Positions 1-64,000 of a stretch of 64,000 nucleotides of DNA are shown in pieces (within the stretch, counting starts at the first letter, position 1; each line of letters opens with the position of its first letter). The notes below the pieces were generated by a model. The model was not told the origin of the DNA. It ran no database searches and worked only from the letters and a program-made list of their open reading frames with translations. Made by a program: the position numbers and the translations under genes. This DNA is from Bacteroidota bacterium (GTDB lineage Bacteria > Bacteroidota > Ignavibacteria > UBA10030 > UBA6906): NCBI GenBank assembly GCA_030835135.1, contig JAUQWO010000075.1, forward strand, positions 399,330-463,329. The letters run 5' to 3'.

Positions 1-720
1 GGCGACGAGCACGACCTTGCGGATGCGCGTGATGGGGACCAGGCGCACATGGATCTTCGTGATCACCGCCAGCGTTCCTTCGCTCCCGATGATGAGCTGC
101 GTGACGTTGTATCCCGACACGTTCTTCAGCACACGCGCGCCGGTCGTGAAGATCTCGCCGTTCGGCAGGACCGCCTCGATGGCGAGGACATAGTCCTTGG
201 TGATGCCGTACTTCACGGCATGCGGCCCGCCCGCGCACTCGGCAACGTTGCCGCCGATGAAGCACGAACCCTTCGACGCGGGGTCCGGGGGATAGGAGAG
301 TCCGGCCGCTTCCACCTCTTCCTGGAACTTCTGCGTGATCACGCCCGGCTCCACCGTCGCCTGCAGGTTCTGCGTGTCGATCTCGATGATGCGGTTGAAG
401 CGGCGCATGGCAAGCACGATGCCCCCCGCCACGGGCAGCGAACCGCCCGAGAGTCCGGTGCCGCCCCCGCGCGGCGTGACCGGCAGCCCGTGCTCGTTGG
501 CGTAGCGCATGATGGCAGAGACTTCGGCGGTGTTCGCGGGTTCCACCACAACGGACGGCAGGAAGAGCAAGTCTTCCGTTTCGTCCTGGCCGTGAACCTC
601 GAGTGTTTCCGCGTCCGTCTTCACATACTCCGCCCCCACGATCGCGATCAGGTCGTTGACCTGCGCCCCGGTGAGCATCACTTTGCTGATCTTCGCGTCG
701 GTCTTCTCTTCTCTCTTCAC
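1..720 (-). CDS. FAD-binding oxidase, GlcD/D-lactate dehydrogenase type (C-terminus cut by window edge)
   Basis: This is the N-terminal 240 residues of a flavoprotein that oxidises a 2-hydroxyacid such as glycolate or D-lactate; the exact substrate cannot be told. The PCMH-type FAD-binding fold is clear: PRGGGTGLSGG at residues 83-93, YPPDP at 143-147, IGGNVAECAGG at 155-165 and GSEGTLAVIT at 212-221. I start it at the GTG at 720 because an in-frame TGA lies just upstream and an AAGGTG ribosome site sits 11 bases before it; an ATG at 678 is the alternative. The substrate-binding C-terminal half lies outside the window. It reads in the same direction as valS, with about 160 non-coding bases between them. 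Confidence 0.9.
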   Translation of the reverse strand, partial: MKREEKTDAKISKVMLTGAQVNDLIAIVGAEYVKTDAETLEVHGQDETEDLLFLPSVVVEPANTAEVSAIMRYANEHGLPVTPRGGGTGLSGGSLPVAGGIVLAMRRFNRIIEIDTQNLQATVEPGVITQKFQEEVEAAGLSYPPDPASKGSCFIGGNVAECAGGPHAVKYGITKDYVLAIEAVLPNGEIFTTGARVLKNVSGYNVTQLIIGSEGTLAVITKIHVRLVPITRIRKVVLVA

Positions 721-882
721 TCGCTCGTCTTCACCTTCTGAGGTTCATCTTCGTGGCCGCGGACGGAAGCCCGGCTCTACCGTCGAGTATCCTGCGGCGT
801 GTGCGCCGGGACCCTGGCATGGAGACGCCCGGTCCTTTCGCGCTTGACGTCTCACCCTGCCTTCTTCTCTCTTCTCTGCGAT

Positions 883-3648
883 CTACCCCTTCAACATCTC
901 CAGGCTCTTCTCCAGCTTCTCCACGGTCTGCGTGAATGCGTCCAGCTTCTCGCGCTCCTTGTCGACCACATCCTTCGGTGCGCGCGCCACGAAGCTCTCG
1001 TTCTCCAGCTTGCGCCGTACGCCATCCAGCAATCCGGAAACCCTGTCGATCTCCTTCTGGAGCCGCTGCCGTTCCACCTCGATGTCGATGAGCCCCTCGA
1101 GCGGCACGAACAGCTCTTCACCCTCCACGACGGCGCTGGCGGACAGCTTCGGCCGGGCGTTCTCTGCCGCGAACGTGAGCGATTTCACGCGGGCCAGGCG
1201 CTGGAGATATCCCTCGTACCGCTGGATGCTCTCCTGCGAACGGGTGAAGCCGAGCCGCATGATGAGCGTGATGTCCTTGGACGGCGCGATCCCCATCTCG
1301 CTCCTGATCGTGCGCACGGTCTCGATCACGTTCTGCACGAAGCGCATCTCCTTTTCCACATCCGTGGCGATGAAGGACGCGTCGGCCGGCATGAGCTGCG
1401 TGCGCATGATGGAATCCTCCGGCCCGCGGGGCCGGATGTTCTGCCAGAGCTCTTCCGTGACGAACGGCATGAGCGGATGGAGGAGGCGCAGGGCGGCATC
1501 GTACACGTCCAGCGCGCGGGAGACCACGGCCTGCTTGACGGCATCGGGTTCGGTGCCGTACAGCCGCGACTTCACCATTTCCAGGTACCAGTCGCAGTAG
1601 TCGTGCCAGAAGAAATCGTAGATCGTCTTCGCCACGCGGTTGATGTCGAACTGCGCCAGCGCCGCGGTGATGTCCGCGGTCGTGGAATGCAGACGCGACA
1701 GGATCCAGCGGTCGGCGAGGTCGAGATGGTCGAGGTTGCAGCCGCCATCGGTCGTACGCGGCGCTTCGCCCACCTGGTCGCGGTTCATGAGGATGAACCG
1801 GCCGGCATTCCAGATCTTGTTCGCGAAGTTCCGCCCGATCTCGTTCTTCTCCTTCGAGTACAGGATGTCCTGTCCGAGCGGCGCAAGATACAGGATCGTG
1901 AAGCGCACGGCGTCGGCCCCGTACTCCGCGATGAGGTCCAGCGGCTCGGGCGAGTTGCCGAGCGACTTGGACATCTTCCGCCCCTTGTCGTCGCGCACGA
2001 GACTGGTGAAGTACACGTCGCGGAACGGCACGTTCTTCGCCGGGTCGGTGCTGCCGGTGAACGACGGGCCGAACTTGAGTCCGGCCATGATCATGCGCGC
2101 GACCCAGAAGAAGATGATGTCGGGCGCGGTGACCAGCGTGTCGGTGGGGTAGAAGTAGTTCAGGTCCTTCACCTTCCCGAGCGCCTCCTGCTGCGGCCAG
2201 TCGTGCACGGAGAACGGCCAGAGCCACGAGGAGAACCACGTGTCGAGCACGTCCTCGTCCTGCTTCAGGTTCGCGCCGCCGCAGTGCGGACAGGTGGCGG
2301 GGGCGGTGCGGGCAACGATCGGCTGCGGACAGCCGGGCTTCCCGTCCTGTCCCTGGCAATACCACACCGGGATCCGGTGGCCCCACCAGAGCTGCCGCGA
2401 GATGCACCAGTCGCGGATGTTGGACATCCAGTGCTGGTACACCTTCGTGTGACGCTCGGGATAGAACTTGATGGTGCCGTTCTGCACCACTGCGAGCGCG
2501 GGCTCGGCAAGCGGCTTCATCTTCACGAACCACTGGTCCGACAGATACGGCTCGATCACCGTGTCGCACCGGTAGCAGCGTCCCACATTATGGACGTGCT
2601 CTTCGGTCTTGACGAGCAACCCTTCGTGTTCGAGGTCCTCGAGCACTTCCCTGCGCGCTTCGTACCGGTCCAGGTCCCGGTACTTCATCGGCACGTTCTC
2701 GTTGGTGCGCGCCGAGATGTCGAAGATGTTGATCTGCGGCAGGTTGTGGCGCTGCCCGATCTGGAAATCGTTCGGGTCGTGTGCCGGGGTCACCTTCACC
2801 ATGCCCGTGCCGAATGCCGGGTCCACGAAATCGTCGGCGATGATCGGGATCTCCCGGTCGGTGAGGGGGAGGTGGACCCTCTTGCCGATGAGGTGCTTGT
2901 ACCGTTCGTCCTTCGGGTTCACCGCTACCGCGGTATCACCGAGCATGGTCTCGGGGCGGGTGGTGGCGACAACGAGGAACTTCTTGGACGGGGTGGATCT
3001 TCCCTCGTGGAGGATCGGGTACTTGATATGCCACAGCTTACCATTGGACTCGGTGTAGTTCACCTCATCGTCGGAGATGGCCGTATGGTCCTTGGGGCAC
3101 CAGTTCACGATGTACTTGCCGCGGTAGATCAGTCCGTCTTCGTAGAGGCGGACGAACACCTCGCGCACGGCGGCCGACAGGCTCTCGTCCATGGTGAAGC
3201 GCTCGCGCTCCCAGTCGCAGGACGTGCCGAGGGTCCGGAGCTGTTTGATGATCACGCCGCCGTACTGCTTCCGCCATTCCCACACGCGTTCCACGAACTT
3301 CTCGCGTCCCAGATCGTGCCGGGTCTTCCCCTCTTTGTTGAGGGAGCGTTCCACGACGTTCTGCGTGGCGATGCCGGCGTGGTCGGTGCCGGGGATCCAG
3401 CACGATTCATGGCCGGTCATACGCTTGAAGCGGATGAATGCATCCTGCAGGGTATTGTTCAGGATATGCCCCATGTGCAGCACACCGGTCACATTGGGGG
3501 GCGGGATGACGATCGTGTAGGGTTTCTTGGCAGGATCAACCACGGCCCGGAAGAGGTGATGACCTTCCCAGAACGCGTACCACTTTTGTTCGGTTTCCTG
3601 AGGGTTATATGTCTTCGACAGTGCTGATGATGCAGCTTGGTCCGACAA
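883..3648 (-). CDS. valS: Valine--tRNA ligase
   Basis: Class I aminoacyl-tRNA synthetase that charges tRNA-Val and edits mischarged threonine, in the cytoplasm. The N-terminal catalytic signature PPPNVTGVLHMGH (HIGH class) lies near residue 55, and KMSKSLGN lies near residue 560 in the second half of the Rossmann fold. The editing domain lies between them, followed by the anticodon-binding region and a charged coiled-coil C-terminal arm typical of ValRS. At about 921 residues the length is normal. No ATG is available near the start: I prefer the TTG at 3648, which has GGAG six bases upstream; a TTG at 3660 would add four residues. A short GC hairpin separates it from the M23 peptidase gene upstream. 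Confidence 0.97.
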   Translation of the reverse strand: MSDQAASSALSKTYNPQETEQKWYAFWEGHHLFRAVVDPAKKPYTIVIPPPNVTGVLHMGHILNNTLQDAFIRFKRMTGHESCWIPGTDHAGIATQNVVERSLNKEGKTRHDLGREKFVERVWEWRKQYGGVIIKQLRTLGTSCDWERERFTMDESLSAAVREVFVRLYEDGLIYRGKYIVNWCPKDHTAISDDEVNYTESNGKLWHIKYPILHEGRSTPSKKFLVVATTRPETMLGDTAVAVNPKDERYKHLIGKRVHLPLTDREIPIIADDFVDPAFGTGMVKVTPAHDPNDFQIGQRHNLPQINIFDISARTNENVPMKYRDLDRYEARREVLEDLEHEGLLVKTEEHVHNVGRCYRCDTVIEPYLSDQWFVKMKPLAEPALAVVQNGTIKFYPERHTKVYQHWMSNIRDWCISRQLWWGHRIPVWYCQGQDGKPGCPQPIVARTAPATCPHCGGANLKQDEDVLDTWFSSWLWPFSVHDWPQQEALGKVKDLNYFYPTDTLVTAPDIIFFWVARMIMAGLKFGPSFTGSTDPAKNVPFRDVYFTSLVRDDKGRKMSKSLGNSPEPLDLIAEYGADAVRFTILYLAPLGQDILYSKEKNEIGRNFANKIWNAGRFILMNRDQVGEAPRTTDGGCNLDHLDLADRWILSRLHSTTADITAALAQFDINRVAKTIYDFFWHDYCDWYLEMVKSRLYGTEPDAVKQAVVSRALDVYDAALRLLHPLMPFVTEELWQNIRPRGPEDSIMRTQLMPADASFIATDVEKEMRFVQNVIETVRTIRSEMGIAPSKDITLIMRLGFTRSQESIQRYEGYLQRLARVKSLTFAAENARPKLSASAVVEGEELFVPLEGLIDIEVERQRLQKEIDRVSGLLDGVRRKLENESFVARAPKDVVDKEREKLDAFTQTVEKLEKSLEMLKG

Positions 3649-3701
3649 GTGATGCTCCAACGGGTTGTGAGGATACTGAGGGGCCGGGGAGGCCCGGCAT
3701 A

Positions 3702-5483
3702 CTACCTGACATGGAACGAGCGTTCGATAGCCGCTCTGTTCCCCATGCGATCGCTGACATGAATGGTAAGCCGGTGGGAACCCTTCGCCAGAGGGGATGG
3801 TGGCTGCGCAGTCGCTCTGCGGTGTTCGCCGTCGATCTCCGGGATGACCACTATCCCGTCAATGTACACCTTTACTTCTTTATATTCAACGCCGCTGAGA
3901 TTGTCGCGAAAACGGAACGAAATGACCGGTTTTGGTGACGGGCCTCCCACGGAAACCGCATAAATCGAAGGGGGAACGGGGTCTTCGATCAGGGCGACGT
4001 CGCCCAGGAACCTGTGCAATTCGATGGTGGTCATGCCGTCCGGATCGGGCTGCACCCTCGAAATGAACGTCCAACTGTTGCCGCTTCGCGTATAGGCGCC
4101 GGTCCGCGACGGGTCGGCCGGAGCTTTCAGCCGGAATGTGAACCCTCCGTCCAGGGGTATGCCGTGCGGTTCCACCGCTATCCCCGAAGCATCAGGTTCA
4201 TCCAGATCGGCCACGGAGAGATCGACGGGCGAGAAAACCGCGCCGGGTTCGTACGACACCGACACCGGGATGCCGTCGGGCCTGATCGTCGCACCGGCAT
4301 CCGGGTCGATGTGGAACGTGCCCGGAGACGCGGCATGCCGGGCCGGCGCCGGTCCGGGCGGCTCGGTCCTGAACGAACCCGTGAGCCGCGAGCGGTTGCC
4401 GTTGAAGTCCACGCATTCCACCGCGAACGTGTGGATGCCGACCGCCATCCGGTCGGTCTGGATGATGCCGCTTCCAGGTCCGTACCCCGGAAAGATCGGC
4501 AGTCGATGGTACGTGTCGATGTACAACTTATGGAAGCGCTCGCGCGAACGGAGCGATGGATCCTGGACGTACACGAGCCGGATCTGGTGGCCATCGCGCA
4601 GCGGCACGCGGTCGTAGCTCACGCCCATCGTCTGTACGCCGTCAACAAAGAACCGCAGGATGTGGAACCCGTGCAGGAACCGCGAGAGGTCGGAGCGGTC
4701 GCGCACGTCGACGGCAAAGCCCACCGTGCCGGCAACGACCGGTGTCCCGCTCAGCACGAACTCTCCCCGGGACCGTTCGCGCACCGCGAAACGCGCGAGC
4801 GCGTGCGTGCTATTCACCGTGGCGTTGGGTGTCAGCGGCGTGAAGAGTGCACCGCGGAACAGCGGGACCAGACCATCGGTGATGGTGATGCCGGAGGTCA
4901 TCAGGGGGTTGATCGTGTTATTGTTCTCATCCCGGATCTCGAAGTGGAGATGTGCCGAGCCGGACCCGCTCTCACCGGCAAGCGCGACAACCTGTCCCGC
5001 ACGGACGGGGAATTGCGACGGGGGAAAGATGATCTCTACCGGGTAACACCCTGCCCGCTGTTGTTCCTCGCGGACGGCGGCGTCGAGCCATTCCGGAAAA
5101 CCGAAGAGGTGTGCGTAGGTAGTGGTGTACCCATCCGGATGGCGGATGGCGAGCAGCTTGCCGTAGCCATTCGCGTTGATCGTGATGCGGGAGACATAGC
5201 CCCCGCGTGCGGCGATGACGGGGAGACCGATGGTGTCGCCGGTACTGATGTCGATGCCGGCATGGAAGTGGGTTGTCCGGTACTCACCGAACGCAGATGT
5301 CATCGCCCTGCTGGAGCGCATGGGCCAGCCATAGGCGCTGAGATCGGTGCGGATGCTGTCGTAGAGCTCCGCTGCTGACGGGCGTGAAGGGAGGCCGGTG
5401 GGCGATGGGCCATGCATGACCGGCGCGGGGCCAATGAGTGTCAGTATGAACACCGACAGGGTATGAACAGCAATCCTCAGCAC
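3702..5483 (-). CDS. Secreted M23-family metallopeptidase
   Basis: Predicted exported peptidoglycan endopeptidase of the LytM/M23 family. A signal-peptide-like hydrophobic segment opens the protein (residues 1-20). The M23 domain follows at about residues 60-200 and carries the zinc motif pieces HFHAGIDIS (H-x3-D) and HLHFEI (HxH). The remaining 390 residues look beta-rich, with Ig-like spacing, and are probably a surface or substrate-binding region with no family I can name. A GTG start at 5483 is supported by GAGGAGG directly upstream. It lies 21 bases behind the fumarylacetoacetase-family gene and probably shares its promoter. Cleavage of cell-wall crosslinks is inferred from the family; a role in division or outer-membrane assembly is equally possible. 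Confidence 0.88.
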   Translation of the reverse strand: MLRIAVHTLSVFILTLIGPAPVMHGPSPTGLPSRPSAAELYDSIRTDLSAYGWPMRSSRAMTSAFGEYRTTHFHAGIDISTGDTIGLPVIAARGGYVSRITINANGYGKLLAIRHPDGYTTTYAHLFGFPEWLDAAVREEQQRAGCYPVEIIFPPSQFPVRAGQVVALAGESGSGSAHLHFEIRDENNNTINPLMTSGITITDGLVPLFRGALFTPLTPNATVNSTHALARFAVRERSRGEFVLSGTPVVAGTVGFAVDVRDRSDLSRFLHGFHILRFFVDGVQTMGVSYDRVPLRDGHQIRLVYVQDPSLRSRERFHKLYIDTYHRLPIFPGYGPGSGIIQTDRMAVGIHTFAVECVDFNGNRSRLTGSFRTEPPGPAPARHAASPGTFHIDPDAGATIRPDGIPVSVSYEPGAVFSPVDLSVADLDEPDASGIAVEPHGIPLDGGFTFRLKAPADPSRTGAYTRSGNSWTFISRVQPDPDGMTTIELHRFLGDVALIEDPVPPSIYAVSVGGPSPKPVISFRFRDNLSGVEYKEVKVYIDGIVVIPEIDGEHRRATAQPPSPLAKGSHRLTIHVSDRMGNRAAIERSFHVR

Positions 5484-5504
5484 AGGATCCTCCTCAGGTG
5501 ACGG

Positions 5505-6176
5505 TCAGGAACGGCGTGCAACGGAGACCGTGAGGGATCCCACATGCTGCAGTTCGGCGGTGATGGTGTCGCCCGGTGCGACCGGCCCGACCCCCTCAGG
5601 CGTCCCGGTATAAATGAGATCGCCGGGTTCGAGTGTCATGATCGACGAGATGTGGGCGATCATCTGTTCGATGCGGAAGATCATGGAGCGGGTATTGGAC
5701 TGCTGGCGGACCTGTCCGTTCACGGCGAGACGGATATCGAGGTTGTGCGGATCGGGAACGGCTTCGGGGCGGACGAACGATCCGATCGGGGCGGAGGTAT
5801 CGAATCCCTTGGCAACGGTCCAGGGGAGGCCTTTCTTCTTCGCATCGGCCTGCACATCGCGCAGGGTCATATCGAGGCCGATGGCATACCCGCCCACGTG
5901 CCGCATGGCATCCGCTTCGGGGATGGACGTGCCGCCGGTGCCGATGAGGACGACCATCTCCGCTTCGTGATGCACATCGTTCGAGATCGACGGGATCAGG
6001 ATCGTGCCGCCGTCCGGGATCAACGCAGACGCGGGTTTGAGGAAAAGCACGGGCGTCGTCGGGACGTCCGCTTTCATTTCCTTTGCGTGCTCGATGTAGT
6101 TGCGCCCGAGGCACACGATCTTGCCTGCGCGCATCATGGTGGTGCTCCCGGTGCCTGCGAAACGTATCTCTGCCAT
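5505..6176 (-). CDS. Fumarylacetoacetate hydrolase family protein
   Basis: Member of the FAH superfamily, which hydrolyses or decarboxylates beta-diketo acids; bacterial short forms act as acylpyruvate hydrolases or oxaloacetate decarboxylases. The family core is complete: GRNYIEHAKEM near residue 25, KPASALIPDGG near 50, the metal-binding HHEAEMVVLIG (E-x-E) near 75, and the C-terminal PGDLIYTGTPEGVG. The 223-residue length fits the single-domain YcgM-like forms. The start at 6176 is fixed by AGAGGATC upstream. A longer frame reaching back to 6371 has no family sequence in the extra part. A good promoter lies just upstream on this strand. The substrate is not determinable from sequence. Confidence 0.9.
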   Translation of the reverse strand: MAEIRFAGTGSTTMMRAGKIVCLGRNYIEHAKEMKADVPTTPVLFLKPASALIPDGGTILIPSISNDVHHEAEMVVLIGTGGTSIPEADAMRHVGGYAIGLDMTLRDVQADAKKKGLPWTVAKGFDTSAPIGSFVRPEAVPDPHNLDIRLAVNGQVRQQSNTRSMIFRIEQMIAHISSIMTLEPGDLIYTGTPEGVGPVAPGDTITAELQHVGSLTVSVARRS

Positions 6177-6204
6177 CGACGATCCTCTGCGTTGATCCTT
6201 CTTT

Positions 6205-6233
6205 AATATAGAAACGCACCGGGTGAACCGCAA
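6205..6233 (-). promoter_or_regulatory. Predicted sigma70-type promoter for the FAH/M23 genes
   Basis: On the minus strand, TTGCGG (6228-6233) and TATATT (6205-6210) are separated by exactly 17 bases. The box is about 30 bases from the start codon of the FAH-family gene. It lies back to back with the purM promoter. Confidence 0.55.
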
Positions 6234-6245
6234 GGAACCGGCAGC

Positions 6246-6274
6246 TTGCAATTCCACGGATTTCTGGCTACCAT
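6246..6274 (+). promoter_or_regulatory. Predicted sigma70-type promoter for purM
   Basis: TTGCAA (6246-6251) and TACCAT (6269-6274) are separated by 17 bases, ending 37 bases before the purM GTG start. The spacing matches the other promoters in this window. Confidence 0.45.
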
Positions 6275-6311
6275 CTTGTGTTCCAACCTCACTCACTCCA
6301 TCGGAGCTCAC

Positions 6312-7337
6312 GTGGCGATCACCTATGCACAGGCCGGGGTCAGTATTGCGGCCGGGGACGCATTTGTCCATCGCATCAAGAAGGATGTCCGCTCAACGTT
6401 CACATCGCGCGTCCTGCGCGACATCGGCGCCTTCGGTTCGTTCTTCGATGCCCGCTTTCCGGGTTACCGATCGCCGGTGCTCGTCTCCAGCGTTGATGGC
6501 GTCGGCACGAAGCTGCTGGTCGCACGCATGGCGAAGAAGTACGACACCGTGGGGCAGGACCTCGTGAATCATTGCGTGAACGACATCCTGGTGTGCGGAG
6601 CGGTGCCGCTGTATTTCCTGGATTACTATGCCACGGGCCGTCTGGATGTGCGTGCGGCCGCTGATGTGATCGGTGGGTTCGCGAAGGCCTGCCGGGAGAA
6701 CGGCTGTGCGCTGGTGGGTGGTGAGACTGCCGAGATGCCGGGGATGTACGCGGACGAGGATTTCGACCTGGCGGGGATGATCGTGGGGGTGGTGGACAAA
6801 CCGAAGATCGTGGATGGGCGGAGGATCAGGAAGGGGGATGTGCTCATCGGCCTTCCCTCGACCGGGCTCCACACCAACGGCTACTCATTGGCCCGTGCGG
6901 TCCTCCTCAAGCAATACAGCGTGGACGAGCGGATCCCGGACCTGGGGATGACGCTCGGCAAGGCACTCCTTGCCGTGCATCGGTCGTACCTTGGGGCGGT
7001 AAAGCCGCTGCTGGGCAAACCGGCGCTCCGGGGGATGTCACATATCACCGGAGGCGGCATCATCGGGAACACGATGCGTGTGGTCCCGAAGAGGCTTTCG
7101 TTGAAGATCGATTGGAAAGCGTGGAAGCGACCGGCCCTGTACGGGCTCATTCAGCGGCTGGGGGATGTCCCCGAAGAGGATATGCGTAAGACGTTCAATC
7201 TTGGGATCGGTCTGATACTGATAGTTGCGAAGGGGGATGCCGACAGGGTGATGCGGTCGTTGCAGAAGAGGGGGGAGAAGCCCCTGGTCATGGGCGAGGT
7301 GGCGGCTTCATCTCCCGGTGTTCGAGCTCGAGGGTGA
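6312..7337 (+). CDS. purM: Phosphoribosylformylglycinamidine cyclo-ligase (AIR synthetase)
   Basis: Fifth step of purine synthesis: ATP-dependent ring closure of FGAM to aminoimidazole ribotide in the cytoplasm. The family hallmarks are present: [12 protein letters not shown] at the N-terminus, the SSVDGVGTK nucleotide and metal loop near residue 60, [11 protein letters not shown] near 140, and [13 protein letters not shown] near 185. The length of 341 residues matches PurM. The GTG at 6312 is preferred because GGAGCTC precedes it. An upstream in-frame ATG (6246) falls inside the predicted promoter. The last 50 bases of the gene are overlapped on the other strand by a lipoprotein gene. Confidence 0.96.
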
Positions 7338-7617
7338 CCTTTTCCAGGAAGGTCTTCCATTCGTCAGGGTGTTCGTCGTACCAGGCCCGGGTGCGATCGA
7401 AGGCTTCACGCGTGAAACCGGCTCTTTCGAGCGCCGTTGTGGCATTCTGGGCGGCTGTCGCTGAGTCGGCGTGTGTGTTCCGTGAGCGCAGGGACGCTTC
7501 CAGAAGGTCGCAGTAGGCGGTCACGAATTGCTGCTCGGAGAGCGCACCGCCCGGTGGGTTCGTGGAATTGCACGAAACGAGCAGGAATGTTGTCAAAATC
7601 AGGCAAAAAGTACGCAT
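7288..7617 (-). CDS. Small lipoprotein of unknown function
   Basis: A 109-residue predicted lipoprotein. The first 16 residues form a hydrophobic signal ending in LLVSC, a lipobox with Cys at about residue 16. The mature part is short, charged and helical, including a repeated Ala/Arg-rich helix and a [16 protein letters not shown] segment. I do not recognise a family. The ATG at 7617 has GAGAG upstream; the longer frame to 7713 adds a stretch with no signal-peptide character. Its 3' end overlaps the purM 3' end by 50 bases in antisense. The start region faces efp, so the two genes are divergent and share a 130-base control region. Confidence 0.7.
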
Positions 7618-7674
7618 ATTGCTCTCAGAATACGTGATTGTTGCGAAGAAGTCAATGGGTGAACCGGCTCTTCC

Positions 7675-7703
7675 TTGACTTTGATGGGGGATGTCGGTAT
7701 ATT
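7675..7703 (+). promoter_or_regulatory. Predicted sigma70-type promoter for efp-accB-accC-gcvH
   Basis: TTGACT (7675-7680), a 17-base spacer and TATATT (7698-7703) give a near-consensus promoter about 38 bases upstream of the efp transcript's likely start codon at 7749. Confidence 0.65.
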
Positions 7704-7748
7704 TATGTTCCATCTAATACCACCCGTAAAATCCATTAATCTTTCTCT

Positions 7749-8312
7749 ATGCCCTCTACCTCAGACTTCCGACCCGGGTTGGTCATCAAATACAACAATG
7801 AATTGTGGACCGTTGTCGAGTTCCAGCACGTGAACCCGGGTAACTGGCGGGCCTTCGTACGCACCAAGCTCAAGAATCTCAAGAGCGGCAAGGTGATCGA
7901 AAACCGCTTCCGGGCGGGCGAGGCCATCGAGATCATCCGCATCGAACGCAAAGAGTTCCAGTTCCTGTACAGGGACGGGAGCGGCTATGTGTTCATGGAC
8001 AAGGAGAATTACGAGCAGCTGACCGTGCAGGGTGAGCAGGTGGGTGATGGGGCGGAGTTCCTGAAGGATGGTGAATCTGTTGATATTCTCTTCAATGGGA
8101 CCGATATCACGGGTATCGAGCTCCCGATCACGGTGGAATTGACCGTTACAGAGACTGTTCCGGGGGTCAAGGGTGACAGCGCCAATGCCGGTACGAAGCC
8201 TGCGAAGGTGGAGACAGGGGCGATGGTGAACGTTCCCCTCTTTATTAGTGAAGGCGAAGTCATCAAGATCGACACTCGTACCGGCGGTTACATCGAACGC
8301 GTGAAGAACTAA
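7749..8312 (+). CDS. efp: Elongation factor P with Asn at the usual modification site
   Basis: EF-P binds between the P and E sites of the ribosome and rescues stalling at polyproline. All three OB-type domains are present in 187 residues: the KOW-like N-terminal domain, the middle domain ([18 protein letters not shown]) and the C-terminal domain ending [17 protein letters not shown]. The tip loop of domain I reads [10 protein letters not shown]. Aligned to the E. coli loop VKPGKGQAF, the Lys34 that receives beta-lysine is Asn32 here, and no Lys or Arg occupies that position. This protein therefore cannot use EpmA-type lysylation or EarP-type Arg rhamnosylation at this site. It leads an efp-accB-accC order common in bacteria. 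Confidence 0.96.
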
Positions 8313-8334
8313 CGCCATCTTCAGTGGAGACCTC

Positions 8335-8826
8335 ATGGATCTGACCCTTATCAAGAAGCTGGTGAAGTTGCTGTCCGAAAGTGATGTCGACGAGATCGAG
8401 ATCGAGGAAGAAGGAAAGAAGATCCGCGTGGCGAAGCACCCTGAGCGGGGTGGAACGATCCAGATGGCTGCTCCGGCCCAGTGGATGGCGGAAGCTCCGC
8501 GTCCTGCGCCGGTGATGGCGGCCCCTGCTGCACCGGCAGCGCCCGCGGCAGCACCGGCGGCTGCTGCTGCACCGGCTGCTGCGTCGAATGTTCATCAGAT
8601 CAAGTCACCCATCGTCGGGACATTCTACCGCTCCCCCGCACCCGACGCGTCGCCATTCGTTCAGGTCGGGTCGGCGGTTGAGCCCGGCACCGTTCTGTGC
8701 ATCATCGAAGCCATGAAGCTCATGAACGAGATCGAAGCGGACGTCGCCGGCAAGGTCGTCCGGATCCTCGTTGAGAATGGACAGCCGGTCGAGTACGATC
8801 AGGTCCTGTTCGAAGTCGAAAAGTAG
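8335..8826 (+). CDS. accB: Acetyl-CoA carboxylase biotin carboxyl carrier protein
   Basis: Carrier subunit of acetyl-CoA carboxylase, which makes malonyl-CoA for fatty acid synthesis. It has a short N-terminal helical domain, then a long Ala/Pro linker (about residues 43-85). The C-terminal biotinyl domain carries the biotin site [12 protein letters not shown], with the modified Lys in EAMKLM. The length is 163 residues. The gene starts 22 bases after efp and is followed 32 bases later by accC. The carboxyltransferase subunits are not in this window. Confidence 0.96.
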
Positions 8827-8858
8827 CCACCCCTCGCCCGAACCCCGAAGGCGTCCGC

Positions 8859-10205
8859 GTGTTCAAAAAAGTCCTTATCGCAAATCGCGGAGAGATCGCG
8901 CTCCGCGTCATCCGAGTCTGCAAGCAGTTCGGGATCAAGACCGTTGCGGTCTATTCCCAGGCCGACAGGGATTCTCTCCATGTCCGGTTCGCGGATGAGG
9001 CCGTCTGTATCGGTCCGCCTCCGGGCAAGGAAAGCTATCTCAAGATCCCCCGTATCATCGCGGCCGCCGAGGTCACGAATGTGGATGCGATCCACCCGGG
9101 CTACGGCTTCCTCGCGGAGAACGCATCATTCGCCGAGATCTGTGCATCCACCGGCATCAAGTTCATCGGACCCAGCGCGGAGATGATCACCGCGATGGGG
9201 GACAAGGCGTTCGCCAAGGACACGATGAAGAAGGCCGGCGTGCCGGTCATTCCCGGCAGCGACGGCGTGGTCAAGAGTGCCGGTGAGGCCGTCGATATCG
9301 CGAAGGAGATCGGCTACCCGGTGATCATCAAGGCCGTTGCCGGCGGCGGCGGACGCGGCATGCGCATCGTGCGCGAAGAGTCCGAACTCGAGAACGCATT
9401 CAAGACCGCGTCCCACGAGGCCGAGCAGGGCTTCGCCAATCCGGCCGTGTACATCGAGAAGTTCGTCGAGCAGCCCCGCCACATCGAGATCCAGGTGTTC
9501 GGCGACAGGTTCGGGAATGCCATGCATTTTGGCGAACGCGACTGCTCCGTGCAGCGCCGGCATCAGAAGCTCGTCGAGGAGTCTCCCTCGCCGTTCGTGG
9601 ATGAACCCCTGCGCAAGCGGATGGGTGAGGCCGCGATCAAGGCGTGCAAGGCGGTCGGCTATGAGAACGCGGGCACGATCGAGTTCCTCGTCGACAAGAA
9701 CAAGAATTTCTATTTCATGGAGATGAACACCCGCATCCAGGTGGAGCATCCCGTGACCGAGCAGGTGACCGGCCACGATCTGGTGAAGCTCCAGCTGCAG
9801 GTGGCCGCGGGCGAGCGTCTCCCGCGCACGAAGATCGTTGCCCGCGGGCATGCGATCGAGTGCCGCATCAACGCCGAAGATCCGGCGAACAACTTCCGGC
9901 CGAACCCGGGCACGATCACCGACTTCCATATGCCGGGCGGCTTCGGCGTGCGTGTGGACACTCACAGCTACACCGGATACCACGTGCCGCCCTACTACGA
10001 TTCACTGATCGCGAAGCTCATCGTCTTCGCGCAGACACGCGAAGGCGCCATCGCCAAGATGAAGTCGGCGCTGGATGAATTCACGATCGAAGGGATCAAG
10101 ACCACGATCCCGTTCCAGTTGCAGGTGATGCAGGACGAGCGGTTCGCCTCGGGGAATTTCGACACGAGTTTCCTCGAGACCTTCCAGTTCGTTCCGGAAG
10201 CCTGA
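8859..10205 (+). CDS. accC: Acetyl-CoA carboxylase biotin carboxylase subunit
   Basis: ATP-grasp enzyme that carboxylates the biotin on AccB with bicarbonate. The order is a pre-ATP-grasp domain ([16 protein letters not shown] at the N-terminus), the glycine-rich ATP loop [11 protein letters not shown] near residue 165, the catalytic region [18 protein letters not shown] near 285, and the C-terminal carboxylase domain. The length of 448 residues is standard. The GTG start (8859) lies 32 bases after accB, so the two are surely co-transcribed. Confidence 0.97.
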
Positions 10206-10231
10206 CCACACACAGACCGACGGAGCATGCC

Positions 10232-10612
10232 ATGAATCTACCCCAGAACCTCAAGTACACCAAAGAACACGAGTGGATCACGATCGACGGGGCGGTGGGT
10301 CTCGTCGGGATCACGGACCATGCGCAGGGCGAGCTCGGCGATGTGGTGTTCGTGGAACTCCCCGCGGCGGGGAAGGTGGTGAAACAGGGCGAGTCCTTTG
10401 GCACGATCGAAGCGGTGAAGGCCGTGTCCGACCTCTATGCTCCGGTCTCCGGCACCATCACGGAAGTGAACGGCGCGCTGAATGCCACCCCCGAACTCGT
10501 CAACAAGGAGCCATACGGCGCCGGCTGGATGGTGAAGATTACGCTCTCCAATCCCGATGAAGTGAAGGGACTGATGGATGCCGCAGCATACCAGGCGATG
10601 ATCGGGAAGTAA
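10232..10612 (+). CDS. gcvH: Glycine cleavage system H protein
   Basis: Lipoyl carrier that shuttles the aminomethyl group between the P, T and L proteins of the glycine cleavage system. The 126-residue protein has the expected barrel, and the lipoylated Lys lies in GTIEAVKAVSDLYAP. It sits 26 bases after accC, at the end of the efp operon, and meets gcvP tail to tail across a shared terminator. Thus P and H are adjacent but separately transcribed. The T protein gene is not in the window. Confidence 0.96.
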   Translation: MNLPQNLKYTKEHEWITIDGAVGLVGITDHAQGELGDVVFVELPAAGKVVKQGESFGTIEAVKAVSDLYAPVSGTITEVNGALNATPELVNKEPYGAGWMVKITLSNPDEVKGLMDAAAYQAMIGK

Positions 10613-10690
10613 CGAGAAAGCCCTCGCAAGGGGATACGTGAAGGATACTTGAGGGAGTGATCGTCCTGATCGCACCTCGCAGAGAATGAA

Positions 10691-10718
10691 AAACGCCCCC
10701 GGATCCCCGGGGGCGTTT
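10691..10718. terminator. Bidirectional intrinsic terminator between gcvH and gcvP
   Basis: A perfect 12-bp inverted repeat, AAACGCCCCCGG / CCGGGGGCGTTT, has a 4-base loop. It is flanked by an A-run on the left and T's on the right, so it can end transcription from both convergent genes. Confidence 0.85.
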
Positions 10719-10778
10719 CCATGTGTGGCCACTCAGCTCACCGTGCCACAGTGCCCGTTGCGTTTTCGCTCGTGTATC

Positions 10779-13652
10779 CTATTTGGCGTACTCTTCCACC
10801 GGTGGGCACGTGCACACGAGGTTCCGGTCCCCGTACGGGTTGTTCACACGGCCGACCGCGGGCCAGAACTTGCGCGCACGGCTCCAGGGAGCCGGGAACG
10901 CGGCTTTCTCGCGTGAGTACGGCATCGCCCAGTTGTCCGCGATCACCGCTGCCGCGGTGTGCGGTGCGTTCTTCAGGACGTTCTGCACCTTGTCCGCCTT
11001 GCCCGACTCGATCTCCCGGATCTCTTCACGGATCCTGATGAGCGCATCGCAGAAGCGGTCCAGCTCTTCCTTCGGCTCGCTCTCTGTCGGTTCGATCATC
11101 AAGGTACCCGCGACCGGGAACGACACCGTGGGTGCATGGAACCCGTAATCCATCAGCCTCTTGGCAACGTCCTCCGCCTCGATGCCCGCCGAGCCCTTGA
11201 ATGCCCGGAGATCGATGATGAACTCGTGCGCCACGCGGCCGTTGATCCCGGTGTACAACACCGGGTAGTGTCCCTCGAGCTTCTTCGCCATGTAGTTCGC
11301 GTTCAGGATCGCCATCTTCGTTGCATCCGCCAGTCCTTCCGACCCCATCATTGCGATGTATGCCCAGGAGATAAGCAGCACGTTCGCGCTGCCATACGGC
11401 GCCGCCGACACCGGTCCGATGGCCTTCTCGCCGCCGGTGGGAACGACGGGATGCCCCGGCAGGAACGGTGCGAGATGTTTCGCCACTGCGATCGGTCCCA
11501 TGCCGGGACCGCCGCCGCCGTGCGGGATGCTGAAGGTCTTGTGCAGATTGATGTGGCAGACGTCGGCGCCGAGTTCGGCCGGACGCGTGAGGCCGACCTG
11601 CGCGTTCATGTTGGCGCCGTCCATGTACACCTGTCCGCCATTCGCATGGATCTCGGCGCAGATCTCCTTGATCGACGCTTCGAACACGCCGTGCGTGGAG
11701 GGGTAGGTGACCATCAATGCCGCCAGACGGTCGCGGTGTTCGATCGCTTTCGCTTTCAGATCGGCGACATCGATGTTGCCGCGTTCGTCGCAGCGGACGA
11801 TCACGACCTCCATGCCTGCCATCACCGCGGAAGCGGGGTTGGTGCCATGCGCCGATGACGGAATGAGACACACGGTGCGAGCGGTGTTGCCCTGCGCTTC
11901 GTGCCAGGCGCGGATGACCAGCAACCCTGCATACTCGCCCTGGGCGCCGGCATTCGGTTGCAGCGACGTGGCGGCGAACCCGGTGATGTCCGAGAGCCAG
12001 CCCGCGAGGTCCTTGAATATCGCGTGATACCCCGCGGCCTGCGCCGTGGGGGCGAACGGGTGCAGCGATGTGAACTGCGGCCAGGTGATCGGCATCATTT
12101 CGGCCGTGGCATTCAGCTTCATCGTGCAGGAGCCGAGCGGGATCATGCTCACGTTGAGCGAGAGGTCGCGCGATTCGAGCAGATGCATGTAGCGCAGCAT
12201 CTCCGTCTCGGAATGGTGCGTCGTGAAGACCGGGTGCCGGAGGTAGGCGGATGTGCGCGCCATGGGGCCGGCGTAGCCGGGGGCCAGACGTGCGGCGACC
12301 GCATCGATCTCCTTCGCGCCGCGGGTGCCGCCCGAGAAGACCGTCAGGACGTCCGCCAGCTCGGCGGCCGTGGTCTGCTCGTCGAGCGCAATGCCGACCG
12401 AACCATCGTCGAAGTAGCGGAGATTGTAGCCGAGCGATTCCGCATACTTGCGGATGGCCTCGGGCTTCACGCGGTGGAGGCGGACACGGAGCGTATCGAA
12501 GAACGCTCCGTGGACGACCTCGTGTCCGGCGTCGCGCAGTGCATGGGCAAGCACGGATGCGTGCTCATGGATGCGGGTTGCGATACGGCGGATGCCGGCC
12601 GGACCGTGATACACCGCGTACATTCCGGCCATCACGGCCAGAAGGACCTGCGCGGTGCAGATGTTCGATGTGGCCTTCTCCCGGCGGATGTGCTGTTCGC
12701 GGGTCTGGAGGGCCATCCGGAGTGCCGGGTTGCCATGAGCATCCACCGAGACGCCGATGATGCGCCCTGGCATATGGCGCTTGAACGCATCCTTCGTAGC
12801 GAGGAACCCCGCGTGGGGTCCGCCATAGCCCATGGGCACGCCGAACCGCTGTGCTGAGCCCACCACCGCATCGGCGCCGAACTCACCGGGTGGGGTGAGG
12901 AGGGCGAGAGAGAGGAGGTCGGCGGCGACCGCCACCTGGATCCCGGCTGCATGGGCGCGGGTGACGAGACCGGCATGATCCACGACCGCGCCGTCGGACG
13001 CCGGATACTGGAGGAGGAGGCCGAACATCCGGGGCGTGAAGGTGAGCGACCGGGTGTCGGCGATGGTCACCGTGATCCCCAGGGGTTTTGCGCGCGTCTG
13101 GAGCAAGGCGATCGTCTGGGGGTGGCAGTCCGATGAGACGATGAACTCGCCGCCGTCGGGGTGACCTTTCATCGCGTAGAACATGCCCATCGCCTCGGCC
13201 GCGGCCGTTGCTTCATCGAGCAGCGACGCATTGGCGATCTCCATGGCGGTCAGCTCGATCACCATGGTCTGGAAATTCAGCAACGCCTCGAGCCGGCCCT
13301 GGGCGATCTCTGCCTGGTATGGCGTGTAGGCGGTGTACCATCCCGGGTTCTCGAGGATATTCCTCAGGATCACCGGGGGGGTGACGGTGGCGGCGTAGCC
13401 CATGCCGATGAAGCTGCGGAAACGGCCGTTCATGGCCGCGTAGCGTGCAGCCTGCTCCAGCATCTCCGTCTCGGAGAGGGGAGCGCCACAATGCAACGGC
13501 TCCGGAGAACGGAGCGATGCAGGGATGACAGACGCGATGAATTCGTCGAGTGTGCGGGCGCCGAGGGTGCTCAGCATGGCGGCACGGTCGTCGGGGCCCG
13601 GCCCGCAATGACGTTGCCCGAAGGCTGCGTCGGGTGTCAGCGTGATGGACAT
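10779..13652 (-). CDS. gcvP: Glycine dehydrogenase (aminomethyl-transferring), P protein
   Basis: PLP enzyme that decarboxylates glycine and loads the aminomethyl group onto GcvH. It is the single-chain form of 957 residues, carrying both the N-terminal half ([14 protein letters not shown] start; [23 protein letters not shown] region) and the C-terminal half. The PLP-binding Lys lies in [20 protein letters not shown], near residue 705. The two-subunit GcvPA/GcvPB split is therefore absent. The ATG at 13652 lacks a clear Shine-Dalgarno sequence. A good promoter lies about 70 bases upstream on this strand. The leader of roughly 60 bases is too short for a tandem glycine riboswitch. Confidence 0.97.
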
Positions 13653-13721
13653 AGCGTGTGATGGTTCACGATTGTGGAAAGAAGTTCGGGGTGTGACACG
13701 GTGAGCCTGTTCATGACATGC

Positions 13722-13750
13722 AAGATACGGAGAAGGGTCCTGAATTTCAA
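13722..13750 (-). promoter_or_regulatory. Predicted sigma70-type promoter for gcvP
   Basis: On the minus strand TTGAAA (13745-13750) and TATCTT (13722-13727) are 17 bases apart, placing the transcript start near 13716, about 64 bases before the gcvP ATG. Confidence 0.55.
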
Positions 13751-13796
13751 TCTTGCCCCGATAGGAGAGGCATTCTCAATCCTGAGAAAAAGCGGT

Positions 13797-13825
13797 TTGC
13801 ATCTGAAAGAATGTGGTGTTTAAAT
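13797..13825 (+). promoter_or_regulatory. Predicted promoter for argF
   Basis: TTGCAT (13797-13802) and TTAAAT (13820-13825) are separated by 17 bases. The -10 box is covered by the perfect palindrome described separately, which suggests repressible transcription. Confidence 0.45.
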
Positions 13826-13834
13826 GATTTAAAC
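13818..13834. promoter_or_regulatory. 17-bp palindrome, candidate operator of the argF operon
   Basis: GTTTAAATGATTTAAAC is a perfect inverted repeat of 8-bp arms around one central base. It is strikingly AT-rich in a GC-rich genome. It overlaps the argF -10 box, the classic position for a repressor. The binding protein is unknown; an ArgR-type regulator would fit the gene but the sequence is not an obvious match to the E. coli ARG box. Confidence 0.5.
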
Positions 13835-13902
13835 CCCGATCGCACACGGGCACACTTTTTGAACTTCATCGTTCACCTTCCAATAGCAGGAGTATGGTCC
13901 CC

Positions 13903-14883
13903 ATGAAGAACGCAACGAAGAGCAAAGACAAGAGCGCAAAGAAGAGAGCCGGCAAGAAGGGGTTGCGCGGACGGGATTACCTGTCCGTGGACGATCTCTC
14001 CACCGCCGAGATCAAGCGTATCCTGGAACTCACCGCGGACATCAAGGCGCGGCCGAAGAAGTACCGTCGCTCCCTCGAAGGGAAGATGATGGCGCTCATC
14101 TTCGAGAAGCCGTCGCTGCGCACGCGCACCACGTTCACGGTGGGGATCAAGCAGCTCGGTGGCGACTCGATCCTGCTCACGCCCGCCGACATCAATCTCG
14201 GCAAGCGCGAATCCGTCTATGACGTTGCGAAGAACCTCGAACGCATGGTGGACGGCATCATGATCCGCACGTTCGGTCACGACATCTGCGCCTCGCTGGC
14301 GGACCATGCGTGCATCCCCGTCATCAACGGGCTCACCGATCTGGAGCACCCGTGCCAGGCCATGGCGGATGTCTTCACCGTGCTCGAGCACAGAAAGAAC
14401 CTGAAGAAGCTGAAGCTGAGCTACATCGGGGACGGGAACAACGTCACACACTCGCTGATGCTTATCGCGGCGAAGCTCGGGACGACGATGGTCGTTGGCA
14501 CGCCGGAAGGGTACAAGCCGGTGCAGTCGATCATGGACCGTGCCTGCGCGATCGCGGAGGAGACCGGTGCGAAGATCCTGTGGACCGCCGACCCGGTGGA
14601 AGCTGCGCGCGAGGCGGACGTGATCTATACCGATACGTGGACCAGCATGGGGCAGGAAGCCGAGGCCGCGGAACGCCGGAAGATCTTCGCCGCGTACCAG
14701 GTGAATGCGGCGCTCTTCTCGCACGCCCATGAGCGGGCGCTGTTCATGCACTGTCTGCCGGCACACCGGGGCGAAGAGGTCACGGACGAGATCATCGATT
14801 CCCCGCAGTCGGTGGTCTTCCAGGAGGCCGAGAACCGTCTGCACGCGCAGAAGGCCATCATGCTCGAACTGCTCCGGGAGTGA
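13903..14883 (+). CDS. argF: Ornithine carbamoyltransferase
   Basis: Transfers the carbamoyl group of carbamoyl phosphate to L-ornithine to give citrulline (arginine synthesis), or runs in reverse in arginine catabolism. The carbamoyl-phosphate loop is FEKPSLRTRTTF; the second-domain signatures HPCQAMAD, the ornithine-side SMG loop (DTWTSMGQE) and FMHCLPAHRGEEV are all present. These argue for ordinary ornithine rather than acetyl- or succinyl-ornithine. The ATG at 13903 has AGGAG at a good distance; the ATG at 13894 is too close. The first 25 residues are an unusual Lys/Arg-rich extension before the normal start of the fold. Carbamate kinase follows after a single base, so both compete for or exchange carbamoyl phosphate. 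Confidence 0.94.
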   Translation: MKNATKSKDKSAKKRAGKKGLRGRDYLSVDDLSTAEIKRILELTADIKARPKKYRRSLEGKMMALIFEKPSLRTRTTFTVGIKQLGGDSILLTPADINLGKRESVYDVAKNLERMVDGIMIRTFGHDICASLADHACIPVINGLTDLEHPCQAMADVFTVLEHRKNLKKLKLSYIGDGNNVTHSLMLIAAKLGTTMVVGTPEGYKPVQSIMDRACAIAEETGAKILWTADPVEAAREADVIYTDTWTSMGQEAEAAERRKIFAAYQVNAALFSHAHERALFMHCLPAHRGEEVTDEIIDSPQSVVFQEAENRLHAQKAIMLELLRE

Positions 14884-14884
14884 T

Positions 14885-15835
14885 ATGGGTAAGCTGATCC
14901 TGGTCGCTGTCGGAGGGAACGCTCTTATCCGGGCGGGCCAAAAGGGGACAGCGCAGGAACAATTCGAGAATGCCGTGGAGACGGCGAACGCGGTGGTCCG
15001 GCTCATCAAGTCGGGACACCGGGTCGTCCTCACCCATGGCAATGGTCCGCAGGTGGGGGCGATGCTTACGCGGACGGAGCTCGCTGCCGCCCATGCGTAC
15101 CGGCTCCCGCTGGATGTCTGTGTTGCCTCGACGCAGGGAGAGATCGGCTACGTGCTGCAATACGCGATGTGGCAGGCCATGCAGCAGGAGGGTCTGCGGG
15201 TGCCCGTCGTCTCGCTGATCACCCAGGTGCTCGTCGACGCCAACGATCCTGCCTTTCAGAAGCCCACCAAACCCGTCGGTCCGTTCTATACGAAGGACCA
15301 GGCCGAACGCTACCGTGACCTCTTCAATTGGGTGATCGTGGATGATGCCTCGCGCGGATACCGCCGCGTGGTGTCGTCGCCGGAGCCGAAGGAGATCATC
15401 GAACTCGAAGCGATCCGTGCCTGCGTGGACCGCGGGCTGGTGGTTCTTGCCGGCGGGGGAGGAGGGATCCCGGTGTTCAACGACCACGATCTCTCCAAGG
15501 GGGTTGAGGCCGTGATCGACAAGGACCACACATCGGCGATCCTTGCGGCACAGCTCGGCGCCGAGATGTTCGTCATCTGCACGGATGTGGCAAAGGTCTG
15601 TCTGGACTACAAGAAGCCGACGGAGCGGAAGATCGACACGCTGACGCTGTCGGAGGCACGGGCACATATGAAGGCCGGACAGTTCCCCCCCGGGAGCATG
15701 GGCCCGAAGGTCAATGCCATGATGGTGTACGTGAGCCGTCAGCGTGGCGAGGCCATCATCACCAACTACGAACACCTCATCGATGCGGTCCATGGTTCCG
15801 GCGGGACGCGCGTCCTTCCCGATCCGGACACGTAG
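14885..15835 (+). CDS. arcC: Carbamate kinase
   Basis: Interconverts carbamoyl phosphate plus ADP with carbamate plus ATP, mostly in the ATP-making direction after arginine, agmatine or purine breakdown. The amino acid kinase fold is clear: VAVGGNALIRAGQKG at the N-terminus, HGNGPQVG near residue 50, AGGGGGIPVF near 195, DKDHTSAILAAQLGAEM near 215 and FPPGSMGPKVNA near 265. The length is 316 residues. It begins one base after argF, which implies tight coupling. No arginine deiminase gene lies in the window, so the source of carbamoyl phosphate is open. Confidence 0.95.
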   Translation: MGKLILVAVGGNALIRAGQKGTAQEQFENAVETANAVVRLIKSGHRVVLTHGNGPQVGAMLTRTELAAAHAYRLPLDVCVASTQGEIGYVLQYAMWQAMQQEGLRVPVVSLITQVLVDANDPAFQKPTKPVGPFYTKDQAERYRDLFNWVIVDDASRGYRRVVSSPEPKEIIELEAIRACVDRGLVVLAGGGGGIPVFNDHDLSKGVEAVIDKDHTSAILAAQLGAEMFVICTDVAKVCLDYKKPTERKIDTLTLSEARAHMKAGQFPPGSMGPKVNAMMVYVSRQRGEAIITNYEHLIDAVHGSGGTRVLPDPDT

Positions 15836-15913
15836 CGTTGCTGCCCGCGTGAAAGGAACATGTATGCAGCGGACCGAATTCATCGAACGAGTGTTCATCT
15901 GAGAGAGGATCGT

Positions 15914-17254
15914 ATGCAGCAGAAGCGTGTGTTGATCATGGGTGCAGCGGGACGGGATTTCCACAATTTCAATACCGTCTACCGGAAGGACCGCAGCACC
16001 GTTGTGGTGGCATTCACGGCAACCCAGATCCCGAACATCGACGGCAGGAAGTATCCGGCCGCTCTTGCCGGGAGGCTGTATCCCCGCGGTATCCCCATCT
16101 ACGACGAAGCCGATCTCCCGAAGCTGATCAGGAAGCTCCACGTGGATGAGGTGGTCTTCTCCTATTCCGACGTGTCATTCCCGTACGTCATGGAGAAGGC
16201 ATCGCTGGTGATGGCGTGCGGGGCGACGTTCAGCATGCTCGGGGCGGAACAGACCATGATCGCCTCGAAGGTGCCCGTGGTCGCGGTCGTGGCCGTGCGC
16301 ACCGGGTCGGGCAAGAGTCAGACCTCGCGGCGCGTCTGCCAGTTCCTCCGGAGCCAGGGGAAGCGCGTGGTGGCGATCCGCCATCCGATGCCATACGGCG
16401 ACCTGGTGAAGCAGAAGGTGCAGCGCTATGCGTCCATCGAGGACCTGAAGCGGCACAAATGCACGGTGGAGGAGATGGAAGAGTACGAGCCGCACATCGT
16501 CGAAGGGACCATCATCTACGCCGGCGTGGATTACGAAGCGATCCTGCATCAGGCGGAGAAAGAGGCCGATGTGATCGTGTGGGACGGCGGGAACAACGAT
16601 ACGTCGTTCTACAAACCTGATCTGACCATCACGGTGGTCGATCCCCATCGTCCGGGCCACGAGCGGTCCTACTATCCCGGCGCCACGAATGTGCGGCTGG
16701 CCGATGTCATCGTCGTGAACAAGGTCGATTCCGCGACGCGGGAGGGGATCGAGGCGGTGCTGCAGAATGTGCGCGACATGAACGACCATGCCGTGATCGT
16801 CGAGGCCGCGTCGCCGATCGCGGTGGATGATGCATCGGTGATCAAAGGAAAGCGGGTCCTGGTGATCGAGGATGGCCCGACGCTCACGCACGGCGAGATG
16901 CAGTATGGGGCAGGGGTCATTGCTGCCCGCTCGTTCGGGGCGGCCGAGCTTGTCGATCCGCGTCCGTATGCGGTGCGATCCATCGCCGCAACGTTCAAGA
17001 AGTACCCGAAGACCGGCACGCTCTTGCCGGCCATGGGATACGGGCCCGCGCAGATGAAAGACCTGGAGGCCACGATCCGTCAGACGCCGTGCGATGCTGT
17101 AGTGATCGGCACGCCCATCGATCTCCGGCGCGTCATCACCATTGAAAAACCCTGTACCCGGGTCACCTATTCGCTGCAGGAGACCACGCGGCCGGATATC
17201 GCGGCCCTGCTGAAACCGGTCCTCAAGAAGGCGGGGAGCAGGAAGACCCGCTAG
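15914..17254 (+). CDS. COG2403-type GTPase (cyclic 2,3-diphosphoglycerate synthetase-like)
   Basis: 446-residue protein of the family whose founding member is the archaeal cyclic 2,3-diphosphoglycerate synthetase; most bacterial members have no proven reaction. The N-terminal Rossmann-like part begins [18 protein letters not shown]-loop-like [11 protein letters not shown] follows near residue 130, then [16 protein letters not shown] near 220 and a nucleotide-specificity-like [12 protein letters not shown] near 260. The ATG at 15914 has GAGAGAGG upstream. The gene comes 78 bases after carbamate kinase. In this setting I infer a role linked to carbamoyl phosphate or phosphate-anhydride chemistry, not thermoprotection. 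The bacterial function is unsettled. Confidence 0.75.
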
Positions 17255-17350
17255 CCGGGGTGTAGAGAAGACAGCCAGGGGCCGGGGAGACGAGTGTCTT
17301 TCCGGCCTCTGGCCGTTGATGGCGTGGAATTCTCTGCGCAGGCGGGCCGG

Positions 17351-17391
17351 AATTGCCAATTGTCCTTGCCAATTGACCATCGTCAATTGTG
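17351..17391. repeat. CAATTG-type short intergenic repeat
   Basis: Three CAATTG cores, preceded by GGAATTG, occur within 41 bases (GCCAATTGTCC, GCCAATTGACC, GTCAATTGTG). The stretch is clearly AT-richer than its surroundings and resembles dispersed intergenic filler repeats. Its right end overlaps the -35 region of guaA. Confidence 0.5.
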
Positions 17392-17415
17392 CAGCAGCGC
17401 CGATTTCCGTATATT
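17387..17415 (+). promoter_or_regulatory. Predicted promoter giving a leaderless guaA mRNA
   Basis: TTGTGC (17387-17392), a 17-base spacer and TATATT (17410-17415) are followed only five bases later by the guaA ATG. Transcription would begin at or next to the start codon. No Shine-Dalgarno sequence is present. Confidence 0.5.
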
Positions 17416-17420
17416 GCGAC

Positions 17421-18968
17421 ATGACCCACCCCGAACGTATTCTCATCCTGGACTACGGTTCCCAGTATTCGCAGCTCATCGCGCGCAGAGTGCGGGAACT
17501 CGGCGTCTATTCAGAACTTCACCCTTTTAACCTCACGCTCGACCGCATTCGGGAGCTGAACCCGAAGGGGATCATCCTCTCCGGCAGCCCGTACAGCGCC
17601 TACGAAAAGGGCGCTCCGATCTCGACGCCGGAGATCTTCAACCTCGGGGTCCCGGTCCTGGGCATCTGTTTCGGACTGCAATTGATCGGTCATCAGCTCG
17701 GCGGAGAGGTGGATCGCGCGGCCCGTCGCGAATACGGGCAGGCCTCGCTGACCATCGACGACCACTCCGATCTCTTCGCGGATATCCCGACGGACGGCGG
17801 CCTGACGGTTTGGATGAGCCATGGCGACCATCTGACGCGCATGCCTCCCGGCTTCGAAGCGATCGGGCATACAGCCAACGCTCCGATCTGCGCCATCCGC
17901 AACCCCGCCAAACGCATCTATGGCGTGCAGTTCCATCCCGAAGTGGTGCACACGCCCCGCGGAAAGGACGTGCTACGGAACTTCCTCTACCGCATCTGCG
18001 GTTGCACAGGTGGCTGGAGCGCGACATCGTTCATCCAGCGCTCCATCGAGGACATCCGGCAGAAAGTGGGGACCGGGAACGTGATCTGCGCGCTGTCGGG
18101 CGGCGTGGATTCCTCCGTTGCCGCGGTGCTGCTCCACAAGGCGATCGGCGACCAGCTGCACTGCATCCACATCAACAACGGATTGATGCGGATGGATGAA
18201 TCCGAGAGCGTCGTCCGCACGTACCGCGACACGTTCGCGATGAAGCTGGACTACGTCGACGCGACAAAGCTGTTTCTGACGAAGCTGAAGGGCGTGACGG
18301 ACCCCGAGCGGAAGCGGAAGATCATCGGGAAGGCGTTCATCGAGATCTTCGAACAGAAATCGAAACGGATCAAGGGTGCTTCCTTCCTTGCGCAGGGGAC
18401 ATTGTATCCGGATGTGATCGAGTCGACGTCCTTCCGCGGACCGTCGGTCACGATCAAGACGCACCACAATGTGGGCGGGCTACCGAAGCGGATGAAGCTG
18501 AAGCTGATCGAACCGTTCCGCGAGCTGTTCAAGGATGAGGTGCGGGCGGTCGGGCTCGAACTCGGCATTCCGGAAGACCTGATCTGGCGTCATCCATTCC
18601 CCGGTCCCGGACTTGCTGTGCGCATCCTGGGCTCCATCACGAAGGAGCGGCTGGATCTCCTGCGCCGCGCCGATGCGATCTTCGTGGAAGAGGTGAAGAA
18701 GGCCGGTCTCTACCGTGAGATCTGGCAGGGGTTCGTCGTCCTGCTCCCCGTGAAGTCGGTCGGGGTGATGGGGGACGGACGGACGTATGAGAATGCTGTT
18801 GCGGTGCGTGCGGTGAGCAGCGTGGATGGGATGACCGCGGACTGGTCGCGCATCCCCCACGATGTCCTTGCGGCCATCAGCTCACGCATCACCAATGAGG
18901 TCCGGGGGATCAACCGTGTCGTGTACGATATCAGCTCCAAACCGCCGTCCACTATTGAATGGGAGTAG
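17421..18968 (+). CDS. guaA: GMP synthase (glutamine-hydrolysing)
   Basis: Makes GMP from XMP, ATP and glutamine. The N-terminal class I amidotransferase domain (about residues 1-190) has the nucleophile in LGICFGLQ and the His/Glu pair in [10 protein letters not shown]. The ATP-pyrophosphatase domain has the PP-loop SGGVDSS near residue 225. The C-terminal dimerisation domain carries the XMP-binding [12 protein letters not shown] and ends in PPSTIEWE. The length of 515 residues is standard. The ATG at 17421 fits the family start but has no ribosome site; a -10 box lies five bases upstream, so the message is probably leaderless. The menaquinone genes follow 42 bases later in the same direction. 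Confidence 0.97.
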
Positions 18969-19010
18969 CCGCACCACGCTCCACCGTTACGATCCTTACC
19001 GGGTTCCGCT

Positions 19011-19844
19011 GTGAAAAAGTACTTCTCGTTCGTCAAAATTGAACATACGTTGTTCTCCCTCCCCCTTGTGTACGCAGGGGTGTTCCTTGCCTCGCGCGGT
19101 GCGTTCCCCGGATGGACACCACTCCTCCTCGTGCTCGCGGCTGCCACCGGTGCGCGCACGGTCGCGTTCGCGCTGAACAGGATCATCGACCGGCAGATCG
19201 ATGCGCGGAACCCGCGCACGGCCTCGCGCGACCTGCCCAGTGGCCGCATGTCGCTGATCGAAGCGGTCGGCGTGTTGGTGGCGGGACTCGGGATCTACTT
19301 CTGCTCGGCGTACTACCTGTCGTTCTTCTGTTTCGTGATGTCGCCGATCCCGCTCGTGATCTTCATCGTCTACCCGACGATGAAGCGGTTCACGCCGATG
19401 GCGCATTTCGGCGTGGGGCTCGGACTCGCCATGGGGCCGCTGGGAGGGTGGTTCGCGGTGTCGCCGTCGTTCGACACCATTCTCTCGCCGGCACTCCTCT
19501 CACTCTTCACCATGCTCTGGGTCGCAGGGTTCGATATCATCTATGCGACCCTCGATGAGGAATTCGACAAGAAGGCTTCGCTCTTCTCGTTCCCGTCGCG
19601 CTTCGGCAAGGAACGGGCCCTGCGCTATTCCGGGTACCTCCATGCCGCGGCGTTCGCCGTGCTGGCGGCGCTCTACGTGCAGGCGGACCTCTCCCGGTGG
19701 TCCTTCCCGCTGCTGATCGTCATGGGCGTCCTCCTGTACACCGAACAGAAGAAGGCGGAGGATGTGGAACTCGCCTTTTTCAGGATCAACGCCATTGCCG
19801 GATTCGCCGTGCTGCTCATGGTCCTTGTAGGAGTGCTCGTATGA
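19011..19844 (+). CDS. mqnP: UbiA-family prenyltransferase, probable MqnP of the futalosine pathway
   Basis: Integral membrane prenyltransferase of 277 residues with the two Asp-rich motifs of the family, NRIIDRQIDARN near residue 57 and DIIYATLDEEFDKK near 175, and about eight membrane segments. In sequence style it matches 4-hydroxybenzoate polyprenyltransferases. The surrounding genes make menaquinone by the futalosine route, so the natural acceptor is probably 1,4-dihydroxy-6-naphthoate rather than 4-hydroxybenzoate; that is inference. GTG start at 19011. Its stop overlaps the start of the UbiX gene (ATGA), so translation is coupled. Confidence 0.88.
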   Translation: MKKYFSFVKIEHTLFSLPLVYAGVFLASRGAFPGWTPLLLVLAAATGARTVAFALNRIIDRQIDARNPRTASRDLPSGRMSLIEAVGVLVAGLGIYFCSAYYLSFFCFVMSPIPLVIFIVYPTMKRFTPMAHFGVGLGLAMGPLGGWFAVSPSFDTILSPALLSLFTMLWVAGFDIIYATLDEEFDKKASLFSFPSRFGKERALRYSGYLHAAAFAVLAALYVQADLSRWSFPLLIVMGVLLYTEQKKAEDVELAFFRINAIAGFAVLLMVLVGVLV

Positions 19845-20392
19845 AGGTCGTCGTCGGGATCACCGGCTCGTCCGGTGCGGTGTATGCCCTGGATTTCCTC
19901 AAGAAGTGTCCGGACAGCAAATATCTGATCGTCAGCAAGTGGGGGAAGGTGCTGCTGAAGGATGAGCTGAAGATGAGCGAAAAGGACCTGGCGCCCTACG
20001 TGAAGCGCACGTTCTCCGACGAGGACCTCACCGCCCCGACGGCCTCGGGCTCGAACCGTTTTGACGCCTATGTGATCCTTCCTGCGTCCACCTCCACGAT
20101 CGGCAAGATCGCATCGGGTCTTGGCGACACGCTCATCACCCGCACCGCACAGGTGTGCCTGAAGGAGCGCATCCCGTTGATCATCTGCGTGCGCGAGACG
20201 CCGCTTTCGACCCTGACCCTGGAACAGTGTGCCCGGCTCTCGGGGTACGGTGCGACGATCATGCCGATCTCGCCGCCGTTGTATTTCGTGCCGGACACCG
20301 TGGACGCGTATGTCGGCGGATTCACCGACAAGGTACTCGGACAGATCGGTGTGCGGACATCGCCCGGCTGGCGCGAGGAGGAGTTCACGTGA
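19841..20392 (+). CDS. ubiX: UbiX-family flavin prenyltransferase
   Basis: Makes the prenylated FMN cofactor used by UbiD-type decarboxylases, from dimethylallyl phosphate and reduced FMN. The 183-residue flavodoxin-like protein starts VVVGITGSSGAVYALDFL. The family core is present at VILPASTSTIGKIASGLGDTL (written here as three linked motifs: PASTSTIGKIA, GLGDTL, RTAQVCLKE), with PLIICVRETPLSTL and PPLYFVP after it. It overlaps the prenyltransferase gene by four bases upstream and the UbiD gene by four bases downstream, so cofactor supply and use are made together. In futalosine organisms this member is called MqnM. Confidence 0.94.
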   Translation: MKVVVGITGSSGAVYALDFLKKCPDSKYLIVSKWGKVLLKDELKMSEKDLAPYVKRTFSDEDLTAPTASGSNRFDAYVILPASTSTIGKIASGLGDTLITRTAQVCLKERIPLIICVRETPLSTLTLEQCARLSGYGATIMPISPPLYFVPDTVDAYVGGFTDKVLGQIGVRTSPGWREEEFT

Positions 20393-22179
20393 AGGCGTCG
20401 GAATTCAGGACCGCCGGCGACTTCGCTCGCTATCTGGAGAGCGTGGGTGAACTCCTGCGCGTGCAGGAAGAGGTGGACCCGTATCTGGAGATCACCGAGA
20501 TCGCGCGGCGCGCGATCAAAGAACGCCGGCCGGCGATGCTGTTCGAGCGCGTGAAGGGGTCGGCGTATCCCGTTCTGGTGAACGCCCTGGCCAGCGATCT
20601 GCGGTGTGAATTGGCGTTGCAGAAGCATCCCGAGCAACTCGGGCAGGAGCTGATAGCATTCCTCGGCGACGCACTGCCGCCGAAGCCCGGCGCGGTGATG
20701 AAGCACAGGAAGCTCGCACGACGGTTCCTGTCAGCCCCCGTGAAGCGCGTCGCCACCGGCATGGCGCACCAGGTGGTGGAGAAACCGGCCCTCGGGCAGT
20801 TGCCGGTGCTGACGTGCTGGCCTGATGACGGCGGGAAGTTCATTACGCTCCCGCAGGTCGTTACGTACGACCCCCGCACGGGGAAACGGAACATGGGCAT
20901 GTACCGGATGCAGGTGTTCGATGATGCCACGACCGGCATGCACTGGCAGATCCAGAAGGGCGGTGGGTTCCATTATACGCAGGCGGAGAAACACGGGCGC
21001 CCGCTCGAACTTGCCGTCGCGATCGGCACCGACCCGGCACTGCTGATGGCCACGATCGCGGCCCTGCCCGAGAACATCGATGAGGCCATGTTCGCCGGGT
21101 TCCTCCGTGGCCAGCGCACCGAGTTCACGCGCGGGTCCAGCATCGGCATCGACGTGCCGGCACATGCGGAGTTCATTCTCGAGGGCATCGTCCGTCCCGG
21201 CGAGCGGCGCATGGAAGGCCCCTTTGGCGACCACTTCGGACACTATTCGCACGCCGCGGAGTTCCCGGTCTTTCATCTGAGCGCGGTCACGCATAAACGG
21301 AACCCGGTGTATCCGGCAACCGTTGTGGGGATCCCGCCGATGGAGGACAAGTATCTCGGCGATGCGACGCAGCTCGTGCTCGGGCCGCTGGCGCGGCTGA
21401 TCCATGCGGAGATCCGCGATCTGTGGGCGTATTATGAGGCGGGCTTCCATAACCTTCTCGTCGTGTCGGTGGATCAGCGCTACGCCAAGGAAGCCATGAA
21501 GACCGCGCTGGGACTCATGGGGATGTCGCAGCTCTCGCTGACCAAGTGCATCGTGCTGGTGAGCGAAGGCGTGAACGTCCGGAACTTCGATGAAGTCATG
21601 CGTGAGGTGCGCGACCAGTTCGACCCGCACCGCGACTTCCTGCTGATCCCGAAGGTCCCGTTGGACACGCTGGACTTCACCAGTTTCACGATGAACCTGG
21701 GGAGCAAGATGGTGTTGGATGCCACGCGCAAACAGCGTGCGCCAATGCCGGAACCGCGTGCGTCACGGCTGCCCTCGGTTGACGCGGTGCGTGCGCTGCG
21801 GGAGGTGGACCGGCGCATCGTGGACCTCCGGTTCGTGCACGAGACGATGCTGCTGGTGAAGGTCCGCGGCGAAGGGAAACCGGTCATCGATCAGCTCGTC
21901 CGCCATCCGGCGCTGGGGGGCGTGACGATGGTGGCGGCGGTGAGCGAGGACGTGGACCTGGACGACAAAGAGAACTATATCTGGGGCGTCTTTACGCGGT
22001 TCGACTGCGAGCGGGACATCCTGTTCACGCAGCAGGAACTCATAGGGATCAGCCCTGTTTATAAGGGTGTGATGGGCATCGATGCGACGTGGAAGCCGGG
22101 GTATCCTGCGGCGCTGACGATGCCGGAAGCGGTCGTGAAGGCCGTGGACGGCAAGTGGGGGCGGATAATTAAGAACTAA
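20389..22179 (+). CDS. mqnL: UbiD-family decarboxylase, probable MqnL
   Basis: Prenyl-FMN-dependent decarboxylase of 596 residues, longer than E. coli UbiD (about 500). The family core is evident: PVLTCWPDDGGKFITLP near residue 140, MGMYRMQVFDD near 170, the cofactor and metal region EGPFGDHFGHYS near 280, and VGIPPMEDKYLG near 315. The GTG at 20389 overlaps the ubiX stop and has GAGGAGG upstream. In this cluster the likely substrate is prenylated 1,4-dihydroxy-6-naphthoate, giving demethylmenaquinol; the assignment rests on context. A short AT-rich inverted repeat begins at the end of the gene. Confidence 0.9.
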   Translation: MKASEFRTAGDFARYLESVGELLRVQEEVDPYLEITEIARRAIKERRPAMLFERVKGSAYPVLVNALASDLRCELALQKHPEQLGQELIAFLGDALPPKPGAVMKHRKLARRFLSAPVKRVATGMAHQVVEKPALGQLPVLTCWPDDGGKFITLPQVVTYDPRTGKRNMGMYRMQVFDDATTGMHWQIQKGGGFHYTQAEKHGRPLELAVAIGTDPALLMATIAALPENIDEAMFAGFLRGQRTEFTRGSSIGIDVPAHAEFILEGIVRPGERRMEGPFGDHFGHYSHAAEFPVFHLSAVTHKRNPVYPATVVGIPPMEDKYLGDATQLVLGPLARLIHAEIRDLWAYYEAGFHNLLVVSVDQRYAKEAMKTALGLMGMSQLSLTKCIVLVSEGVNVRNFDEVMREVRDQFDPHRDFLLIPKVPLDTLDFTSFTMNLGSKMVLDATRKQRAPMPEPRASRLPSVDAVRALREVDRRIVDLRFVHETMLLVKVRGEGKPVIDQLVRHPALGGVTMVAAVSEDVDLDDKENYIWGVFTRFDCERDILFTQQELIGISPVYKGVMGIDATWKPGYPAALTMPEAVVKAVDGKWGRIIKN

Positions 22180-22205
22180 GAATGAAGAACTCAGAATTCT
22201 TAATT
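22167..22205. repeat. AT-rich inverted repeat within the menaquinone operon
   Basis: AATTAAGAA (22167-22175) and TTCTTAATT (22197-22205) form perfect 9-bp arms around a 21-base spacer containing two further AAGAA-like copies. It spans the mqnL stop codon and ends just before the ribosome site of the next gene. It looks like a dispersed intergenic repeat that could fold in the mRNA. Confidence 0.5.
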
Positions 22206-22221
22206 GAAAGCAGTGGAGAGT

Positions 22222-24096
22222 ATGCAATTTCGTGACAAGACCCTTGCGCCGATCTGGGACAAGGTCGAGCGCGGTGAGCGGCTGACGCTGGACGATGGGC
22301 TGACGCTGTACCGCACGCAGGACATCATCGGCCTTGGCCGCATGGCGCATGCCGTGCAGCGGCGGTGGAGCGGCGATGCGGTGTACTTCGTGTTGAATCA
22401 GAAGATCGAACACACGAACGTGTGCGTGCTGTCGTGCAAGTTCTGCGACTTCGCGGTGAAGAAAGGCGCACCCGGCGCGTACGAAATGACGTCGCAGGAC
22501 ATCCTTGCGAGACTCACGCCCGAGATCAAGGAAGTGCACATCACCGGCGGCATGCCCGCCGACTGGCCGTGGGAACGGTATCTGGATATCGTCCAGACCA
22601 TCCATCGTCATCTTCCGGATGCGGACGTCAAGGCGTTCACCGCCGTCGAGATCGACTTCTTCCACAAGAAATTCAAGATGTCCGTCGATGAGGTCCTCCG
22701 CCAGCTCAAGGCCGCTGGCGTGCGCACCATGCCCGGCGGCGGTGCCGAGGTCTTCTCCGAACGCGTACGGAAGCAGCTCTTCAATCAGAAGATCGGCGCG
22801 AAACCATGGCTGGAAGTGCATAAGGCGGCACACCGTCTCGGCATACCGACGAACAGCACCATGCTGTACGGACACATCGAGACGCTGGAGGAGCGACTGC
22901 AGCATATGATGCGTTTGCGCGAGACGCAGGATGAGACCGGCGGGTTCCTGACGTTCATCCCGCTCGCGTTCCAGCCGGGCAGCACCGGCATCAAGCCATC
23001 GAACCGGTACACGTCGGCGATCGACGACCTCAAGACCATTGCCATCTCACGCCTGATGCTGGACAACTTCCCGCACATCAAGGCGTACTGGGTGATGCTC
23101 ACCGAGGAGGTGGCGAGCGTGGCGCTGAACTTCGGCGCGGACGACATGGATGGCACCGTCGGCGGCGAGAAGATCGCCCACGACGCTGGCGCGATCAGTC
23201 CGATGGCCATGAAGAAGGACCAGCTCATCCGCATCATCCGCGATGCCGGCAAGATCCCGGTGGAGCGTGATGTCTATTATAATCCCATCCGGATCCATGC
23301 CGACAAGGTGATCGGCAAGATCCCGTACCTCAATTCGATCGCGTATCATGCGCACCTGCATGTGCCGGAGTACAAGATCCTGCCTGTCCGTCCGCGGCGC
23401 ATGGGCATGCTGAGCGACCAGGGGATGATCGACGCGGGTCTGTTCTCCGTGATGAACTACGTGCACCAGTCGGACCGGCTGGACCTGCTGGGGTACGGCC
23501 TCGCATCGCGTGATCAGGTGAAGAGCGTGATGCTGTTCTCGAAGGAGGGCTGGCGCGATCTGGACGGGAAGCGGATCGGCATCATCGACGATACGGCGAC
23601 CTCGGTGCAGCTCCTGCGCGTCCTGCTGCACAAGCGCTACGGCGTTGCCGCACGCTTCGAACGCCTCCATGGCGGCGTGAACGACCTGTCGGGCTTCGAT
23701 GCCGTGCTGTTGATCGGCGACGAAGCACTGCAGGCGAACAAGAACGGACTTCCCGGCTTCGATCTCGTGTACGACCTCGCCCGCGAATGGTACGAATGGC
23801 AGAAGCTGCCGTTCGTGTTCGCCGTGTGGGCCGTGAAGAAGAGCATGACCCCGGAGGACAGGGCGCGACTCACGGATGCGCTCGTCGGATCGCTCGAGAA
23901 AAGCTCCACGGACTATGCCGCGGTCGGACGGGTGCATGGCCGACGCATCGGACTCACGGATGCGGAGACCGCGGAGTACCTGGACGGGTTCAACTACTCC
24001 CTGGGGGAGAGAGAACGGGAAGCGATCAGGAAGTTCGCGGCGCTGGTGGGGGAGGAAGAGCAGAGCAGGGTGAAAGGTGAGCACAAGAGCACGTGA
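22222..24096 (+). CDS. mqnE: Fused aminofutalosine synthase and chorismate dehydratase (MqnE-MqnA)
   Basis: Two futalosine enzymes in one 624-residue chain. Residues 1 to about 360 are a radical SAM aminofutalosine synthase (MqnE), with the 4Fe-4S motif C68-x3-C72-x2-C75, VHITGGMPADWPW near 105, MPGGGAEVFSERV near 170 and LNFGADDMDGTVGGEK near 302. Residues about 363-624 are a chorismate dehydratase (MqnA), beginning VIGKIPYLNSIAYH and continuing with DAGLFSVMNY and RIGIIDDTATSVQLLR. MqnA makes 3-enolpyruvylbenzoate from chorismate, which MqnE joins to SAM-derived adenosine, so the fusion links consecutive steps. These proteins are normally separate. The ATG at 22222 with GGAGAG upstream is preferred over a TTG at 22204. 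Confidence 0.92.
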   Translation: MQFRDKTLAPIWDKVERGERLTLDDGLTLYRTQDIIGLGRMAHAVQRRWSGDAVYFVLNQKIEHTNVCVLSCKFCDFAVKKGAPGAYEMTSQDILARLTPEIKEVHITGGMPADWPWERYLDIVQTIHRHLPDADVKAFTAVEIDFFHKKFKMSVDEVLRQLKAAGVRTMPGGGAEVFSERVRKQLFNQKIGAKPWLEVHKAAHRLGIPTNSTMLYGHIETLEERLQHMMRLRETQDETGGFLTFIPLAFQPGSTGIKPSNRYTSAIDDLKTIAISRLMLDNFPHIKAYWVMLTEEVASVALNFGADDMDGTVGGEKIAHDAGAISPMAMKKDQLIRIIRDAGKIPVERDVYYNPIRIHADKVIGKIPYLNSIAYHAHLHVPEYKILPVRPRRMGMLSDQGMIDAGLFSVMNYVHQSDRLDLLGYGLASRDQVKSVMLFSKEGWRDLDGKRIGIIDDTATSVQLLRVLLHKRYGVAARFERLHGGVNDLSGFDAVLLIGDEALQANKNGLPGFDLVYDLAREWYEWQKLPFVFAVWAVKKSMTPEDRARLTDALVGSLEKSSTDYAAVGRVHGRRIGLTDAETAEYLDGFNYSLGEREREAIRKFAALVGEEEQSRVKGEHKST

Positions 24097-24126
24097 GGAA
24101 CGAAGAGTGAAGATCGAGGGTTGCCC

Positions 24127-25230
24127 ATGGAGCAGATGAAACTGGAAGAGATCTACGGCAAAGTGCGCGAAGGGAAGCGGATCACGAGGGAGGAAGGGCT
24201 GGCGCTCCTGCAGCACGGCGAGTTGCTGGACCTTGCCGACGTCGCCAATGAGGTGCGCTTCCGCATCAATCCGGATCCGCACGTCACCTTCGTGGTCGAC
24301 ACGAATCCGAACTACACGAACGTCTGCACCATCGACTGCATCTTCTGCGCGTTCTACCGGCACCCGGGCGAAGAGGGCGTGTACACGCACTCGGTGGACC
24401 ATATGATCGCGAAGTTCAAGGAGTCGGCGTCGAACGGCGTGACCACGGTGCTCTTGCAGGGCGGTGTGAACCCCGAACTGCCGTTCGAGTATTATCTCGA
24501 CCTCGTGCGGCGTACCGTGAAGGAAGTACCGGCGATCCACCCCCATTTCTATTCGACATCGGAAGTGCTTGGCATGGCTGCCGTGTCGGGCCTGAGCGTG
24601 CCGGACGTGCTGAAGCAGTTGTGGGACGCGGGTCTGCGGACGATCCCCGGCGGCGGGGCGGAGATCCTGTCGGACCGCGTCAAGAAGAAGATCAGCAGCA
24701 GGAAGGGTTCGAGTCAGGACTGGCTGGACGTGATGCGTGAAGCGCACAAGCTGGGTTTCAAGAGCACGGCGACGATGATGTATGGCCATCTTGAGCAGGA
24801 CGAGGACATCATCGAGCACCTCGATGTGGTCCGTTCGCTGCAGGATGACTACCACGGGTTCACGGCGTTCGTACCGTGGAGCTTCAAGCCTGGGAACACG
24901 CCGCTGGAGAAGATCATTCCGCACTACGCAACGCCCACGCGCTATCTGCAGATGCTTGCGCTGTCGCGCATCTATCTGGACAATGTCCCGCACATCCAGG
25001 CGTCGTGGTTCTCGGAAGGGAAGAAGGCCGGACAGATCGCGCTGCACTTCGGGGCCGATGATTTCGGCGGGACGCTGCAGGAAGAGAACGTGCATGCCGC
25101 GGCGAACTTCGTGAACACCACGAACACCGAGGAATGCATCCAGATGATCCATGATGCCGGGTTCGTGGCCGCGCAGCGGAACACCACGTATGATATCCTC
25201 GGCATTTACAAGCCGGCGAGCGCGGCGTAG
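24127..25230 (+). CDS. mqnC: Cyclic dehypoxanthine futalosine synthase
   Basis: Radical SAM enzyme that cyclises dehypoxanthine futalosine in menaquinone synthesis. The cluster motif is TNVCTIDCIFCAF (C-x3-C-x2-C) near residue 60. It is followed by VLLQGGVNPELPFEYYLD, IPGGGAEILSDRVKKK near 175 and LHFGADDFGGTLQEENVH near 310, all characteristic of MqnC rather than MqnE. The length is 367 residues. The ATG at 24127 has GAGGG six bases upstream. It lies 30 bases after the MqnE-MqnA fusion, with a terminator beyond it, so it closes the operon. Confidence 0.95.
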   Translation: MEQMKLEEIYGKVREGKRITREEGLALLQHGELLDLADVANEVRFRINPDPHVTFVVDTNPNYTNVCTIDCIFCAFYRHPGEEGVYTHSVDHMIAKFKESASNGVTTVLLQGGVNPELPFEYYLDLVRRTVKEVPAIHPHFYSTSEVLGMAAVSGLSVPDVLKQLWDAGLRTIPGGGAEILSDRVKKKISSRKGSSQDWLDVMREAHKLGFKSTATMMYGHLEQDEDIIEHLDVVRSLQDDYHGFTAFVPWSFKPGNTPLEKIIPHYATPTRYLQMLALSRIYLDNVPHIQASWFSEGKKAGQIALHFGADDFGGTLQEENVHAAANFVNTTNTEECIQMIHDAGFVAAQRNTTYDILGIYKPASAA

Positions 25231-25255
25231 CGCACTCGTCCGCAGACCACGTGAA

Positions 25256-25289
25256 ACACACAGGGCGACCCCTGGGTCGCCCTGTGTGT
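25256..25289 (+). terminator. Terminator hairpin after mqnC
   Basis: A 15-bp perfect stem, ACACACAGGGCGACC paired with GGTCGCCCTGTGTGT, has a 4-base loop and is followed by CTTCTCC. It begins 26 bases after the mqnC stop. The T-tract is poor, so the strength is uncertain. Confidence 0.65.
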
Positions 25290-25298
25290 CTTCTCCGC

Positions 25299-25380
25299 GG
25301 CCAGGCTGGCCGTTGGAACCAGGAGCGGTGCGGACTGGCCGGTCACACCAGGCCGAGGCGCGCGACCAGGCTGGTCGCGC
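25299..25380. repeat. REP-like pair of GC-rich palindromes between mqnC and mqnD
   Basis: Two related palindromes share the core CCAGGCTGG: GGCCAGGCTGGCC (25299-25311) and GCGCGACCAGGCTGGTCGCGC (25360-25380). Partial copies such as ACTGGCCGGT lie between them. The second abuts the mqnD stop codon and could fold after that gene too. The arrangement resembles dispersed extragenic palindromic elements. Confidence 0.5.
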
Positions 25381-26226
25381 CTACACCAGTTCTATCGCCG
25401 GAACGCCCTGCACCACCCCCCGCGCCGCCGCTTTCTCGAACAAGAGCTTCAACCCTGCCAGCCCCTTCTCGCCCATGTCGATCGTCAGATCGCTCACGTA
25501 CATCTTCACGAACTTCTCGCCGAGCTGATAGTTGATGCCGCGGCCCCACTGCATCGCGTAGGGGATCGCTTCGTCCTGATGCTTGTAGCCGTAGGCGATG
25601 CTCTCCTTCAGCCCGCGCGAGAGCTTCACGGCGAGGTCCATGCCGAGGTCCTTGCGCACGACGTCGAGTCCGAGCGGCAGGGGAAGCCCCTTGCTTTCTG
25701 TGTCCCAGAACTCACCGAAATCCAGGATCTTGTTGTAGCCCAGCGATTGATACGTGATCTGTCCTTCGTGGATAAGAAGGCCGGCATCCACCTCGCCCTT
25801 GTCCACCGCGTCCATGATCGCGTCGAACGGCATGTCCACGTGACGGATGCCGTCCGTGAATGTCCGGAACAGCAGCGTGGCCGTCGTCAGCGGGCCGGGC
25901 GTACCGACCAGCTTGCCTTTCAGTTCGTCGAGTGAGCGGTACTTGCGTGAGATGATCACCGGGCCGTACCCTTCGCCCATGCTTGCGCCGGTACGCATCA
26001 CCCAGTAGTGCTGTGCAACGGCGGGGAACGCGTGGGCGGAGATGGCGGTCACTTCCAGCTCCGCTCTCATCGCGCGCACGTTCAGCGACTGGATGTCTTC
26101 GAGCATGTGCTCGATCTGAATGCCCTCCAGTTTCACTTTGCCGCTGGCCAGTCCGTAGAACATGAATGCATCGTCGGGGTCGGGACTGTGGCCCACGCGG
26201 ATGATGCGGTCTGGGTTCGTTGTCAT
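25381..26226 (-). CDS. mqnD: 1,4-dihydroxy-6-naphthoate synthase
   Basis: Lyase of the periplasmic-binding fold that releases 1,4-dihydroxy-6-naphthoate from cyclic dehypoxanthine futalosine, the last ring-forming step of the pathway. The 281-residue protein has the MqnD hallmarks GHSPDPDDAFMFYGLA at residues about 12-27, EVTAISAHAFPAV near 57 and GYGPVIISRKY near 84, and the DAGLLIHEGQITYQ region near 145. The ATG at 26226 has AGGAGACAA upstream and overlaps the menG stop by four bases (ATGA). It is transcribed toward mqnC, so the pathway is split over two convergent units. Confidence 0.95.
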   Translation of the reverse strand: MTTNPDRIIRVGHSPDPDDAFMFYGLASGKVKLEGIQIEHMLEDIQSLNVRAMRAELEVTAISAHAFPAVAQHYWVMRTGASMGEGYGPVIISRKYRSLDELKGKLVGTPGPLTTATLLFRTFTDGIRHVDMPFDAIMDAVDKGEVDAGLLIHEGQITYQSLGYNKILDFGEFWDTESKGLPLPLGLDVVRKDLGMDLAVKLSRGLKESIAYGYKHQDEAIPYAMQWGRGINYQLGEKFVKMYVSDLTIDMGEKGLAGLKLLFEKAAARGVVQGVPAIELV

Positions 26227-26912
26227 TTGTCTCCTGTGTAGATCGTTGCGATGCCGAATGTCAGTCGTTCCTGACGCACGGTGCGGAAGCCCGCCGTGCG
26301 CAGGATCGTGAGGAAGTCGTTGCCCTCGGGAAACTTCATCACCGTGTCGGGCAGATATGTGTATGCCCCCGGGTCCCTGGAGATGAGCCGGCCGACGATG
26401 GGCAGGATCCGCCGGAAGTAGAAGAAATACAATTGCTTGAACGGGAACGCCGAGGGGCGTGAGAATTCGAGGACCATGATCCGTCCCCCGGGCCGGAGTA
26501 CGCGGCACATTTCGCGGAGGCCTTGCGGCAGGTCCGCGAAGTTGCGCGCCCCGAATGCCACGATGGAGGCGTCGAAGCTGCCATCGGGGAACGCAAGGTG
26601 CTCGGCCTCGCCGGACTGCAGCGTGATCACTCCATCCAGCCCCCGCTTCGTCAGTTTTTCCCGGCCAAAGGCCAGCATGTTTTCGGCGATGTCCACCCCC
26701 ACGACCGCCGACGGTTCGAGACGGAGCGAGGCGATGGCCAGGTCGGCCGTGCCGGTGGCGACATCGAGGATGCGCTTTGGCTGGAGGTCTCGCAGCGTCG
26801 CGATCGCTTTTCTCCGCCAATACAGGTCAACGCCCCCGCTCAGAAGGTGATTGAGCAGGTCGTAGCGGGCGGCGATAGCGTTGAACAGGGTTTGGACTTT
26901 TGAGTCAGACAA
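26223..26912 (-). CDS. menG: Demethylmenaquinone methyltransferase
   Basis: SAM-dependent UbiE/MenG-family methyltransferase that performs the final C-methylation of menaquinone. The 229-residue protein has the opening FNAIAARYDLLNHLLSGGVD, the SAM-binding ILDVATGTADLA near residue 48, FGARNFADLPQGLREMCRVL near 117 and GGRIMVLEFSRP near 143. The only usable start is a TTG at 26912, and no Shine-Dalgarno sequence is visible before it, so expression may be modest. It is coupled to mqnD by a four-base overlap, consistent with a menaquinone rather than ubiquinone role. Confidence 0.94.
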   Translation of the reverse strand: MSDSKVQTLFNAIAARYDLLNHLLSGGVDLYWRRKAIATLRDLQPKRILDVATGTADLAIASLRLEPSAVVGVDIAENMLAFGREKLTKRGLDGVITLQSGEAEHLAFPDGSFDASIVAFGARNFADLPQGLREMCRVLRPGGRIMVLEFSRPSAFPFKQLYFFYFRRILPIVGRLISRDPGAYTYLPDTVMKFPEGNDFLTILRTAGFRTVRQERLTFGIATIYTGDK

Positions 26913-26953
26913 GGGAAAAGGGCAAAAGGAAATGGGAATCGCTGAGCTGTTCC

Positions 26954-26982
26954 AAGATACGAAAACCGGCTCTCACATCCAA
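26954..26982 (-). promoter_or_regulatory. Predicted promoter for menG-mqnD
   Basis: On the minus strand TTGGAT (26977-26982) and TATCTT (26954-26959) are 17 bases apart, about 41 bases before the TTG start of menG. Confidence 0.45.
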
Positions 26983-27043
26983 CGCACCCGTCGCCGATCC
27001 CGGCCTTTGTGCGCCGAGCCCCCGTCCTTTTCCCGTCCACGTT

Positions 27044-27072
27044 TTGCGTTTTTGCATCACATTCCGTACTCT
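27044..27072 (+). promoter_or_regulatory. Predicted promoter giving a leaderless aroB mRNA
   Basis: TTGCGT (27044-27049) and TACTCT (27067-27072) are 17 bases apart. The aroB ATG begins only six bases after the -10 box and has no ribosome site before it. Confidence 0.45.
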
Positions 27073-27078
27073 ACTTGT

Positions 27079-28164
27079 ATGAAACGTATTATACCCGTCC
27101 GTCTGCCCGGGGGAAGGGACCGCTCATACCGGATCCAGATCGCACCCGGGGCCCTCGCCCAGCTCCCCGCCCTCGTTGCTTCGCGATGGAAAGGCCGCGG
27201 CGTCTATGTCATCACGGATGCCAACGTGAACCGGCTCTACGGCCGGACGGTGATGCATGGGCTCCGGGACGCAGGCTTCGATCCTATCCTGATCGACGTC
27301 CCTGCCGGTGAGGAATCGAAATCGATCGGCATCTATTATGGAGTGCTCACGGCGCTCCTCGAGAATAAGGTCCGCCGCGGCAGCGTGATCATCGCCCTGG
27401 GTGGCGGTGTGGTGGGCGACCTCGCGGGGTTCGCGGCGGCCAGCGTGCTCCGCGGCGTGGAGTTCGTGCAGGTCCCGACGAGCCTCCTCGCACAGGTGGA
27501 CAGCAGTGTGGGAGGGAAGGTGGGGATCGACCACGATCTCGGCAAGAACCTGATCGGAGCCTTCCATCAGCCCTCGCTCGTGGTGATCGACCCTCTGGTG
27601 CTGAAGACCCTTCCGCCCCGCGAGTTCAGGAACGGACTTGCGGAGATCTTCAAGATCGCCGCTGCGCTGGACCCGAAGTTCTTTGCCCTGCTTGCCCGGA
27701 ACACCGCGAAGCTCCGGCCCACGGAAACGCCCTTCCTCACGCGCGTGATCGCCACCGCCGTCGGGCTGAAAGCCGCTGTCGTGGAGAAGGACGAACGCGA
27801 GGCCGGACTGCGCAAGGTCCTCAATCTCGGCCACACCCTCGGTCACGCGATCGAGACGGCAAGCGACTTCGCGTTGCGCCACGGCGAGACCGTTGCGATC
27901 GGGATGGTCCTCGAGGCACGCATGGCAGCGACCATGGGACTCCTGAGCATCGATCATCTCATGAGGATCACGCAGGCGCTCGAAGCCGTGGGCCTGCCGA
28001 CGCGCATGCCCGGCACACTGAACATGAAGCGCGTGCATTCTGCGCTCGCCCTGGACAAGAAGGTGAAGGACGGCATGCCGCTCTTTGTCCTCCTGAAAGC
28101 GGTCGGCTCATCCGCTATCGATGTGCCCGTGCCCGACGCACTCATCCGGTCCGTCCTCGCATGA
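27079..28164 (+). CDS. aroB: 3-dehydroquinate synthase
   Basis: Second shikimate-pathway enzyme: NAD- and metal-dependent conversion of DAHP to 3-dehydroquinate. The NAD loop GGGVVGDLAGFAAA lies near residue 112, followed by QVPTSLLAQVDSSVGGKVG near 140, the metal ligands NGLAEIFK and LGHTLGHAIE, and LRHGETVAIGM near 270. The length is 361 residues. The ATG at 27079 has no Shine-Dalgarno sequence but stands right behind a -10 box. It leads a tight run of shikimate genes; the next gene overlaps its stop (ATGA). Confidence 0.96.
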   Translation: MKRIIPVRLPGGRDRSYRIQIAPGALAQLPALVASRWKGRGVYVITDANVNRLYGRTVMHGLRDAGFDPILIDVPAGEESKSIGIYYGVLTALLENKVRRGSVIIALGGGVVGDLAGFAAASVLRGVEFVQVPTSLLAQVDSSVGGKVGIDHDLGKNLIGAFHQPSLVVIDPLVLKTLPPREFRNGLAEIFKIAAALDPKFFALLARNTAKLRPTETPFLTRVIATAVGLKAAVVEKDEREAGLRKVLNLGHTLGHAIETASDFALRHGETVAIGMVLEARMAATMGLLSIDHLMRITQALEAVGLPTRMPGTLNMKRVHSALALDKKVKDGMPLFVLLKAVGSSAIDVPVPDALIRSVLA

Positions 28165-29627
28165 TCATCGTCCCCATCGTCGGTCCGACACTCGCGGACG
28201 CACGGCGTCAGATCCGGACATCCCGCCGCGACGCGGACATGTTCGAATTCCGCCTCGACCTCTGTCGCGATCCGGAGCTCATCCGAGCGATCCGCTCCAG
28301 CCGCATCCCCGTGATCGCAACGTGCCGCCCCGTGCGCGAGGGCGGACGGTTCGATGGCGGTGAAGGAGACCGGTTCGAACGTCTCGGCGATGCGCTCCGT
28401 GCCGGTGCCGCATACATTGACTGTGAGCTGGATGCGGTGAAGGAGTTCCGTGCCTGGTGCAGTGCGCGGAAGCTCAGGCCACGGCTCATCGTGTCGAGGC
28501 ACGATTTCAAGGACGGCCACGCGGATGTACTGAAGGTCTACAAACAACTGCGCGCAGCGCGCGCCGATATCATCAAGTTCGCCTATACCGCCACCGATGC
28601 ATGGCAGATCGCCGCAGCACGCACCTTCCTCCAGCGCGCTGCACGCGACCGCCAGCGTGCCATCGCCATAGCGATGGGCGAAGCGGGGGAGGCAAGCCGC
28701 ATCCTCTACCGCGTGTTCGGCGGGTGGGCCACGTTCGGTGCGGCAGGCGAGAACGAAGGGTCTGCCCCCGGCCAGCTCACCGCTGCCGTGCTGAGGCATG
28801 TGTTCCTCGCGCACAAGCGGACGCCGCGGACGAAGGTCTTCGGACTTGTGGGGGACCCGGTCCGTCAGAGCAAAGGCATCTACGTTCATAATCCGCTCTA
28901 TGCGAAGGCGGGGTTCAACGGCATCTACGTCCGTTTCCCTGTCGGCGATCTCGACCGGTTCATGAAGGAATGTGGGCCCTGGGTGAGCGGCTGCAGCGTG
29001 ACGCTGCCGCACAAGTCCGCGATGGCACGCCATTGCACGTCATTCATCGGGAGTGCCGCCATGATCGGCGCGGTCAATACCGTTGTGCGACAGGGGCGGC
29101 GGTGGATCGGGGCGAACACCGATGCAGGTGCCGCGCTGGATGCCATCGAGAAGCAGTTCCCGGTGCGCGGCGAACGGATGGTGATCCTCGGCGCAGGCGG
29201 GGCCGCGCGTGCGATCGCGGTGGAAGGTGCCCGGCGGGGTGCGATGGTCACCATCGCGAACAGGTCGGAGGACAGGGCGCGCGGCCTTTCGAGCGAACTG
29301 GATGTTGCGTGGTGCCGCACCGATGCGCTCGCTGCCGCGCAGCCGGCGATCCTCGTGAATACGACGCCGGTCGGCATGTGGCCCGCCATGGACGCCGTGC
29401 CCGTGCCCTCGATCCCCCCGTGTGTCCGTCTTGCGTTCGATGCGATCTATAACCCGGCGGTGACGCGGTTCCTCGCGATGGCCGCGGAGCAGGGCGCGCG
29501 GACCGTCAGCGGAGCGGCGATGTACGCCGGGCAGGCGGTGGACCAGATCCGCATCCTTACCGGTGTGCGTGTGAGCGGCGCCACTGTCATGCGCACGTTC
29601 CAGACGGCGATCCGGCAGCACCCCTGA
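28161..29627 (+). CDS. aroDE: Fused 3-dehydroquinate dehydratase (type I) and shikimate dehydrogenase
   Basis: A 488-residue bifunctional enzyme for the third and fourth shikimate steps. Residues 1 to about 220 are a type I dehydroquinase: the catalytic His is in IVSRHDFKDG and the Schiff-base Lys in ADIIKFAYTA. Residues about 225-488 are the shikimate dehydrogenase: VFGLVGDPVRQSKGIYVHNPLY, the catalytic Lys in SVTLPHKSAM, the Asp in GANTDAGAALDA and the NADP loop VILGAGGAARAIA. This mirrors the plant DHD-SDH arrangement, and fused AroDE is uncommon in bacteria. The substrate loop RQSKG replaces the usual HSLSP pattern. It overlaps aroB by four bases. Confidence 0.94.
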   Translation: MIIVPIVGPTLADARRQIRTSRRDADMFEFRLDLCRDPELIRAIRSSRIPVIATCRPVREGGRFDGGEGDRFERLGDALRAGAAYIDCELDAVKEFRAWCSARKLRPRLIVSRHDFKDGHADVLKVYKQLRAARADIIKFAYTATDAWQIAAARTFLQRAARDRQRAIAIAMGEAGEASRILYRVFGGWATFGAAGENEGSAPGQLTAAVLRHVFLAHKRTPRTKVFGLVGDPVRQSKGIYVHNPLYAKAGFNGIYVRFPVGDLDRFMKECGPWVSGCSVTLPHKSAMARHCTSFIGSAAMIGAVNTVVRQGRRWIGANTDAGAALDAIEKQFPVRGERMVILGAGGAARAIAVEGARRGAMVTIANRSEDRARGLSSELDVAWCRTDALAAAQPAILVNTTPVGMWPAMDAVPVPSIPPCVRLAFDAIYNPAVTRFLAMAAEQGARTVSGAAMYAGQAVDQIRILTGVRVSGATVMRTFQTAIRQHP

Positions 29628-29639
29628 TCTTAGGATGAA

Positions 29640-30905
29640 ATGCCACCACCACGCACCATAGAGACCATCGGAACAGTGAGCGGGACCATGCGCGTCCCGG
29701 GCTCGAAAAGCATCGCGAACCGCGCGCTGGTATGCGCGGCGCTGGCCGGGGGCGATTCGGTGATCCGGAATATCTCGGACAGCACCGACACGACGATGAT
29801 GCTGAACGCGCTGGACCAGATGGGCGTGCTGGCGCGGGCAGCGGGTTCCGAGGTCCGCGTGAGCGGCACGGGTGGCGCGTTGTACGCGCCGAAATTCCCG
29901 GTGCCAGTCGGTAATGCGGGCACGACCCTCCGTTTCCTGATCTCGGTGGCGGCGCGTGCGAAAGGCGTGACCACGTTCGAAGGTTCGGAACGGATGGCCG
30001 GGAGGCCGATCACACCGCTCGTGGATGCGCTCGCCGGACTCGGTGTCCGCGTGGATGTGGCCGTGCCCATGTCGCGGTACAGTGTCCATGGCGGGTCGAT
30101 CAAAGGTGGCCGCACCTCGGTGAGCGGCGAGAAGAGCTCACAGTTCGTGTCGTCGTTGCTGCTTGCAGCGCCGGGACTCCAGCACGGGTTGGACCTCGCC
30201 GTTCCCGGCGTGGTGTCGTCCGCGCCGTATGTGACCATGACCCTGCGCGTGATGAAGGACTTTGGCGTGGAGGTGCAGGTGCGGGACGGAGGGTTCGAGG
30301 TCTCCCGTGAAGCACGGTATTTCCCCGCGGAGTACACCGTTGAAGCGGACGCATCCGGAGCGACATATCCATTCGCTGCCGCGGCGATCGTCGGGGGCGC
30401 GGTCCGGGTGCCTGACCTCGCACAGGATTCGATGCAAAGCGATGCCGGACTCGTGGACGTGCTTGTCCGGATGGGGTGCACGGTCCGGTGGGAACGCGAT
30501 GCGGCGGTGATGGAGAGACATGGGACCTTGCGCGGCGTCGAGGTGGACATGAACGCGATGCCTGATGCCGTGCCGGCACTCGTCGCGGCGGCGCTGTTCG
30601 CCGAGGGCAGCACGCGCATCCGCAATGTTGCGCATCTGCGCTACAAGGAGTCGGACCGGCTCGGCACGCTTGCTGAACAGCTCCGGCTGCTCGGCGCGAA
30701 CATCACGGTGCTGGACGACGGGCTGGACATCCACCCTGTGCCATTGCACGGGGCGCAACTCGATCCGCACGAGGACCACCGTCTTGCGATGATGTTCGGA
30801 CTCATCGGCCTCCGGGTCCCGGGTGTAGTGGTGGAGGATCCCATGTGCGTTCGCAAATCCTATCCCCGCTTCTGGGAGGAACTCGACAGGCTTTCTCATT
30901 CATAG
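29640..30905 (+). CDS. aroA: 3-phosphoshikimate 1-carboxyvinyltransferase (EPSP synthase)
   Basis: Adds enolpyruvate from PEP to shikimate 3-phosphate. The 421-residue protein shows the expected motifs: PGSKSIANRALVCAAL near residue 18, PVGNAGTTLRFLIS near 90, the shikimate-binding QFVSSLLLAAP, the LRYKESDRLGT stretch near 338 and EDHRLAMMFGLIGL near 378. It follows aroDE by 12 bases and precedes aroC by 18. Shikimate kinase, which makes its substrate, is not in the window. Confidence 0.96.
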   Translation: MPPPRTIETIGTVSGTMRVPGSKSIANRALVCAALAGGDSVIRNISDSTDTTMMLNALDQMGVLARAAGSEVRVSGTGGALYAPKFPVPVGNAGTTLRFLISVAARAKGVTTFEGSERMAGRPITPLVDALAGLGVRVDVAVPMSRYSVHGGSIKGGRTSVSGEKSSQFVSSLLLAAPGLQHGLDLAVPGVVSSAPYVTMTLRVMKDFGVEVQVRDGGFEVSREARYFPAEYTVEADASGATYPFAAAAIVGGAVRVPDLAQDSMQSDAGLVDVLVRMGCTVRWERDAAVMERHGTLRGVEVDMNAMPDAVPALVAAALFAEGSTRIRNVAHLRYKESDRLGTLAEQLRLLGANITVLDDGLDIHPVPLHGAQLDPHEDHRLAMMFGLIGLRVPGVVVEDPMCVRKSYPRFWEELDRLSHS

Positions 30906-30923
30906 ACCGGCAGAACCACGACC

Positions 30924-32114
30924 ATGGCAGGCAACACCTTCGGCAGATATTTCCGCATCATGACATTCGGCGAGAGCCACGGCCCCGCACTTGGCGTGGT
31001 GATGGATGGCGTGCGTCCCGGGCTGCGGTTCAGCACGACAGCGATCCAGAAGGAACTGGACCGTCGCCGGCCGGGGCAGAGCAAAGTTACGACCCCGCGC
31101 AACGAACCCGACCGCGTGGAAGTGCTGAGCGGCGTGTTCGAAGGGAAGACGACCGGCATGCCGATCTGCATGATCATCCGCAACACGGACCAGCGACCGG
31201 CGGCGTACGAGAAGATCAAGAGCATGTTCCGCCCGGGCCATGCCGGCTATACGTATCTGGCCAAATACGGCATCGTGGATTACCGGGGTGGCGGACGGTC
31301 GTCGGGCCGGGAGACCGCTGCACGTGTTGCGGCGGGGGCGTTCGCGAAGGAGTACCTCCAGGAACGGGGGATCTCCATTCTGGCGCATACGATGGAGGTC
31401 GGTGGCATCGTTGCCGCGCAGTTCGACCCGTCGGTGATCGAAGAGAATCCGCTCCGCTGTGCCGATCCCGATGCGGCCAGGGCAATGGAGGATGCGGTGA
31501 TGCAGGCGCGGGATGAAGGCGACTCGCTCGGTGGCATCGTCGAGATCCGCGTGAACGGGCTTCCGCCGGGGCTCGGCGACCCGGTGTTCGACCGGCTGAA
31601 CGCAGACCTGGCGCACGCGATGATGTCGATCGGGGCAGTGAAGGGCGTGGAATTCGGGAGTGGCTTCGCGGCCGCGCGCATGAAGGGGAGCCAGAACAAC
31701 GATCCGATCTATGTCGAAGCGGCATCGGGGCGCGTGCGGACCCGCACCAACAATGCGGGCGGGATGGCCGGCGGCATCACCAACGGCGAAGAGCTCGTGA
31801 TGCGCATCGCCGTCAAACCGACGTCCTCGATCAGGAAGGAACAGGAGACCGTCACGGTGGACGGCGAGCCGGCGCGCATCACCGTGCACGGGCGGCACGA
31901 TCCCTGCATCTGTCCGCGCGTGGTGCCGGTCGCGGAATCGATGGCCGCGCTCACGATCATGGATCATCTGACGCGCCAGCGGTTGCTGCGCGGTCCGAAG
32001 GGGAAGAAGGCACGGAGCGAAACGGTGGAACTGATCGACCGGGATCTCAGGGTGCTCCGGATGCTGCGCAAGCATCTGTCGGCCCCCCTCGGAAAACGCG
32101 TGCGCACAAGGTAA
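30924..32114 (+). CDS. aroC: Chorismate synthase
   Basis: FMN-dependent enzyme that forms chorismate from EPSP. The 396-residue chain contains GESHGPALGVVMDGVRPGL near residue 14, RRRPGQSKVTTPRNEPD, RPGHAGYTYLAKYG near 100 and the FMN-binding GGGRSSGRETAARVAAG near 120, plus the later RTRTNNAGGMAGGITNGE. Chorismate is also the direct substrate of the MqnA domain encoded 8 kb upstream, so this operon feeds both aromatic amino acids and menaquinone. Confidence 0.97.
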   Translation: MAGNTFGRYFRIMTFGESHGPALGVVMDGVRPGLRFSTTAIQKELDRRRPGQSKVTTPRNEPDRVEVLSGVFEGKTTGMPICMIIRNTDQRPAAYEKIKSMFRPGHAGYTYLAKYGIVDYRGGGRSSGRETAARVAAGAFAKEYLQERGISILAHTMEVGGIVAAQFDPSVIEENPLRCADPDAARAMEDAVMQARDEGDSLGGIVEIRVNGLPPGLGDPVFDRLNADLAHAMMSIGAVKGVEFGSGFAAARMKGSQNNDPIYVEAASGRVRTRTNNAGGMAGGITNGEELVMRIAVKPTSSIRKEQETVTVDGEPARITVHGRHDPCICPRVVPVAESMAALTIMDHLTRQRLLRGPKGKKARSETVELIDRDLRVLRMLRKHLSAPLGKRVRTR

Positions 32115-32129
32115 TAGGGATATGACGGC

Positions 32130-32837
32130 GTGATAGAACTCCGCAATGTGGTGAAGAAGTTCGGGTCGTTCGTTGCTGTGGACGACATCTCCCTGAAGAT
32201 CGGCAAAGGGGAATTCTTCGGGTTCCTCGGCCCGAACGGGGCGGGGAAGACCACGACGATCAAGATGATGACCGGCCTGTTCCGGCCGACATCGGGGGCG
32301 TGCATCATCAACGGGTTCGACATCCAGGAGCATCCGGTCGAGGCGAAACGGAGTTTCGGGTATGTCCCGGACCAGCCGCATCTGTATGACCGTCTGACCG
32401 GGCGCGAGTTCCTGTACTTCATCGGTGGCCTGTACAAGGCTCCTGCTGCCGACGTGGTTGCCCGGATCGAGCATTACTGCACGCTGTTCGAGATGGAAGG
32501 ATTCCTTGACCGGTCCACCGAAGAGTATTCACAGGGGATGCGGCAGCGGGTGGCTCTCGCGGCGGCACTCGTGCATGATCCACCGGTCCTGATCATTGAT
32601 GAGCCCTTGCTCGGGCTCGATCCGCGGAGTGCCATGCTGGTCCGCCGGACACTGAAGGACCTCACCCGGCAGGGGCTTACGGTGTTCATGTCCACCCATC
32701 TTCTGCGCGTCGTTGAGGAGCTGTGCGACCGGCTGGTCATCGTGAAGAACGGCCGCATCATCTATCAAGAAGTCACCAACGCTTCACCGGACCGCTCCGG
32801 CCGTCTGGAAGAGATCTTCCTGGAGATCACGCGGTGA
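32130..32837 (+). CDS. ABC transporter ATP-binding protein
   Basis: Cytoplasmic ATPase subunit of an ABC-2 type exporter, 235 residues. Walker A is GPNGAGKTT near residue 37, the signature is EYSQGMRQRVALAAAL near 130 and Walker B is VLIIDEPLLGLD near 153, followed by the switch His in STHLLRVVEE. GTG start at 32130, 15 bases after aroC. The membrane partner begins four bases after its stop. The exported substrate cannot be inferred; linkage to the shikimate genes is probably transcriptional only. Confidence 0.93.
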   Translation: MIELRNVVKKFGSFVAVDDISLKIGKGEFFGFLGPNGAGKTTTIKMMTGLFRPTSGACIINGFDIQEHPVEAKRSFGYVPDQPHLYDRLTGREFLYFIGGLYKAPAADVVARIEHYCTLFEMEGFLDRSTEEYSQGMRQRVALAAALVHDPPVLIIDEPLLGLDPRSAMLVRRTLKDLTRQGLTVFMSTHLLRVVEELCDRLVIVKNGRIIYQEVTNASPDRSGRLEEIFLEITR

Positions 32838-32841
32838 GCCG

Positions 32842-34524
32842 ATGAATACGCTGCTCACGATCCTGAATGTACGCGCGACCATGTTCCTGAAAGGGATCAC
32901 GGACCGGCGGTGGCATGGGCTGAGCAAGAACCTGGCGACCGGCATCATCTTCGGTGGCGTCACGATCGGGACATTCCTGATGGTACGTATGCTCACCGGG
33001 CATCTGGTGCACCAGGTTGGCGTCGACACCTTTGCCCTGCACCGGCTCCTGGCGATCGGGCTGTTCACCTTCTTTCTTTCTATCTACACCATCGGGCTCC
33101 TTGTGAGCTACGCGTCGCTCTATGCGTCCAATGACGTGAATGTCCTGATGGGCATGCCGGTGTCGCATGGCGTGCTCTTCATGGAACGCGCCATCGAGAA
33201 TATCGTTTCGAGTGCAACGACGATGACGCTCCTGGGCGGGGCGGCGGTCCTGGCGTACGGCTCCGTGTTTCAGATCGGGTTCTGGAAGAGTCTCGCCATT
33301 CTCTTCGCCGCGTTTCTGCCCGCCGTGGCGTCCGTCGGGTTCCTTGCGGTGATGACCATGCCGCCCCTCATTCTTCTTGCCCATCGGATCGGAGTGCGCT
33401 GGATGCTGCTCGGTGGCGGGCTCGTGCTGGCCGCGATAACGTTCCTGTTTGCCGATGCGGTCGATCCGCTCGCTGCTGTCCGTGATGCGACGCTCCCGGC
33501 GTCCCGCGTAATGATCAATGAACAGGAGGGTATCACCACGCTGGGGTGGCTGCCGACCAACTGGGTGGCATGGTTCATCCAGGCGATGGCGCGCCAGCGG
33601 ATCGTGGAGGTGCTGGCCTATCCCGGGCTGATCCTCGGACTTCTGGCATGTGTCGCCATTTGCACGGACACCGTCGGGAGACAATGGTATTACCGTTCCT
33701 GGCTGATCGTCGTGGAAATGCGCGGCAAGCGCCTGCCATCTACCGGATGGTTCCCGTTCCCGCCGATGGAGTTCGGGCGGTTCTGGGCGCACCGGCCGCA
33801 TCTGGAGGCCGTGCTCAAACGCGACTTCTGGATGTTCTTCCGCGATCCTGTGCAGCGTCTCCATCTCCTCGTGATCCTCGCGCTCGCGGCGGGGTCGGCC
33901 TTCTCCCTGCGCTCGTTGGACGTGATGGTCTACCGTCCGTCCTCACAGGTGCTCTCATTTCTCACGGTGTTCCTGTTCATCGGATTGATCGTTTCGTCGC
34001 TGACGCTCCGCTTCGTGTTCCCCTCCGTCAGTCTGGAAGGGAACACCTTCTGGGCGGTACGGACGGCCCCGATCGCGCTCTCACGGTTGTACTGGCTCAA
34101 GTTCATCATCGCGTTCGTCCTGACGTTCGTTCCGGCGGAGTTGATGGTCCTCGCCGTCTTCCCCGCTGTACTCCGTTCCGGGGCGTTGTCCGTGCTCGGT
34201 GTTGCCGGCATGGCCGGTGTGGTTGTTGCGATCGTCAGCCTCAATCTGGGTTCCGGTGCGTACTTTGCCACGCTCCGTGAAGATAACCCGATCAAAGTGG
34301 CATCGTCGCAGGGAGCCTCGATCACGTTCCTGGGCAGCATTGTCGTGCTCGTGATCGCGACGGTGATCCTTGCGGTCCCCGCCTCGGCGGTGACGGGAGT
34401 CCTGAATCCCCAGGCCCGCACACAGGCGATGACGTGGGCGGTGATCACATTGTCGGTGGTGGCGATGCTCATCACCGTCCTGTCACACCGGTTGGGCCTG
34501 AACGCGCTGCGCAAAGACTTCTGA
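32842..34524 (+). CDS. ABC-2 type exporter membrane protein
   Basis: A 560-residue integral membrane protein with about 12 predicted hydrophobic segments and no recognisable soluble domain. The layout of two blocks of membrane segments around a central charged loop (about residues 285-335) suggests two fused half-permeases, as in large bacterial ABC-2 exporters. It begins four bases after the ATPase gene. It is assigned to transport by that pairing and its topology rather than by a named family motif. Confidence 0.8.
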   Translation: MNTLLTILNVRATMFLKGITDRRWHGLSKNLATGIIFGGVTIGTFLMVRMLTGHLVHQVGVDTFALHRLLAIGLFTFFLSIYTIGLLVSYASLYASNDVNVLMGMPVSHGVLFMERAIENIVSSATTMTLLGGAAVLAYGSVFQIGFWKSLAILFAAFLPAVASVGFLAVMTMPPLILLAHRIGVRWMLLGGGLVLAAITFLFADAVDPLAAVRDATLPASRVMINEQEGITTLGWLPTNWVAWFIQAMARQRIVEVLAYPGLILGLLACVAICTDTVGRQWYYRSWLIVVEMRGKRLPSTGWFPFPPMEFGRFWAHRPHLEAVLKRDFWMFFRDPVQRLHLLVILALAAGSAFSLRSLDVMVYRPSSQVLSFLTVFLFIGLIVSSLTLRFVFPSVSLEGNTFWAVRTAPIALSRLYWLKFIIAFVLTFVPAELMVLAVFPAVLRSGALSVLGVAGMAGVVVAIVSLNLGSGAYFATLREDNPIKVASSQGASITFLGSIVVLVIATVILAVPASAVTGVLNPQARTQAMTWAVITLSVVAMLITVLSHRLGLNALRKDF

Positions 34525-34534
34525 CGGGGTGCTC

Positions 34535-37387
34535 ATGAACACCGCGGAATGCAGGGCATTGCTGGACACGGCGAAGCGGTACGGTGAGGATGGCAAACCT
34601 CTTCATGCCGGACAGATATACCGCCGCGTGATGAAGGTGCTTCCCGAATGTGAGGAGCCCTACCTGCAACTGGCGGGGCTCGCGCTTGCGGGGAGGAACA
34701 CGGGGGAGGCGATGCGGCTGCTGCGGGAAGGTTCTCTCCGCTGTGTGGATCCCACGCGGTGCCGCATGATGCTTGCGGACCTGACACTTCAGCGCGGCGA
34801 GTGCAGTGCGGCGGTGGAGAGTCTGGCCCCGCTCATTGCCGGGAAGAATCCGCACGTTCACTATCGCCTCGCCATCGCGTTCCTCCGTCTCGGACGCATG
34901 GCGGATGCGGAGATCGCGGCGCGCCGGGCGGTGGCCCTGGATGGACGGCTGGCCGAGGCCCAGGAGATCCTGGGCGAAGTGCTGCTTGCCACGCAGCGCC
35001 CCGGCGAGGCCACCGTCGTCCTCCGGCGGGCGGTGCGGATCGATCCGCTCAGCGGCCGGCGGCACCGGCTGCTCGGACAGGCGTTGGCGCGGGGGCGGAA
35101 CATAACAGAGGCACTGGAGGCGTTCATCATGGCTGCCGAGCTGGATCCGGAGGATGCGCAGGCATGGCAGGGATGCGGGGAGGCACATCTGCGGCTGCAC
35201 CATCCGGCCGAGGCCGAGCTTGCCTTGCGTCATGCGGTCGAACTCGATCCCGGATCGGCCGACGCACAGACCGCGCTGGGTGAACTTTTCATGCAAAAGG
35301 GAGATATGGAAAACGCGCTTTCAGCTTTCGCCGCGGCCTTGCGCTGCGTTCCAGGACATCAGCGCGCGCTTGACGGCCGTCTGCAGGCGAGCATGCGTTC
35401 GATCCGGGTGATGGATCGCCTCGCGCTGTTCATCGTGAGCATGGTGATGATGACCTGCGTGGCCGTGGCCCAGCAGGGTGACCCCGGCCAGGCGTCGCTC
35501 CTCTTCGACCGCGCGCTGCGCGAATACGAGAGCGGGCGGTTCGCGCAGGCCGCCGCCGCGTTCGATGCGACGGTGCAGGCCGATCCCTCCGGCGCGCGTG
35601 TCACTGCAGCACTCATCATGTGGGGGAAGTCGCTCTACATGATCGACGAGAATCTCCAGAGCGCCCGGGTGGTCCGCACCTTGCTGGCGGATCATCCGGA
35701 CACAAGATATGCCGCCGATGCGCACTATATCCTCGGCGGGATCTATCGCCGCATCGGCCGGGCGGAGGATGCCATGGCGGAGGTGTTGCGGGCGTGGGAA
35801 CTGATGCCGCAGCCGGAGCCGCCGCGACTTGCCGAAGATATCATCACCATCGCGGACACGGTTGCCTCCTCCGGACTCTCCCGTGCGGCACTGCAGCGCT
35901 TCCTGGCGGGGACCACCAACCCCGAGCGGCGCGCATTCCTCCGGATGAGGATCGCGGAGAACGAAGCCGCGGCGGAGAACACACTGGCGGCGCGGCTGGC
36001 GCTCGATTCTCTCCTTGCCGAATTCCCGATCGAGGCATCTCGTCCGCGCGTCCGTGCCCTGCGGAACCGCCTGGCCGAACGCAGCGACGTGCACCTCGGT
36101 GTGCTCCTCCCGTTGATGCGCAATGGCGATCCGACCGCCGCGAGGGAGATCGCACAGGATGTGTATGATGGGATCAGGTATGCGGTGGACCGGTTCACGG
36201 AGGATCCCGACCGGCGGGTCAATGTCACCGTCGTGCCGTTCGATACCGAGCGGGACCCGGTGATCGCTGCACGGGGTGTGCGGACACTTGCCGCGGATGA
36301 GAAGGTGGTGGCGATCATCGGACCGGTGTTCTCGAGTTCTGCCGTGGGCGCGGCGCGCGCTGCCGAAGAGGCCGGCGTCCCGTTGATCACGCCGACCGCC
36401 AATGCCAATGGCATCGCGGGGGTCGGCCCGAATGTCTTCCAGGCGAACCCTGACTATGAGATGCGCGGGAAAGCCATGGCCCAGTATGCCATCAAGACCC
36501 TCGGGTTCAAACGTGTCGCCGTGCTCGCACCATCCGATTCCTACGGCCGGTTCCTGGCCCAGGCCTTCGCGGACGAGGTCAAACGACAGGGTGGACAGGT
36601 CCTCGCATCCGAGTGGTATGAACGCAAGACTTCGGACATGACGAAACAGCTCCGCGCCATCCGGCGTGCCGGCCTCCACGCGGGTTCTGATCCGCTCATC
36701 TCATTCGGCGGCAAGAAGCGACTGGGCGAATTGATGAAGCTTGCGGGTCTCGGTGTTCCGGTGAAAAAGCTCGACTCCCTCATGGCCAAAGGAGCGACCG
36801 TCAGCGTCGCCTCGCTCGTCGGTCCGGATGCCGTACCCAAACTCGACTCTCTGGGCATCACTGTCGTGTACAATGATGTGTATCTGGACAGTCTGGACAT
36901 ACCGGTGACCACGATCGACGGCCTGTATCTGCCGATCGGCACCCCGGAGGAGATCGGTATCGTCACCTCCCAGATCGTGTATTTCAATCTCCACGCGCAG
37001 CTGCTCGGGAGCGGTGAATGGAACGCGCTGGAGGAGCTGGATGCGAACCGGCGGTACTGCACCGGCATCGTGTTCGAGTCGGACTCCTATGCGGACAGTA
37101 TCCTTGCCGGCCGGGGTGAATGGGCCGCGGCATACAGTGCGGCCATGAAGCGTGCACCCACGAAGCATACGCTGTACGGGTACGACACCGCGGGGCTGCT
37201 TCTCTCACAGTTCCGCGCCGGGTCCACGACCCGGGCGGGCCTGCGGAGGTCCCTGCTGGATGTGAACGGTTATCCGGGGCTTCACGCACGCATCGGATTC
37301 TCCGCGGGGCGGGTGAACACCTGGCTGCCGATCCTGCAATTCGACGGACGGAATGTGCTCCGCGTGGATGAGATCAAAACGGAGTAG
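34535..37387 (+). CDS. TPR protein joined to a type-1 periplasmic-binding-fold domain
   Basis: A continuous 950-residue frame with an unusual order. Residues 1 to about 285 are soluble tetratricopeptide repeats. Around residues 293-315 comes a segment that looks like a secretory signal (MDRLALFIVSMVMMTCVAVA, then QQGDP). More TPR-like helices follow to about 510, then a LivJ-like type-1 binding fold from about 515 (VHLGVLLPL) to the end, with AIIGPVFSSSAVGAARAAEE near 590. Either the protein spans the inner membrane once, or translation restarts at the ATG at 35393 to give a 664-residue secreted TPR-binding-fold protein of LpoA-like architecture. A GTG at 34529 is an alternative start. Function unknown; it may sense a ligand or help peptidoglycan synthesis. 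Confidence 0.75.
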   Translation: MNTAECRALLDTAKRYGEDGKPLHAGQIYRRVMKVLPECEEPYLQLAGLALAGRNTGEAMRLLREGSLRCVDPTRCRMMLADLTLQRGECSAAVESLAPLIAGKNPHVHYRLAIAFLRLGRMADAEIAARRAVALDGRLAEAQEILGEVLLATQRPGEATVVLRRAVRIDPLSGRRHRLLGQALARGRNITEALEAFIMAAELDPEDAQAWQGCGEAHLRLHHPAEAELALRHAVELDPGSADAQTALGELFMQKGDMENALSAFAAALRCVPGHQRALDGRLQASMRSIRVMDRLALFIVSMVMMTCVAVAQQGDPGQASLLFDRALREYESGRFAQAAAAFDATVQADPSGARVTAALIMWGKSLYMIDENLQSARVVRTLLADHPDTRYAADAHYILGGIYRRIGRAEDAMAEVLRAWELMPQPEPPRLAEDIITIADTVASSGLSRAALQRFLAGTTNPERRAFLRMRIAENEAAAENTLAARLALDSLLAEFPIEASRPRVRALRNRLAERSDVHLGVLLPLMRNGDPTAAREIAQDVYDGIRYAVDRFTEDPDRRVNVTVVPFDTERDPVIAARGVRTLAADEKVVAIIGPVFSSSAVGAARAAEEAGVPLITPTANANGIAGVGPNVFQANPDYEMRGKAMAQYAIKTLGFKRVAVLAPSDSYGRFLAQAFADEVKRQGGQVLASEWYERKTSDMTKQLRAIRRAGLHAGSDPLISFGGKKRLGELMKLAGLGVPVKKLDSLMAKGATVSVASLVGPDAVPKLDSLGITVVYNDVYLDSLDIPVTTIDGLYLPIGTPEEIGIVTSQIVYFNLHAQLLGSGEWNALEELDANRRYCTGIVFESDSYADSILAGRGEWAAAYSAAMKRAPTKHTLYGYDTAGLLLSQFRAGSTTRAGLRRSLLDVNGYPGLHARIGFSAGRVNTWLPILQFDGRNVLRVDEIKTE

Positions 37388-38063
37388 CGCCCCGATCCCG
37401 CTCTGGCCGCGCGACGACCGTCCGCGGGAGAAGCTCATCCGGGGAGGGGTCCATACACTCTCGGATGTCGAGCTGATGGCCCTCATCCTCCGGACAGGGA
37501 ACGGGGAGCGTAGCGCTCTCGACCTGGCCCGTGAGCTCTACGCGCGGGAGAGGTCGCTCCGCCGCATCGGGACGCGGACCCCGGGGGAGCTCATGCGCCT
37601 GCAGGGGATAGGGCCGGCCAAGGCGGTGGAGATCCTTGCGGCGTTCGAACTGGGCCGGAGAGCCCAGGCCGAGCAGGATGAGCCCCGTCCCATCCTCCGT
37701 TCGCCTGCCGATGTCGCGAGACGGATGATACCACTGCTCCGCGACCGGAAAAATGAAGTGTTTTATGTGCTGATCCTGGACGCGAAAAACGCACTCTCGA
37801 TCGATATCGAGCTGTCCGTGGGCACCCTCAATGCCAGCCTCGTCCATCCGCGTGAGGTGTACAAGGCCGCCATCGACAATGGGGCCGCTTCGATCATTGT
37901 CGTCCATAACCACCCCAGCGGGAATCCGGAGCCCAGCGGCGAGGATATCGAGATCACCCGGCAGCTGGCCGAGGCCGGACGGATCGTGGGTATCCCCCTG
38001 CACGACCATGTCATCGTGGCGGGGGAGTTCTATACCAGCCATGCGGAGCGAGGGTTGCTTTAA
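37368..38063 (+). CDS. radC: RadC-family JAB/MPN domain protein
   Basis: The 231-residue protein has an N-terminal helix-hairpin-helix part (ELMRLQGIGPAKAVEILAAFELG) and a C-terminal JAMM metal-binding domain with HNHPSGNPEPSGEDIEIT near residue 180. RadC was once tied to DNA repair, but its biochemical role remains unproven. The exact start is uncertain: ATG codons at 37353 and 37368 both lie inside the 3' end of the preceding gene, giving a 20-35 base overlap. It ends the long run beginning at aroB. Confidence 0.9.
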   Translation: MRSKRSSAPIPLWPRDDRPREKLIRGGVHTLSDVELMALILRTGNGERSALDLARELYARERSLRRIGTRTPGELMRLQGIGPAKAVEILAAFELGRRAQAEQDEPRPILRSPADVARRMIPLLRDRKNEVFYVLILDAKNALSIDIELSVGTLNASLVHPREVYKAAIDNGAASIIVVHNHPSGNPEPSGEDIEITRQLAEAGRIVGIPLHDHVIVAGEFYTSHAERGLL

Positions 38064-38095
38064 TGGTTTCCCCGAACCTCACCACAAATAATCAT

Positions 38096-38124
38096 TTGAC
38101 AAACCATCAAATTTTTGCTATGTT
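38096..38124 (+). promoter_or_regulatory. Strong consensus sigma70-type promoter of the envelope gene pair
   Basis: TTGACA (38096-38101) and TATGTT (38119-38124) with a 17-base spacer lie in an AT-rich stretch, about 64 bases before a start codon that has a perfect AGGAGG ribosome site. This suggests high expression. Confidence 0.7.
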
Positions 38125-38187
38125 CTGATAACCTGCGTGGCTATGATAGTATCTCATCTCTTAGTTCAAACTCTCAGGAGGGTTCTC

Positions 38188-38457
38188 ATGTACAGACTCA
38201 ACAAGAAGGTCACGACCATTGGGGTGACGCTTCTTTTCGCCGGCTCGATGCTGCTGGCGGGTTGCTCATCCGGGCCCGACGAGGCCCAGCTGAAGCAGCT
38301 CCAGTCGCTGAAGGACGAAGTGGCCCAGCTGGAAAAAGAAGTGAAGGCAAAGCAAGCGGAAAAGGCAGATCTCGACCGCGTTATTGCCGAAAAGAATGCA
38401 AAACTCAAGAAATGCAACGACGATCAGGCGATCGTGAAGCAGCGGCTCGCAAAGTGA
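38188..38457 (+). CDS. Small coiled-coil lipoprotein
   Basis: An 89-residue predicted lipoprotein. The signal peptide ends in LLAGC (Cys about residue 26). The mature part is an almost uninterrupted heptad coiled coil rich in Lys, Glu and Gln, with a single other Cys near residue 76. Its size and build resemble Lpp-type structural lipoproteins, but the C-terminus (KQRLAK) is only Lpp-like in ending with Lys. The ATG at 38188 has a perfect AGGAGG before it and a consensus promoter farther up. The next gene, 25 bases on, encodes a LysM wall-binding protein, so the pair probably ties the outer membrane to peptidoglycan. Confidence 0.82.
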   Translation: MYRLNKKVTTIGVTLLFAGSMLLAGCSSGPDEAQLKQLQSLKDEVAQLEKEVKAKQAEKADLDRVIAEKNAKLKKCNDDQAIVKQRLAK

Positions 38458-38482
38458 CACACATACAGAGGAGCATTAACCG

Positions 38483-39289
38483 ATGAAATTGAACAGTGTT
38501 CTCTTCTTTATGCTCGCCGCTTTGCTCGTGTTCTCCGTCGGTCTCGCGACCGCTCAGGAAATGACGAAAGAGCAGTGGCAGCAGGAAATCACCAAGTTCA
38601 CCAAGACGCGCGATGATCTGCAGGGTCAACTGAAGGCCCTCGGCACCCAGATCACGGATGGTACGGCCATGTCCGCAAAGCTGGACAAGGACTGCGAAAC
38701 CTGCATGAATGAACTCTACGCCCTGGTCGGGTCGGATGCCGAAAAGGCCGCCGCCTACCGTGCAGAGGTCGATGCAGCAGAAGCAAAAGCCAATGAACTC
38801 ATGCGCCTGTCGGATGCGGACCTGATGGCCCGCAGCGGCGAGGTCGCCGAGCTCGAGGCAAAGGTGAAGGAACTGTGGGGCAATAAGCTGTCGCTCATCC
38901 CCGAGTTCTGGGACCGCCTGACGGCCATTGACACCAAGGTGAAGAGCCTTCAGGATACGCTGGCGAAGCAGGTGAAGGTGTACACGGTCGGTACGTGGGC
39001 TCAGGACCGCGACTGCCTCTGGAACATCTCCAAGAAGCCGGACATCTATGACAACGCATGGCTGTGGCCGCGCATCTGGCAGGGCAACCGCGACCAGATC
39101 AAGGACCCGGATGTGATCAAGCAGGGTATGAAGCTGACCATCCCGAAGGGCACGGAAATGTCCGCCGAAGAGAAGACCGCGGCGCGCAAGTACTATTCGC
39201 GCAAGGCAGCCGCAGCGGCCGCCGCAGCAGCAGCGATGGCTCCGGCAGCAGCACCGGCCCAGACGCCTCCCCCGGCTCCGGCCAAGTAA
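38483..39289 (+). CDS. Secreted coiled-coil protein with a C-terminal LysM domain
   Basis: A 268-residue exported protein: signal peptide at residues 1-24 (ending LATAQ), a long coiled-coil region to about 165, then a LysM-type module (VYTVGTWAQDRDCLWNIS through DPDVIKQGMKLTIPKG, about 168-225). The final 35 residues are an Ala/Pro tail rich in AAA and APAQ steps. LysM domains bind N-acetylglucosamine of peptidoglycan, so a periplasmic scaffold role is likely. It is paired with the small lipoprotein upstream under one strong promoter and closed by a strong terminator. The two Cys of DCETCMN near residue 73 could form a disulphide. Confidence 0.85.
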   Translation: MKLNSVLFFMLAALLVFSVGLATAQEMTKEQWQQEITKFTKTRDDLQGQLKALGTQITDGTAMSAKLDKDCETCMNELYALVGSDAEKAAAYRAEVDAAEAKANELMRLSDADLMARSGEVAELEAKVKELWGNKLSLIPEFWDRLTAIDTKVKSLQDTLAKQVKVYTVGTWAQDRDCLWNISKKPDIYDNAWLWPRIWQGNRDQIKDPDVIKQGMKLTIPKGTEMSAEEKTAARKYYSRKAAAAAAAAAAMAPAAAPAQTPPPAPAK

Positions 39290-39315
39290 GGATCAATGAC
39301 GTTGACGTTGTCACG

Positions 39316-39351
39316 AACCCCCTTTCCTGTGCACGCACAGGGAAGGGGGTT
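39316..39351 (+). terminator. Strong terminator after the LysM protein gene
   Basis: AACCCCCTTTCCTGTG pairs with CACAGGGAAGGGGGTT over 16 positions (one G-T pair), with a CACG loop and a following TTCTCTGTT. It isolates the envelope pair from phoH. Confidence 0.8.
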
Positions 39352-39371
39352 TCTCTGTTCAGAGAGGGTTG

Positions 39372-40367
39372 ATGCGAGGCATGACTGAGAAGAAGATACG
39401 GATCGAGGGGACCGATGCGCTGAGCCTCCTCGGCCTGCAGGACGCGAACCTCGAACTCATCGAGCGCCGGTTCGATGCGACCGTCGTGGTGCGTGGCGAC
39501 ATGATCACGCTCAAGGGTTCCCAGGAGGAGGTGGACCAGCTCGAGCGCATCTTCAAAGAACTTCTCTTCCTCCTCCGGAAGAACGGTACCCTGTCCCTGA
39601 ATGATGTCGAGACCGTGCTCGATCTGGTCGTCGCCAACGGCGAGCCCGCGGTCCCCGGCACCGTGGCCTCCACGCTGTCGGGCGACGATATGGACAGCGT
39701 GATCCTTTTCGCCCGGAACCATATCATCCGCGCGAAGACGCAAGGGCAACGCGACTACCTGCGGCAGATCCGCACCAACGATATCGTCTTTGCCGTCGGC
39801 CCCGCCGGCACCGGCAAGACCTATCTCGCCGTGGCCTTCGCCGTCGCAAGCCTGAAGAACAACGAGATCACGAAGATCGTCCTCACCCGCCCGGCCGTGG
39901 AAGCAGGAGAGAGTCTCGGGTTCCTGCCGGGCGACCTCAAAGAGAAGATCGACCCGTACCTGCGGCCGCTCTACGACGCGCTCGATGATATGATCCCCGC
40001 CGAGAAACTCCGGGCCTACATCGAGAAGCGTGTCATCGAGATCGCGCCCCTGGCCTACATGCGCGGACGGACACTGAACAACGCGTTCGTGATCCTGGAT
40101 GAGGCCCAGAATGCATCCGCGATGCAGATGAAGATGTTCCTCACGCGCCTCGGGCCGAACTCACGGGCGATCGTCACAGGCGACGTGACGCAGATCGACC
40201 TCCCCTCGAAGCAGAGCTCCGGTCTGGTCCAGATCCAGGATGTCTTGCGGGGCGTGGAAGGGATCTCGTTCGTGTACTTCGACCGCAACGATGTCGTTCG
40301 CCACCGGCTGGTGAAGGATATCATCGATGCGTACGAGAAGTTCCATGGGAGCGGAGACCAGCAGTAA
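39372..40367 (+). CDS. phoH: PhoH-family ATPase
   Basis: Cytoplasmic ATPase of the PhoH/YbeZ family, linked to RNA metabolism and ribosome quality control. The N-terminal KH-like part spans about residues 1-100. The ATPase domain has Walker A GPAGTGKTYLAVA near residue 140 and Walker B FVILDEAQNAS near 237, with the typical RPAVEAGESLGFLPGDL stretch between. The length is about 331 residues. The ATG at 39372 is close behind AGAGGG; an ATG at 39381 is the alternative. The usual partner ybeY does not follow; mazG instead converges and overlaps by 47 bases. Confidence 0.93.
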   Translation: MRGMTEKKIRIEGTDALSLLGLQDANLELIERRFDATVVVRGDMITLKGSQEEVDQLERIFKELLFLLRKNGTLSLNDVETVLDLVVANGEPAVPGTVASTLSGDDMDSVILFARNHIIRAKTQGQRDYLRQIRTNDIVFAVGPAGTGKTYLAVAFAVASLKNNEITKIVLTRPAVEAGESLGFLPGDLKEKIDPYLRPLYDALDDMIPAEKLRAYIEKRVIEIAPLAYMRGRTLNNAFVILDEAQNASAMQMKMFLTRLGPNSRAIVTGDVTQIDLPSKQSSGLVQIQDVLRGVEGISFVYFDRNDVVRHRLVKDIIDAYEKFHGSGDQQ

Positions 40368-41154
40368 CACGTCTGCCTTTCTTCTTCGCTTCCTCCCATA
40401 ACGCATCCATCTCTTCCAGGGTGCTGTCATGCGCGGTCTTGCCGCGCTTCGCGAGCTGTGCTTCGATGTAGTGGAACCGCTTCGTGAATTTCCCGATGGT
40501 CCCGCGCAGCGCGTGCTCGGGGTTGATCTTCAGGAACCGTGCATAGTTCACGAGCGCGAACAGGAGGTCGCCGAATTCTTCCTCTTTCTTCGGGTGCCGG
40601 CCATCGCGCAGCGCCTCCCGGACCTCTTCGAGTTCCTCCCGCACCTTCTTCCAGACCTGGTCCTCATTCTCCCAATCGAACCCGACCTTCGCGGCGCGCT
40701 GCTGTACCCGGAGCGCGCGGAGCAGCGCGGGCATGGAAGGCGGGACGCCTTCAAGCACCGACGTGCGCCCCTCCTTCATCTTGATCCGCTCCCAGTTCTG
40801 CTTCACCTGATCCGCGGTGCCCGCCTTCGCGCTCCCAAACACATGCGGATGGCGGCGGATGAGCTTCTCCGTCTCCTGCCGGAGCACATCCCGGAATGTG
40901 AATTCACCCGCCTGCTCCGCGATGGTCGCCTGCAGGATCACATGCAGCAGCAGGTCCCCGAGTTCCTTGCTCAACTCCGTCATGTCGTTCCGGTCCAGCG
41001 CTTCCACCACCTCGTACGTCTCCTCGATGAGGCTGTGCCGGAGCGACCGGTGGGTCTGCTTGCGGTCCCACGGACAGTCGCGCCGCAGCCGGCGGACGAC
41101 GCGGATGAATGCTTCCATGTCCTTGTGCGGGATCGGGGGGTACGAACGTGCCAT
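40321..41154 (-). CDS. mazG: Nucleoside triphosphate pyrophosphohydrolase MazG
   Basis: House-cleaning all-alpha NTP pyrophosphatase. Both tandem MazG domains are present in 277 residues. The first has the metal motif EETYEVVEALDRND with KELGDLLLHV near residue 44-70. The second has REELEEVREALRDG with EEEFGDLLFALVNYARF near 170-205. The protein starts near PPIPHKDMEAFIRVVRRLR, and an internal Met at residue 13 could also serve. Its last 47 bases overlap the end of phoH in antisense. Confidence 0.94.
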   Translation of the reverse strand: MARSYPPIPHKDMEAFIRVVRRLRRDCPWDRKQTHRSLRHSLIEETYEVVEALDRNDMTELSKELGDLLLHVILQATIAEQAGEFTFRDVLRQETEKLIRRHPHVFGSAKAGTADQVKQNWERIKMKEGRTSVLEGVPPSMPALLRALRVQQRAAKVGFDWENEDQVWKKVREELEEVREALRDGRHPKKEEEFGDLLFALVNYARFLKINPEHALRGTIGKFTKRFHYIEAQLAKRGKTAHDSTLEEMDALWEEAKKKGRRVTAGLRSHGTSRTHR

Positions 41155-41219
41155 GGGGCTGCCAGTTGAGTGGTGGGTGTATGGTGCGAACGCTCCAACC
41201 TAGGCAAAAGGGGTTTGAC

Positions 41220-41248
41220 TTGCAAACGTTCCGCGTTCTTGCTATCCT
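41220..41248 (+). promoter_or_regulatory. Predicted promoter for the amidohydrolase gene
   Basis: TTGCAA (41220-41225) and TATCCT (41243-41248) with a 17-base spacer, 38 bases before the ATG at 41287. Confidence 0.45.
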
Positions 41249-41286
41249 TCTGTCGAATTCCATTCTTCCCTTCCGGACCTGCCACC

Positions 41287-42957
41287 ATGCGCACGATCAT
41301 CATCGGAACCCTGGCTGCGGTCGCCATCGTCCTCGTCCTCTGGTACCTCTTCCATCCCACGCACGCCACGCTCATCCTGACGAACGGCGTGATCCATACC
41401 GTCGACGACAGCATGCACATCGTGGAGGCGATCGCGATCGAAGGAGACCGCATCGTGGGGTGCGGAACCACGAAGGAGATCATCCACGGGTTCACCGCTG
41501 ATGAGGTGGTGGACCTGGAAGGCAAGGCTGTGTACCCCGGGTTCACCGATGCCCACGCCCACCTCGAAGGGCTCGGCATTGCCATGATGACGCTCGATCT
41601 GACCGGCGACACCTCGATCGCTGCCATCCGGGCGAGGGTGATGCAGGAAGCCCGACGCACAGGCGGCGCAGGTTGGGTGCGGGGGCGGGGCTGGGACCAG
41701 AACCGTTGGGCAGGCCGGCAATTTCCCTCGGCACGAGACCTCGAGGGCGATGAACTGACAGGCCCGGTCTTCCTGGTCCGCATCGATGGCCACGCCGCAT
41801 GGGTGAACGACCGGGCTCTTGCCATTGCTGGGATCACCGCGGCCACGCCCGACCCGGCAGGAGGGAAGATCCTCCGGAACCGCGATGGATCGCCGACGGG
41901 TGTGCTCATCGATAATGCCATCGACCTCGTCCGCCGCCGCATTCCACCTCCCACGCGTGACGAGCGCATGGAAGCGGTGCGCCTGGCAGTGGACGAGTGC
42001 CTGCGTGTCGGTCTTACGGGCGTCCATGATATGGGTGTCGATGCCGAACTGCTCGGCATCTACCAGCAACTCGAGCGTGAGGGGAGTCTGCCGTTCAGGA
42101 TCTACGCGGTCGTGGATGGTCCGGGCGCATACATGGATACCATGCTGGCACGAGGGCCGATGATCAGCGATGCCAGCGCACATCTCACCGTGCGGGCGGT
42201 GAAACTCTATGCCGACGGCGCGCTCGGTTCACGCGGGGCTGCCCTGATCGAGCCCTACACCGATGATCCCGGCAACCGCGGCATCACGATGCAATCCTCG
42301 GCCGTCCTCGACGCGTTGGTCCGTGCGGCCGTCGCCGCGGGGTTCCAGGTGTGCACGCACGCGATCGGTGACCGGGCGAACGCTCAGGTCCTCGACGCGT
42401 ATGAACGCGCGATCGCGGGCGCAGAAAAAGGTAAGGACCTCAGGCTCCGTGTCGAGCATGCGCAGGTGCTGGCACCGTCCGACGTCCCCCGCTTTGCCCG
42501 TCTCCGCGTGATCCCGTCCATGCAACCCACGCATTGTACCTCGGACATGCCCTGGGCCGTGGAGCGGCTGGGTCCGGTGCGCGCGGAAGGGGCATACGCT
42601 TGGCGCGCCCTGATCGATGCGGGGAGCATCATTCCCGCAGGATCGGATTTCCCGGTGGAACGGCCTTCGCCATTGCCCGGGTTCGCGTCCGCCGTGTCCC
42701 GCCAGGATGCGGAAGGATCCCCACCGGGTGGGTGGAATGCCGGGCAGTGTATGACCCGCGCGGAAGCGCTGAAAGCGTTCACCCGGTGGGCTGCCTATGC
42801 AGGGTTCCGCGATGACGCGTACGGAAGCATCACACCCGGGAAGGTCGCAGACCTCACGGTGCTGGAACGGGACATCATGAGCGTGCCGGTGGGTTCGATC
42901 CGTACGGTCCGGGTCGTTCTGACGATCGTCGGCGGGCGGGTAGCCTACCCCTCTTGA
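41287..42957 (+). CDS. Membrane-anchored YtcJ-type amidohydrolase
   Basis: Metal-dependent hydrolase of the amidohydrolase superfamily, 556 residues. An N-terminal hydrophobic anchor (about residues 3-20) precedes the barrel. Metal and catalytic residues are visible in TDAHAHLEGLG near residue 85, VKLYADGALGSRGA near 305, CTHAIGDRAN near 358, RVEHAQVL near 388 and the catalytic Asp in IPAGSDFPVE near 450. The closest known style is the YtcJ group, whose substrates are mostly unknown. It converges with the trkA gene, with only seven bases between them. Confidence 0.85.
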   Translation: MRTIIIGTLAAVAIVLVLWYLFHPTHATLILTNGVIHTVDDSMHIVEAIAIEGDRIVGCGTTKEIIHGFTADEVVDLEGKAVYPGFTDAHAHLEGLGIAMMTLDLTGDTSIAAIRARVMQEARRTGGAGWVRGRGWDQNRWAGRQFPSARDLEGDELTGPVFLVRIDGHAAWVNDRALAIAGITAATPDPAGGKILRNRDGSPTGVLIDNAIDLVRRRIPPPTRDERMEAVRLAVDECLRVGLTGVHDMGVDAELLGIYQQLEREGSLPFRIYAVVDGPGAYMDTMLARGPMISDASAHLTVRAVKLYADGALGSRGAALIEPYTDDPGNRGITMQSSAVLDALVRAAVAAGFQVCTHAIGDRANAQVLDAYERAIAGAEKGKDLRLRVEHAQVLAPSDVPRFARLRVIPSMQPTHCTSDMPWAVERLGPVRAEGAYAWRALIDAGSIIPAGSDFPVERPSPLPGFASAVSRQDAEGSPPGGWNAGQCMTRAEALKAFTRWAAYAGFRDDAYGSITPGKVADLTVLERDIMSVPVGSIRTVRVVLTIVGGRVAYPS

Positions 42958-42964
42958 GTTCCGG

Positions 42965-43657
42965 TCACCCCTCCAGGGTGAGCTGGATCTGCCGGGAGGA
43001 GCCGAACAGAACGAGTACATCGCGTTCCAGGACGACGGTGGTGGGCTGTGGCACACCGATGATCGCCCTGACCATCCGTCGCGACACCCCGAATACCCCG
43101 CGCCGCTCTTCGTCACGCTGAATGGTGATGAGGCTGACATCGAAGCGTTCGCGTAACCCGAGGTCCTGCACCGATCGACCCAGCATCCATGGGGGGGCGG
43201 CGACTTCCATGATCGTGTAGTTGGAGCCGAGGGTGAGCGAATTGATCACCCCCTCGAGCATCAGACTATTCGTGAGACGGTCGGCTGCTTCGACGGCGGG
43301 CATGATGATCTCTGTGATACCGAGATGCTGAAGGATCCGCTCGTGGACCGGTGTCGTACCGCGGACGATCAGGCGGCTCACTTTCAGGTCTTGCAGTTGC
43401 GATACGGCGAGCAGCGTTGCTTCGAAGTCATCGCCAATGGCGACAATGACCGCATCCATATCCTCGAGGCCGAGGCCTGCAAGCGAACGGGGTTCGGTCG
43501 CATCGGCGCACACGGTGTGTGTCACCTGATCTTTGATCTCATCCAGCCGGTCCATGCTGCTGTCCACAGCAAGCACCTCCGCCCCCCGGGTGCTGAGTGC
43601 AGATGCGAGTGAGATCCCGAAGTGGCCGAGACCGATGACCGCGAATCGACGTCCCAT
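42965..43657 (-). CDS. trkA: TrkA/KtrA-family potassium channel regulatory subunit
   Basis: Cytoplasmic RCK protein of 230 residues that gates K+ uptake in response to nucleotides. The N-terminal Rossmann domain opens with FAVIGLGHFGISLASAL and an acidic strand end (VLAVDSS). It continues with the NAD/ATP-binding ADATEPRSL, followed by the C-terminal TrkA-C ligand domain ending in VLERDVLVLFGSS. It is encoded 16 bases after the channel gene in the same direction. The single RCK unit is KtrA-like, unlike the double TrkA of E. coli. Confidence 0.93.
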   Translation of the reverse strand: MGRRFAVIGLGHFGISLASALSTRGAEVLAVDSSMDRLDEIKDQVTHTVCADATEPRSLAGLGLEDMDAVIVAIGDDFEATLLAVSQLQDLKVSRLIVRGTTPVHERILQHLGITEIIMPAVEAADRLTNSLMLEGVINSLTLGSNYTIMEVAAPPWMLGRSVQDLGLRERFDVSLITIQRDEERRGVFGVSRRMVRAIIGVPQPTTVVLERDVLVLFGSSRQIQLTLEG

Positions 43658-43673
43658 GTCCGAAGTGCCTTTC

Positions 43674-45488
43674 TCAGGTGATATGGACCGCTTCTTCCGT
43701 GAATGTGTGTCGCCGCGTGGGTGAACGCCGCGAGAGTGCGAGTACCATGGCCAGGACCCCCACGCGGCCGATGAAGATCAACGCCATCACGATCACCTTT
43801 CCGGTCGGCGATAGCGCGGGCGTGATCCCCATGCTGAGTCCCACTGTGCCCAGTGCAGAGACCACCTCGAACAGCAGATCAACGAACGGGTGCTCTTCGA
43901 CAAGCACAAGGCAGAACAACGCGATCCCGATGACAGCGAGGCTCAATGCGATCGTGCTGAACGCCTGCATCAGAGTGCGCTCGGGGAGGCGGTGACGAAA
44001 CACCTCGGCGGAAGTACGACCTGTCACGAGAGATCGGATCGCCACAAAGGCCACGGCGATCGTAGTGGTCTTTATCCCTCCGCCCGTCGATCCGGGTGAC
44101 GCGCCGATCCACATGAGGGCCAGCATGACCAGGATAGCTGGTATCGAGAACGACGCAAGAGCTGTGGTGGCGAAGCCTGCGGTTCGTGCCGTGACGGCGT
44201 AGAACATGGCAGAGAGGACCTGCCTATCGGCTGACATGCCGGCAAAGGCGCCTGTTCGCTCGAGAAGGAAGAACACAACCGTGCCGCCGGCAAGGAGAAG
44301 GGCGGTGGTGATGAGCACCAGACGTGTATGGACCGTGATCCGGTGGGGTGCTGCTCCGCCCAGGACCATGTGGACCGATCGTGCGAGGGAGATGAGGACC
44401 GGGAACCCGAGCCCGCCCGCGATCACGAGTGCCATGATCGTGACCGGGACCACGGTTCCCTCGGCGAGCATGTGAGAGCCGGCGGCTGGATCCACGATGA
44501 TGAACCCCGCATTGCAGAATGCCGATACTGCGTGGAAGACCGAGGGGAAGATGCCTGTCGCGCCCGGATGGGTCGCATCCTGGCTGAGGTAGAGGATACA
44601 GGCCCCCGCCGCTTCGACCAACAGCGTGACGCCCCCGATCTGCAGGACCACACTTCTGATCCTGCCCAGACTCTCCTCGGCAAGCAGTTCCTTCATTGTC
44701 GAAAACTGCTTGAGGCTCCCACCCCCTCCCGACATGAATGCGAAGAATGTGGTCAACGTCATGATGCCGAGGCCGCCGATCTGGATCAGGCCAAGGAGAA
44801 TGAGATGCCCCGTGAATGTGAATGTGGATGCCGTGTCCACGACGGTGAGGCCGGTGACGCACACAGCGCTGGCAGCAGTGAAGAAGGCATCGAGTGAGGA
44901 CAACCCGGCGCCGTGCGTCGCACGTGGGAGCATCAGCAAGGCACCGCCGATCATGATCGTGGCAAGGAAGCTCAGGGCGATAAGGGACGCGGGTTGGACG
45001 GCGGAACTCGCCATCCGTGCTCCGTAGCGCATCGCTGGAGGGATCAGCGCGATCGAAACGAAGAGCTGGGAAAGCGCCACATAGAGCCTTGTCACGTCAG
45101 GCGCAGGCAGTGCAGGGATGAACAGGCGGACCGCAGACTCGAACACTCCCGGAAGGGCCAGGTGAAGGACGATCAGGGCAGCGATCAGCACTTCTACGCG
45201 GTGCGTGCGCGTATATCCCCAATGCCCGGGAGTGGCGTAGAGCCGCGCAATGAGGTGGGCCAGGAGGCCGTAAAGCACCACGGTCGTTGCCACCTCGGAC
45301 GCTGATGCAAGGGCAGGAGAGAGGTAGAAACCGTAATCCGCGATCAGCGAAATACCCGCAAGGATGGCAAGCAGCACCAGAAGGACATCCGCGCTCCTCC
45401 TCACCATGGTCTGAAGCGGGTTGGCGACCGGGTGCCCGGGCCTCGGCCCGGCAGACTCGCGTGCGTGATTCGATCCAGGATCGCTCAT
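43674..45488 (-). CDS. trkH: TrkH/KtrB-family potassium transporter with N-terminal extension
   Basis: Membrane K+ translocating subunit, 604 residues. The four pore segments are visible, each with its filter Gly: AASAVCVTGLTVVD, FHAVSAFCNAGFIIVD, YAVTARTAGFATTA and FEVVSALGTVGLSMG. The conserved TrkH core begins only near residue 165. Before it lie several extra hydrophobic segments (about 35-155), including a charged RTHRVEVLIAALIVLH helix, which most KtrB proteins lack. The ATG at 45488 is preferred over a TTG at 45509; no Shine-Dalgarno sequence is seen. The regulator gene follows directly. Confidence 0.93.
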   Translation of the reverse strand: MSDPGSNHARESAGPRPGHPVANPLQTMVRRSADVLLVLLAILAGISLIADYGFYLSPALASASEVATTVVLYGLLAHLIARLYATPGHWGYTRTHRVEVLIAALIVLHLALPGVFESAVRLFIPALPAPDVTRLYVALSQLFVSIALIPPAMRYGARMASSAVQPASLIALSFLATIMIGGALLMLPRATHGAGLSSLDAFFTAASAVCVTGLTVVDTASTFTFTGHLILLGLIQIGGLGIMTLTTFFAFMSGGGGSLKQFSTMKELLAEESLGRIRSVVLQIGGVTLLVEAAGACILYLSQDATHPGATGIFPSVFHAVSAFCNAGFIIVDPAAGSHMLAEGTVVPVTIMALVIAGGLGFPVLISLARSVHMVLGGAAPHRITVHTRLVLITTALLLAGGTVVFFLLERTGAFAGMSADRQVLSAMFYAVTARTAGFATTALASFSIPAILVMLALMWIGASPGSTGGGIKTTTIAVAFVAIRSLVTGRTSAEVFRHRLPERTLMQAFSTIALSLAVIGIALFCLVLVEEHPFVDLLFEVVSALGTVGLSMGITPALSPTGKVIVMALIFIGRVGVLAMVLALSRRSPTRRHTFTEEAVHIT

Positions 45489-45569
45489 AGGGTGACTCGA
45501 ATATATCAACTTTCATCCGAAAATTCATTACATTCCCGTCTCCACGAACGAAAGGGTGTCCGTCGGCCC

Positions 45570-46811
45570 ATGCCATCGGTTGAACAGAAGATCGAGCAGC
45601 ACAACATCACGTATAACATCGTTGAAGGCGGTGTCTACATCTCCTCCAACGCGTTCGTGTCACCGCAGACGGTTGTCCCTGCCCTCCTCGCCCGGCTCGG
45701 TGGCACCAATGTCGAGATCGGCATGGTCAGCGTGCTGACGTATGTCGGGTTGTACATTCCCCAGCTGTTCGCTGCCCGGTATGTCGAGGCCCTGCCGTGG
45801 AAGAAGCCCTGGTCCATCTCGTTCGGGACCGCCCAGCGCTTCGTGGTCCTGCTGATGGGTCTGCTGGTCCTCATCTTCGGCGGATCGGGATCCCCGTGGA
45901 TCCTCGCCGTTTTCCTGTCCCTGTTCTTCATGAATTCGGTCATCGCCGGCATCGCGACACCCGGATGGTTCGACATGTTCGCGAAGCTGACCTCGCCGAA
46001 GAAGCGGGGGAGACTGGTAGGCATCCGGAACTCGCTCGGTGGGCTCGGGGCATTCATCGGCGGATTCGTGCTGACGTGGCTCCTGGCGACATTTGCGTTC
46101 CCCGTGAACTACGCCGTCGGGTTCTTCATCGCGTTCGTGCTGCAGATCTCCTCCATCGTCATCCAGGGTCGGCTCATCGAAAAGGACCCGAGTCCCGTCG
46201 GGGAGGTCCGCACACTGACCTCCTATCTCAATGAAATGCCGGTTCTCCTGCGTCAGAACAAGCAGTTCACACGGTTCCTCATCGCGTCCGCGTTCCTCAT
46301 CATCGCCATGGTCCCGTCGGGGTTCTTTACGGTCTATGTCCTGCGCGATTTCCATGCCGATGAATCTGTCGTCGGCCAGTATACGCTCGCCATGGTCGCC
46401 ATCCAGGTCGTGAGCGCGGTGGCCATCGGGTTCATCACCGACCGGTGGGGGAACAAGATCGCCCTGCTCGTCACATCCATCTCGATGATGCTGGCCAGCT
46501 CCTGGGCGCTCGTCGCCCCTTCGCCGGGATGGTTCACCCTCGTGTATGTCTTCTTCGGCATCACCCTCGGGGCTGAGATGATGGTGCGCTTCAACATGGC
46601 GATCGAATACTGTCCACCGCAATTTCGTTCCATGTTCATCGGACTGATGAACACCATGCTCGCACCGTTCTATCTTGCGGGCCTGGCCGGAGGACTGCTG
46701 AGCGATCTCGTCGGGTACAAAGGCGTGTTCCTGTTCGGCATCGGAGCCTCCATCATCGGGATCTATATCCTTGCGCGGTACGTGGCGGATCCACGGAAGG
46801 CCGTTGCATGA
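45570..46811 (+). CDS. Major facilitator superfamily transporter
   Basis: A 413-residue membrane protein with about 12 predicted helices in two bundles; the inter-bundle loop is near residues 205-225 (GRLIEKDPSPVGEVRTL). The loop DRWGNK in the second half matches the MFS cytoplasmic A-motif position. The N-terminus (VEQKIEQHNITYNIVEG) is soluble. The substrate is not predictable. ATG at 45570 chosen; a longer frame upstream runs antisense to trkH. Its stop overlaps the prmC start. Confidence 0.85.
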   Translation: MPSVEQKIEQHNITYNIVEGGVYISSNAFVSPQTVVPALLARLGGTNVEIGMVSVLTYVGLYIPQLFAARYVEALPWKKPWSISFGTAQRFVVLLMGLLVLIFGGSGSPWILAVFLSLFFMNSVIAGIATPGWFDMFAKLTSPKKRGRLVGIRNSLGGLGAFIGGFVLTWLLATFAFPVNYAVGFFIAFVLQISSIVIQGRLIEKDPSPVGEVRTLTSYLNEMPVLLRQNKQFTRFLIASAFLIIAMVPSGFFTVYVLRDFHADESVVGQYTLAMVAIQVVSAVAIGFITDRWGNKIALLVTSISMMLASSWALVAPSPGWFTLVYVFFGITLGAEMMVRFNMAIEYCPPQFRSMFIGLMNTMLAPFYLAGLAGGLLSDLVGYKGVFLFGIGASIIGIYILARYVADPRKAVA

Positions 46812-47722
46812 CGGACATCCGCACCGCTCCCGATCCTCCCGTCCCATCGCGCTGGACGGTCCTGTCCCTCATCGAATGGGCATCGGCCTACCTCGCAGTC
46901 CGCGGTTTCGATGAGACCCGCCTGCATGTGGAACTCATGCTGGGGCATGTGCTCACCCTGAAACGCATCCAGCTCTACCTGCAATTCGACCGCCCCCTCA
47001 CGCCACAGGAACTCGCGGCATTCAAACTCCTGTTCAAGCGCCGGTTGGACCACGAACCCCTGCAGTACATCCTGGGTGAAACCGATTTCATGGGGGTGAC
47101 CCTGAGCGTGGGTCCCGGCGTGCTGATCCCGCGTCCGGAGACCGAACTGCTCGTCGAGACCGCCCTGCACCACGTGAACGCATCGGGCAGGGAGACGATG
47201 CATGTGCTCGATGTCGGTACCGGCTCCGGGTGCATCGCGATCGGACTCGCGCATCAGGCCCCGGCCCTGACGGTGCAGGGCATCGACATCAGTGATGATG
47301 CGCTCACGATCGCGAAGAAGAATCTCGAGCGGTATCCCGATCTGCACGTTACCTTCGAATGTGCTGATGTTCGGGCGGCCGCATTGCCCGCCGGGGCCTT
47401 CGATCTGATCCTGGCGAATCCGCCGTACATCCCGCCGGACGAGTATGCTGCGCTGGAGCCGGAAGTGCGCGATCATGAGCCGCGTGCGGCCCTCACCGAC
47501 GACGAGGATGGGCTGGCGTTCTATCGGGTGCTGTGCGCGCGTGCCCCACGGCTCCTGCGGCAGGGAGGGGTGATGATGTGCGAGATCGGTCACGGACAGG
47601 CCGATGCGGTCACTTCCCTCGCGCACGCTCAAGGACTCACGGTCCGGGAGGTCGTGCCCGATCTTGCCGGGATCCCGCGGGTGGTTGTATGCGAACCCTC
47701 CACACCTCCGGCAGAAGGGTGA
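46808..47722 (+). CDS. prmC: Release factor glutamine methyltransferase
   Basis: SAM-dependent enzyme that N5-methylates the Gln of the GGQ motif in RF1 and RF2. The N-terminal helical domain (about residues 1-95) includes the [15 protein letters not shown] segment. The methyltransferase domain has [16 protein letters not shown] near residue 137 and the catalytic NPPY in [14 protein letters not shown] near 200. The length is 304 residues. Its ATG overlaps the MFS gene stop (ATGA). Confidence 0.95.
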
Positions 47723-47727
47723 ATGTC

Positions 47728-48201
47728 ATGCGCGTCGTTCTGCAACGCGTGAGTGAAGGCGCCGTGACCGTCAATGGTAGCGAGGTCGCACGCATCGGCC
47801 GTGGGTATGTGATCCTGCTCGGGGTGAAGACGGGCGATGGGCCGGAGGACGTGGCGTTCCTCGCGGACAAGTGCGCCAACCTCCGGATCTTCGAGGATGA
47901 ACAGGGCAAGATGAACCTGGGCATCCGGGACGTGGGAGGTGAAGCGATCGTGGTCTCCCAGTTCACGCTGTACGCTGATGCCCGGAAAGGGAACAGACCT
48001 GCATTCTCCCTCGCGGCACCGGGTACGGTGGCCGAACCCCTGTACGAACAGTTCGTCGCGCGGCTCCGTGCGGCCCTTGGCGAACAGACCGTCCGGACCG
48101 GTGTGTTCGGTGCCATGATGAAGGTGCACATCGTAAATGACGGCCCTGTGACAGTAATGATAGAGAGCCCCTCACACACCGCGGAGCGTGCCGAACCATG
48201 A
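47728..48201 (+). CDS. dtd: D-aminoacyl-tRNA deacylase
   Basis: Removes D-amino acids (and glycine from tRNA-Ala) mistakenly attached to tRNA. The 157-residue protein begins [17 protein letters not shown] and carries the active-site motif [17 protein letters not shown] near residue 77. The cross-subunit motif [11 protein letters not shown] lies near 138; it matches the family N-x-GPVT pattern. The ATG at 47728 has AGAAGGG upstream. It overlaps the next gene by four bases. Confidence 0.95.
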
Positions 48202-49154
48202 CACGCGTTCTCATGCTCTTCCTGGACGGGGTGGGGATCGGGCGGAAGAACCCCCGCGTGAATCCCGTGGTCGCAGCGCATCTGCCGCACCTGCGGGAAC
48301 TCCTGGGGGGCGAGATCCCGGCCCGGGGCCGGAGGGCATGGAGTACGGAGCGCGTGACAGTGCTTCCCGTGGATGCCACGCTCGGTGTGCCCGGGCTTCC
48401 GCAGAGCGGGACCGGACAGACGGCATTGTTCACCGGCATGAACGCGCCACGTCTGGTGGGCAAACACTTCGGACCGTATCCGTACTCCACGCTGCGGCCG
48501 GTGATCGAGGCGCACAGTATCTTCACCAGACTGGTGCATGCAGGCCGGACCGCCTGTTTCGCAAATGCGTATCCACAGAAGTTCTTTGACTATATCGAGC
48601 GTCGGCGGACCCGCATGACGGTGACCAACTACTCGTGCCTCACCGCCGGGATCCCGCTCCGTCGCGTGGAGCACCTGGAAGAGGGGACGGCTGTATCCGC
48701 CGATATCACCGGGGCCGCATGGCCCGGTCTGGGTCACCCCGGTGTCAGGCCGATCACACCCGCGGAAGCAGGCGCACGGCTCGCCCGTCTCACAACGGCC
48801 TATGATTTTGTCCTCTTTGAGTACTGGAAGACGGACCACGAAGGCCATGAACAAAGCATGGAAGGATCTGTGCGCGCCCTCGAGATGATCGACGCGTTGC
48901 TCGGTGGGATCCTGGCCACCATCGATCTCTCGACGACGCTCCTCGTGATCACGAGTGACCATGGCAACATGGAAGACCTGTCAACGAAATCCCATACACT
49001 GAACCCCGTTCCACTGATCCTTGCCGGAAAGGCCCATGCTGCGGTTGCAGAACGGGTCCAGCATTTCGGCGGATCGGCGCCCGACCTCACCCATATCCTC
49101 CCCGCTTTGATGGAGGTGATGTGTGCAGACGCCGGTGCGCCGTACTCACCATAG
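48198..49154 (+). CDS. Alkaline-phosphatase-superfamily metalloenzyme
   Basis: A 318-residue predicted phosphotransferase or hydrolase of the superfamily that includes cofactor-independent phosphoglycerate mutase and phosphopentomutase. Metal-binding segments are recognisable: [10 protein letters not shown] at the N-terminus (Asp), a nucleophile loop [12 protein letters not shown] near residue 70 (Ser or Thr), [10 protein letters not shown] near 213, [10 protein letters not shown] near 253, and KSHTLNPVP near 264. It is too short for standard iPGM (about 510) and lacks its inserted domain. The substrate is unknown. It overlaps dtd upstream and comEC downstream (32 bases), so it is part of the same transcript. 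Confidence 0.8.
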
Positions 49155-51483
49155 CTGGCCTGCGCTCTACACTGCCGTCCTCCTGACGGCAGGTATCGTC
49201 CCGGCATACCGGTGCCCGGCGTTGCCCGCACTCACCTGCACCGTGCCCCTCATCCTGTGTGCTGCACTCTGTCTGCTTCCGTGCCTCGCGCTCCGTCGTG
49301 GAGGCGGACAGGGTCCACTCCTGTCTGCCCTCATGGTCTTCGGCACCATCGCAACCGGCATGCTCCTGGGCTGGGAATCACGTCCCGTACCCGGATCCAT
49401 CCCGCAGCCGATCGCGGGCGTGCCGGTCACCGTGGCAGGCGAGGTGGTTGAGCAACCCGTCCGCATCGGGAACAGGATCCGGTTCCGTGTGCTCACCACG
49501 GCGATCGCCGGCGACTCGCTCACCATACCCGTGCAATGGCGTCTCGGTGTATCGCTGGCGATCGCGGACCCGCCCACGGACGGACACCCACCCTCCTTCG
49601 GTGAGTGCGTTCTCCTGCATGGCACGATGCAGATACCCCGTGGGCCGCGGAATCCAGGGGAGTTCGACGAGGCCGGATATTACCACGCAAACGGGTTGAC
49701 CGCGATGCTTGTCGTGCGCAAGGCGGCACATTGCCGGCTGTTCGTCCGGCGGGCGGGGTGGAGTTGGACGAGCGACGTCGTGATCCCTGTCCGCGAGGCA
49801 CTGCGTTCCCATATCAACGCGACGATCGGGGGAGAGGCCGGCGAGTTCTTGAAAGGATTGATGATCGGGGATAAAGGTGGCCTCTCCCCTGTGACCAGGG
49901 AATCGTTCATGATCGCGGGCGTTGCACACGTCCTCGCGGTGTCCGGTTCGAACGTTGCCGTGGTCGCGGCCGCGCTGATGGTGTTCCTCTCGCTCCTCCG
50001 CATTCCGCGTGCAATGTTTCCGGCCCCCATAGCCGCAGGCCTGGTCCTCTACATGCTCGTCTCCGGTTCGCAGCCATCGGTCGTTCGTGCAACCATCATG
50101 GCCCTCATCCTCCTCTTCGCGTCATGGCGCGGATGGCGGGGGAACGGACTCAATGCGGTCGGTCTCGCAGCGCTCGCGATGTATGCGATGGATGTGCGGC
50201 AGCTGTTCGATGCAGGCTTCACACTCTCCTTCGGTGCGGTCCTCTCGATCCTTCTGCTGTATCCCGGTCTCGACGCCCTGATCGGGCGATGGCGGGCGAA
50301 GGGGGCCATCGCGCGGGCGGTCCGGAACGGCCTCGGGCTGGCAGCGGTCTCGGGGGTATCGGCGATCGGCACGCTGCCGCTGACGGCCGTCCAGTTCGGC
50401 AGGGTGTCGCTCGTCGGGCTCGCTGCCAACGTGCCCGTCGTTCCGGTCACCGGATGGTCCGTTGTTCTCGGTCTCTGTTCTGCTGCGGCCGCACTTGTCA
50501 GCCCCTGGGCAGGCGCGTCACTTGCCGAGGTGAATGCCATTTTCCTCCGGCTGACGCTCTGGTTCGTCGGATGGTGCGCTTCCATGCCGGGCGGTTCATG
50601 GGGGATGTATTGGTTCGCTCCCCTGTATGCGGTGCCCCTGATGGGTGCGCTCGGGGTCCTCTGCCATATCCGCGATCCGGTCGAACGCAAACTGTGGATG
50701 ATCGGGACGGTGGCATCCGTCGCATGCATCGTCTGGCTCCCGGATGACCCGGACGGTGTGCGCAACCAGTTGCGGGTTTCGTTCATCGATGTCGGTCAGG
50801 GCGATGCAGCCCTGATCGAGCACCCGGACGGCAGTGCGATGCTCATCGACACGGGGCCGGTTCCGGCCGACACCCGGAGCGGCATCATCCCGTTCCTCCT
50901 GCGGCGGGGGATCGGGGCACTCGATGTGGTGGTCATTACGCATGGCCATGACGATCATGCCGGCGGACTCCGCGCGGTGTGCTCTACCTTTACCGTCCGC
51001 AGGGTCATCGCCGGCCCGGCATGTACGCCGGGAGATACGATCCGGTGGAAGCCTGACTGCCGCGTTCAGGTGTTGTCAGGGCAGGTCACTGCCGATACTG
51101 TGCTGCTCCGGCGGATGAATGCCAACCGGAACTCCATTGTCGTCCGCGTTGTATATGGCCGCACGGCATTCCTCTTCGCGGCCGATGCGGAACAACCGGA
51201 AGAGGAACGCATGACCCGTGCCTACGGGGACGCACTCCGGTCCTGCGTGCTGAAAGTGGGCCACCATGGCAGCGCGGCCGGGACATCCGATCCGTGGCTG
51301 GAGGCCGTGGCACCGGATGTCGCCGTCGTGTCCGTCGGAAGGATGAACAAATTCGGGCATCCCACGCCGTCAACCATGCAGCGTCTGGCGTCGCGGGGGA
51401 TCGAGATCCGCAGGACCGACATCGACGGTGCGGTGCTCATGGTGAGTGATGGCGATGAGGTCCGGATCCTGGACTGGCGCTGA
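49123..51483 (+). CDS. comEC: ComEC/Rec2 DNA uptake channel
   Basis: Inner-membrane channel for single-stranded DNA in natural transformation, 786 residues. It has an N-terminal soluble-plus-membrane region, the Competence domain with many helices (LKGLMIGDKGGLSPVTRESF near 245; AGVAHVLAVSGSNVAVVAA near 265), and a C-terminal metallo-beta-lactamase-like domain. In that domain FIDVGQGDAALIEHPDG, ITHGHDDHAGGLRA, KVGHHGSA and FGHPTPST carry the nuclease-like metal ligands. The GTG at 49123 has TGGAGG upstream. With the MBL domain intact, the strain may degrade one strand during uptake; other competence genes are not in the window. Confidence 0.94.
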   Translation: MQTPVRRTHHSWPALYTAVLLTAGIVPAYRCPALPALTCTVPLILCAALCLLPCLALRRGGGQGPLLSALMVFGTIATGMLLGWESRPVPGSIPQPIAGVPVTVAGEVVEQPVRIGNRIRFRVLTTAIAGDSLTIPVQWRLGVSLAIADPPTDGHPPSFGECVLLHGTMQIPRGPRNPGEFDEAGYYHANGLTAMLVVRKAAHCRLFVRRAGWSWTSDVVIPVREALRSHINATIGGEAGEFLKGLMIGDKGGLSPVTRESFMIAGVAHVLAVSGSNVAVVAAALMVFLSLLRIPRAMFPAPIAAGLVLYMLVSGSQPSVVRATIMALILLFASWRGWRGNGLNAVGLAALAMYAMDVRQLFDAGFTLSFGAVLSILLLYPGLDALIGRWRAKGAIARAVRNGLGLAAVSGVSAIGTLPLTAVQFGRVSLVGLAANVPVVPVTGWSVVLGLCSAAAALVSPWAGASLAEVNAIFLRLTLWFVGWCASMPGGSWGMYWFAPLYAVPLMGALGVLCHIRDPVERKLWMIGTVASVACIVWLPDDPDGVRNQLRVSFIDVGQGDAALIEHPDGSAMLIDTGPVPADTRSGIIPFLLRRGIGALDVVVITHGHDDHAGGLRAVCSTFTVRRVIAGPACTPGDTIRWKPDCRVQVLSGQVTADTVLLRRMNANRNSIVVRVVYGRTAFLFAADAEQPEEERMTRAYGDALRSCVLKVGHHGSAAGTSDPWLEAVAPDVAVVSVGRMNKFGHPTPSTMQRLASRGIEIRRTDIDGAVLMVSDGDEVRILDWR

Positions 51484-51490
51484 GCGTGGT

Positions 51491-51519
51491 TTGCATTTCC
51501 CCGGCATGATGGTTATCAT
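51491..51519 (+). promoter_or_regulatory. Predicted promoter for the TrmH-type methyltransferase operon
   Basis: TTGCAT (51491-51496) and TATCAT (51514-51519), 17 bases apart, lie in the 65-base gap after comEC and 29 bases before the next start codon. Confidence 0.45.
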
Positions 51520-51548
51520 TGTGCACTCTGCGTGCCGGAGACAAGATC

Positions 51549-52340
51549 ATGACAGCGACAAAAGCCCAGATCAAACACCTGCGGGATCTGCATCGCAGGA
51601 AAGAACGTGAAGAAGCAGGCACCTTCCTCGTGGAAGGCGTCCGCCTCGTCCGCGATGCGCTCGCATCGAGTTCACCGATGGAGGGCTTCTACTACACCGA
51701 AGCCGCCGCCGCCGATCCCGCGGTCGTGGAGCTTGTCACGCTCGCGCAGAAGCGGACCCCCGACGTGTACCGTCTCAGTGCGCGGGACATGGACGCTGTG
51801 TCCGATACAACGACTGCTCAGGGAGTGCTCGCGGAATTCCGTCAGCATCATCCGGCGATCGATTCTGTCCTCCGGGCAGGGGAGGAGGAATCCGTGCTCG
51901 TCGCCCTGGATGGCGTGGCTGATCCGGGGAACCTCGGCTCGATCATCCGTAGTGCCGATTGGTTCGGGGTGCAGGGTGTGTTCGTCGGACACCAGAGCGT
52001 GGACCTGTACAACCCGAAGGTCGTGCGCAGCACGATGGGCAGCATCTTTCACCTCCCGGTGGTGCCGGATGTGGATCTCCTCGCTGTGCTTTCACGCGCA
52101 CGTGCGATGGGATACACCGTCTATGGTGCGGATGCCGCGGGAGAGATGCATTTCGACAGAATGAGCTTTGCGCGGAAATCGGTGCTGGTGCTCGGGAACG
52201 AGGCCTGGGGATTGTCGGATGCCGTCAAAGGACTTACCGACGTGCGCGTGGCGATCCGCCGGTACGGGGCGGCCGAATCCCTGAACGTGGGTGTTGCCTG
52301 TGGCATCCTGCTTTCCGGGCTGCACCGGCTCATTGAATGA
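51549..52340 (+). CDS. TrmH/SpoU-family RNA methyltransferase
   Basis: SPOUT-class 2'-O-ribose methyltransferase acting on rRNA or tRNA, 263 residues. The N-terminal substrate-binding domain has the usual EEAGTFLVEGVRLVRDAL. The knotted SAM domain shows motif 1 DGVADPGNLGSIIRSADWFG near residue 118, motif 2 VLVLGNEAWGLSD near 212 and motif 3 GAAESLNVGVACGILL near 240. The layout is that of the RlmB/TsnR-like group; the target nucleotide cannot be told. ATG at 51549 with GGAGAC upstream. It heads a run of genes joined by four-base overlaps. Confidence 0.92.
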   Translation: MTATKAQIKHLRDLHRRKEREEAGTFLVEGVRLVRDALASSSPMEGFYYTEAAAADPAVVELVTLAQKRTPDVYRLSARDMDAVSDTTTAQGVLAEFRQHHPAIDSVLRAGEEESVLVALDGVADPGNLGSIIRSADWFGVQGVFVGHQSVDLYNPKVVRSTMGSIFHLPVVPDVDLLAVLSRARAMGYTVYGADAAGEMHFDRMSFARKSVLVLGNEAWGLSDAVKGLTDVRVAIRRYGAAESLNVGVACGILLSGLHRLIE

Positions 52341-53260
52341 CCACGAACGAACATTCCATGGACAGTGTGCTTCCTGAGGGATTCCGCGTTGGCCACTGGT
52401 CCGATACCGCGGCACAGACCGGCTGCACCGTGGTGTTGTGTCCGGACCGGACCATCGGCGCGTGTGATATCCGCGGGAATTCGCCCGGAAGCCGTGAACT
52501 GCCGCTCCTCGACAGCATCCGGACGATGGCGGAGGTTCATGCGTTGCTCTTGACCGGCGGGAGTGCGTACGGACTCGCAGCCGCGGATGGCGTGATGCAG
52601 TACCTTGAAGAGCGCGGCGTCGGCTACGTGACCCCCTGGGCACGTGTCCCCATCGTTCCCGCCGCGGTCATCTATGATCTCAACGTCGGCTCTCCTGCCG
52701 TCCGTCCGACGGCCGGGTCCGGGTATGCTGCCTGTGAGAATGCAGTGGGCACCCTGGCCGGCGGGCCCATCGGTGCCGGGACCGGAGCGAGGGTCGGCAA
52801 GTGGCAGGGACTCGAGCGCGCGATGCCAGGGGGGATCGGTGTCGCTTCGCAGCGTGTGGGTGGTGTGCACATCGTCGCCCTCGCGGTGGTGAATGCCGTG
52901 GGCGATGTGTACGGCGCCGACGGCACCATAGTGGCCGGTGCGCGCGGCACCTCTGAACGATGGGCAGCCACGGAATTTTCCGGGAGTCTGCAACTCCCCC
53001 TCGATCCTGCGCCGGTGAACACCACCCTCATTGCCCTGCTTACGGATGCGAAGTTGTCCAAAGTGGATGCGCACCGGATGGCCATGCGCGGGCATGATGG
53101 CATGGCACGGGCGGTGAAGCCGGTACACACATCGCACGATGGTGACGTCGTGTTCACGCTCGCCTCAGGCATGCATGATGGTCCCTTCGATCTCGTCGCG
53201 GAAGCCGGGGCTGAGCTGACCGCCGAGGCCATCCGGAACGCCGTGCGCGTCGCCGTATGA
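52337..53260 (+). CDS. P1-family (DmpA/NylC-like) N-terminal nucleophile peptidase
   Basis: Predicted self-processing hydrolase of the DmpA/BapA/NylC group, 307 residues. The fold is recognised by GFRVGHWSDTAAQTGCTVVL near residue 15, LLLTGGSAYGLAAADGVM near 72 and the repeated GGPIGAGTGARVGK near 137. The expected cleavage and nucleophile site is the Thr of PVNTTLIALLTDA near residue 230, where the chain would cut itself into alpha and beta subunits. Family members are aminopeptidases or amide hydrolases; the physiological substrate here is unknown. Both ends overlap their neighbours by four bases. Confidence 0.87.
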   Translation: MTTNEHSMDSVLPEGFRVGHWSDTAAQTGCTVVLCPDRTIGACDIRGNSPGSRELPLLDSIRTMAEVHALLLTGGSAYGLAAADGVMQYLEERGVGYVTPWARVPIVPAAVIYDLNVGSPAVRPTAGSGYAACENAVGTLAGGPIGAGTGARVGKWQGLERAMPGGIGVASQRVGGVHIVALAVVNAVGDVYGADGTIVAGARGTSERWAATEFSGSLQLPLDPAPVNTTLIALLTDAKLSKVDAHRMAMRGHDGMARAVKPVHTSHDGDVVFTLASGMHDGPFDLVAEAGAELTAEAIRNAVRVAV

Positions 53261-54009
53261 CCGTTCCCACCCGACGATCGCGTGCTCAGGTCACGCTCGC
53301 GCGCGCACTCTCCAAATTCGGTTTCGCCTCCCGGTCGAAGGCCGCAGTGCTCATCCGTGAAGGACATGTGCGGGTGAACGGGCGCGTGGTCCGAGATCCG
53401 GACCACTGGTTGGATCCCCGCACGGACCGCATCGAGGTCGATGGGAGCCGCCTCTTGGCCGAGGAGTTCCGGTATCTTGCCATGCACAAGCCGCGGGGGT
53501 ACGTTACGACACGTGCGGATGAGCGCGGGAGAGAGACGGTGTATGCGCTCCTGCCGCCGGACATGCCGTGGCTCTTTCCGGTCGGCCGGTTGGACAGGGA
53601 GACGTCCGGACTTCTTCTCTTCACGAATGACGTGCGGTGGGGCGACATGATCAGCAGTCCGGAGCATCACGTGCAGAAGACCTATGAAGTCACCGTGGAC
53701 CGTCCGGTGGTGGAGCGGGACCTCGAGGTGATGCGGAACGGGATGACACTGGACGATGGCACGGAACTGCTGCCGGTGGAAGCGCGACGCAGTTCCCGCG
53801 ACGGATGTACCGTCGTCCTCACGCTGACCGAAGGCAAGAACCGGCAGGTACGGCGGATGATGGAGCATTTCGGGTACGAGGTGGTCGCGCTTGTCCGCAC
53901 CGCGATCGGCACGATCACGCTGAAGGGATTGCCTGTCGGACAGGTCAGGCCTGTCGCAGCCGAAGAGCGTCGTCGCATCGGGGATATCAGGAAGAAGGAG
54001 AAGACATGA
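53257..54009 (+). CDS. RluB/RsuA-family rRNA pseudouridine synthase
   Basis: 250-residue enzyme isomerising uridine in rRNA. An N-terminal S4 RNA-binding domain (LARALSKFGFASRSKAAVLI, VRVNGRVVRDP) precedes the catalytic domain with the essential Asp in FPVGRLDRETSGLLLFTND near residue 110. The RNA-contact tail is EGKNRQVRRMMEHFGY near 192. The GRLDRETSG form is typical of the RsuA/RluB/RluE/RluF group; the target site is not determinable. It overlaps both neighbours by four bases. A second member of the family with a long disordered N-terminus lies at about 62-63 kb. Confidence 0.92.
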   Translation: MTVPTRRSRAQVTLARALSKFGFASRSKAAVLIREGHVRVNGRVVRDPDHWLDPRTDRIEVDGSRLLAEEFRYLAMHKPRGYVTTRADERGRETVYALLPPDMPWLFPVGRLDRETSGLLLFTNDVRWGDMISSPEHHVQKTYEVTVDRPVVERDLEVMRNGMTLDDGTELLPVEARRSSRDGCTVVLTLTEGKNRQVRRMMEHFGYEVVALVRTAIGTITLKGLPVGQVRPVAAEERRRIGDIRKKEKT

Positions 54010-54476
54010 CAGCGGTTGTGTGTCGCAGCGTCGAGGTGGTGGTCTTCCGTGTGAAACGAGACCGCGCGGAGTACCTGGTGCTCCAACGATCCCTGGAAGA
54101 GCGGGCGCATCCGGGGATGTGGCAGATCATCACGGGGATGCTGGAGGAAGGGGAGACGGCCGTGGCAGCGGGTCTCCGGGAGGCCCGGGAAGAGTCCGGC
54201 GTGACGCCGAAGAAGCTCTGGAACGTCCCGCTGGTGAATTCTTTCTATAATGCAACCACCGACACCGTGCATCTGTGCCCTGTCTTCGCGATCCAGGCCG
54301 ATCCGGAGGTGGTTGTCACCCTTTCCGGGGAGCATATGGCCTATGCCTGGTATCCGTGCGTTGCAGCCCGGGAGCGCCTGGTCTGGCCTGCCCACCGCGA
54401 GTCCCTGGATATCGTCGATTCCTACATCGTCCGGGGGAGTGAGGCCGCAGACCGCCTCGAGTTGCCGGTTCCTTGA
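54006..54476 (+). CDS. NUDIX hydrolase
   Basis: 156-residue NUDIX pyrophosphatase. The Nudix box is complete: GMLEEGETAVAAGLREAREE then SGV, near residues 43-65. The preceding HPGMWQIIT and the general layout resemble NudB-type enzymes that act on dihydroneopterin triphosphate or dNTPs, but substrate assignment would be a guess. It starts inside the previous stop codon (ATGA) and is the last gene before a new promoter. Confidence 0.9.
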   Translation: MTAVVCRSVEVVVFRVKRDRAEYLVLQRSLEERAHPGMWQIITGMLEEGETAVAAGLREAREESGVTPKKLWNVPLVNSFYNATTDTVHLCPVFAIQADPEVVVTLSGEHMAYAWYPCVAARERLVWPAHRESLDIVDSYIVRGSEAADRLELPVP

Positions 54477-54502
54477 AAGTCTGGGGTCGTTTCTCTATCT
54501 TG
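54474..54502 (+). promoter_or_regulatory. Predicted promoter for the PfkB-mtnA-recO genes
   Basis: TTGAAA (54474-54479) and TATCTT (54497-54502), with a 17-base spacer, begin at the end of the NUDIX gene and lie 48 bases before the next start. Confidence 0.5.
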
Positions 54503-54550
54503 TAGTGTTTTGCCATAACCGTGCCGGCCATTTATAGGACAGGAGATCTC

Positions 54551-55465
54551 GTGAGCGTGCTCGTCGTCGGTTCCGTTGCCCTCGATTCGATCGAAACCCC
54601 GTTTGGCTCCGTGAAGGACGCCGTGGGCGGGTCAGCAACGTACATATCGGCCGCCGCAAGCTACTTCGTCAGCCCTATCCGCCTCGTGGGTGTTGTCGGG
54701 GGCGATTTCCCGCGTGAGGGTATGGCGTTCCTAGAGGAACGCAAGATCGATCTGGAGGGATTGGAAGTGATCCCGGACGGCAAGACCTTCCGGTGGGGCG
54801 GGAGGTATCACTACGACCTGAACGAGCGCGACACGCTCTTCACGGACCTGAACGTTTTCGAGAAGTTCGACCCGAAGATCCCGGAGCGCCACCGGAAGAT
54901 CCGGACCGTATGCCTGGGGAACATCGATCCCATGCTCCAGCGCAAGGTGCTCGAACAGATGGAGAATCCGCGCATCGTGGTGTGCGATACGATGAACTTC
55001 TGGATCAACGGGAAGCGCGAAGAACTCGAGAAGACGTTGAAGATGATCAACGTCGTCATCCTGAATGATTCCGAAGCACGGCTCCTCTCGCGCGAACCGA
55101 ACCTGATCAAGGCCGCGAAGGTGATCCGGGGCATGGGACCCGGTGTGGTCATCATCAAGAAGGGGGAACATGGTGCCCTTCTCCTGACGGAGTCGATGGT
55201 CTTCTCCGCGCCGGCGTATCCGATGGAGAACATCTTCGATCCGACCGGGGCGGGTGATTCGTTCGCCGGCGGGTTCATCGGCTGGCTTGCGCGGACGGAA
55301 GACATGTCCGAGGAGAACCTGAAACGCGCCGTGATCTATGGCAGCACGCTGGCATCTTTCTGCGTCGAGAAGTTCAGCGTGTCCGGCCTGGCGGACCTCA
55401 CCTGGCTTCGCATTCAGGACCGGTTCCGCGAATTCCGCGAGCTCTCACGTTTCGATGAGGATTGA
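54551..55465 (+). CDS. PfkB-family carbohydrate or nucleoside kinase
   Basis: 304-residue ribokinase-fold kinase. The N-terminal strand VLVVGSVALDSIETPFG and GGSATYISAAASYF near residue 27 match the family. The catalytic anion-hole and base motif is FDPTGAGDSFAGGFIG near 237. The substrate-side loop FRWGGRYHYDLNERDT is unusual and not diagnostic. The GTG at 54551 has AGGAGATCTC upstream. It sits eight bases before mtnA, so phosphorylation of methylthioribose is a possible role, though true MTR kinases belong to another family and a plain sugar kinase is equally likely. Confidence 0.88.
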   Translation: MSVLVVGSVALDSIETPFGSVKDAVGGSATYISAAASYFVSPIRLVGVVGGDFPREGMAFLEERKIDLEGLEVIPDGKTFRWGGRYHYDLNERDTLFTDLNVFEKFDPKIPERHRKIRTVCLGNIDPMLQRKVLEQMENPRIVVCDTMNFWINGKREELEKTLKMINVVILNDSEARLLSREPNLIKAAKVIRGMGPGVVIIKKGEHGALLLTESMVFSAPAYPMENIFDPTGAGDSFAGGFIGWLARTEDMSEENLKRAVIYGSTLASFCVEKFSVSGLADLTWLRIQDRFREFRELSRFDED

Positions 55466-55473
55466 CCCGCGCC

Positions 55474-56505
55474 ATGAGGGCCATCGATTGGGTTGATGGA
55501 CATATCCGGTTTCTCGATCAAACGCTCCTCCCGCACGAGGAGCGTTTTGTCGATACGACGGACGTCGCCGTCGTTGCCGAGGCGATCCGTTCGCTGCGCA
55601 TCCGTGGGGCGCCGGCGATCGGGGTGGCTGCCGGCTTCGGTGTCGTGGTGGCCGTGCGCACGGCAGCGGCGAACGGCGCCGGTGATATCCGTGGAGCGGC
55701 GCTCGAAGCGATCGATGAGCTTGCATCGACCCGTCCGACCGCGGTGAATCTCTTCTATGCGCTCTCCCGGATGCGCACGATCGTCCTGCATCACCCGGGA
55801 GGCCGCTCACTCGGAGCGGCACTGCTCGCGGAAGCGCGGGCCATGCAGGACGAGGATGTTGCTGCGTGTGACCGCATCGGACGCCATGGTGCGGCGCTGT
55901 TCAACGGCAGGACCAGATTCCTCACGCACTGCAATGCCGGTGCGCTCGCCACGGCCGGTATCGGCACGGCGATCGGAGTGATCACGACGGCGGCCCGGCA
56001 GGGACACGTGGAGAGGGTCTTTGTTGACGAGACACGTCCGCTGCTGCAGGGCGCGCGGCTGACCGCCTGGGAACTCCGGCGGGCGGGCATCGAAGCGGTG
56101 CTGATCACGGACAATGCGGCGGGAAGCGTGATGCGGGCGGCAAAGGTCGATGCGGTCATCGTCGGGGCCGACCGTATCGCGGCCAATGGCGATGCCGCCA
56201 ACAAGATCGGCACCTACCCCGTGGCGGTCCTCGCGCGGCATCATGGCATTCCCTTCTATGTTGCGGCTCCTCTGTCCACCATCGACCGCGCCCTCGAATC
56301 GGGCGATGCCATCCCGATCGAGGAGCGCGCCCCCGAGGAGATCAGTGAATGGGGTGGGAAGCGTGTCACCGCCGACGGCGTGCGGGTCTTCGCTCCCGCC
56401 TTTGATGTGACCCCGCACGACCTGATCACTTCGATCATCACCGATGCGGGGGTGCTCGCACCGCCGTACGGTCCGGCCATTGCGGCTGCATTCGAGCGCA
56501 GATGA
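55474..56505 (+). CDS. mtnA: Methylthioribose-1-phosphate isomerase
   Basis: Converts 5-methylthioribose 1-phosphate to methylthioribulose 1-phosphate in methionine salvage, recycling the methylthioadenosine left from SAM. The 343-residue protein has RIRGAPAIGVAAGFG near residue 44, the catalytic Cys in FLTHCNAGALATAG near 155 and the catalytic Asp in VGADRIAANGDAANKIGTY near 233. It belongs to the eIF2B-like fold, but these motifs fit MtnA rather than ribose-1,5-bisphosphate isomerase. ATG at 55474 preferred; a TTG at 55462 overlaps the kinase stop. The rest of the salvage pathway is not in view. Confidence 0.92.
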   Translation: MRAIDWVDGHIRFLDQTLLPHEERFVDTTDVAVVAEAIRSLRIRGAPAIGVAAGFGVVVAVRTAAANGAGDIRGAALEAIDELASTRPTAVNLFYALSRMRTIVLHHPGGRSLGAALLAEARAMQDEDVAACDRIGRHGAALFNGRTRFLTHCNAGALATAGIGTAIGVITTAARQGHVERVFVDETRPLLQGARLTAWELRRAGIEAVLITDNAAGSVMRAAKVDAVIVGADRIAANGDAANKIGTYPVAVLARHHGIPFYVAAPLSTIDRALESGDAIPIEERAPEEISEWGGKRVTADGVRVFAPAFDVTPHDLITSIITDAGVLAPPYGPAIAAAFERR

Positions 56506-57272
56506 TAGTCACTACCGATGCCATCGTCCTCAAGACGATGAAATACCGGGATACGAGCCAGATCATCACCCTGTTTTCCCGTGAGCACGGGAAGCTCTCC
56601 GTGGTCGCAAAGGGCATCCGGAACCGGCAAAAAACGGGGGCGGGTGGGGCCGAGCCGATGACCTGCGTCCGGGCCGTGGTCTACAAAAAGCCGGGCAAGG
56701 ACCTGCACCTGATGTCCCAATGTGACCGGCTCCCGGTCTTCAAAGGGCTTGCAGACGACCTGAAGCGCATGGCGGGGGGGATGGCTGCCGTGGAACTCAC
56801 GAACCTCTCCATGCCCCCGGAAGAGCCTCACGAGGACGTTTTTGAGCTTCTGTCGCGCACACTGGAATCGCTCGGCGATGCAACTCGCAGCCCCGAAAAT
56901 GCGTTATACTACTACGAGATGCAACTTCTTGGAATACTCGGATTCCGCCCGGAACTGAGGAGTTGCGTCGAATGTGGCCGATCTCTTGCACGGATAGCGG
57001 AGGACGGCCTCAGGCATTGTTGTATCAGTACACACGGGTTGATATGTGCCGGGTGTGAGGACCGTGGGTTCGGTGGTGAGCGGGTGTCGCTGGCGGCGCT
57101 GGGCGCCTTGACCGGTCTGCAGGATGCCCGACACCCGGAGGCCGCATCCCGCATCATACTATCAGCGGCGACGCGGGATGAGGTGGGTGGTGCGTTGAGG
57201 CTTCTTGTCCTGCATCACCTCACTGGGATGAAGCCGCTGCAGTCTGAACAGGTGTTTTTTACACTCGGGTAG
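56502..57272 (+). CDS. recO: DNA repair protein RecO
   Basis: RecF-pathway mediator that anneals DNA and helps load RecA. The 256-residue protein starts with the OB fold (TTDAIVLKTMKYRDTSQIITLFS) and continues with a helical domain containing YYEMQLLGILGFRPEL. It includes a zinc-finger-like pattern: CVECG near residue 153 and ICAGC near 182. It overlaps the mtnA stop by four bases. Confidence 0.93.
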   Translation: MIVTTDAIVLKTMKYRDTSQIITLFSREHGKLSVVAKGIRNRQKTGAGGAEPMTCVRAVVYKKPGKDLHLMSQCDRLPVFKGLADDLKRMAGGMAAVELTNLSMPPEEPHEDVFELLSRTLESLGDATRSPENALYYYEMQLLGILGFRPELRSCVECGRSLARIAEDGLRHCCISTHGLICAGCEDRGFGGERVSLAALGALTGLQDARHPEAASRIILSAATRDEVGGALRLLVLHHLTGMKPLQSEQVFFTLG

Positions 57273-57297
57273 AATGACAAGAACGGAGGAAGGTGTC

Positions 57298-58812
57298 ATG
57301 GTGAAGAAGTATGTGGTCGCGTCGGTGGTCCTGGTGATCGTTGGCGTAGTACTCGGTGCGGTGATGGTGTCGTCGTTCGGGAATGGCGTGGATCTCGGAC
57401 TCGCCTATGGCGGCGACGACGTGAAGCTTGGCGGGCCGGCCCCTGTGGCGATGCAGAATCCGGCGGTGAAGGCACTGAGCGACAATTTTGCTGCAGTGTC
57501 GAAGGCGGTGTCACCCTCGGTCGTTGCGATCAAGACGACCACGGTGGCCAAGGAACGGCCGAAGAACATGCCGCGCGACTTCTTCCATTTCTTCAATCCT
57601 GATGAGGACGGACAGCCATCGCAGGGCTACGGTTCGGGCGTCGTGCTGACCGCCGATGGCTACATCGCCACGAACAACCACGTGGTGGCGGATGCCGCGG
57701 AGAATGGCATCGAAGTGATCTTCGATGAGAAGGTGCAGTACAAGGCGAAGCTGATCGGGACGGACCCGTCCACCGATCTGGCGGTGATCAAGGTCGATGC
57801 CAGAGGGCTTGTCCCCGCGGCGCTCGGGAATTCCGAGAATGTCCATGTCGGCGAATGGGTGCTCGCCATCGGCAACCCGCTCGGGCTGACGTCGACCGTG
57901 ACGGCGGGTATCGTCTCCGCCATCGGACGGAACATCAACATCATCCAGGACCAGTACGGGATCGAAAGTTTCATCCAGACCGATGCCGCGATCAATCCGG
58001 GAAACAGCGGTGGTGCACTGCTCAACATGAGCGGCGAGGTGATCGGTATCAACACCGCGATCGCCACCACGAACGCCCGGTATCAGGGCTATGGCTTTGC
58101 GGTGCCGGTGAACATTCTGAAGACCGTTGCGGCAGACCTGATCAAGTACGGCGAGGTCAAGCGCGGGTACATCGGCGTGTCCATCACCACCATCGACCAG
58201 ACGATGGCGAGTGCGCTCGGCATGAAAGAGGCCAAAGGTGTGAAGATCGAGAAGCTGGTCGAGGGCGGAGCGGCTGCATCGGCGGGCCTGAAGGAACTGG
58301 ATGTCATCCTGGAGATCGATGGCCGGGAAGTGAACAAGAACAACGAGCTGCAGTCCTACATCGCGACGCGGCATCCGGGCGATGTGGTGACGCTCAAGAT
58401 CTTCCGGGACGGGAAGACGTTTGAAAAGAAAGTGACGCTCCGTCCGCGCTCGCAGGATGCGACGCTCGCGAGCAATTCCGGTGAGAAGAAGGAAGAGCCA
58501 GCGGAGACGGCGGAGGCCACGCGGACCATCACCTTCGACGGGCTCGGGATGACCGTCCGTCTCCTGACCGCCGAAGAGAAGAAGGAACTCGAGGTCGAGC
58601 GGGGTGTCCTGGTCTCTGATATCAAACCGTTCGGAGCGGCCGCGGAACGGGGGATCGGGAAGAATGACGTGATCCTGGAAGCCGACCGCAAGCCCATTTC
58701 CTCACCGGCCGAGCTGAAGAAGGCCATTGGAGCGAGGAAGTCGGGTGATGCCATTCTTCTGCGCATCAAGCGGGCGGAGCAAACGGCCTATCTGGCGATC
58801 CAGATACCGTAA
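57298..58812 (+). CDS. degQ: HtrA/DegQ-type periplasmic serine protease
   Basis: Envelope protein-quality-control protease of 504 residues. An N-terminal membrane segment or uncleaved signal (about residues 5-25) anchors it. The trypsin-like domain carries the triad in ATNNHVV (His near 128), STDLAVIK (Asp near 160) and INPGNSGGALL (Ser near 237). Two PDZ domains follow (about 285-385 and 410-500), separated by an acidic GEKKEEPAETAEATR linker. GGAGGAAGGTG precedes the ATG at 57298. It is closed by a stem-loop downstream. Confidence 0.94.
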   Translation: MVKKYVVASVVLVIVGVVLGAVMVSSFGNGVDLGLAYGGDDVKLGGPAPVAMQNPAVKALSDNFAAVSKAVSPSVVAIKTTTVAKERPKNMPRDFFHFFNPDEDGQPSQGYGSGVVLTADGYIATNNHVVADAAENGIEVIFDEKVQYKAKLIGTDPSTDLAVIKVDARGLVPAALGNSENVHVGEWVLAIGNPLGLTSTVTAGIVSAIGRNINIIQDQYGIESFIQTDAAINPGNSGGALLNMSGEVIGINTAIATTNARYQGYGFAVPVNILKTVAADLIKYGEVKRGYIGVSITTIDQTMASALGMKEAKGVKIEKLVEGGAAASAGLKELDVILEIDGREVNKNNELQSYIATRHPGDVVTLKIFRDGKTFEKKVTLRPRSQDATLASNSGEKKEEPAETAEATRTITFDGLGMTVRLLTAEEKKELEVERGVLVSDIKPFGAAAERGIGKNDVILEADRKPISSPAELKKAIGARKSGDAILLRIKRAEQTAYLAIQIP

Positions 58813-58833
58813 CTGCCGTATGTTGTTCACATT

Positions 58834-58863
58834 GCAGGGGTTCCGGCGGTCCGGAACCCCTGC
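58834..58863 (+). terminator. Stem-loop after degQ
   Basis: GCAGGGGTTCCGG and CCGGAACCCCTGC form a perfect 13-bp stem with a CGGT loop, 21 bases after the degQ stop. The following sequence has only a short T-run, so termination is probable but not certain. Confidence 0.6.
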
Positions 58864-58891
58864 ATGCGTTTGCAGGGGGGGCAGACAGTGC

Positions 58892-58920
58892 TTGACAAAG
58901 CCCCCCTTTGAACGTATATT
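58892..58920 (+). promoter_or_regulatory. Consensus sigma70-type promoter for the HNH gene
   Basis: A perfect TTGACA (58892-58897) and TATATT (58915-58920) are separated by 17 bases. The leader to the ATG at 59002 is about 75 bases. It contains AGGAGGGG near 58951, too far from the start codon to serve it. Confidence 0.75.
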
Positions 58921-59001
58921 TTTCTATACGTAGTTGGGATTTCACACAGGAGGGGTAGCAACTTCAGCGCGCCAAGGAACGGAAGCGGCTTTTCGGGGCG
59001 G

Positions 59002-59505
59002 ATGAATGCAAAGGTTCTGATTCTGAACCAGAATTATGAACCGATGAGCGTGGTGAATGTTAAAAAGGCCATCGCTCTTCTCTATCTCGGCAAAGCAGAA
59101 TTAATCGAGGCCCAGAACGGGCAGCTGGTCAGGGCTGTGAGTGTCTCCATGGCCTTCCCCAGCATCGTACGGCTGTCTGTTTTCGTGAGGGTGCCGTACA
59201 AGAAGATCATCCTGTCCCGGAAGAACATCCTTCGCCGCGATGGTCACCGGTGCCAGTATTGTGGCCGGGCTGATCTGCCTCTCACGGTGGACCATGTGAT
59301 GCCGGCCTCGCGCAATGGCGAAGACAGCTGGGAAAACCTCGTGTGTGCCTGTGTCCGGTGCAACAACAAGAAGGGTGACCGGACACCAGAGGAAGCGCTT
59401 ATGCCGTTGCGGCGAAAACCCATGCGGCCCAATCATGTGACGTTCATCCGCCATGTGGTCGGGTCGCTCGACGAACGCTGGAAGCCCTACCTTTTCCTGA
59501 ATTGA
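59002..59505 (+). CDS. HNH-domain protein of unknown role
   Basis: 167-residue protein with a non-catalytic-looking N-terminal half (VLILNQNYEPMSVVNVKKAI, about residues 4-23) and a C-terminal HNH nuclease fold. CQYCG and CVRCNN supply zinc ligands, and the catalytic region LTVDHVMPASRNG lies near residue 94. The same arrangement is found as a single chromosomal gene in many bacteria, without mobile partners. Its biological task is not established. It has its own consensus promoter between degQ and trpS. Confidence 0.85.
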   Translation: MNAKVLILNQNYEPMSVVNVKKAIALLYLGKAELIEAQNGQLVRAVSVSMAFPSIVRLSVFVRVPYKKIILSRKNILRRDGHRCQYCGRADLPLTVDHVMPASRNGEDSWENLVCACVRCNNKKGDRTPEEALMPLRRKPMRPNHVTFIRHVVGSLDERWKPYLFLN

Positions 59506-59553
59506 CGTCCTTCTCACGCTGTCCCTCCTGAGTCCCTTAATGTATTGGATCGT

Positions 59554-60534
59554 ATGACGCAGAAAAAGACCATCTTGAGCGGTATGCGTCCCACGGGAAA
59601 ACTGCATCTCGGCCATCTCGTGGGTGCCCTGGAGAACTGGGTCGCCCTGCAGGGCGAGTACAACAACTATCACCTGATCGCCGACTATCATGTGCTGACG
59701 ACGAATCTGGATTCGTCGCAGATCTATGCCAATGCGATCGACATGACGATCGACTGGCTGGCCGCGGGCATCGATCCGGCGCGGAGCCCGATCTTCCGGC
59801 AATCGCAGGTGAAAGAGCATACCGAACTGCATCTGCTGTTCTCCATGCTCATCACCGCGGCGCGGCTCGAACGCAATCCCGCGGTCAAGGACCAGGTGCG
59901 TGATCTGAACATCGAGAACATCACGTACGGTCACCTCGGGTATCCCGTGCTCCAGGCCGCCGACATCCTTCTGTACAAGGGCGACCTCGTGCCGGTGGGC
60001 GAGGACCAGGTCCCGCACGTCGAGATCGCACGCGAGATCGCGCGCCGGTTCAACACACAATATGGCGGGGTGTTCCCCGAACCCGAGCCGAAGCTGACGA
60101 AGTTCGCGCGCCTGCCCGGACTCGATGGCAAGCGGATGAGCAAGTCGATCGGCAATACGATCCTGCTCTCCGACCAGCCCGACGCGATCCAGCAGAAGAT
60201 GCGCGGCGCGGTCACGGATGTGCAGAAGGTGCGGAAGAACGACCCCGGTCGGCCCGAGGTCTGCCTGGTCTTTACATATCATCAGAAATTCAATCCGGGC
60301 GAGACGACCGAGATCGAAACCGGATGCCGGTCGGGTGCCCTTGGATGTGTCGAGTGCAAGAAGCGTGCATGCGCGAAGATCACGGATGCATTGACGCCCT
60401 TCCGCGAGAAGCGCGCCTATTTCGACGCGCATCCCGGCGAGGTGGAGGAGATCCTGAAGGATGGCGAGTCGCGCGCCCGGGTCCGGGCAGCGGCAACAAT
60501 GGCGGAGGTCCGCACCGCAATGAAATTCGGATGA
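59554..60534 (+). CDS. trpS: Tryptophan--tRNA ligase with a probable 4Fe-4S motif
   Basis: Class I synthetase of 326 residues. The HIGH-type motif is PTGKLHLGHLVGAL at residues 13-26 and the KMSKS motif is KRMSKSIGN near 193-201. The anticodon region contains C237-x20-C258-x6-C265-x2-C268, closely like the C-x22-C-x6-C-x2-C motif that binds a 4Fe-4S cluster in Thermotoga maritima TrpRS. An extra Cys273 follows. The ATG at 59554 fits the family; a TTG at 59545 is possible. scpA starts four bases after its stop. Confidence 0.96.
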   Translation: MTQKKTILSGMRPTGKLHLGHLVGALENWVALQGEYNNYHLIADYHVLTTNLDSSQIYANAIDMTIDWLAAGIDPARSPIFRQSQVKEHTELHLLFSMLITAARLERNPAVKDQVRDLNIENITYGHLGYPVLQAADILLYKGDLVPVGEDQVPHVEIAREIARRFNTQYGGVFPEPEPKLTKFARLPGLDGKRMSKSIGNTILLSDQPDAIQQKMRGAVTDVQKVRKNDPGRPEVCLVFTYHQKFNPGETTEIETGCRSGALGCVECKKRACAKITDALTPFREKRAYFDAHPGEVEEILKDGESRARVRAAATMAEVRTAMKFG

Positions 60535-60538
60535 GCAC

Positions 60539-61282
60539 GTGTATCGCGTAAAACTCACGGAGTTCGAAGGTCCGCTGGACCTCCTGCTGTTCTTCATCAA
60601 GCGCGATGAGCTGGATATCACGAATATCCCGATCTCACGCATCACGCAGGAGTTCCTCGAGTACCTGCATCTCATGGCATCGCTCGACCTCGAGGTGGCC
60701 GGCGATTTCATCGTGATGGCTGCCACCCTGATGCAGATCAAGGTGCGCATGCTGCTGCCCCGTGATGAGAATGCCACGGAGGAAGAAGACCCCCGCGCCG
60801 AACTCGTGCGGCGACTCATCGAATACAAGCGGTTCAAAGAGATGTCGCTCGAACTCGGCACCATGGAAGGCGAGGCGCGGAAGGTGTACTACCGGAAATT
60901 CTTCGAAGCCGATCCCCGCGAACTGGTGGAAGAAGAGGACGATAGCTTCCTCAAGGATGTGTCGCTCTTCAACCTGATCTCCGCGTACAAATCCGCGCTC
61001 GACCAGATGCCGCGCAAGGTCGTGCATGAGGTGCAGTTGCTCTCGGTCTCGGTGGACGAGCAGATGAGTTTCGTGATGGACTTTCTGCGTGTGCATGGGC
61101 CCACGACCCTGCTCGCGCTGGTGGCGCATATGGTGGAAAAGATCCGTATCATTGTGACGGTCATGGCCGTGCTGGAACTGACGAAGAACAAGGTCGTTGC
61201 TCTCTCGGTGGTCGAGGGTCGCGAGGACATTGGCATCCGCTCCCTCACCCCCCTGGTCCCCATGAATTTGGCGAAAGTATGA
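60539..61282 (+). CDS. scpA: Segregation and condensation protein A (kleisin)
   Basis: Kleisin subunit that bridges SMC heads in chromosome condensation. The 247-residue protein has the N-terminal YRVKLTEFEGPLDLLLFFIK that binds the SMC neck, a helical middle part and a winged-helix C-terminus (about residues 175-245). GTG start at 60539. It overlaps scpB by four bases; the smc gene is elsewhere. Confidence 0.94.
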   Translation: MYRVKLTEFEGPLDLLLFFIKRDELDITNIPISRITQEFLEYLHLMASLDLEVAGDFIVMAATLMQIKVRMLLPRDENATEEEDPRAELVRRLIEYKRFKEMSLELGTMEGEARKVYYRKFFEADPRELVEEEDDSFLKDVSLFNLISAYKSALDQMPRKVVHEVQLLSVSVDEQMSFVMDFLRVHGPTTLLALVAHMVEKIRIIVTVMAVLELTKNKVVALSVVEGREDIGIRSLTPLVPMNLAKV

Positions 61283-61971
61283 GTTCCGACGCACCCACAC
61301 CGCCTGTCAGCAGGCAGATCCTCGATATCCTGGAAGCCCTGATCTTCGCGTCGGATGAGCCGCTGTCACCCCGTCAGCTGCAGGATCTGCTCGACTACCT
61401 CGGCGAGGCCGAGCGCCCGAAATCCCTCACGCAGGATGTGATCCAGAACGCCATCGAGTTCCTCAACCGCGAGTACGATGCGCAGGGGCGCAGTTTCCGC
61501 ATCCACCGCATCGCCGGTGGCTTCCAGTTCTCGACCAAACCGGAGTTCGGGATCTGGCTCGGACGCCTCGTCCGCGAACGCTCCAAACGTAAACTCTCCG
61601 TCTCCGCGCTCGAGAGTCTCGCCGTCATCGCCTATAAGCAGCCCGTGACCAAACCCGAACTCGAGGCCATCCGTGGCGTCAATGCGGATTACGTGCTCCG
61701 TACGCTGATGGAACGAAACCTGGTCACGATCGTCGGACGCGCAGCAACACCGGGGCGTCCGCTCCTGTACGGCACCACCCGGGAGTTCCTCAAACACTTC
61801 GGACTCAACGACCTGTCCGACCTGCCCAAGCCGCGTGAGATCGACGAACTCATGGCGGAGGCGGAGTATGAGGTCGAGAAGCGCATGCTCAAGGAACTGG
61901 AGGAGAAGCGCGAGGCGGAAGAGGGGAAGGATGACGACGGGGACCTCCAGCTCGTTTCGGGAGAAGAATGA
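61279..61971 (+). CDS. scpB: Segregation and condensation protein B
   Basis: Winged-helix dimer that binds ScpA in the SMC complex, 230 residues. The opening ILDILEALIFASDEPLSPRQL and the second winged-helix signature LSVSALESLAVIAYKQPVTK near residue 110 are typical, as is RGVNADYVLRTLMERNLV. The C-terminus is an acidic Glu/Lys/Asp tail. It overlaps scpA upstream and the pseudouridine synthase gene downstream by four bases each. Confidence 0.94.
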   Translation: MSSDAPTPPVSRQILDILEALIFASDEPLSPRQLQDLLDYLGEAERPKSLTQDVIQNAIEFLNREYDAQGRSFRIHRIAGGFQFSTKPEFGIWLGRLVRERSKRKLSVSALESLAVIAYKQPVTKPELEAIRGVNADYVLRTLMERNLVTIVGRAATPGRPLLYGTTREFLKHFGLNDLSDLPKPREIDELMAEAEYEVEKRMLKELEEKREAEEGKDDDGDLQLVSGEE

Positions 61972-63200
61972 TGCCACAGCAACGACGGCAGGGACAGAGT
62001 GGTCCACGACGTGAGGGACGGCAGGGAAGACCCGGCCGCTCAGGCAAGAACGCAGGCGCGGGATCGTTCCACGGCGGCGCGAAGCCGCATGCGGACCGGT
62101 CGCATGGGTCCACACCCCGGTCAGGCGCCTCGCGGCCTTCCGGGCCCCGGTCAGGTGCATCGCGACCGTTCGGGCCCCGGTCAGGCGCCTCGCGGCCTTC
62201 CGCGACCCGGTCAGGTGCCTCACGGCCATCCGGGCCCCGGTCAGGTGCATCGCGACCGTTCGGGCCCCGGTCAGGCGCCTCGCGGCCATCCGGGCCCCGC
62301 GCCTGGGACCGTGGCAAGGGTGCTGCATCAGAGAGGAAGCCCGCAGGGCAGCGGACCTGGAGCCGCAGCACGTCCGCTCCCCAGCGCCGGAAACCCGCCG
62401 GGAAATCCGGCCGCACGGCAGCGAAACCCGCTCACCTCGATACCAAGCCCGTCATCGACAGGCACCCGGGCGTCGATGCCGTCCGTCTCAACCGCTACCT
62501 CAGCATGTGCGGCATCGCGTCACGGCGCAAAGCCGATGAGCTGATCGCCAATGGCGAGGTCTCCGTCAACGGAGCGATCGTCACTGAACTCGGGACCATC
62601 GTCCATCCCGGAAGGGACCGCGTCTTCTACAGCGGGAAAGAAGTGGCCGCCGTCGATGCTCCGGTCTATCTCGTGATGAACAAACCGCGCGACACCATCA
62701 CGACGTCGAATGATGAACGCGGGCGCACCACCGTCATGGATATTCTGCATGCGCGGAAGCGCGTGTATCCGATCGGGCGCCTCGACAGGAATACGACCGG
62801 AGTGTTGCTGTTCACCAACGACGGCGAATTCGCACACCGGTTGATGCACCCGAAGTACCAGATCCCCAAGGCCTATCTCGTGACCTGCGCTGAGGTGGTG
62901 ACCCGCGAACATCTGGAGGAATTGCGGACCGGTGTCCGGCTCGACCGTGTCAAGACCGCGCCCGCGGAGGTGCTCGTGATCCCCGGAGGAAAGGGGAAGG
63001 AGGTCGGCATCACCATCCATGAAGGGATGAACCGCCAGGTGCGCAGGATGTTCGAGGTGCTCGGCTATGATGTCCGTAAACTGGACCGCGTTGCCTATGG
63101 TCCCATAACGAAGGAAGGGTTGCCGCGCGGCGCCTCGCGGGCACTGACCCCGCAGGAAGTACGCCGCCTCAAATCCATGGCCGGTATCGAGGAGGAATGA
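61968..63200 (+). CDS. RluB-type pseudouridine synthase with a repeat-built disordered N-terminus
   Basis: 410-residue protein. Residues 1 to about 160 are low-complexity and basic, dominated by six tandem copies of a ten-residue unit of the form RSGASRPSGP (residues 51-110). From about 165 comes the normal enzyme: an S4 domain (LNRYLSMCGIASRRKADELI) and the catalytic YPIGRLDRNTTGVLLFTND near 265, with the RNA-contact EGMNRQVRRMFEVLGYD near 345. Basic, Gly/Ser/Arg-rich tails on RluB homologues probably bind RNA or ribosomes without a fixed structure; this is inference. The start overlaps the scpB stop. Placement after scpAB is a common order. Confidence 0.9.
   Translation: MMPQQRRQGQSGPRREGRQGRPGRSGKNAGAGSFHGGAKPHADRSHGSTPRSGASRPSGPRSGASRPFGPRSGASRPSATRSGASRPSGPRSGASRPFGPRSGASRPSGPRAWDRGKGAASERKPAGQRTWSRSTSAPQRRKPAGKSGRTAAKPAHLDTKPVIDRHPGVDAVRLNRYLSMCGIASRRKADELIANGEVSVNGAIVTELGTIVHPGRDRVFYSGKEVAAVDAPVYLVMNKPRDTITTSNDERGRTTVMDILHARKRVYPIGRLDRNTTGVLLFTNDGEFAHRLMHPKYQIPKAYLVTCAEVVTREHLEELRTGVRLDRVKTAPAEVLVIPGGKGKEVGITIHEGMNRQVRRMFEVLGYDVRKLDRVAYGPITKEGLPRGASRALTPQEVRRLKSMAGIEEE
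62118..62297 (+). repeat. Six tandem 30-bp coding repeats
   Basis: Six exact-length 30-bp units encode RSGASRPxxP-type decapeptides. Units 2 and 5 are identical in DNA, and units 3 and 6 and 1 and 4 are near-matches, so the array looks like a duplicated 90-bp block. There are no spacers, so it is not CRISPR. Confidence 0.9.
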
Positions 63201-63203
63201 CCC

Positions 63204-64000
63204 ATGTCGCTCCGACGCTCCGCCGTTTCTGTGTCTGCTCTCGTCCTGACGCTGCTCTTCTCTGCCTGCTCTTCATCCGTCTACCATGATGTGTATCCCA
63301 CGCTGATCGATGGCCGCTACGATTCGGAATTCCCGTACAAGGGATGTTCCAAACAGCTCGAGGAGATCAGCGAAACCGTGCAGATGTTGAACTGCATCGC
63401 ATACTACCGGACCTATCCGTTCAGCCCCGAAGAGAAAATGACCCGGGCCGGGGTCACGGCGGCGGTGCTGCGCGCAAAAGAAGCATCATCGGTGTACGTG
63501 AACAGCACGTCGGCCGGGACGGCCACGGTCGTGTACTACAACGACCGGAACATCGCCCTGCTCACCTGTGCGCACATCATCGATTTCGAGGATACGCTCA
63601 TCTCCTACTATATCGGGGATGACCGGCGCCCCACGCAGTTCATCAAGAGCCTCGCGGTGAAGGAAAAGCAGACCAACTATGTGGCGGTCCTGCCCGAAGG
63701 CGGTGAGGTCGAGATCCTGGCTCTGGACCGGGCCACCGACATCGCACTGGTGGGGAAACGCTTCGTTGTCCAGCCACCGAATGCGCCGAGGGTGTTCACC
63801 TACCCGGCCGGCCATGCTCGCGATCTGGAGTGGGGGACCTTCGTCTACCTGTTCGGCTATCCCTCGGGCTACAAGATGGTGACCAAGGGGATCATCAGCA
63901 GTCCGAACAAGGATAAGCGCGGGGCATTCATGGTGGATGCGATGTTCAGCCGCGGCTTCAGCGGAGGGATAGCGCTTGCCATCCGGGATGGCGTGCCGAA
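63204..64000 (+). CDS. Trypsin-like serine protease lipoprotein (C-terminus cut by window edge)
   Basis: The first 265 residues of an exported protein. The signal peptide ends with the lipobox FSAC (Cys22). A trypsin-like fold is suggested by a complete candidate triad: His124 in LLTCAHIIDF, Asp179 in RATDIALVG and Ser253 in RGFSGGIAL, followed by GG as in HtrA and chymotrypsin-like proteases. Spacing and the FGYPSG turn fit this fold, but overall similarity to DegP is low. The ATG at 63204 has GAGGAGG upstream and begins four bases after the pseudouridine synthase gene. The natural substrate and any C-terminal domain are not visible. Confidence 0.78.
   Translation, partial: MSLRRSAVSVSALVLTLLFSACSSSVYHDVYPTLIDGRYDSEFPYKGCSKQLEEISETVQMLNCIAYYRTYPFSPEEKMTRAGVTAAVLRAKEASSVYVNSTSAGTATVVYYNDRNIALLTCAHIIDFEDTLISYYIGDDRRPTQFIKSLAVKEKQTNYVAVLPEGGEVEILALDRATDIALVGKRFVVQPPNAPRVFTYPAGHARDLEWGTFVYLFGYPSGYKMVTKGIISSPNKDKRGAFMVDAMFSRGFSGGIALAIRDGVP

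Follow-up and report, generated by a model that had tools for sequence, protein, structure and literature searches.

The locus examined here raises the question of whether two successive enzymes of menaquinone synthesis, MqnE and MqnA, are carried on one polypeptide, and if so, how such a chain arose and what it might do. In the futalosine pathway, an alternative route to vitamin K2 (menaquinone) that is studied as a drug target, MqnA converts chorismate to 3-enolpyruvylbenzoate, and MqnE then combines this product with the adenosyl part of S-adenosylmethionine (SAM) to give aminofutalosine. The pathway is the menaquinone route of Helicobacter, Campylobacter, and Chlamydia (PMC3937554).

Within the window, that is, the whole stretch of 64,000 nucleotides that was analysed, a single open frame on the + strand (22222-24096), designated mqnEA, runs uninterrupted through a chain of 624 residues. 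The frame is already open from a TTG at 22204, and orthologues favour the ATG at 22222 as the start. Residues 1-361 (22222-23304, + strand) make up a radical SAM aminofutalosine synthase domain with C68, C72, and C75 and a CofH_C region, as judged from TIGR03700, the match to the solved structure 6xi9, and alignment. TIGR03700, the NCBIfam equivalog model for MqnE, scored 474.4 bits over residues 11-356, which is over its curated cut-off of 434.55, and the NCBIfam models for MqnC and CofH fell below their own cut-offs on the same part of the protein. The chorismate dehydratase domain occupies residues 364-624 (23311-24093, + strand), based on PF02621, the match to 7an9, and conservation. In Pfam terms, the order of domains is Radical_SAM (62-229), CofH_C (241-356), and VitK2_biosynth (PF02621, 364-609), the last with an E value of 1.3e-46 and 159.6 bits against a gathering score of 26. 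The closest PDB entries by sequence are MqnE from Pedobacter (6xi9, aligned over residues 10-358) and Streptomyces MqnA, SCO4506 (7ahr/2nxo, over 383-611). The join itself comes down to residues 362-363 (23305-23310, + strand), placed by alignment and by predicted strands on either side (355-358 and 363-366); separate MqnE homologues stop at the position of residues 359-361, and the region held in common with separate MqnA begins at 364. A sequence-only reading of this DNA had proposed such a fusion, and both the NCBIfam and Pfam domain searches and the conserved frame of the orthologues bear it out. The radical SAM motif C68-x3-C72-x2-C75 is present as that reading described it, and its second domain, said to begin near residue 363 with IGKIPYLNS, had the right coordinates, with the start now placed at 364.

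Structure prediction is consistent with two complete enzymes. An AlphaFold2 model of the fusion, built from 78 aligned sequences, had a mean pLDDT of 91.9 and a pTM of 0.90, and the model of a Kapaibacterium orthologue with a longer spacer reached 90.5 and 0.89. Residues 1-362 of the model matched solved MqnE (6xi9) with Z 43.7, and residues 360-614 matched solved MqnA (7an9) with Z 31.7. Since the whole of the MqnE structure and nearly the whole of the MqnA structure are matched, the join has left neither domain truncated, in keeping with the earlier suggestion of a full chorismate dehydratase domain. Furthermore, the C-terminal domain is closer to solved MqnA chains (Z 29-32) than to MqnD (2czl, Z 23.7). 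In the model, only four residues separate the last MqnE strand (355-358) from the first MqnA strand (363-366), and the linker is thus about 4 residues long, or 7 in the Kapaibacterium type. By our own estimate, a chain of 360 plus 260 residues whose domain placement was undetermined would be expected to have a pTM of about 0.6-0.7. Because the value of 0.90 exceeds this, a defined two-domain arrangement is predicted, with the domains tightly joined.

Residues at conserved positions speak to function. Across fused and separate proteins, 69 MqnE positions are conserved (C68, C72, C75, and 66 others), along with 22 MqnA positions that include N371, T460, S461, G499, D500, W523, and W536. N371, the Asn of the [YF][LIVM]N motif, occurs in 49 of 49 fused and 14 of 14 separate rows of the alignment. 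The genome offers little by way of substitutes. Apart from the fusion it has no other mqnE, the only other MqnE-like frame being MqnC, and it encodes three PF02621 proteins, namely the fusion, a candidate MqnD, and a third paralogue. This third protein (L003:1420-2253, - strand; G000:C59), which sits beside trmD/rplS-like frames and is conserved across the taxonomic order, was considered as a spare MqnA and set aside: the conserved Asn was lacking in 10 of the 10 sequences compared, and the protein is present in relatives that have no mqnE or mqnC match. Since the genome holds neither a second mqnE nor another plausible mqnA, the fusion is most likely the organism's only MqnE and MqnA. Taken together, domain content and conservation make it highly probable that mqnEA encodes a bifunctional enzyme that catalyses both opening steps of the futalosine pathway, fused once from an overlapping gene pair of the Chloroflexota kind. 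The C-terminal domain would dehydrate chorismate to 3-enolpyruvylbenzoate, which the N-terminal radical SAM domain would then join with the adenosyl part of SAM to yield aminofutalosine. The benefit of the fusion may be a 1:1 supply of the two activities and the closeness of their sites.

An argument can be made that the join is a product of sequencing or assembly, or a frame error peculiar to a single genome, given that the window comes from a contig-level assembly of 88 contigs. The sequence-only reading had named separate mqnA and mqnE genes in close relatives, together with signs of an assembly join, as the outcome that would overturn it. The relatives point the other way: the fused gene recurs in 44 of the 60 genomes compared from this order (our own genome counted), always with E values of 2.9e-247 or better. 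These orthologues are free of stops and 59-82% identical over the aligned part; in two of them a contig end truncates the gene or breaks its frame. None of the 44 fusion-bearing genomes showed a complete free mqnE, and their other radical SAM match (about 35% identity) is MqnC. We reject an artefact as vanishingly improbable because the orthologues, drawn from dozens of separately assembled genomes in several families, carry the identical in-frame join with no internal stop. Conservation of this kind exceeds chance by a wide margin, and the join is genuine, ancient, and conserved. Another reading accepts the chain and holds that one of its domains is no longer catalytic, for example, that MqnA survives solely as a chorismate-binding part or as a stabiliser of MqnE. 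The distance from characterised enzymes leaves some room for this, as the MqnA domain of the fusion shares only about 27% identity with solved MqnA. Yet every fused row has the YLN Asn, the TS, GD, DL, and W...VFAVW positions are kept, and the genome has no alternative MqnA candidate, all of which make a lost activity very improbable. We therefore retain the reading of a bifunctional MqnE-MqnA chain.

Whether the two activities are also physically coupled is a further matter. Under direct channelling, an idea raised in the sequence-only reading, 3-enolpyruvylbenzoate would move straight out of the MqnA pocket into the MqnE barrel and never enter the bulk solution. Consecutive steps in one chain speak for such a mechanism, as do a linker this short and the confident relative placement of the domains in both models (pTM 0.90 and 0.89). 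In addition, junction residues in the fusions are altered relative to separate proteins and conserved among themselves, with NP[LI] following ERDxxY. However, gene fusions often arise without channelling, and separate, translationally coupled genes suffice in Chloroflexota and others. On balance we regard channelling as a tentative proposal, with the odds leaning against it. The same reserve applies to the more specific idea, which we consider rather doubtful, that rigid domain packing, maintained by the fused-only junction ERDx[YF]YNP[LI], might serve direct delivery into the radical SAM barrel.

The bifunctional chain has a restricted distribution. In a sample of the phylum, 14 of 395 genomes carried the fusion, 12 from the order and 2 from another family of the class. 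Other members of the phylum have a separate mqnE, which mqnA adjoins in two families (f10 and f22). As the earlier reading remarked, MqnE and MqnA are normally separate proteins. We also scanned about 85,000 species genomes with a DNA pattern linking MqnE motifs to the start of MqnA. It returned 108 stretches, comprising 72 in-frame fusions and 36 non-fusions; the spacer of the in-frame fusions was 42 nt in 65 and 51 nt in 7. When a very similar earlier form of the pattern was checked locally, it picked up 26 of the 30 loci in which the fusion was known at that point. The pattern is therefore sensitive for this type of fusion, but an unrelated fusion built on other motifs could escape it. The fused records were titled Ignavibacteria, Ignavibacteriales, Kapaibacterium, Chlorobi, Bacteroidetes, or Bacteroidota, with one each from KSB1, Deltaproteobacteria, and Syntrophaceae. 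Phylum-wide searches found the fusion in 6 of 82 KSB1 genomes, in none of the 35 MqnE-bearing genomes among 301 Chloroflexota, and in none of the 31 MqnE-bearing genomes among 246 Actinomycetota. In the phylum of the Syntrophaceae genome, there were 2 fusions among 142 MqnE-bearing genomes of 297, and 3 in 149 genomes of its order. Nearly all fusions thus belong to Ignavibacteria and Kapaibacteria; the remainder come from one KSB1 subgroup and from three genomes of the Syntrophales type.

Several candidates from these searches were dismissed on inspection. Long Chloroflexota frames (G736 and L148) carry MqnE and MqnA as separate frames, a Pedobacter hit (L080) was a chance pattern match in the MqnE tail, and an 898-aa frame that resembled a triple fusion (L064/G007) is interrupted by Ns and switches frame inside MqnA. 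Long Actinomycetota frames were also discarded, as one or two stops separate the domains. In five such genomes (G1344, G1298, G1402, G1409, and G1388), mqnE and mqnA lie in the same frame with only those 1-2 stop codons between them, a state close to an independent fusion. A different fusion of futalosine enzymes also came to light: genomes from the phylum of the Syntrophaceae record encode MqnE and MqnC in a single chain of about 725-750 aa (L174:904-3150, - strand; L175:1093-3267, + strand; also L172:2126-5305 and L173:957-4109). This chain has two Radical_SAM and two CofH_C domains in a CofGH-like layout, and in L175 a separate mqnA follows.

The trees point to a single origin of the MqnE-MqnA fusion. 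The tree of MqnE domains groups all 55 fused rows into a single clade (SH-aLRT 97), with the separate MqnE of Chloroflexota as its sister (99). In the tree of MqnA domains, built separately, the fused clade has a support of 81, only moderate and from a quick method, and its sister is again the separate Chloroflexota genes (100). Present-day gene pairs suggest how the join could have come about. Eighteen of 28 separate mqnE-mqnA pairs overlap by 11 nt, the mqnA start lying within the final few codons of mqnE. Between the MqnE motif ERD and the MqnA motif G-x-I, these 11-nt-overlap pairs span 40 nt, with mqnA in the +1 frame, against 42 nt in frame 0 in the fusions. A single fusion event probably took place in an overlapping pair like that of Chloroflexota today, in which a net change of +2 nt at the overlap would have removed the stop from the frame and brought both genes into one frame, and the fused gene would then have been retained in the line of Ignavibacteria and Kapaibacteria. 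The KSB1 and Syntrophales-type copies fall inside the fused clade, which suggests that the fused gene probably reached these genomes by transfer. Contamination of the metagenome-assembled genomes is another possible source of these copies.

The genomic neighbourhood of mqnEA is that of a futalosine-pathway cluster, in which Pfam and NCBIfam searches place mqnC, mqnD, and late genes alongside mqnE and mqnA. Upstream, on the same strand and tightly spaced or overlapping, lie genes for a UbiA-type, MqnP-like prenyltransferase (19011-19844, +; PF01040, with TIGR01475 over cut-off and the MqnP models below theirs), a UbiX-type flavin prenyltransferase (19841-20392, +; TIGR00421 over cut-off), and a UbiD-type menaquinone biosynthesis decarboxylase of the SCO4490 type (20371-22179, +; TIGR03701 over cut-off). 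About 25 nt past the fusion, mqnC begins, encoding cyclic dehypoxanthinyl futalosine synthase (24121-25230, +; TIGR03699 over cut-off). Its frame is open straight from the mqnEA stop (24097-25230) and is the same frame, as it is in two relatives (L005 and L031); in other relatives, mqnC is in a different frame from mqnEA. On the opposite strand are a second PF02621 protein (25525-26310, -; 202 bits), which is MqnD by context, and a UbiE/MenG-type methyltransferase (26223-26912, -; TIGR01934 over cut-off). A homologue of the MqnD candidate, 49% identical, directly follows mqnC in a Chloroflexota locus (L184). No MqnB, whether a futalosine hydrolase or an MTAN-type nucleosidase, was recognised in the whole genome, although the pathway is otherwise represented: TIGR03664 and PF01156 gave no match, and PF01048 matched only two purine nucleoside phosphorylases (G000:C71:12677-13414 and G000:C18:90788-91507). 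This leaves a gap in the pathway between the product of the fusion and MqnC, a step that may be carried out by an unrecognised enzyme. Methylacidiphilum has likewise been reported to lack mqnB (PMC6688271). A shikimate cluster of aroB, an aroD-aroE fusion (28161-29627), aroA, and aroC (26881-32114) adjoins the menaquinone genes, and the makers of chorismate thereby lie next to the enzyme whose MqnA domain would consume it. Elsewhere in the window, two long frames of 942 and 230 aa (799-3627 and 49-741, both +) lack any Pfam match.

Because mqnEA naturally unites the enzymes for both initial committed steps of the futalosine pathway, coupling between the chorismate dehydratase and radical SAM reactions can be tested directly on one polypeptide, and the fusion may aid structural work on the two-enzyme complex. 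It is also a clean evolutionary marker, whose single origin can be traced back to a pair of overlapping genes, and is useful for tracking transfer among Ignavibacteria, KSB1, and Syntrophales-type genomes; Ignavibacteria and the relatives that carry it are little-studied bacteria of soil, groundwater, and lakes. A full-text search of the open-access literature found no published description of an MqnE-MqnA fusion, and automatic annotation in public domain-architecture listings may already show it. Each domain comes from a family that is already well known; the novelty lies in the fusion of the two, in how widely it extends, and in its having arisen once.

Comparison with known systems places the fusion among them. 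It shares with MqnE (TIGR03700; Pedobacter heparinus 6xi9/6xig) the whole N-terminal domain, including the radical SAM motif and the CofH_C region, at about 40% identity (Z 43.7), but its chain runs on without a stop into MqnA. With MqnA (SCO4506: 2nxo, 7ahr, 7an5-9; DR0370: 2i6e, 6o9a), it has the fold and the conserved residues in common (Z about 29-32, 25-30% identity). Unlike separate MqnA, the domain in the fusion lacks a start Met, its first strand following about 4 residues after the last MqnE strand. The overlapping pairs of Chloroflexota have the same gene order and, in the trees of both domains, stand closest to the fused proteins, yet they make two proteins: mqnA begins in the +1 frame before mqnE has ended, with an 11-nt overlap. 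Single chains that unite steps of a cofactor or quinone pathway have precedents. CofGH/FbiC, the FO synthase, does so for a cofactor, although it joins two radical SAM domains. Plant PHYLLO (MenF-D-C-H; PMC6189191) likewise gathers quinone steps in one chain, but its enzymes are those of the classical Men pathway.
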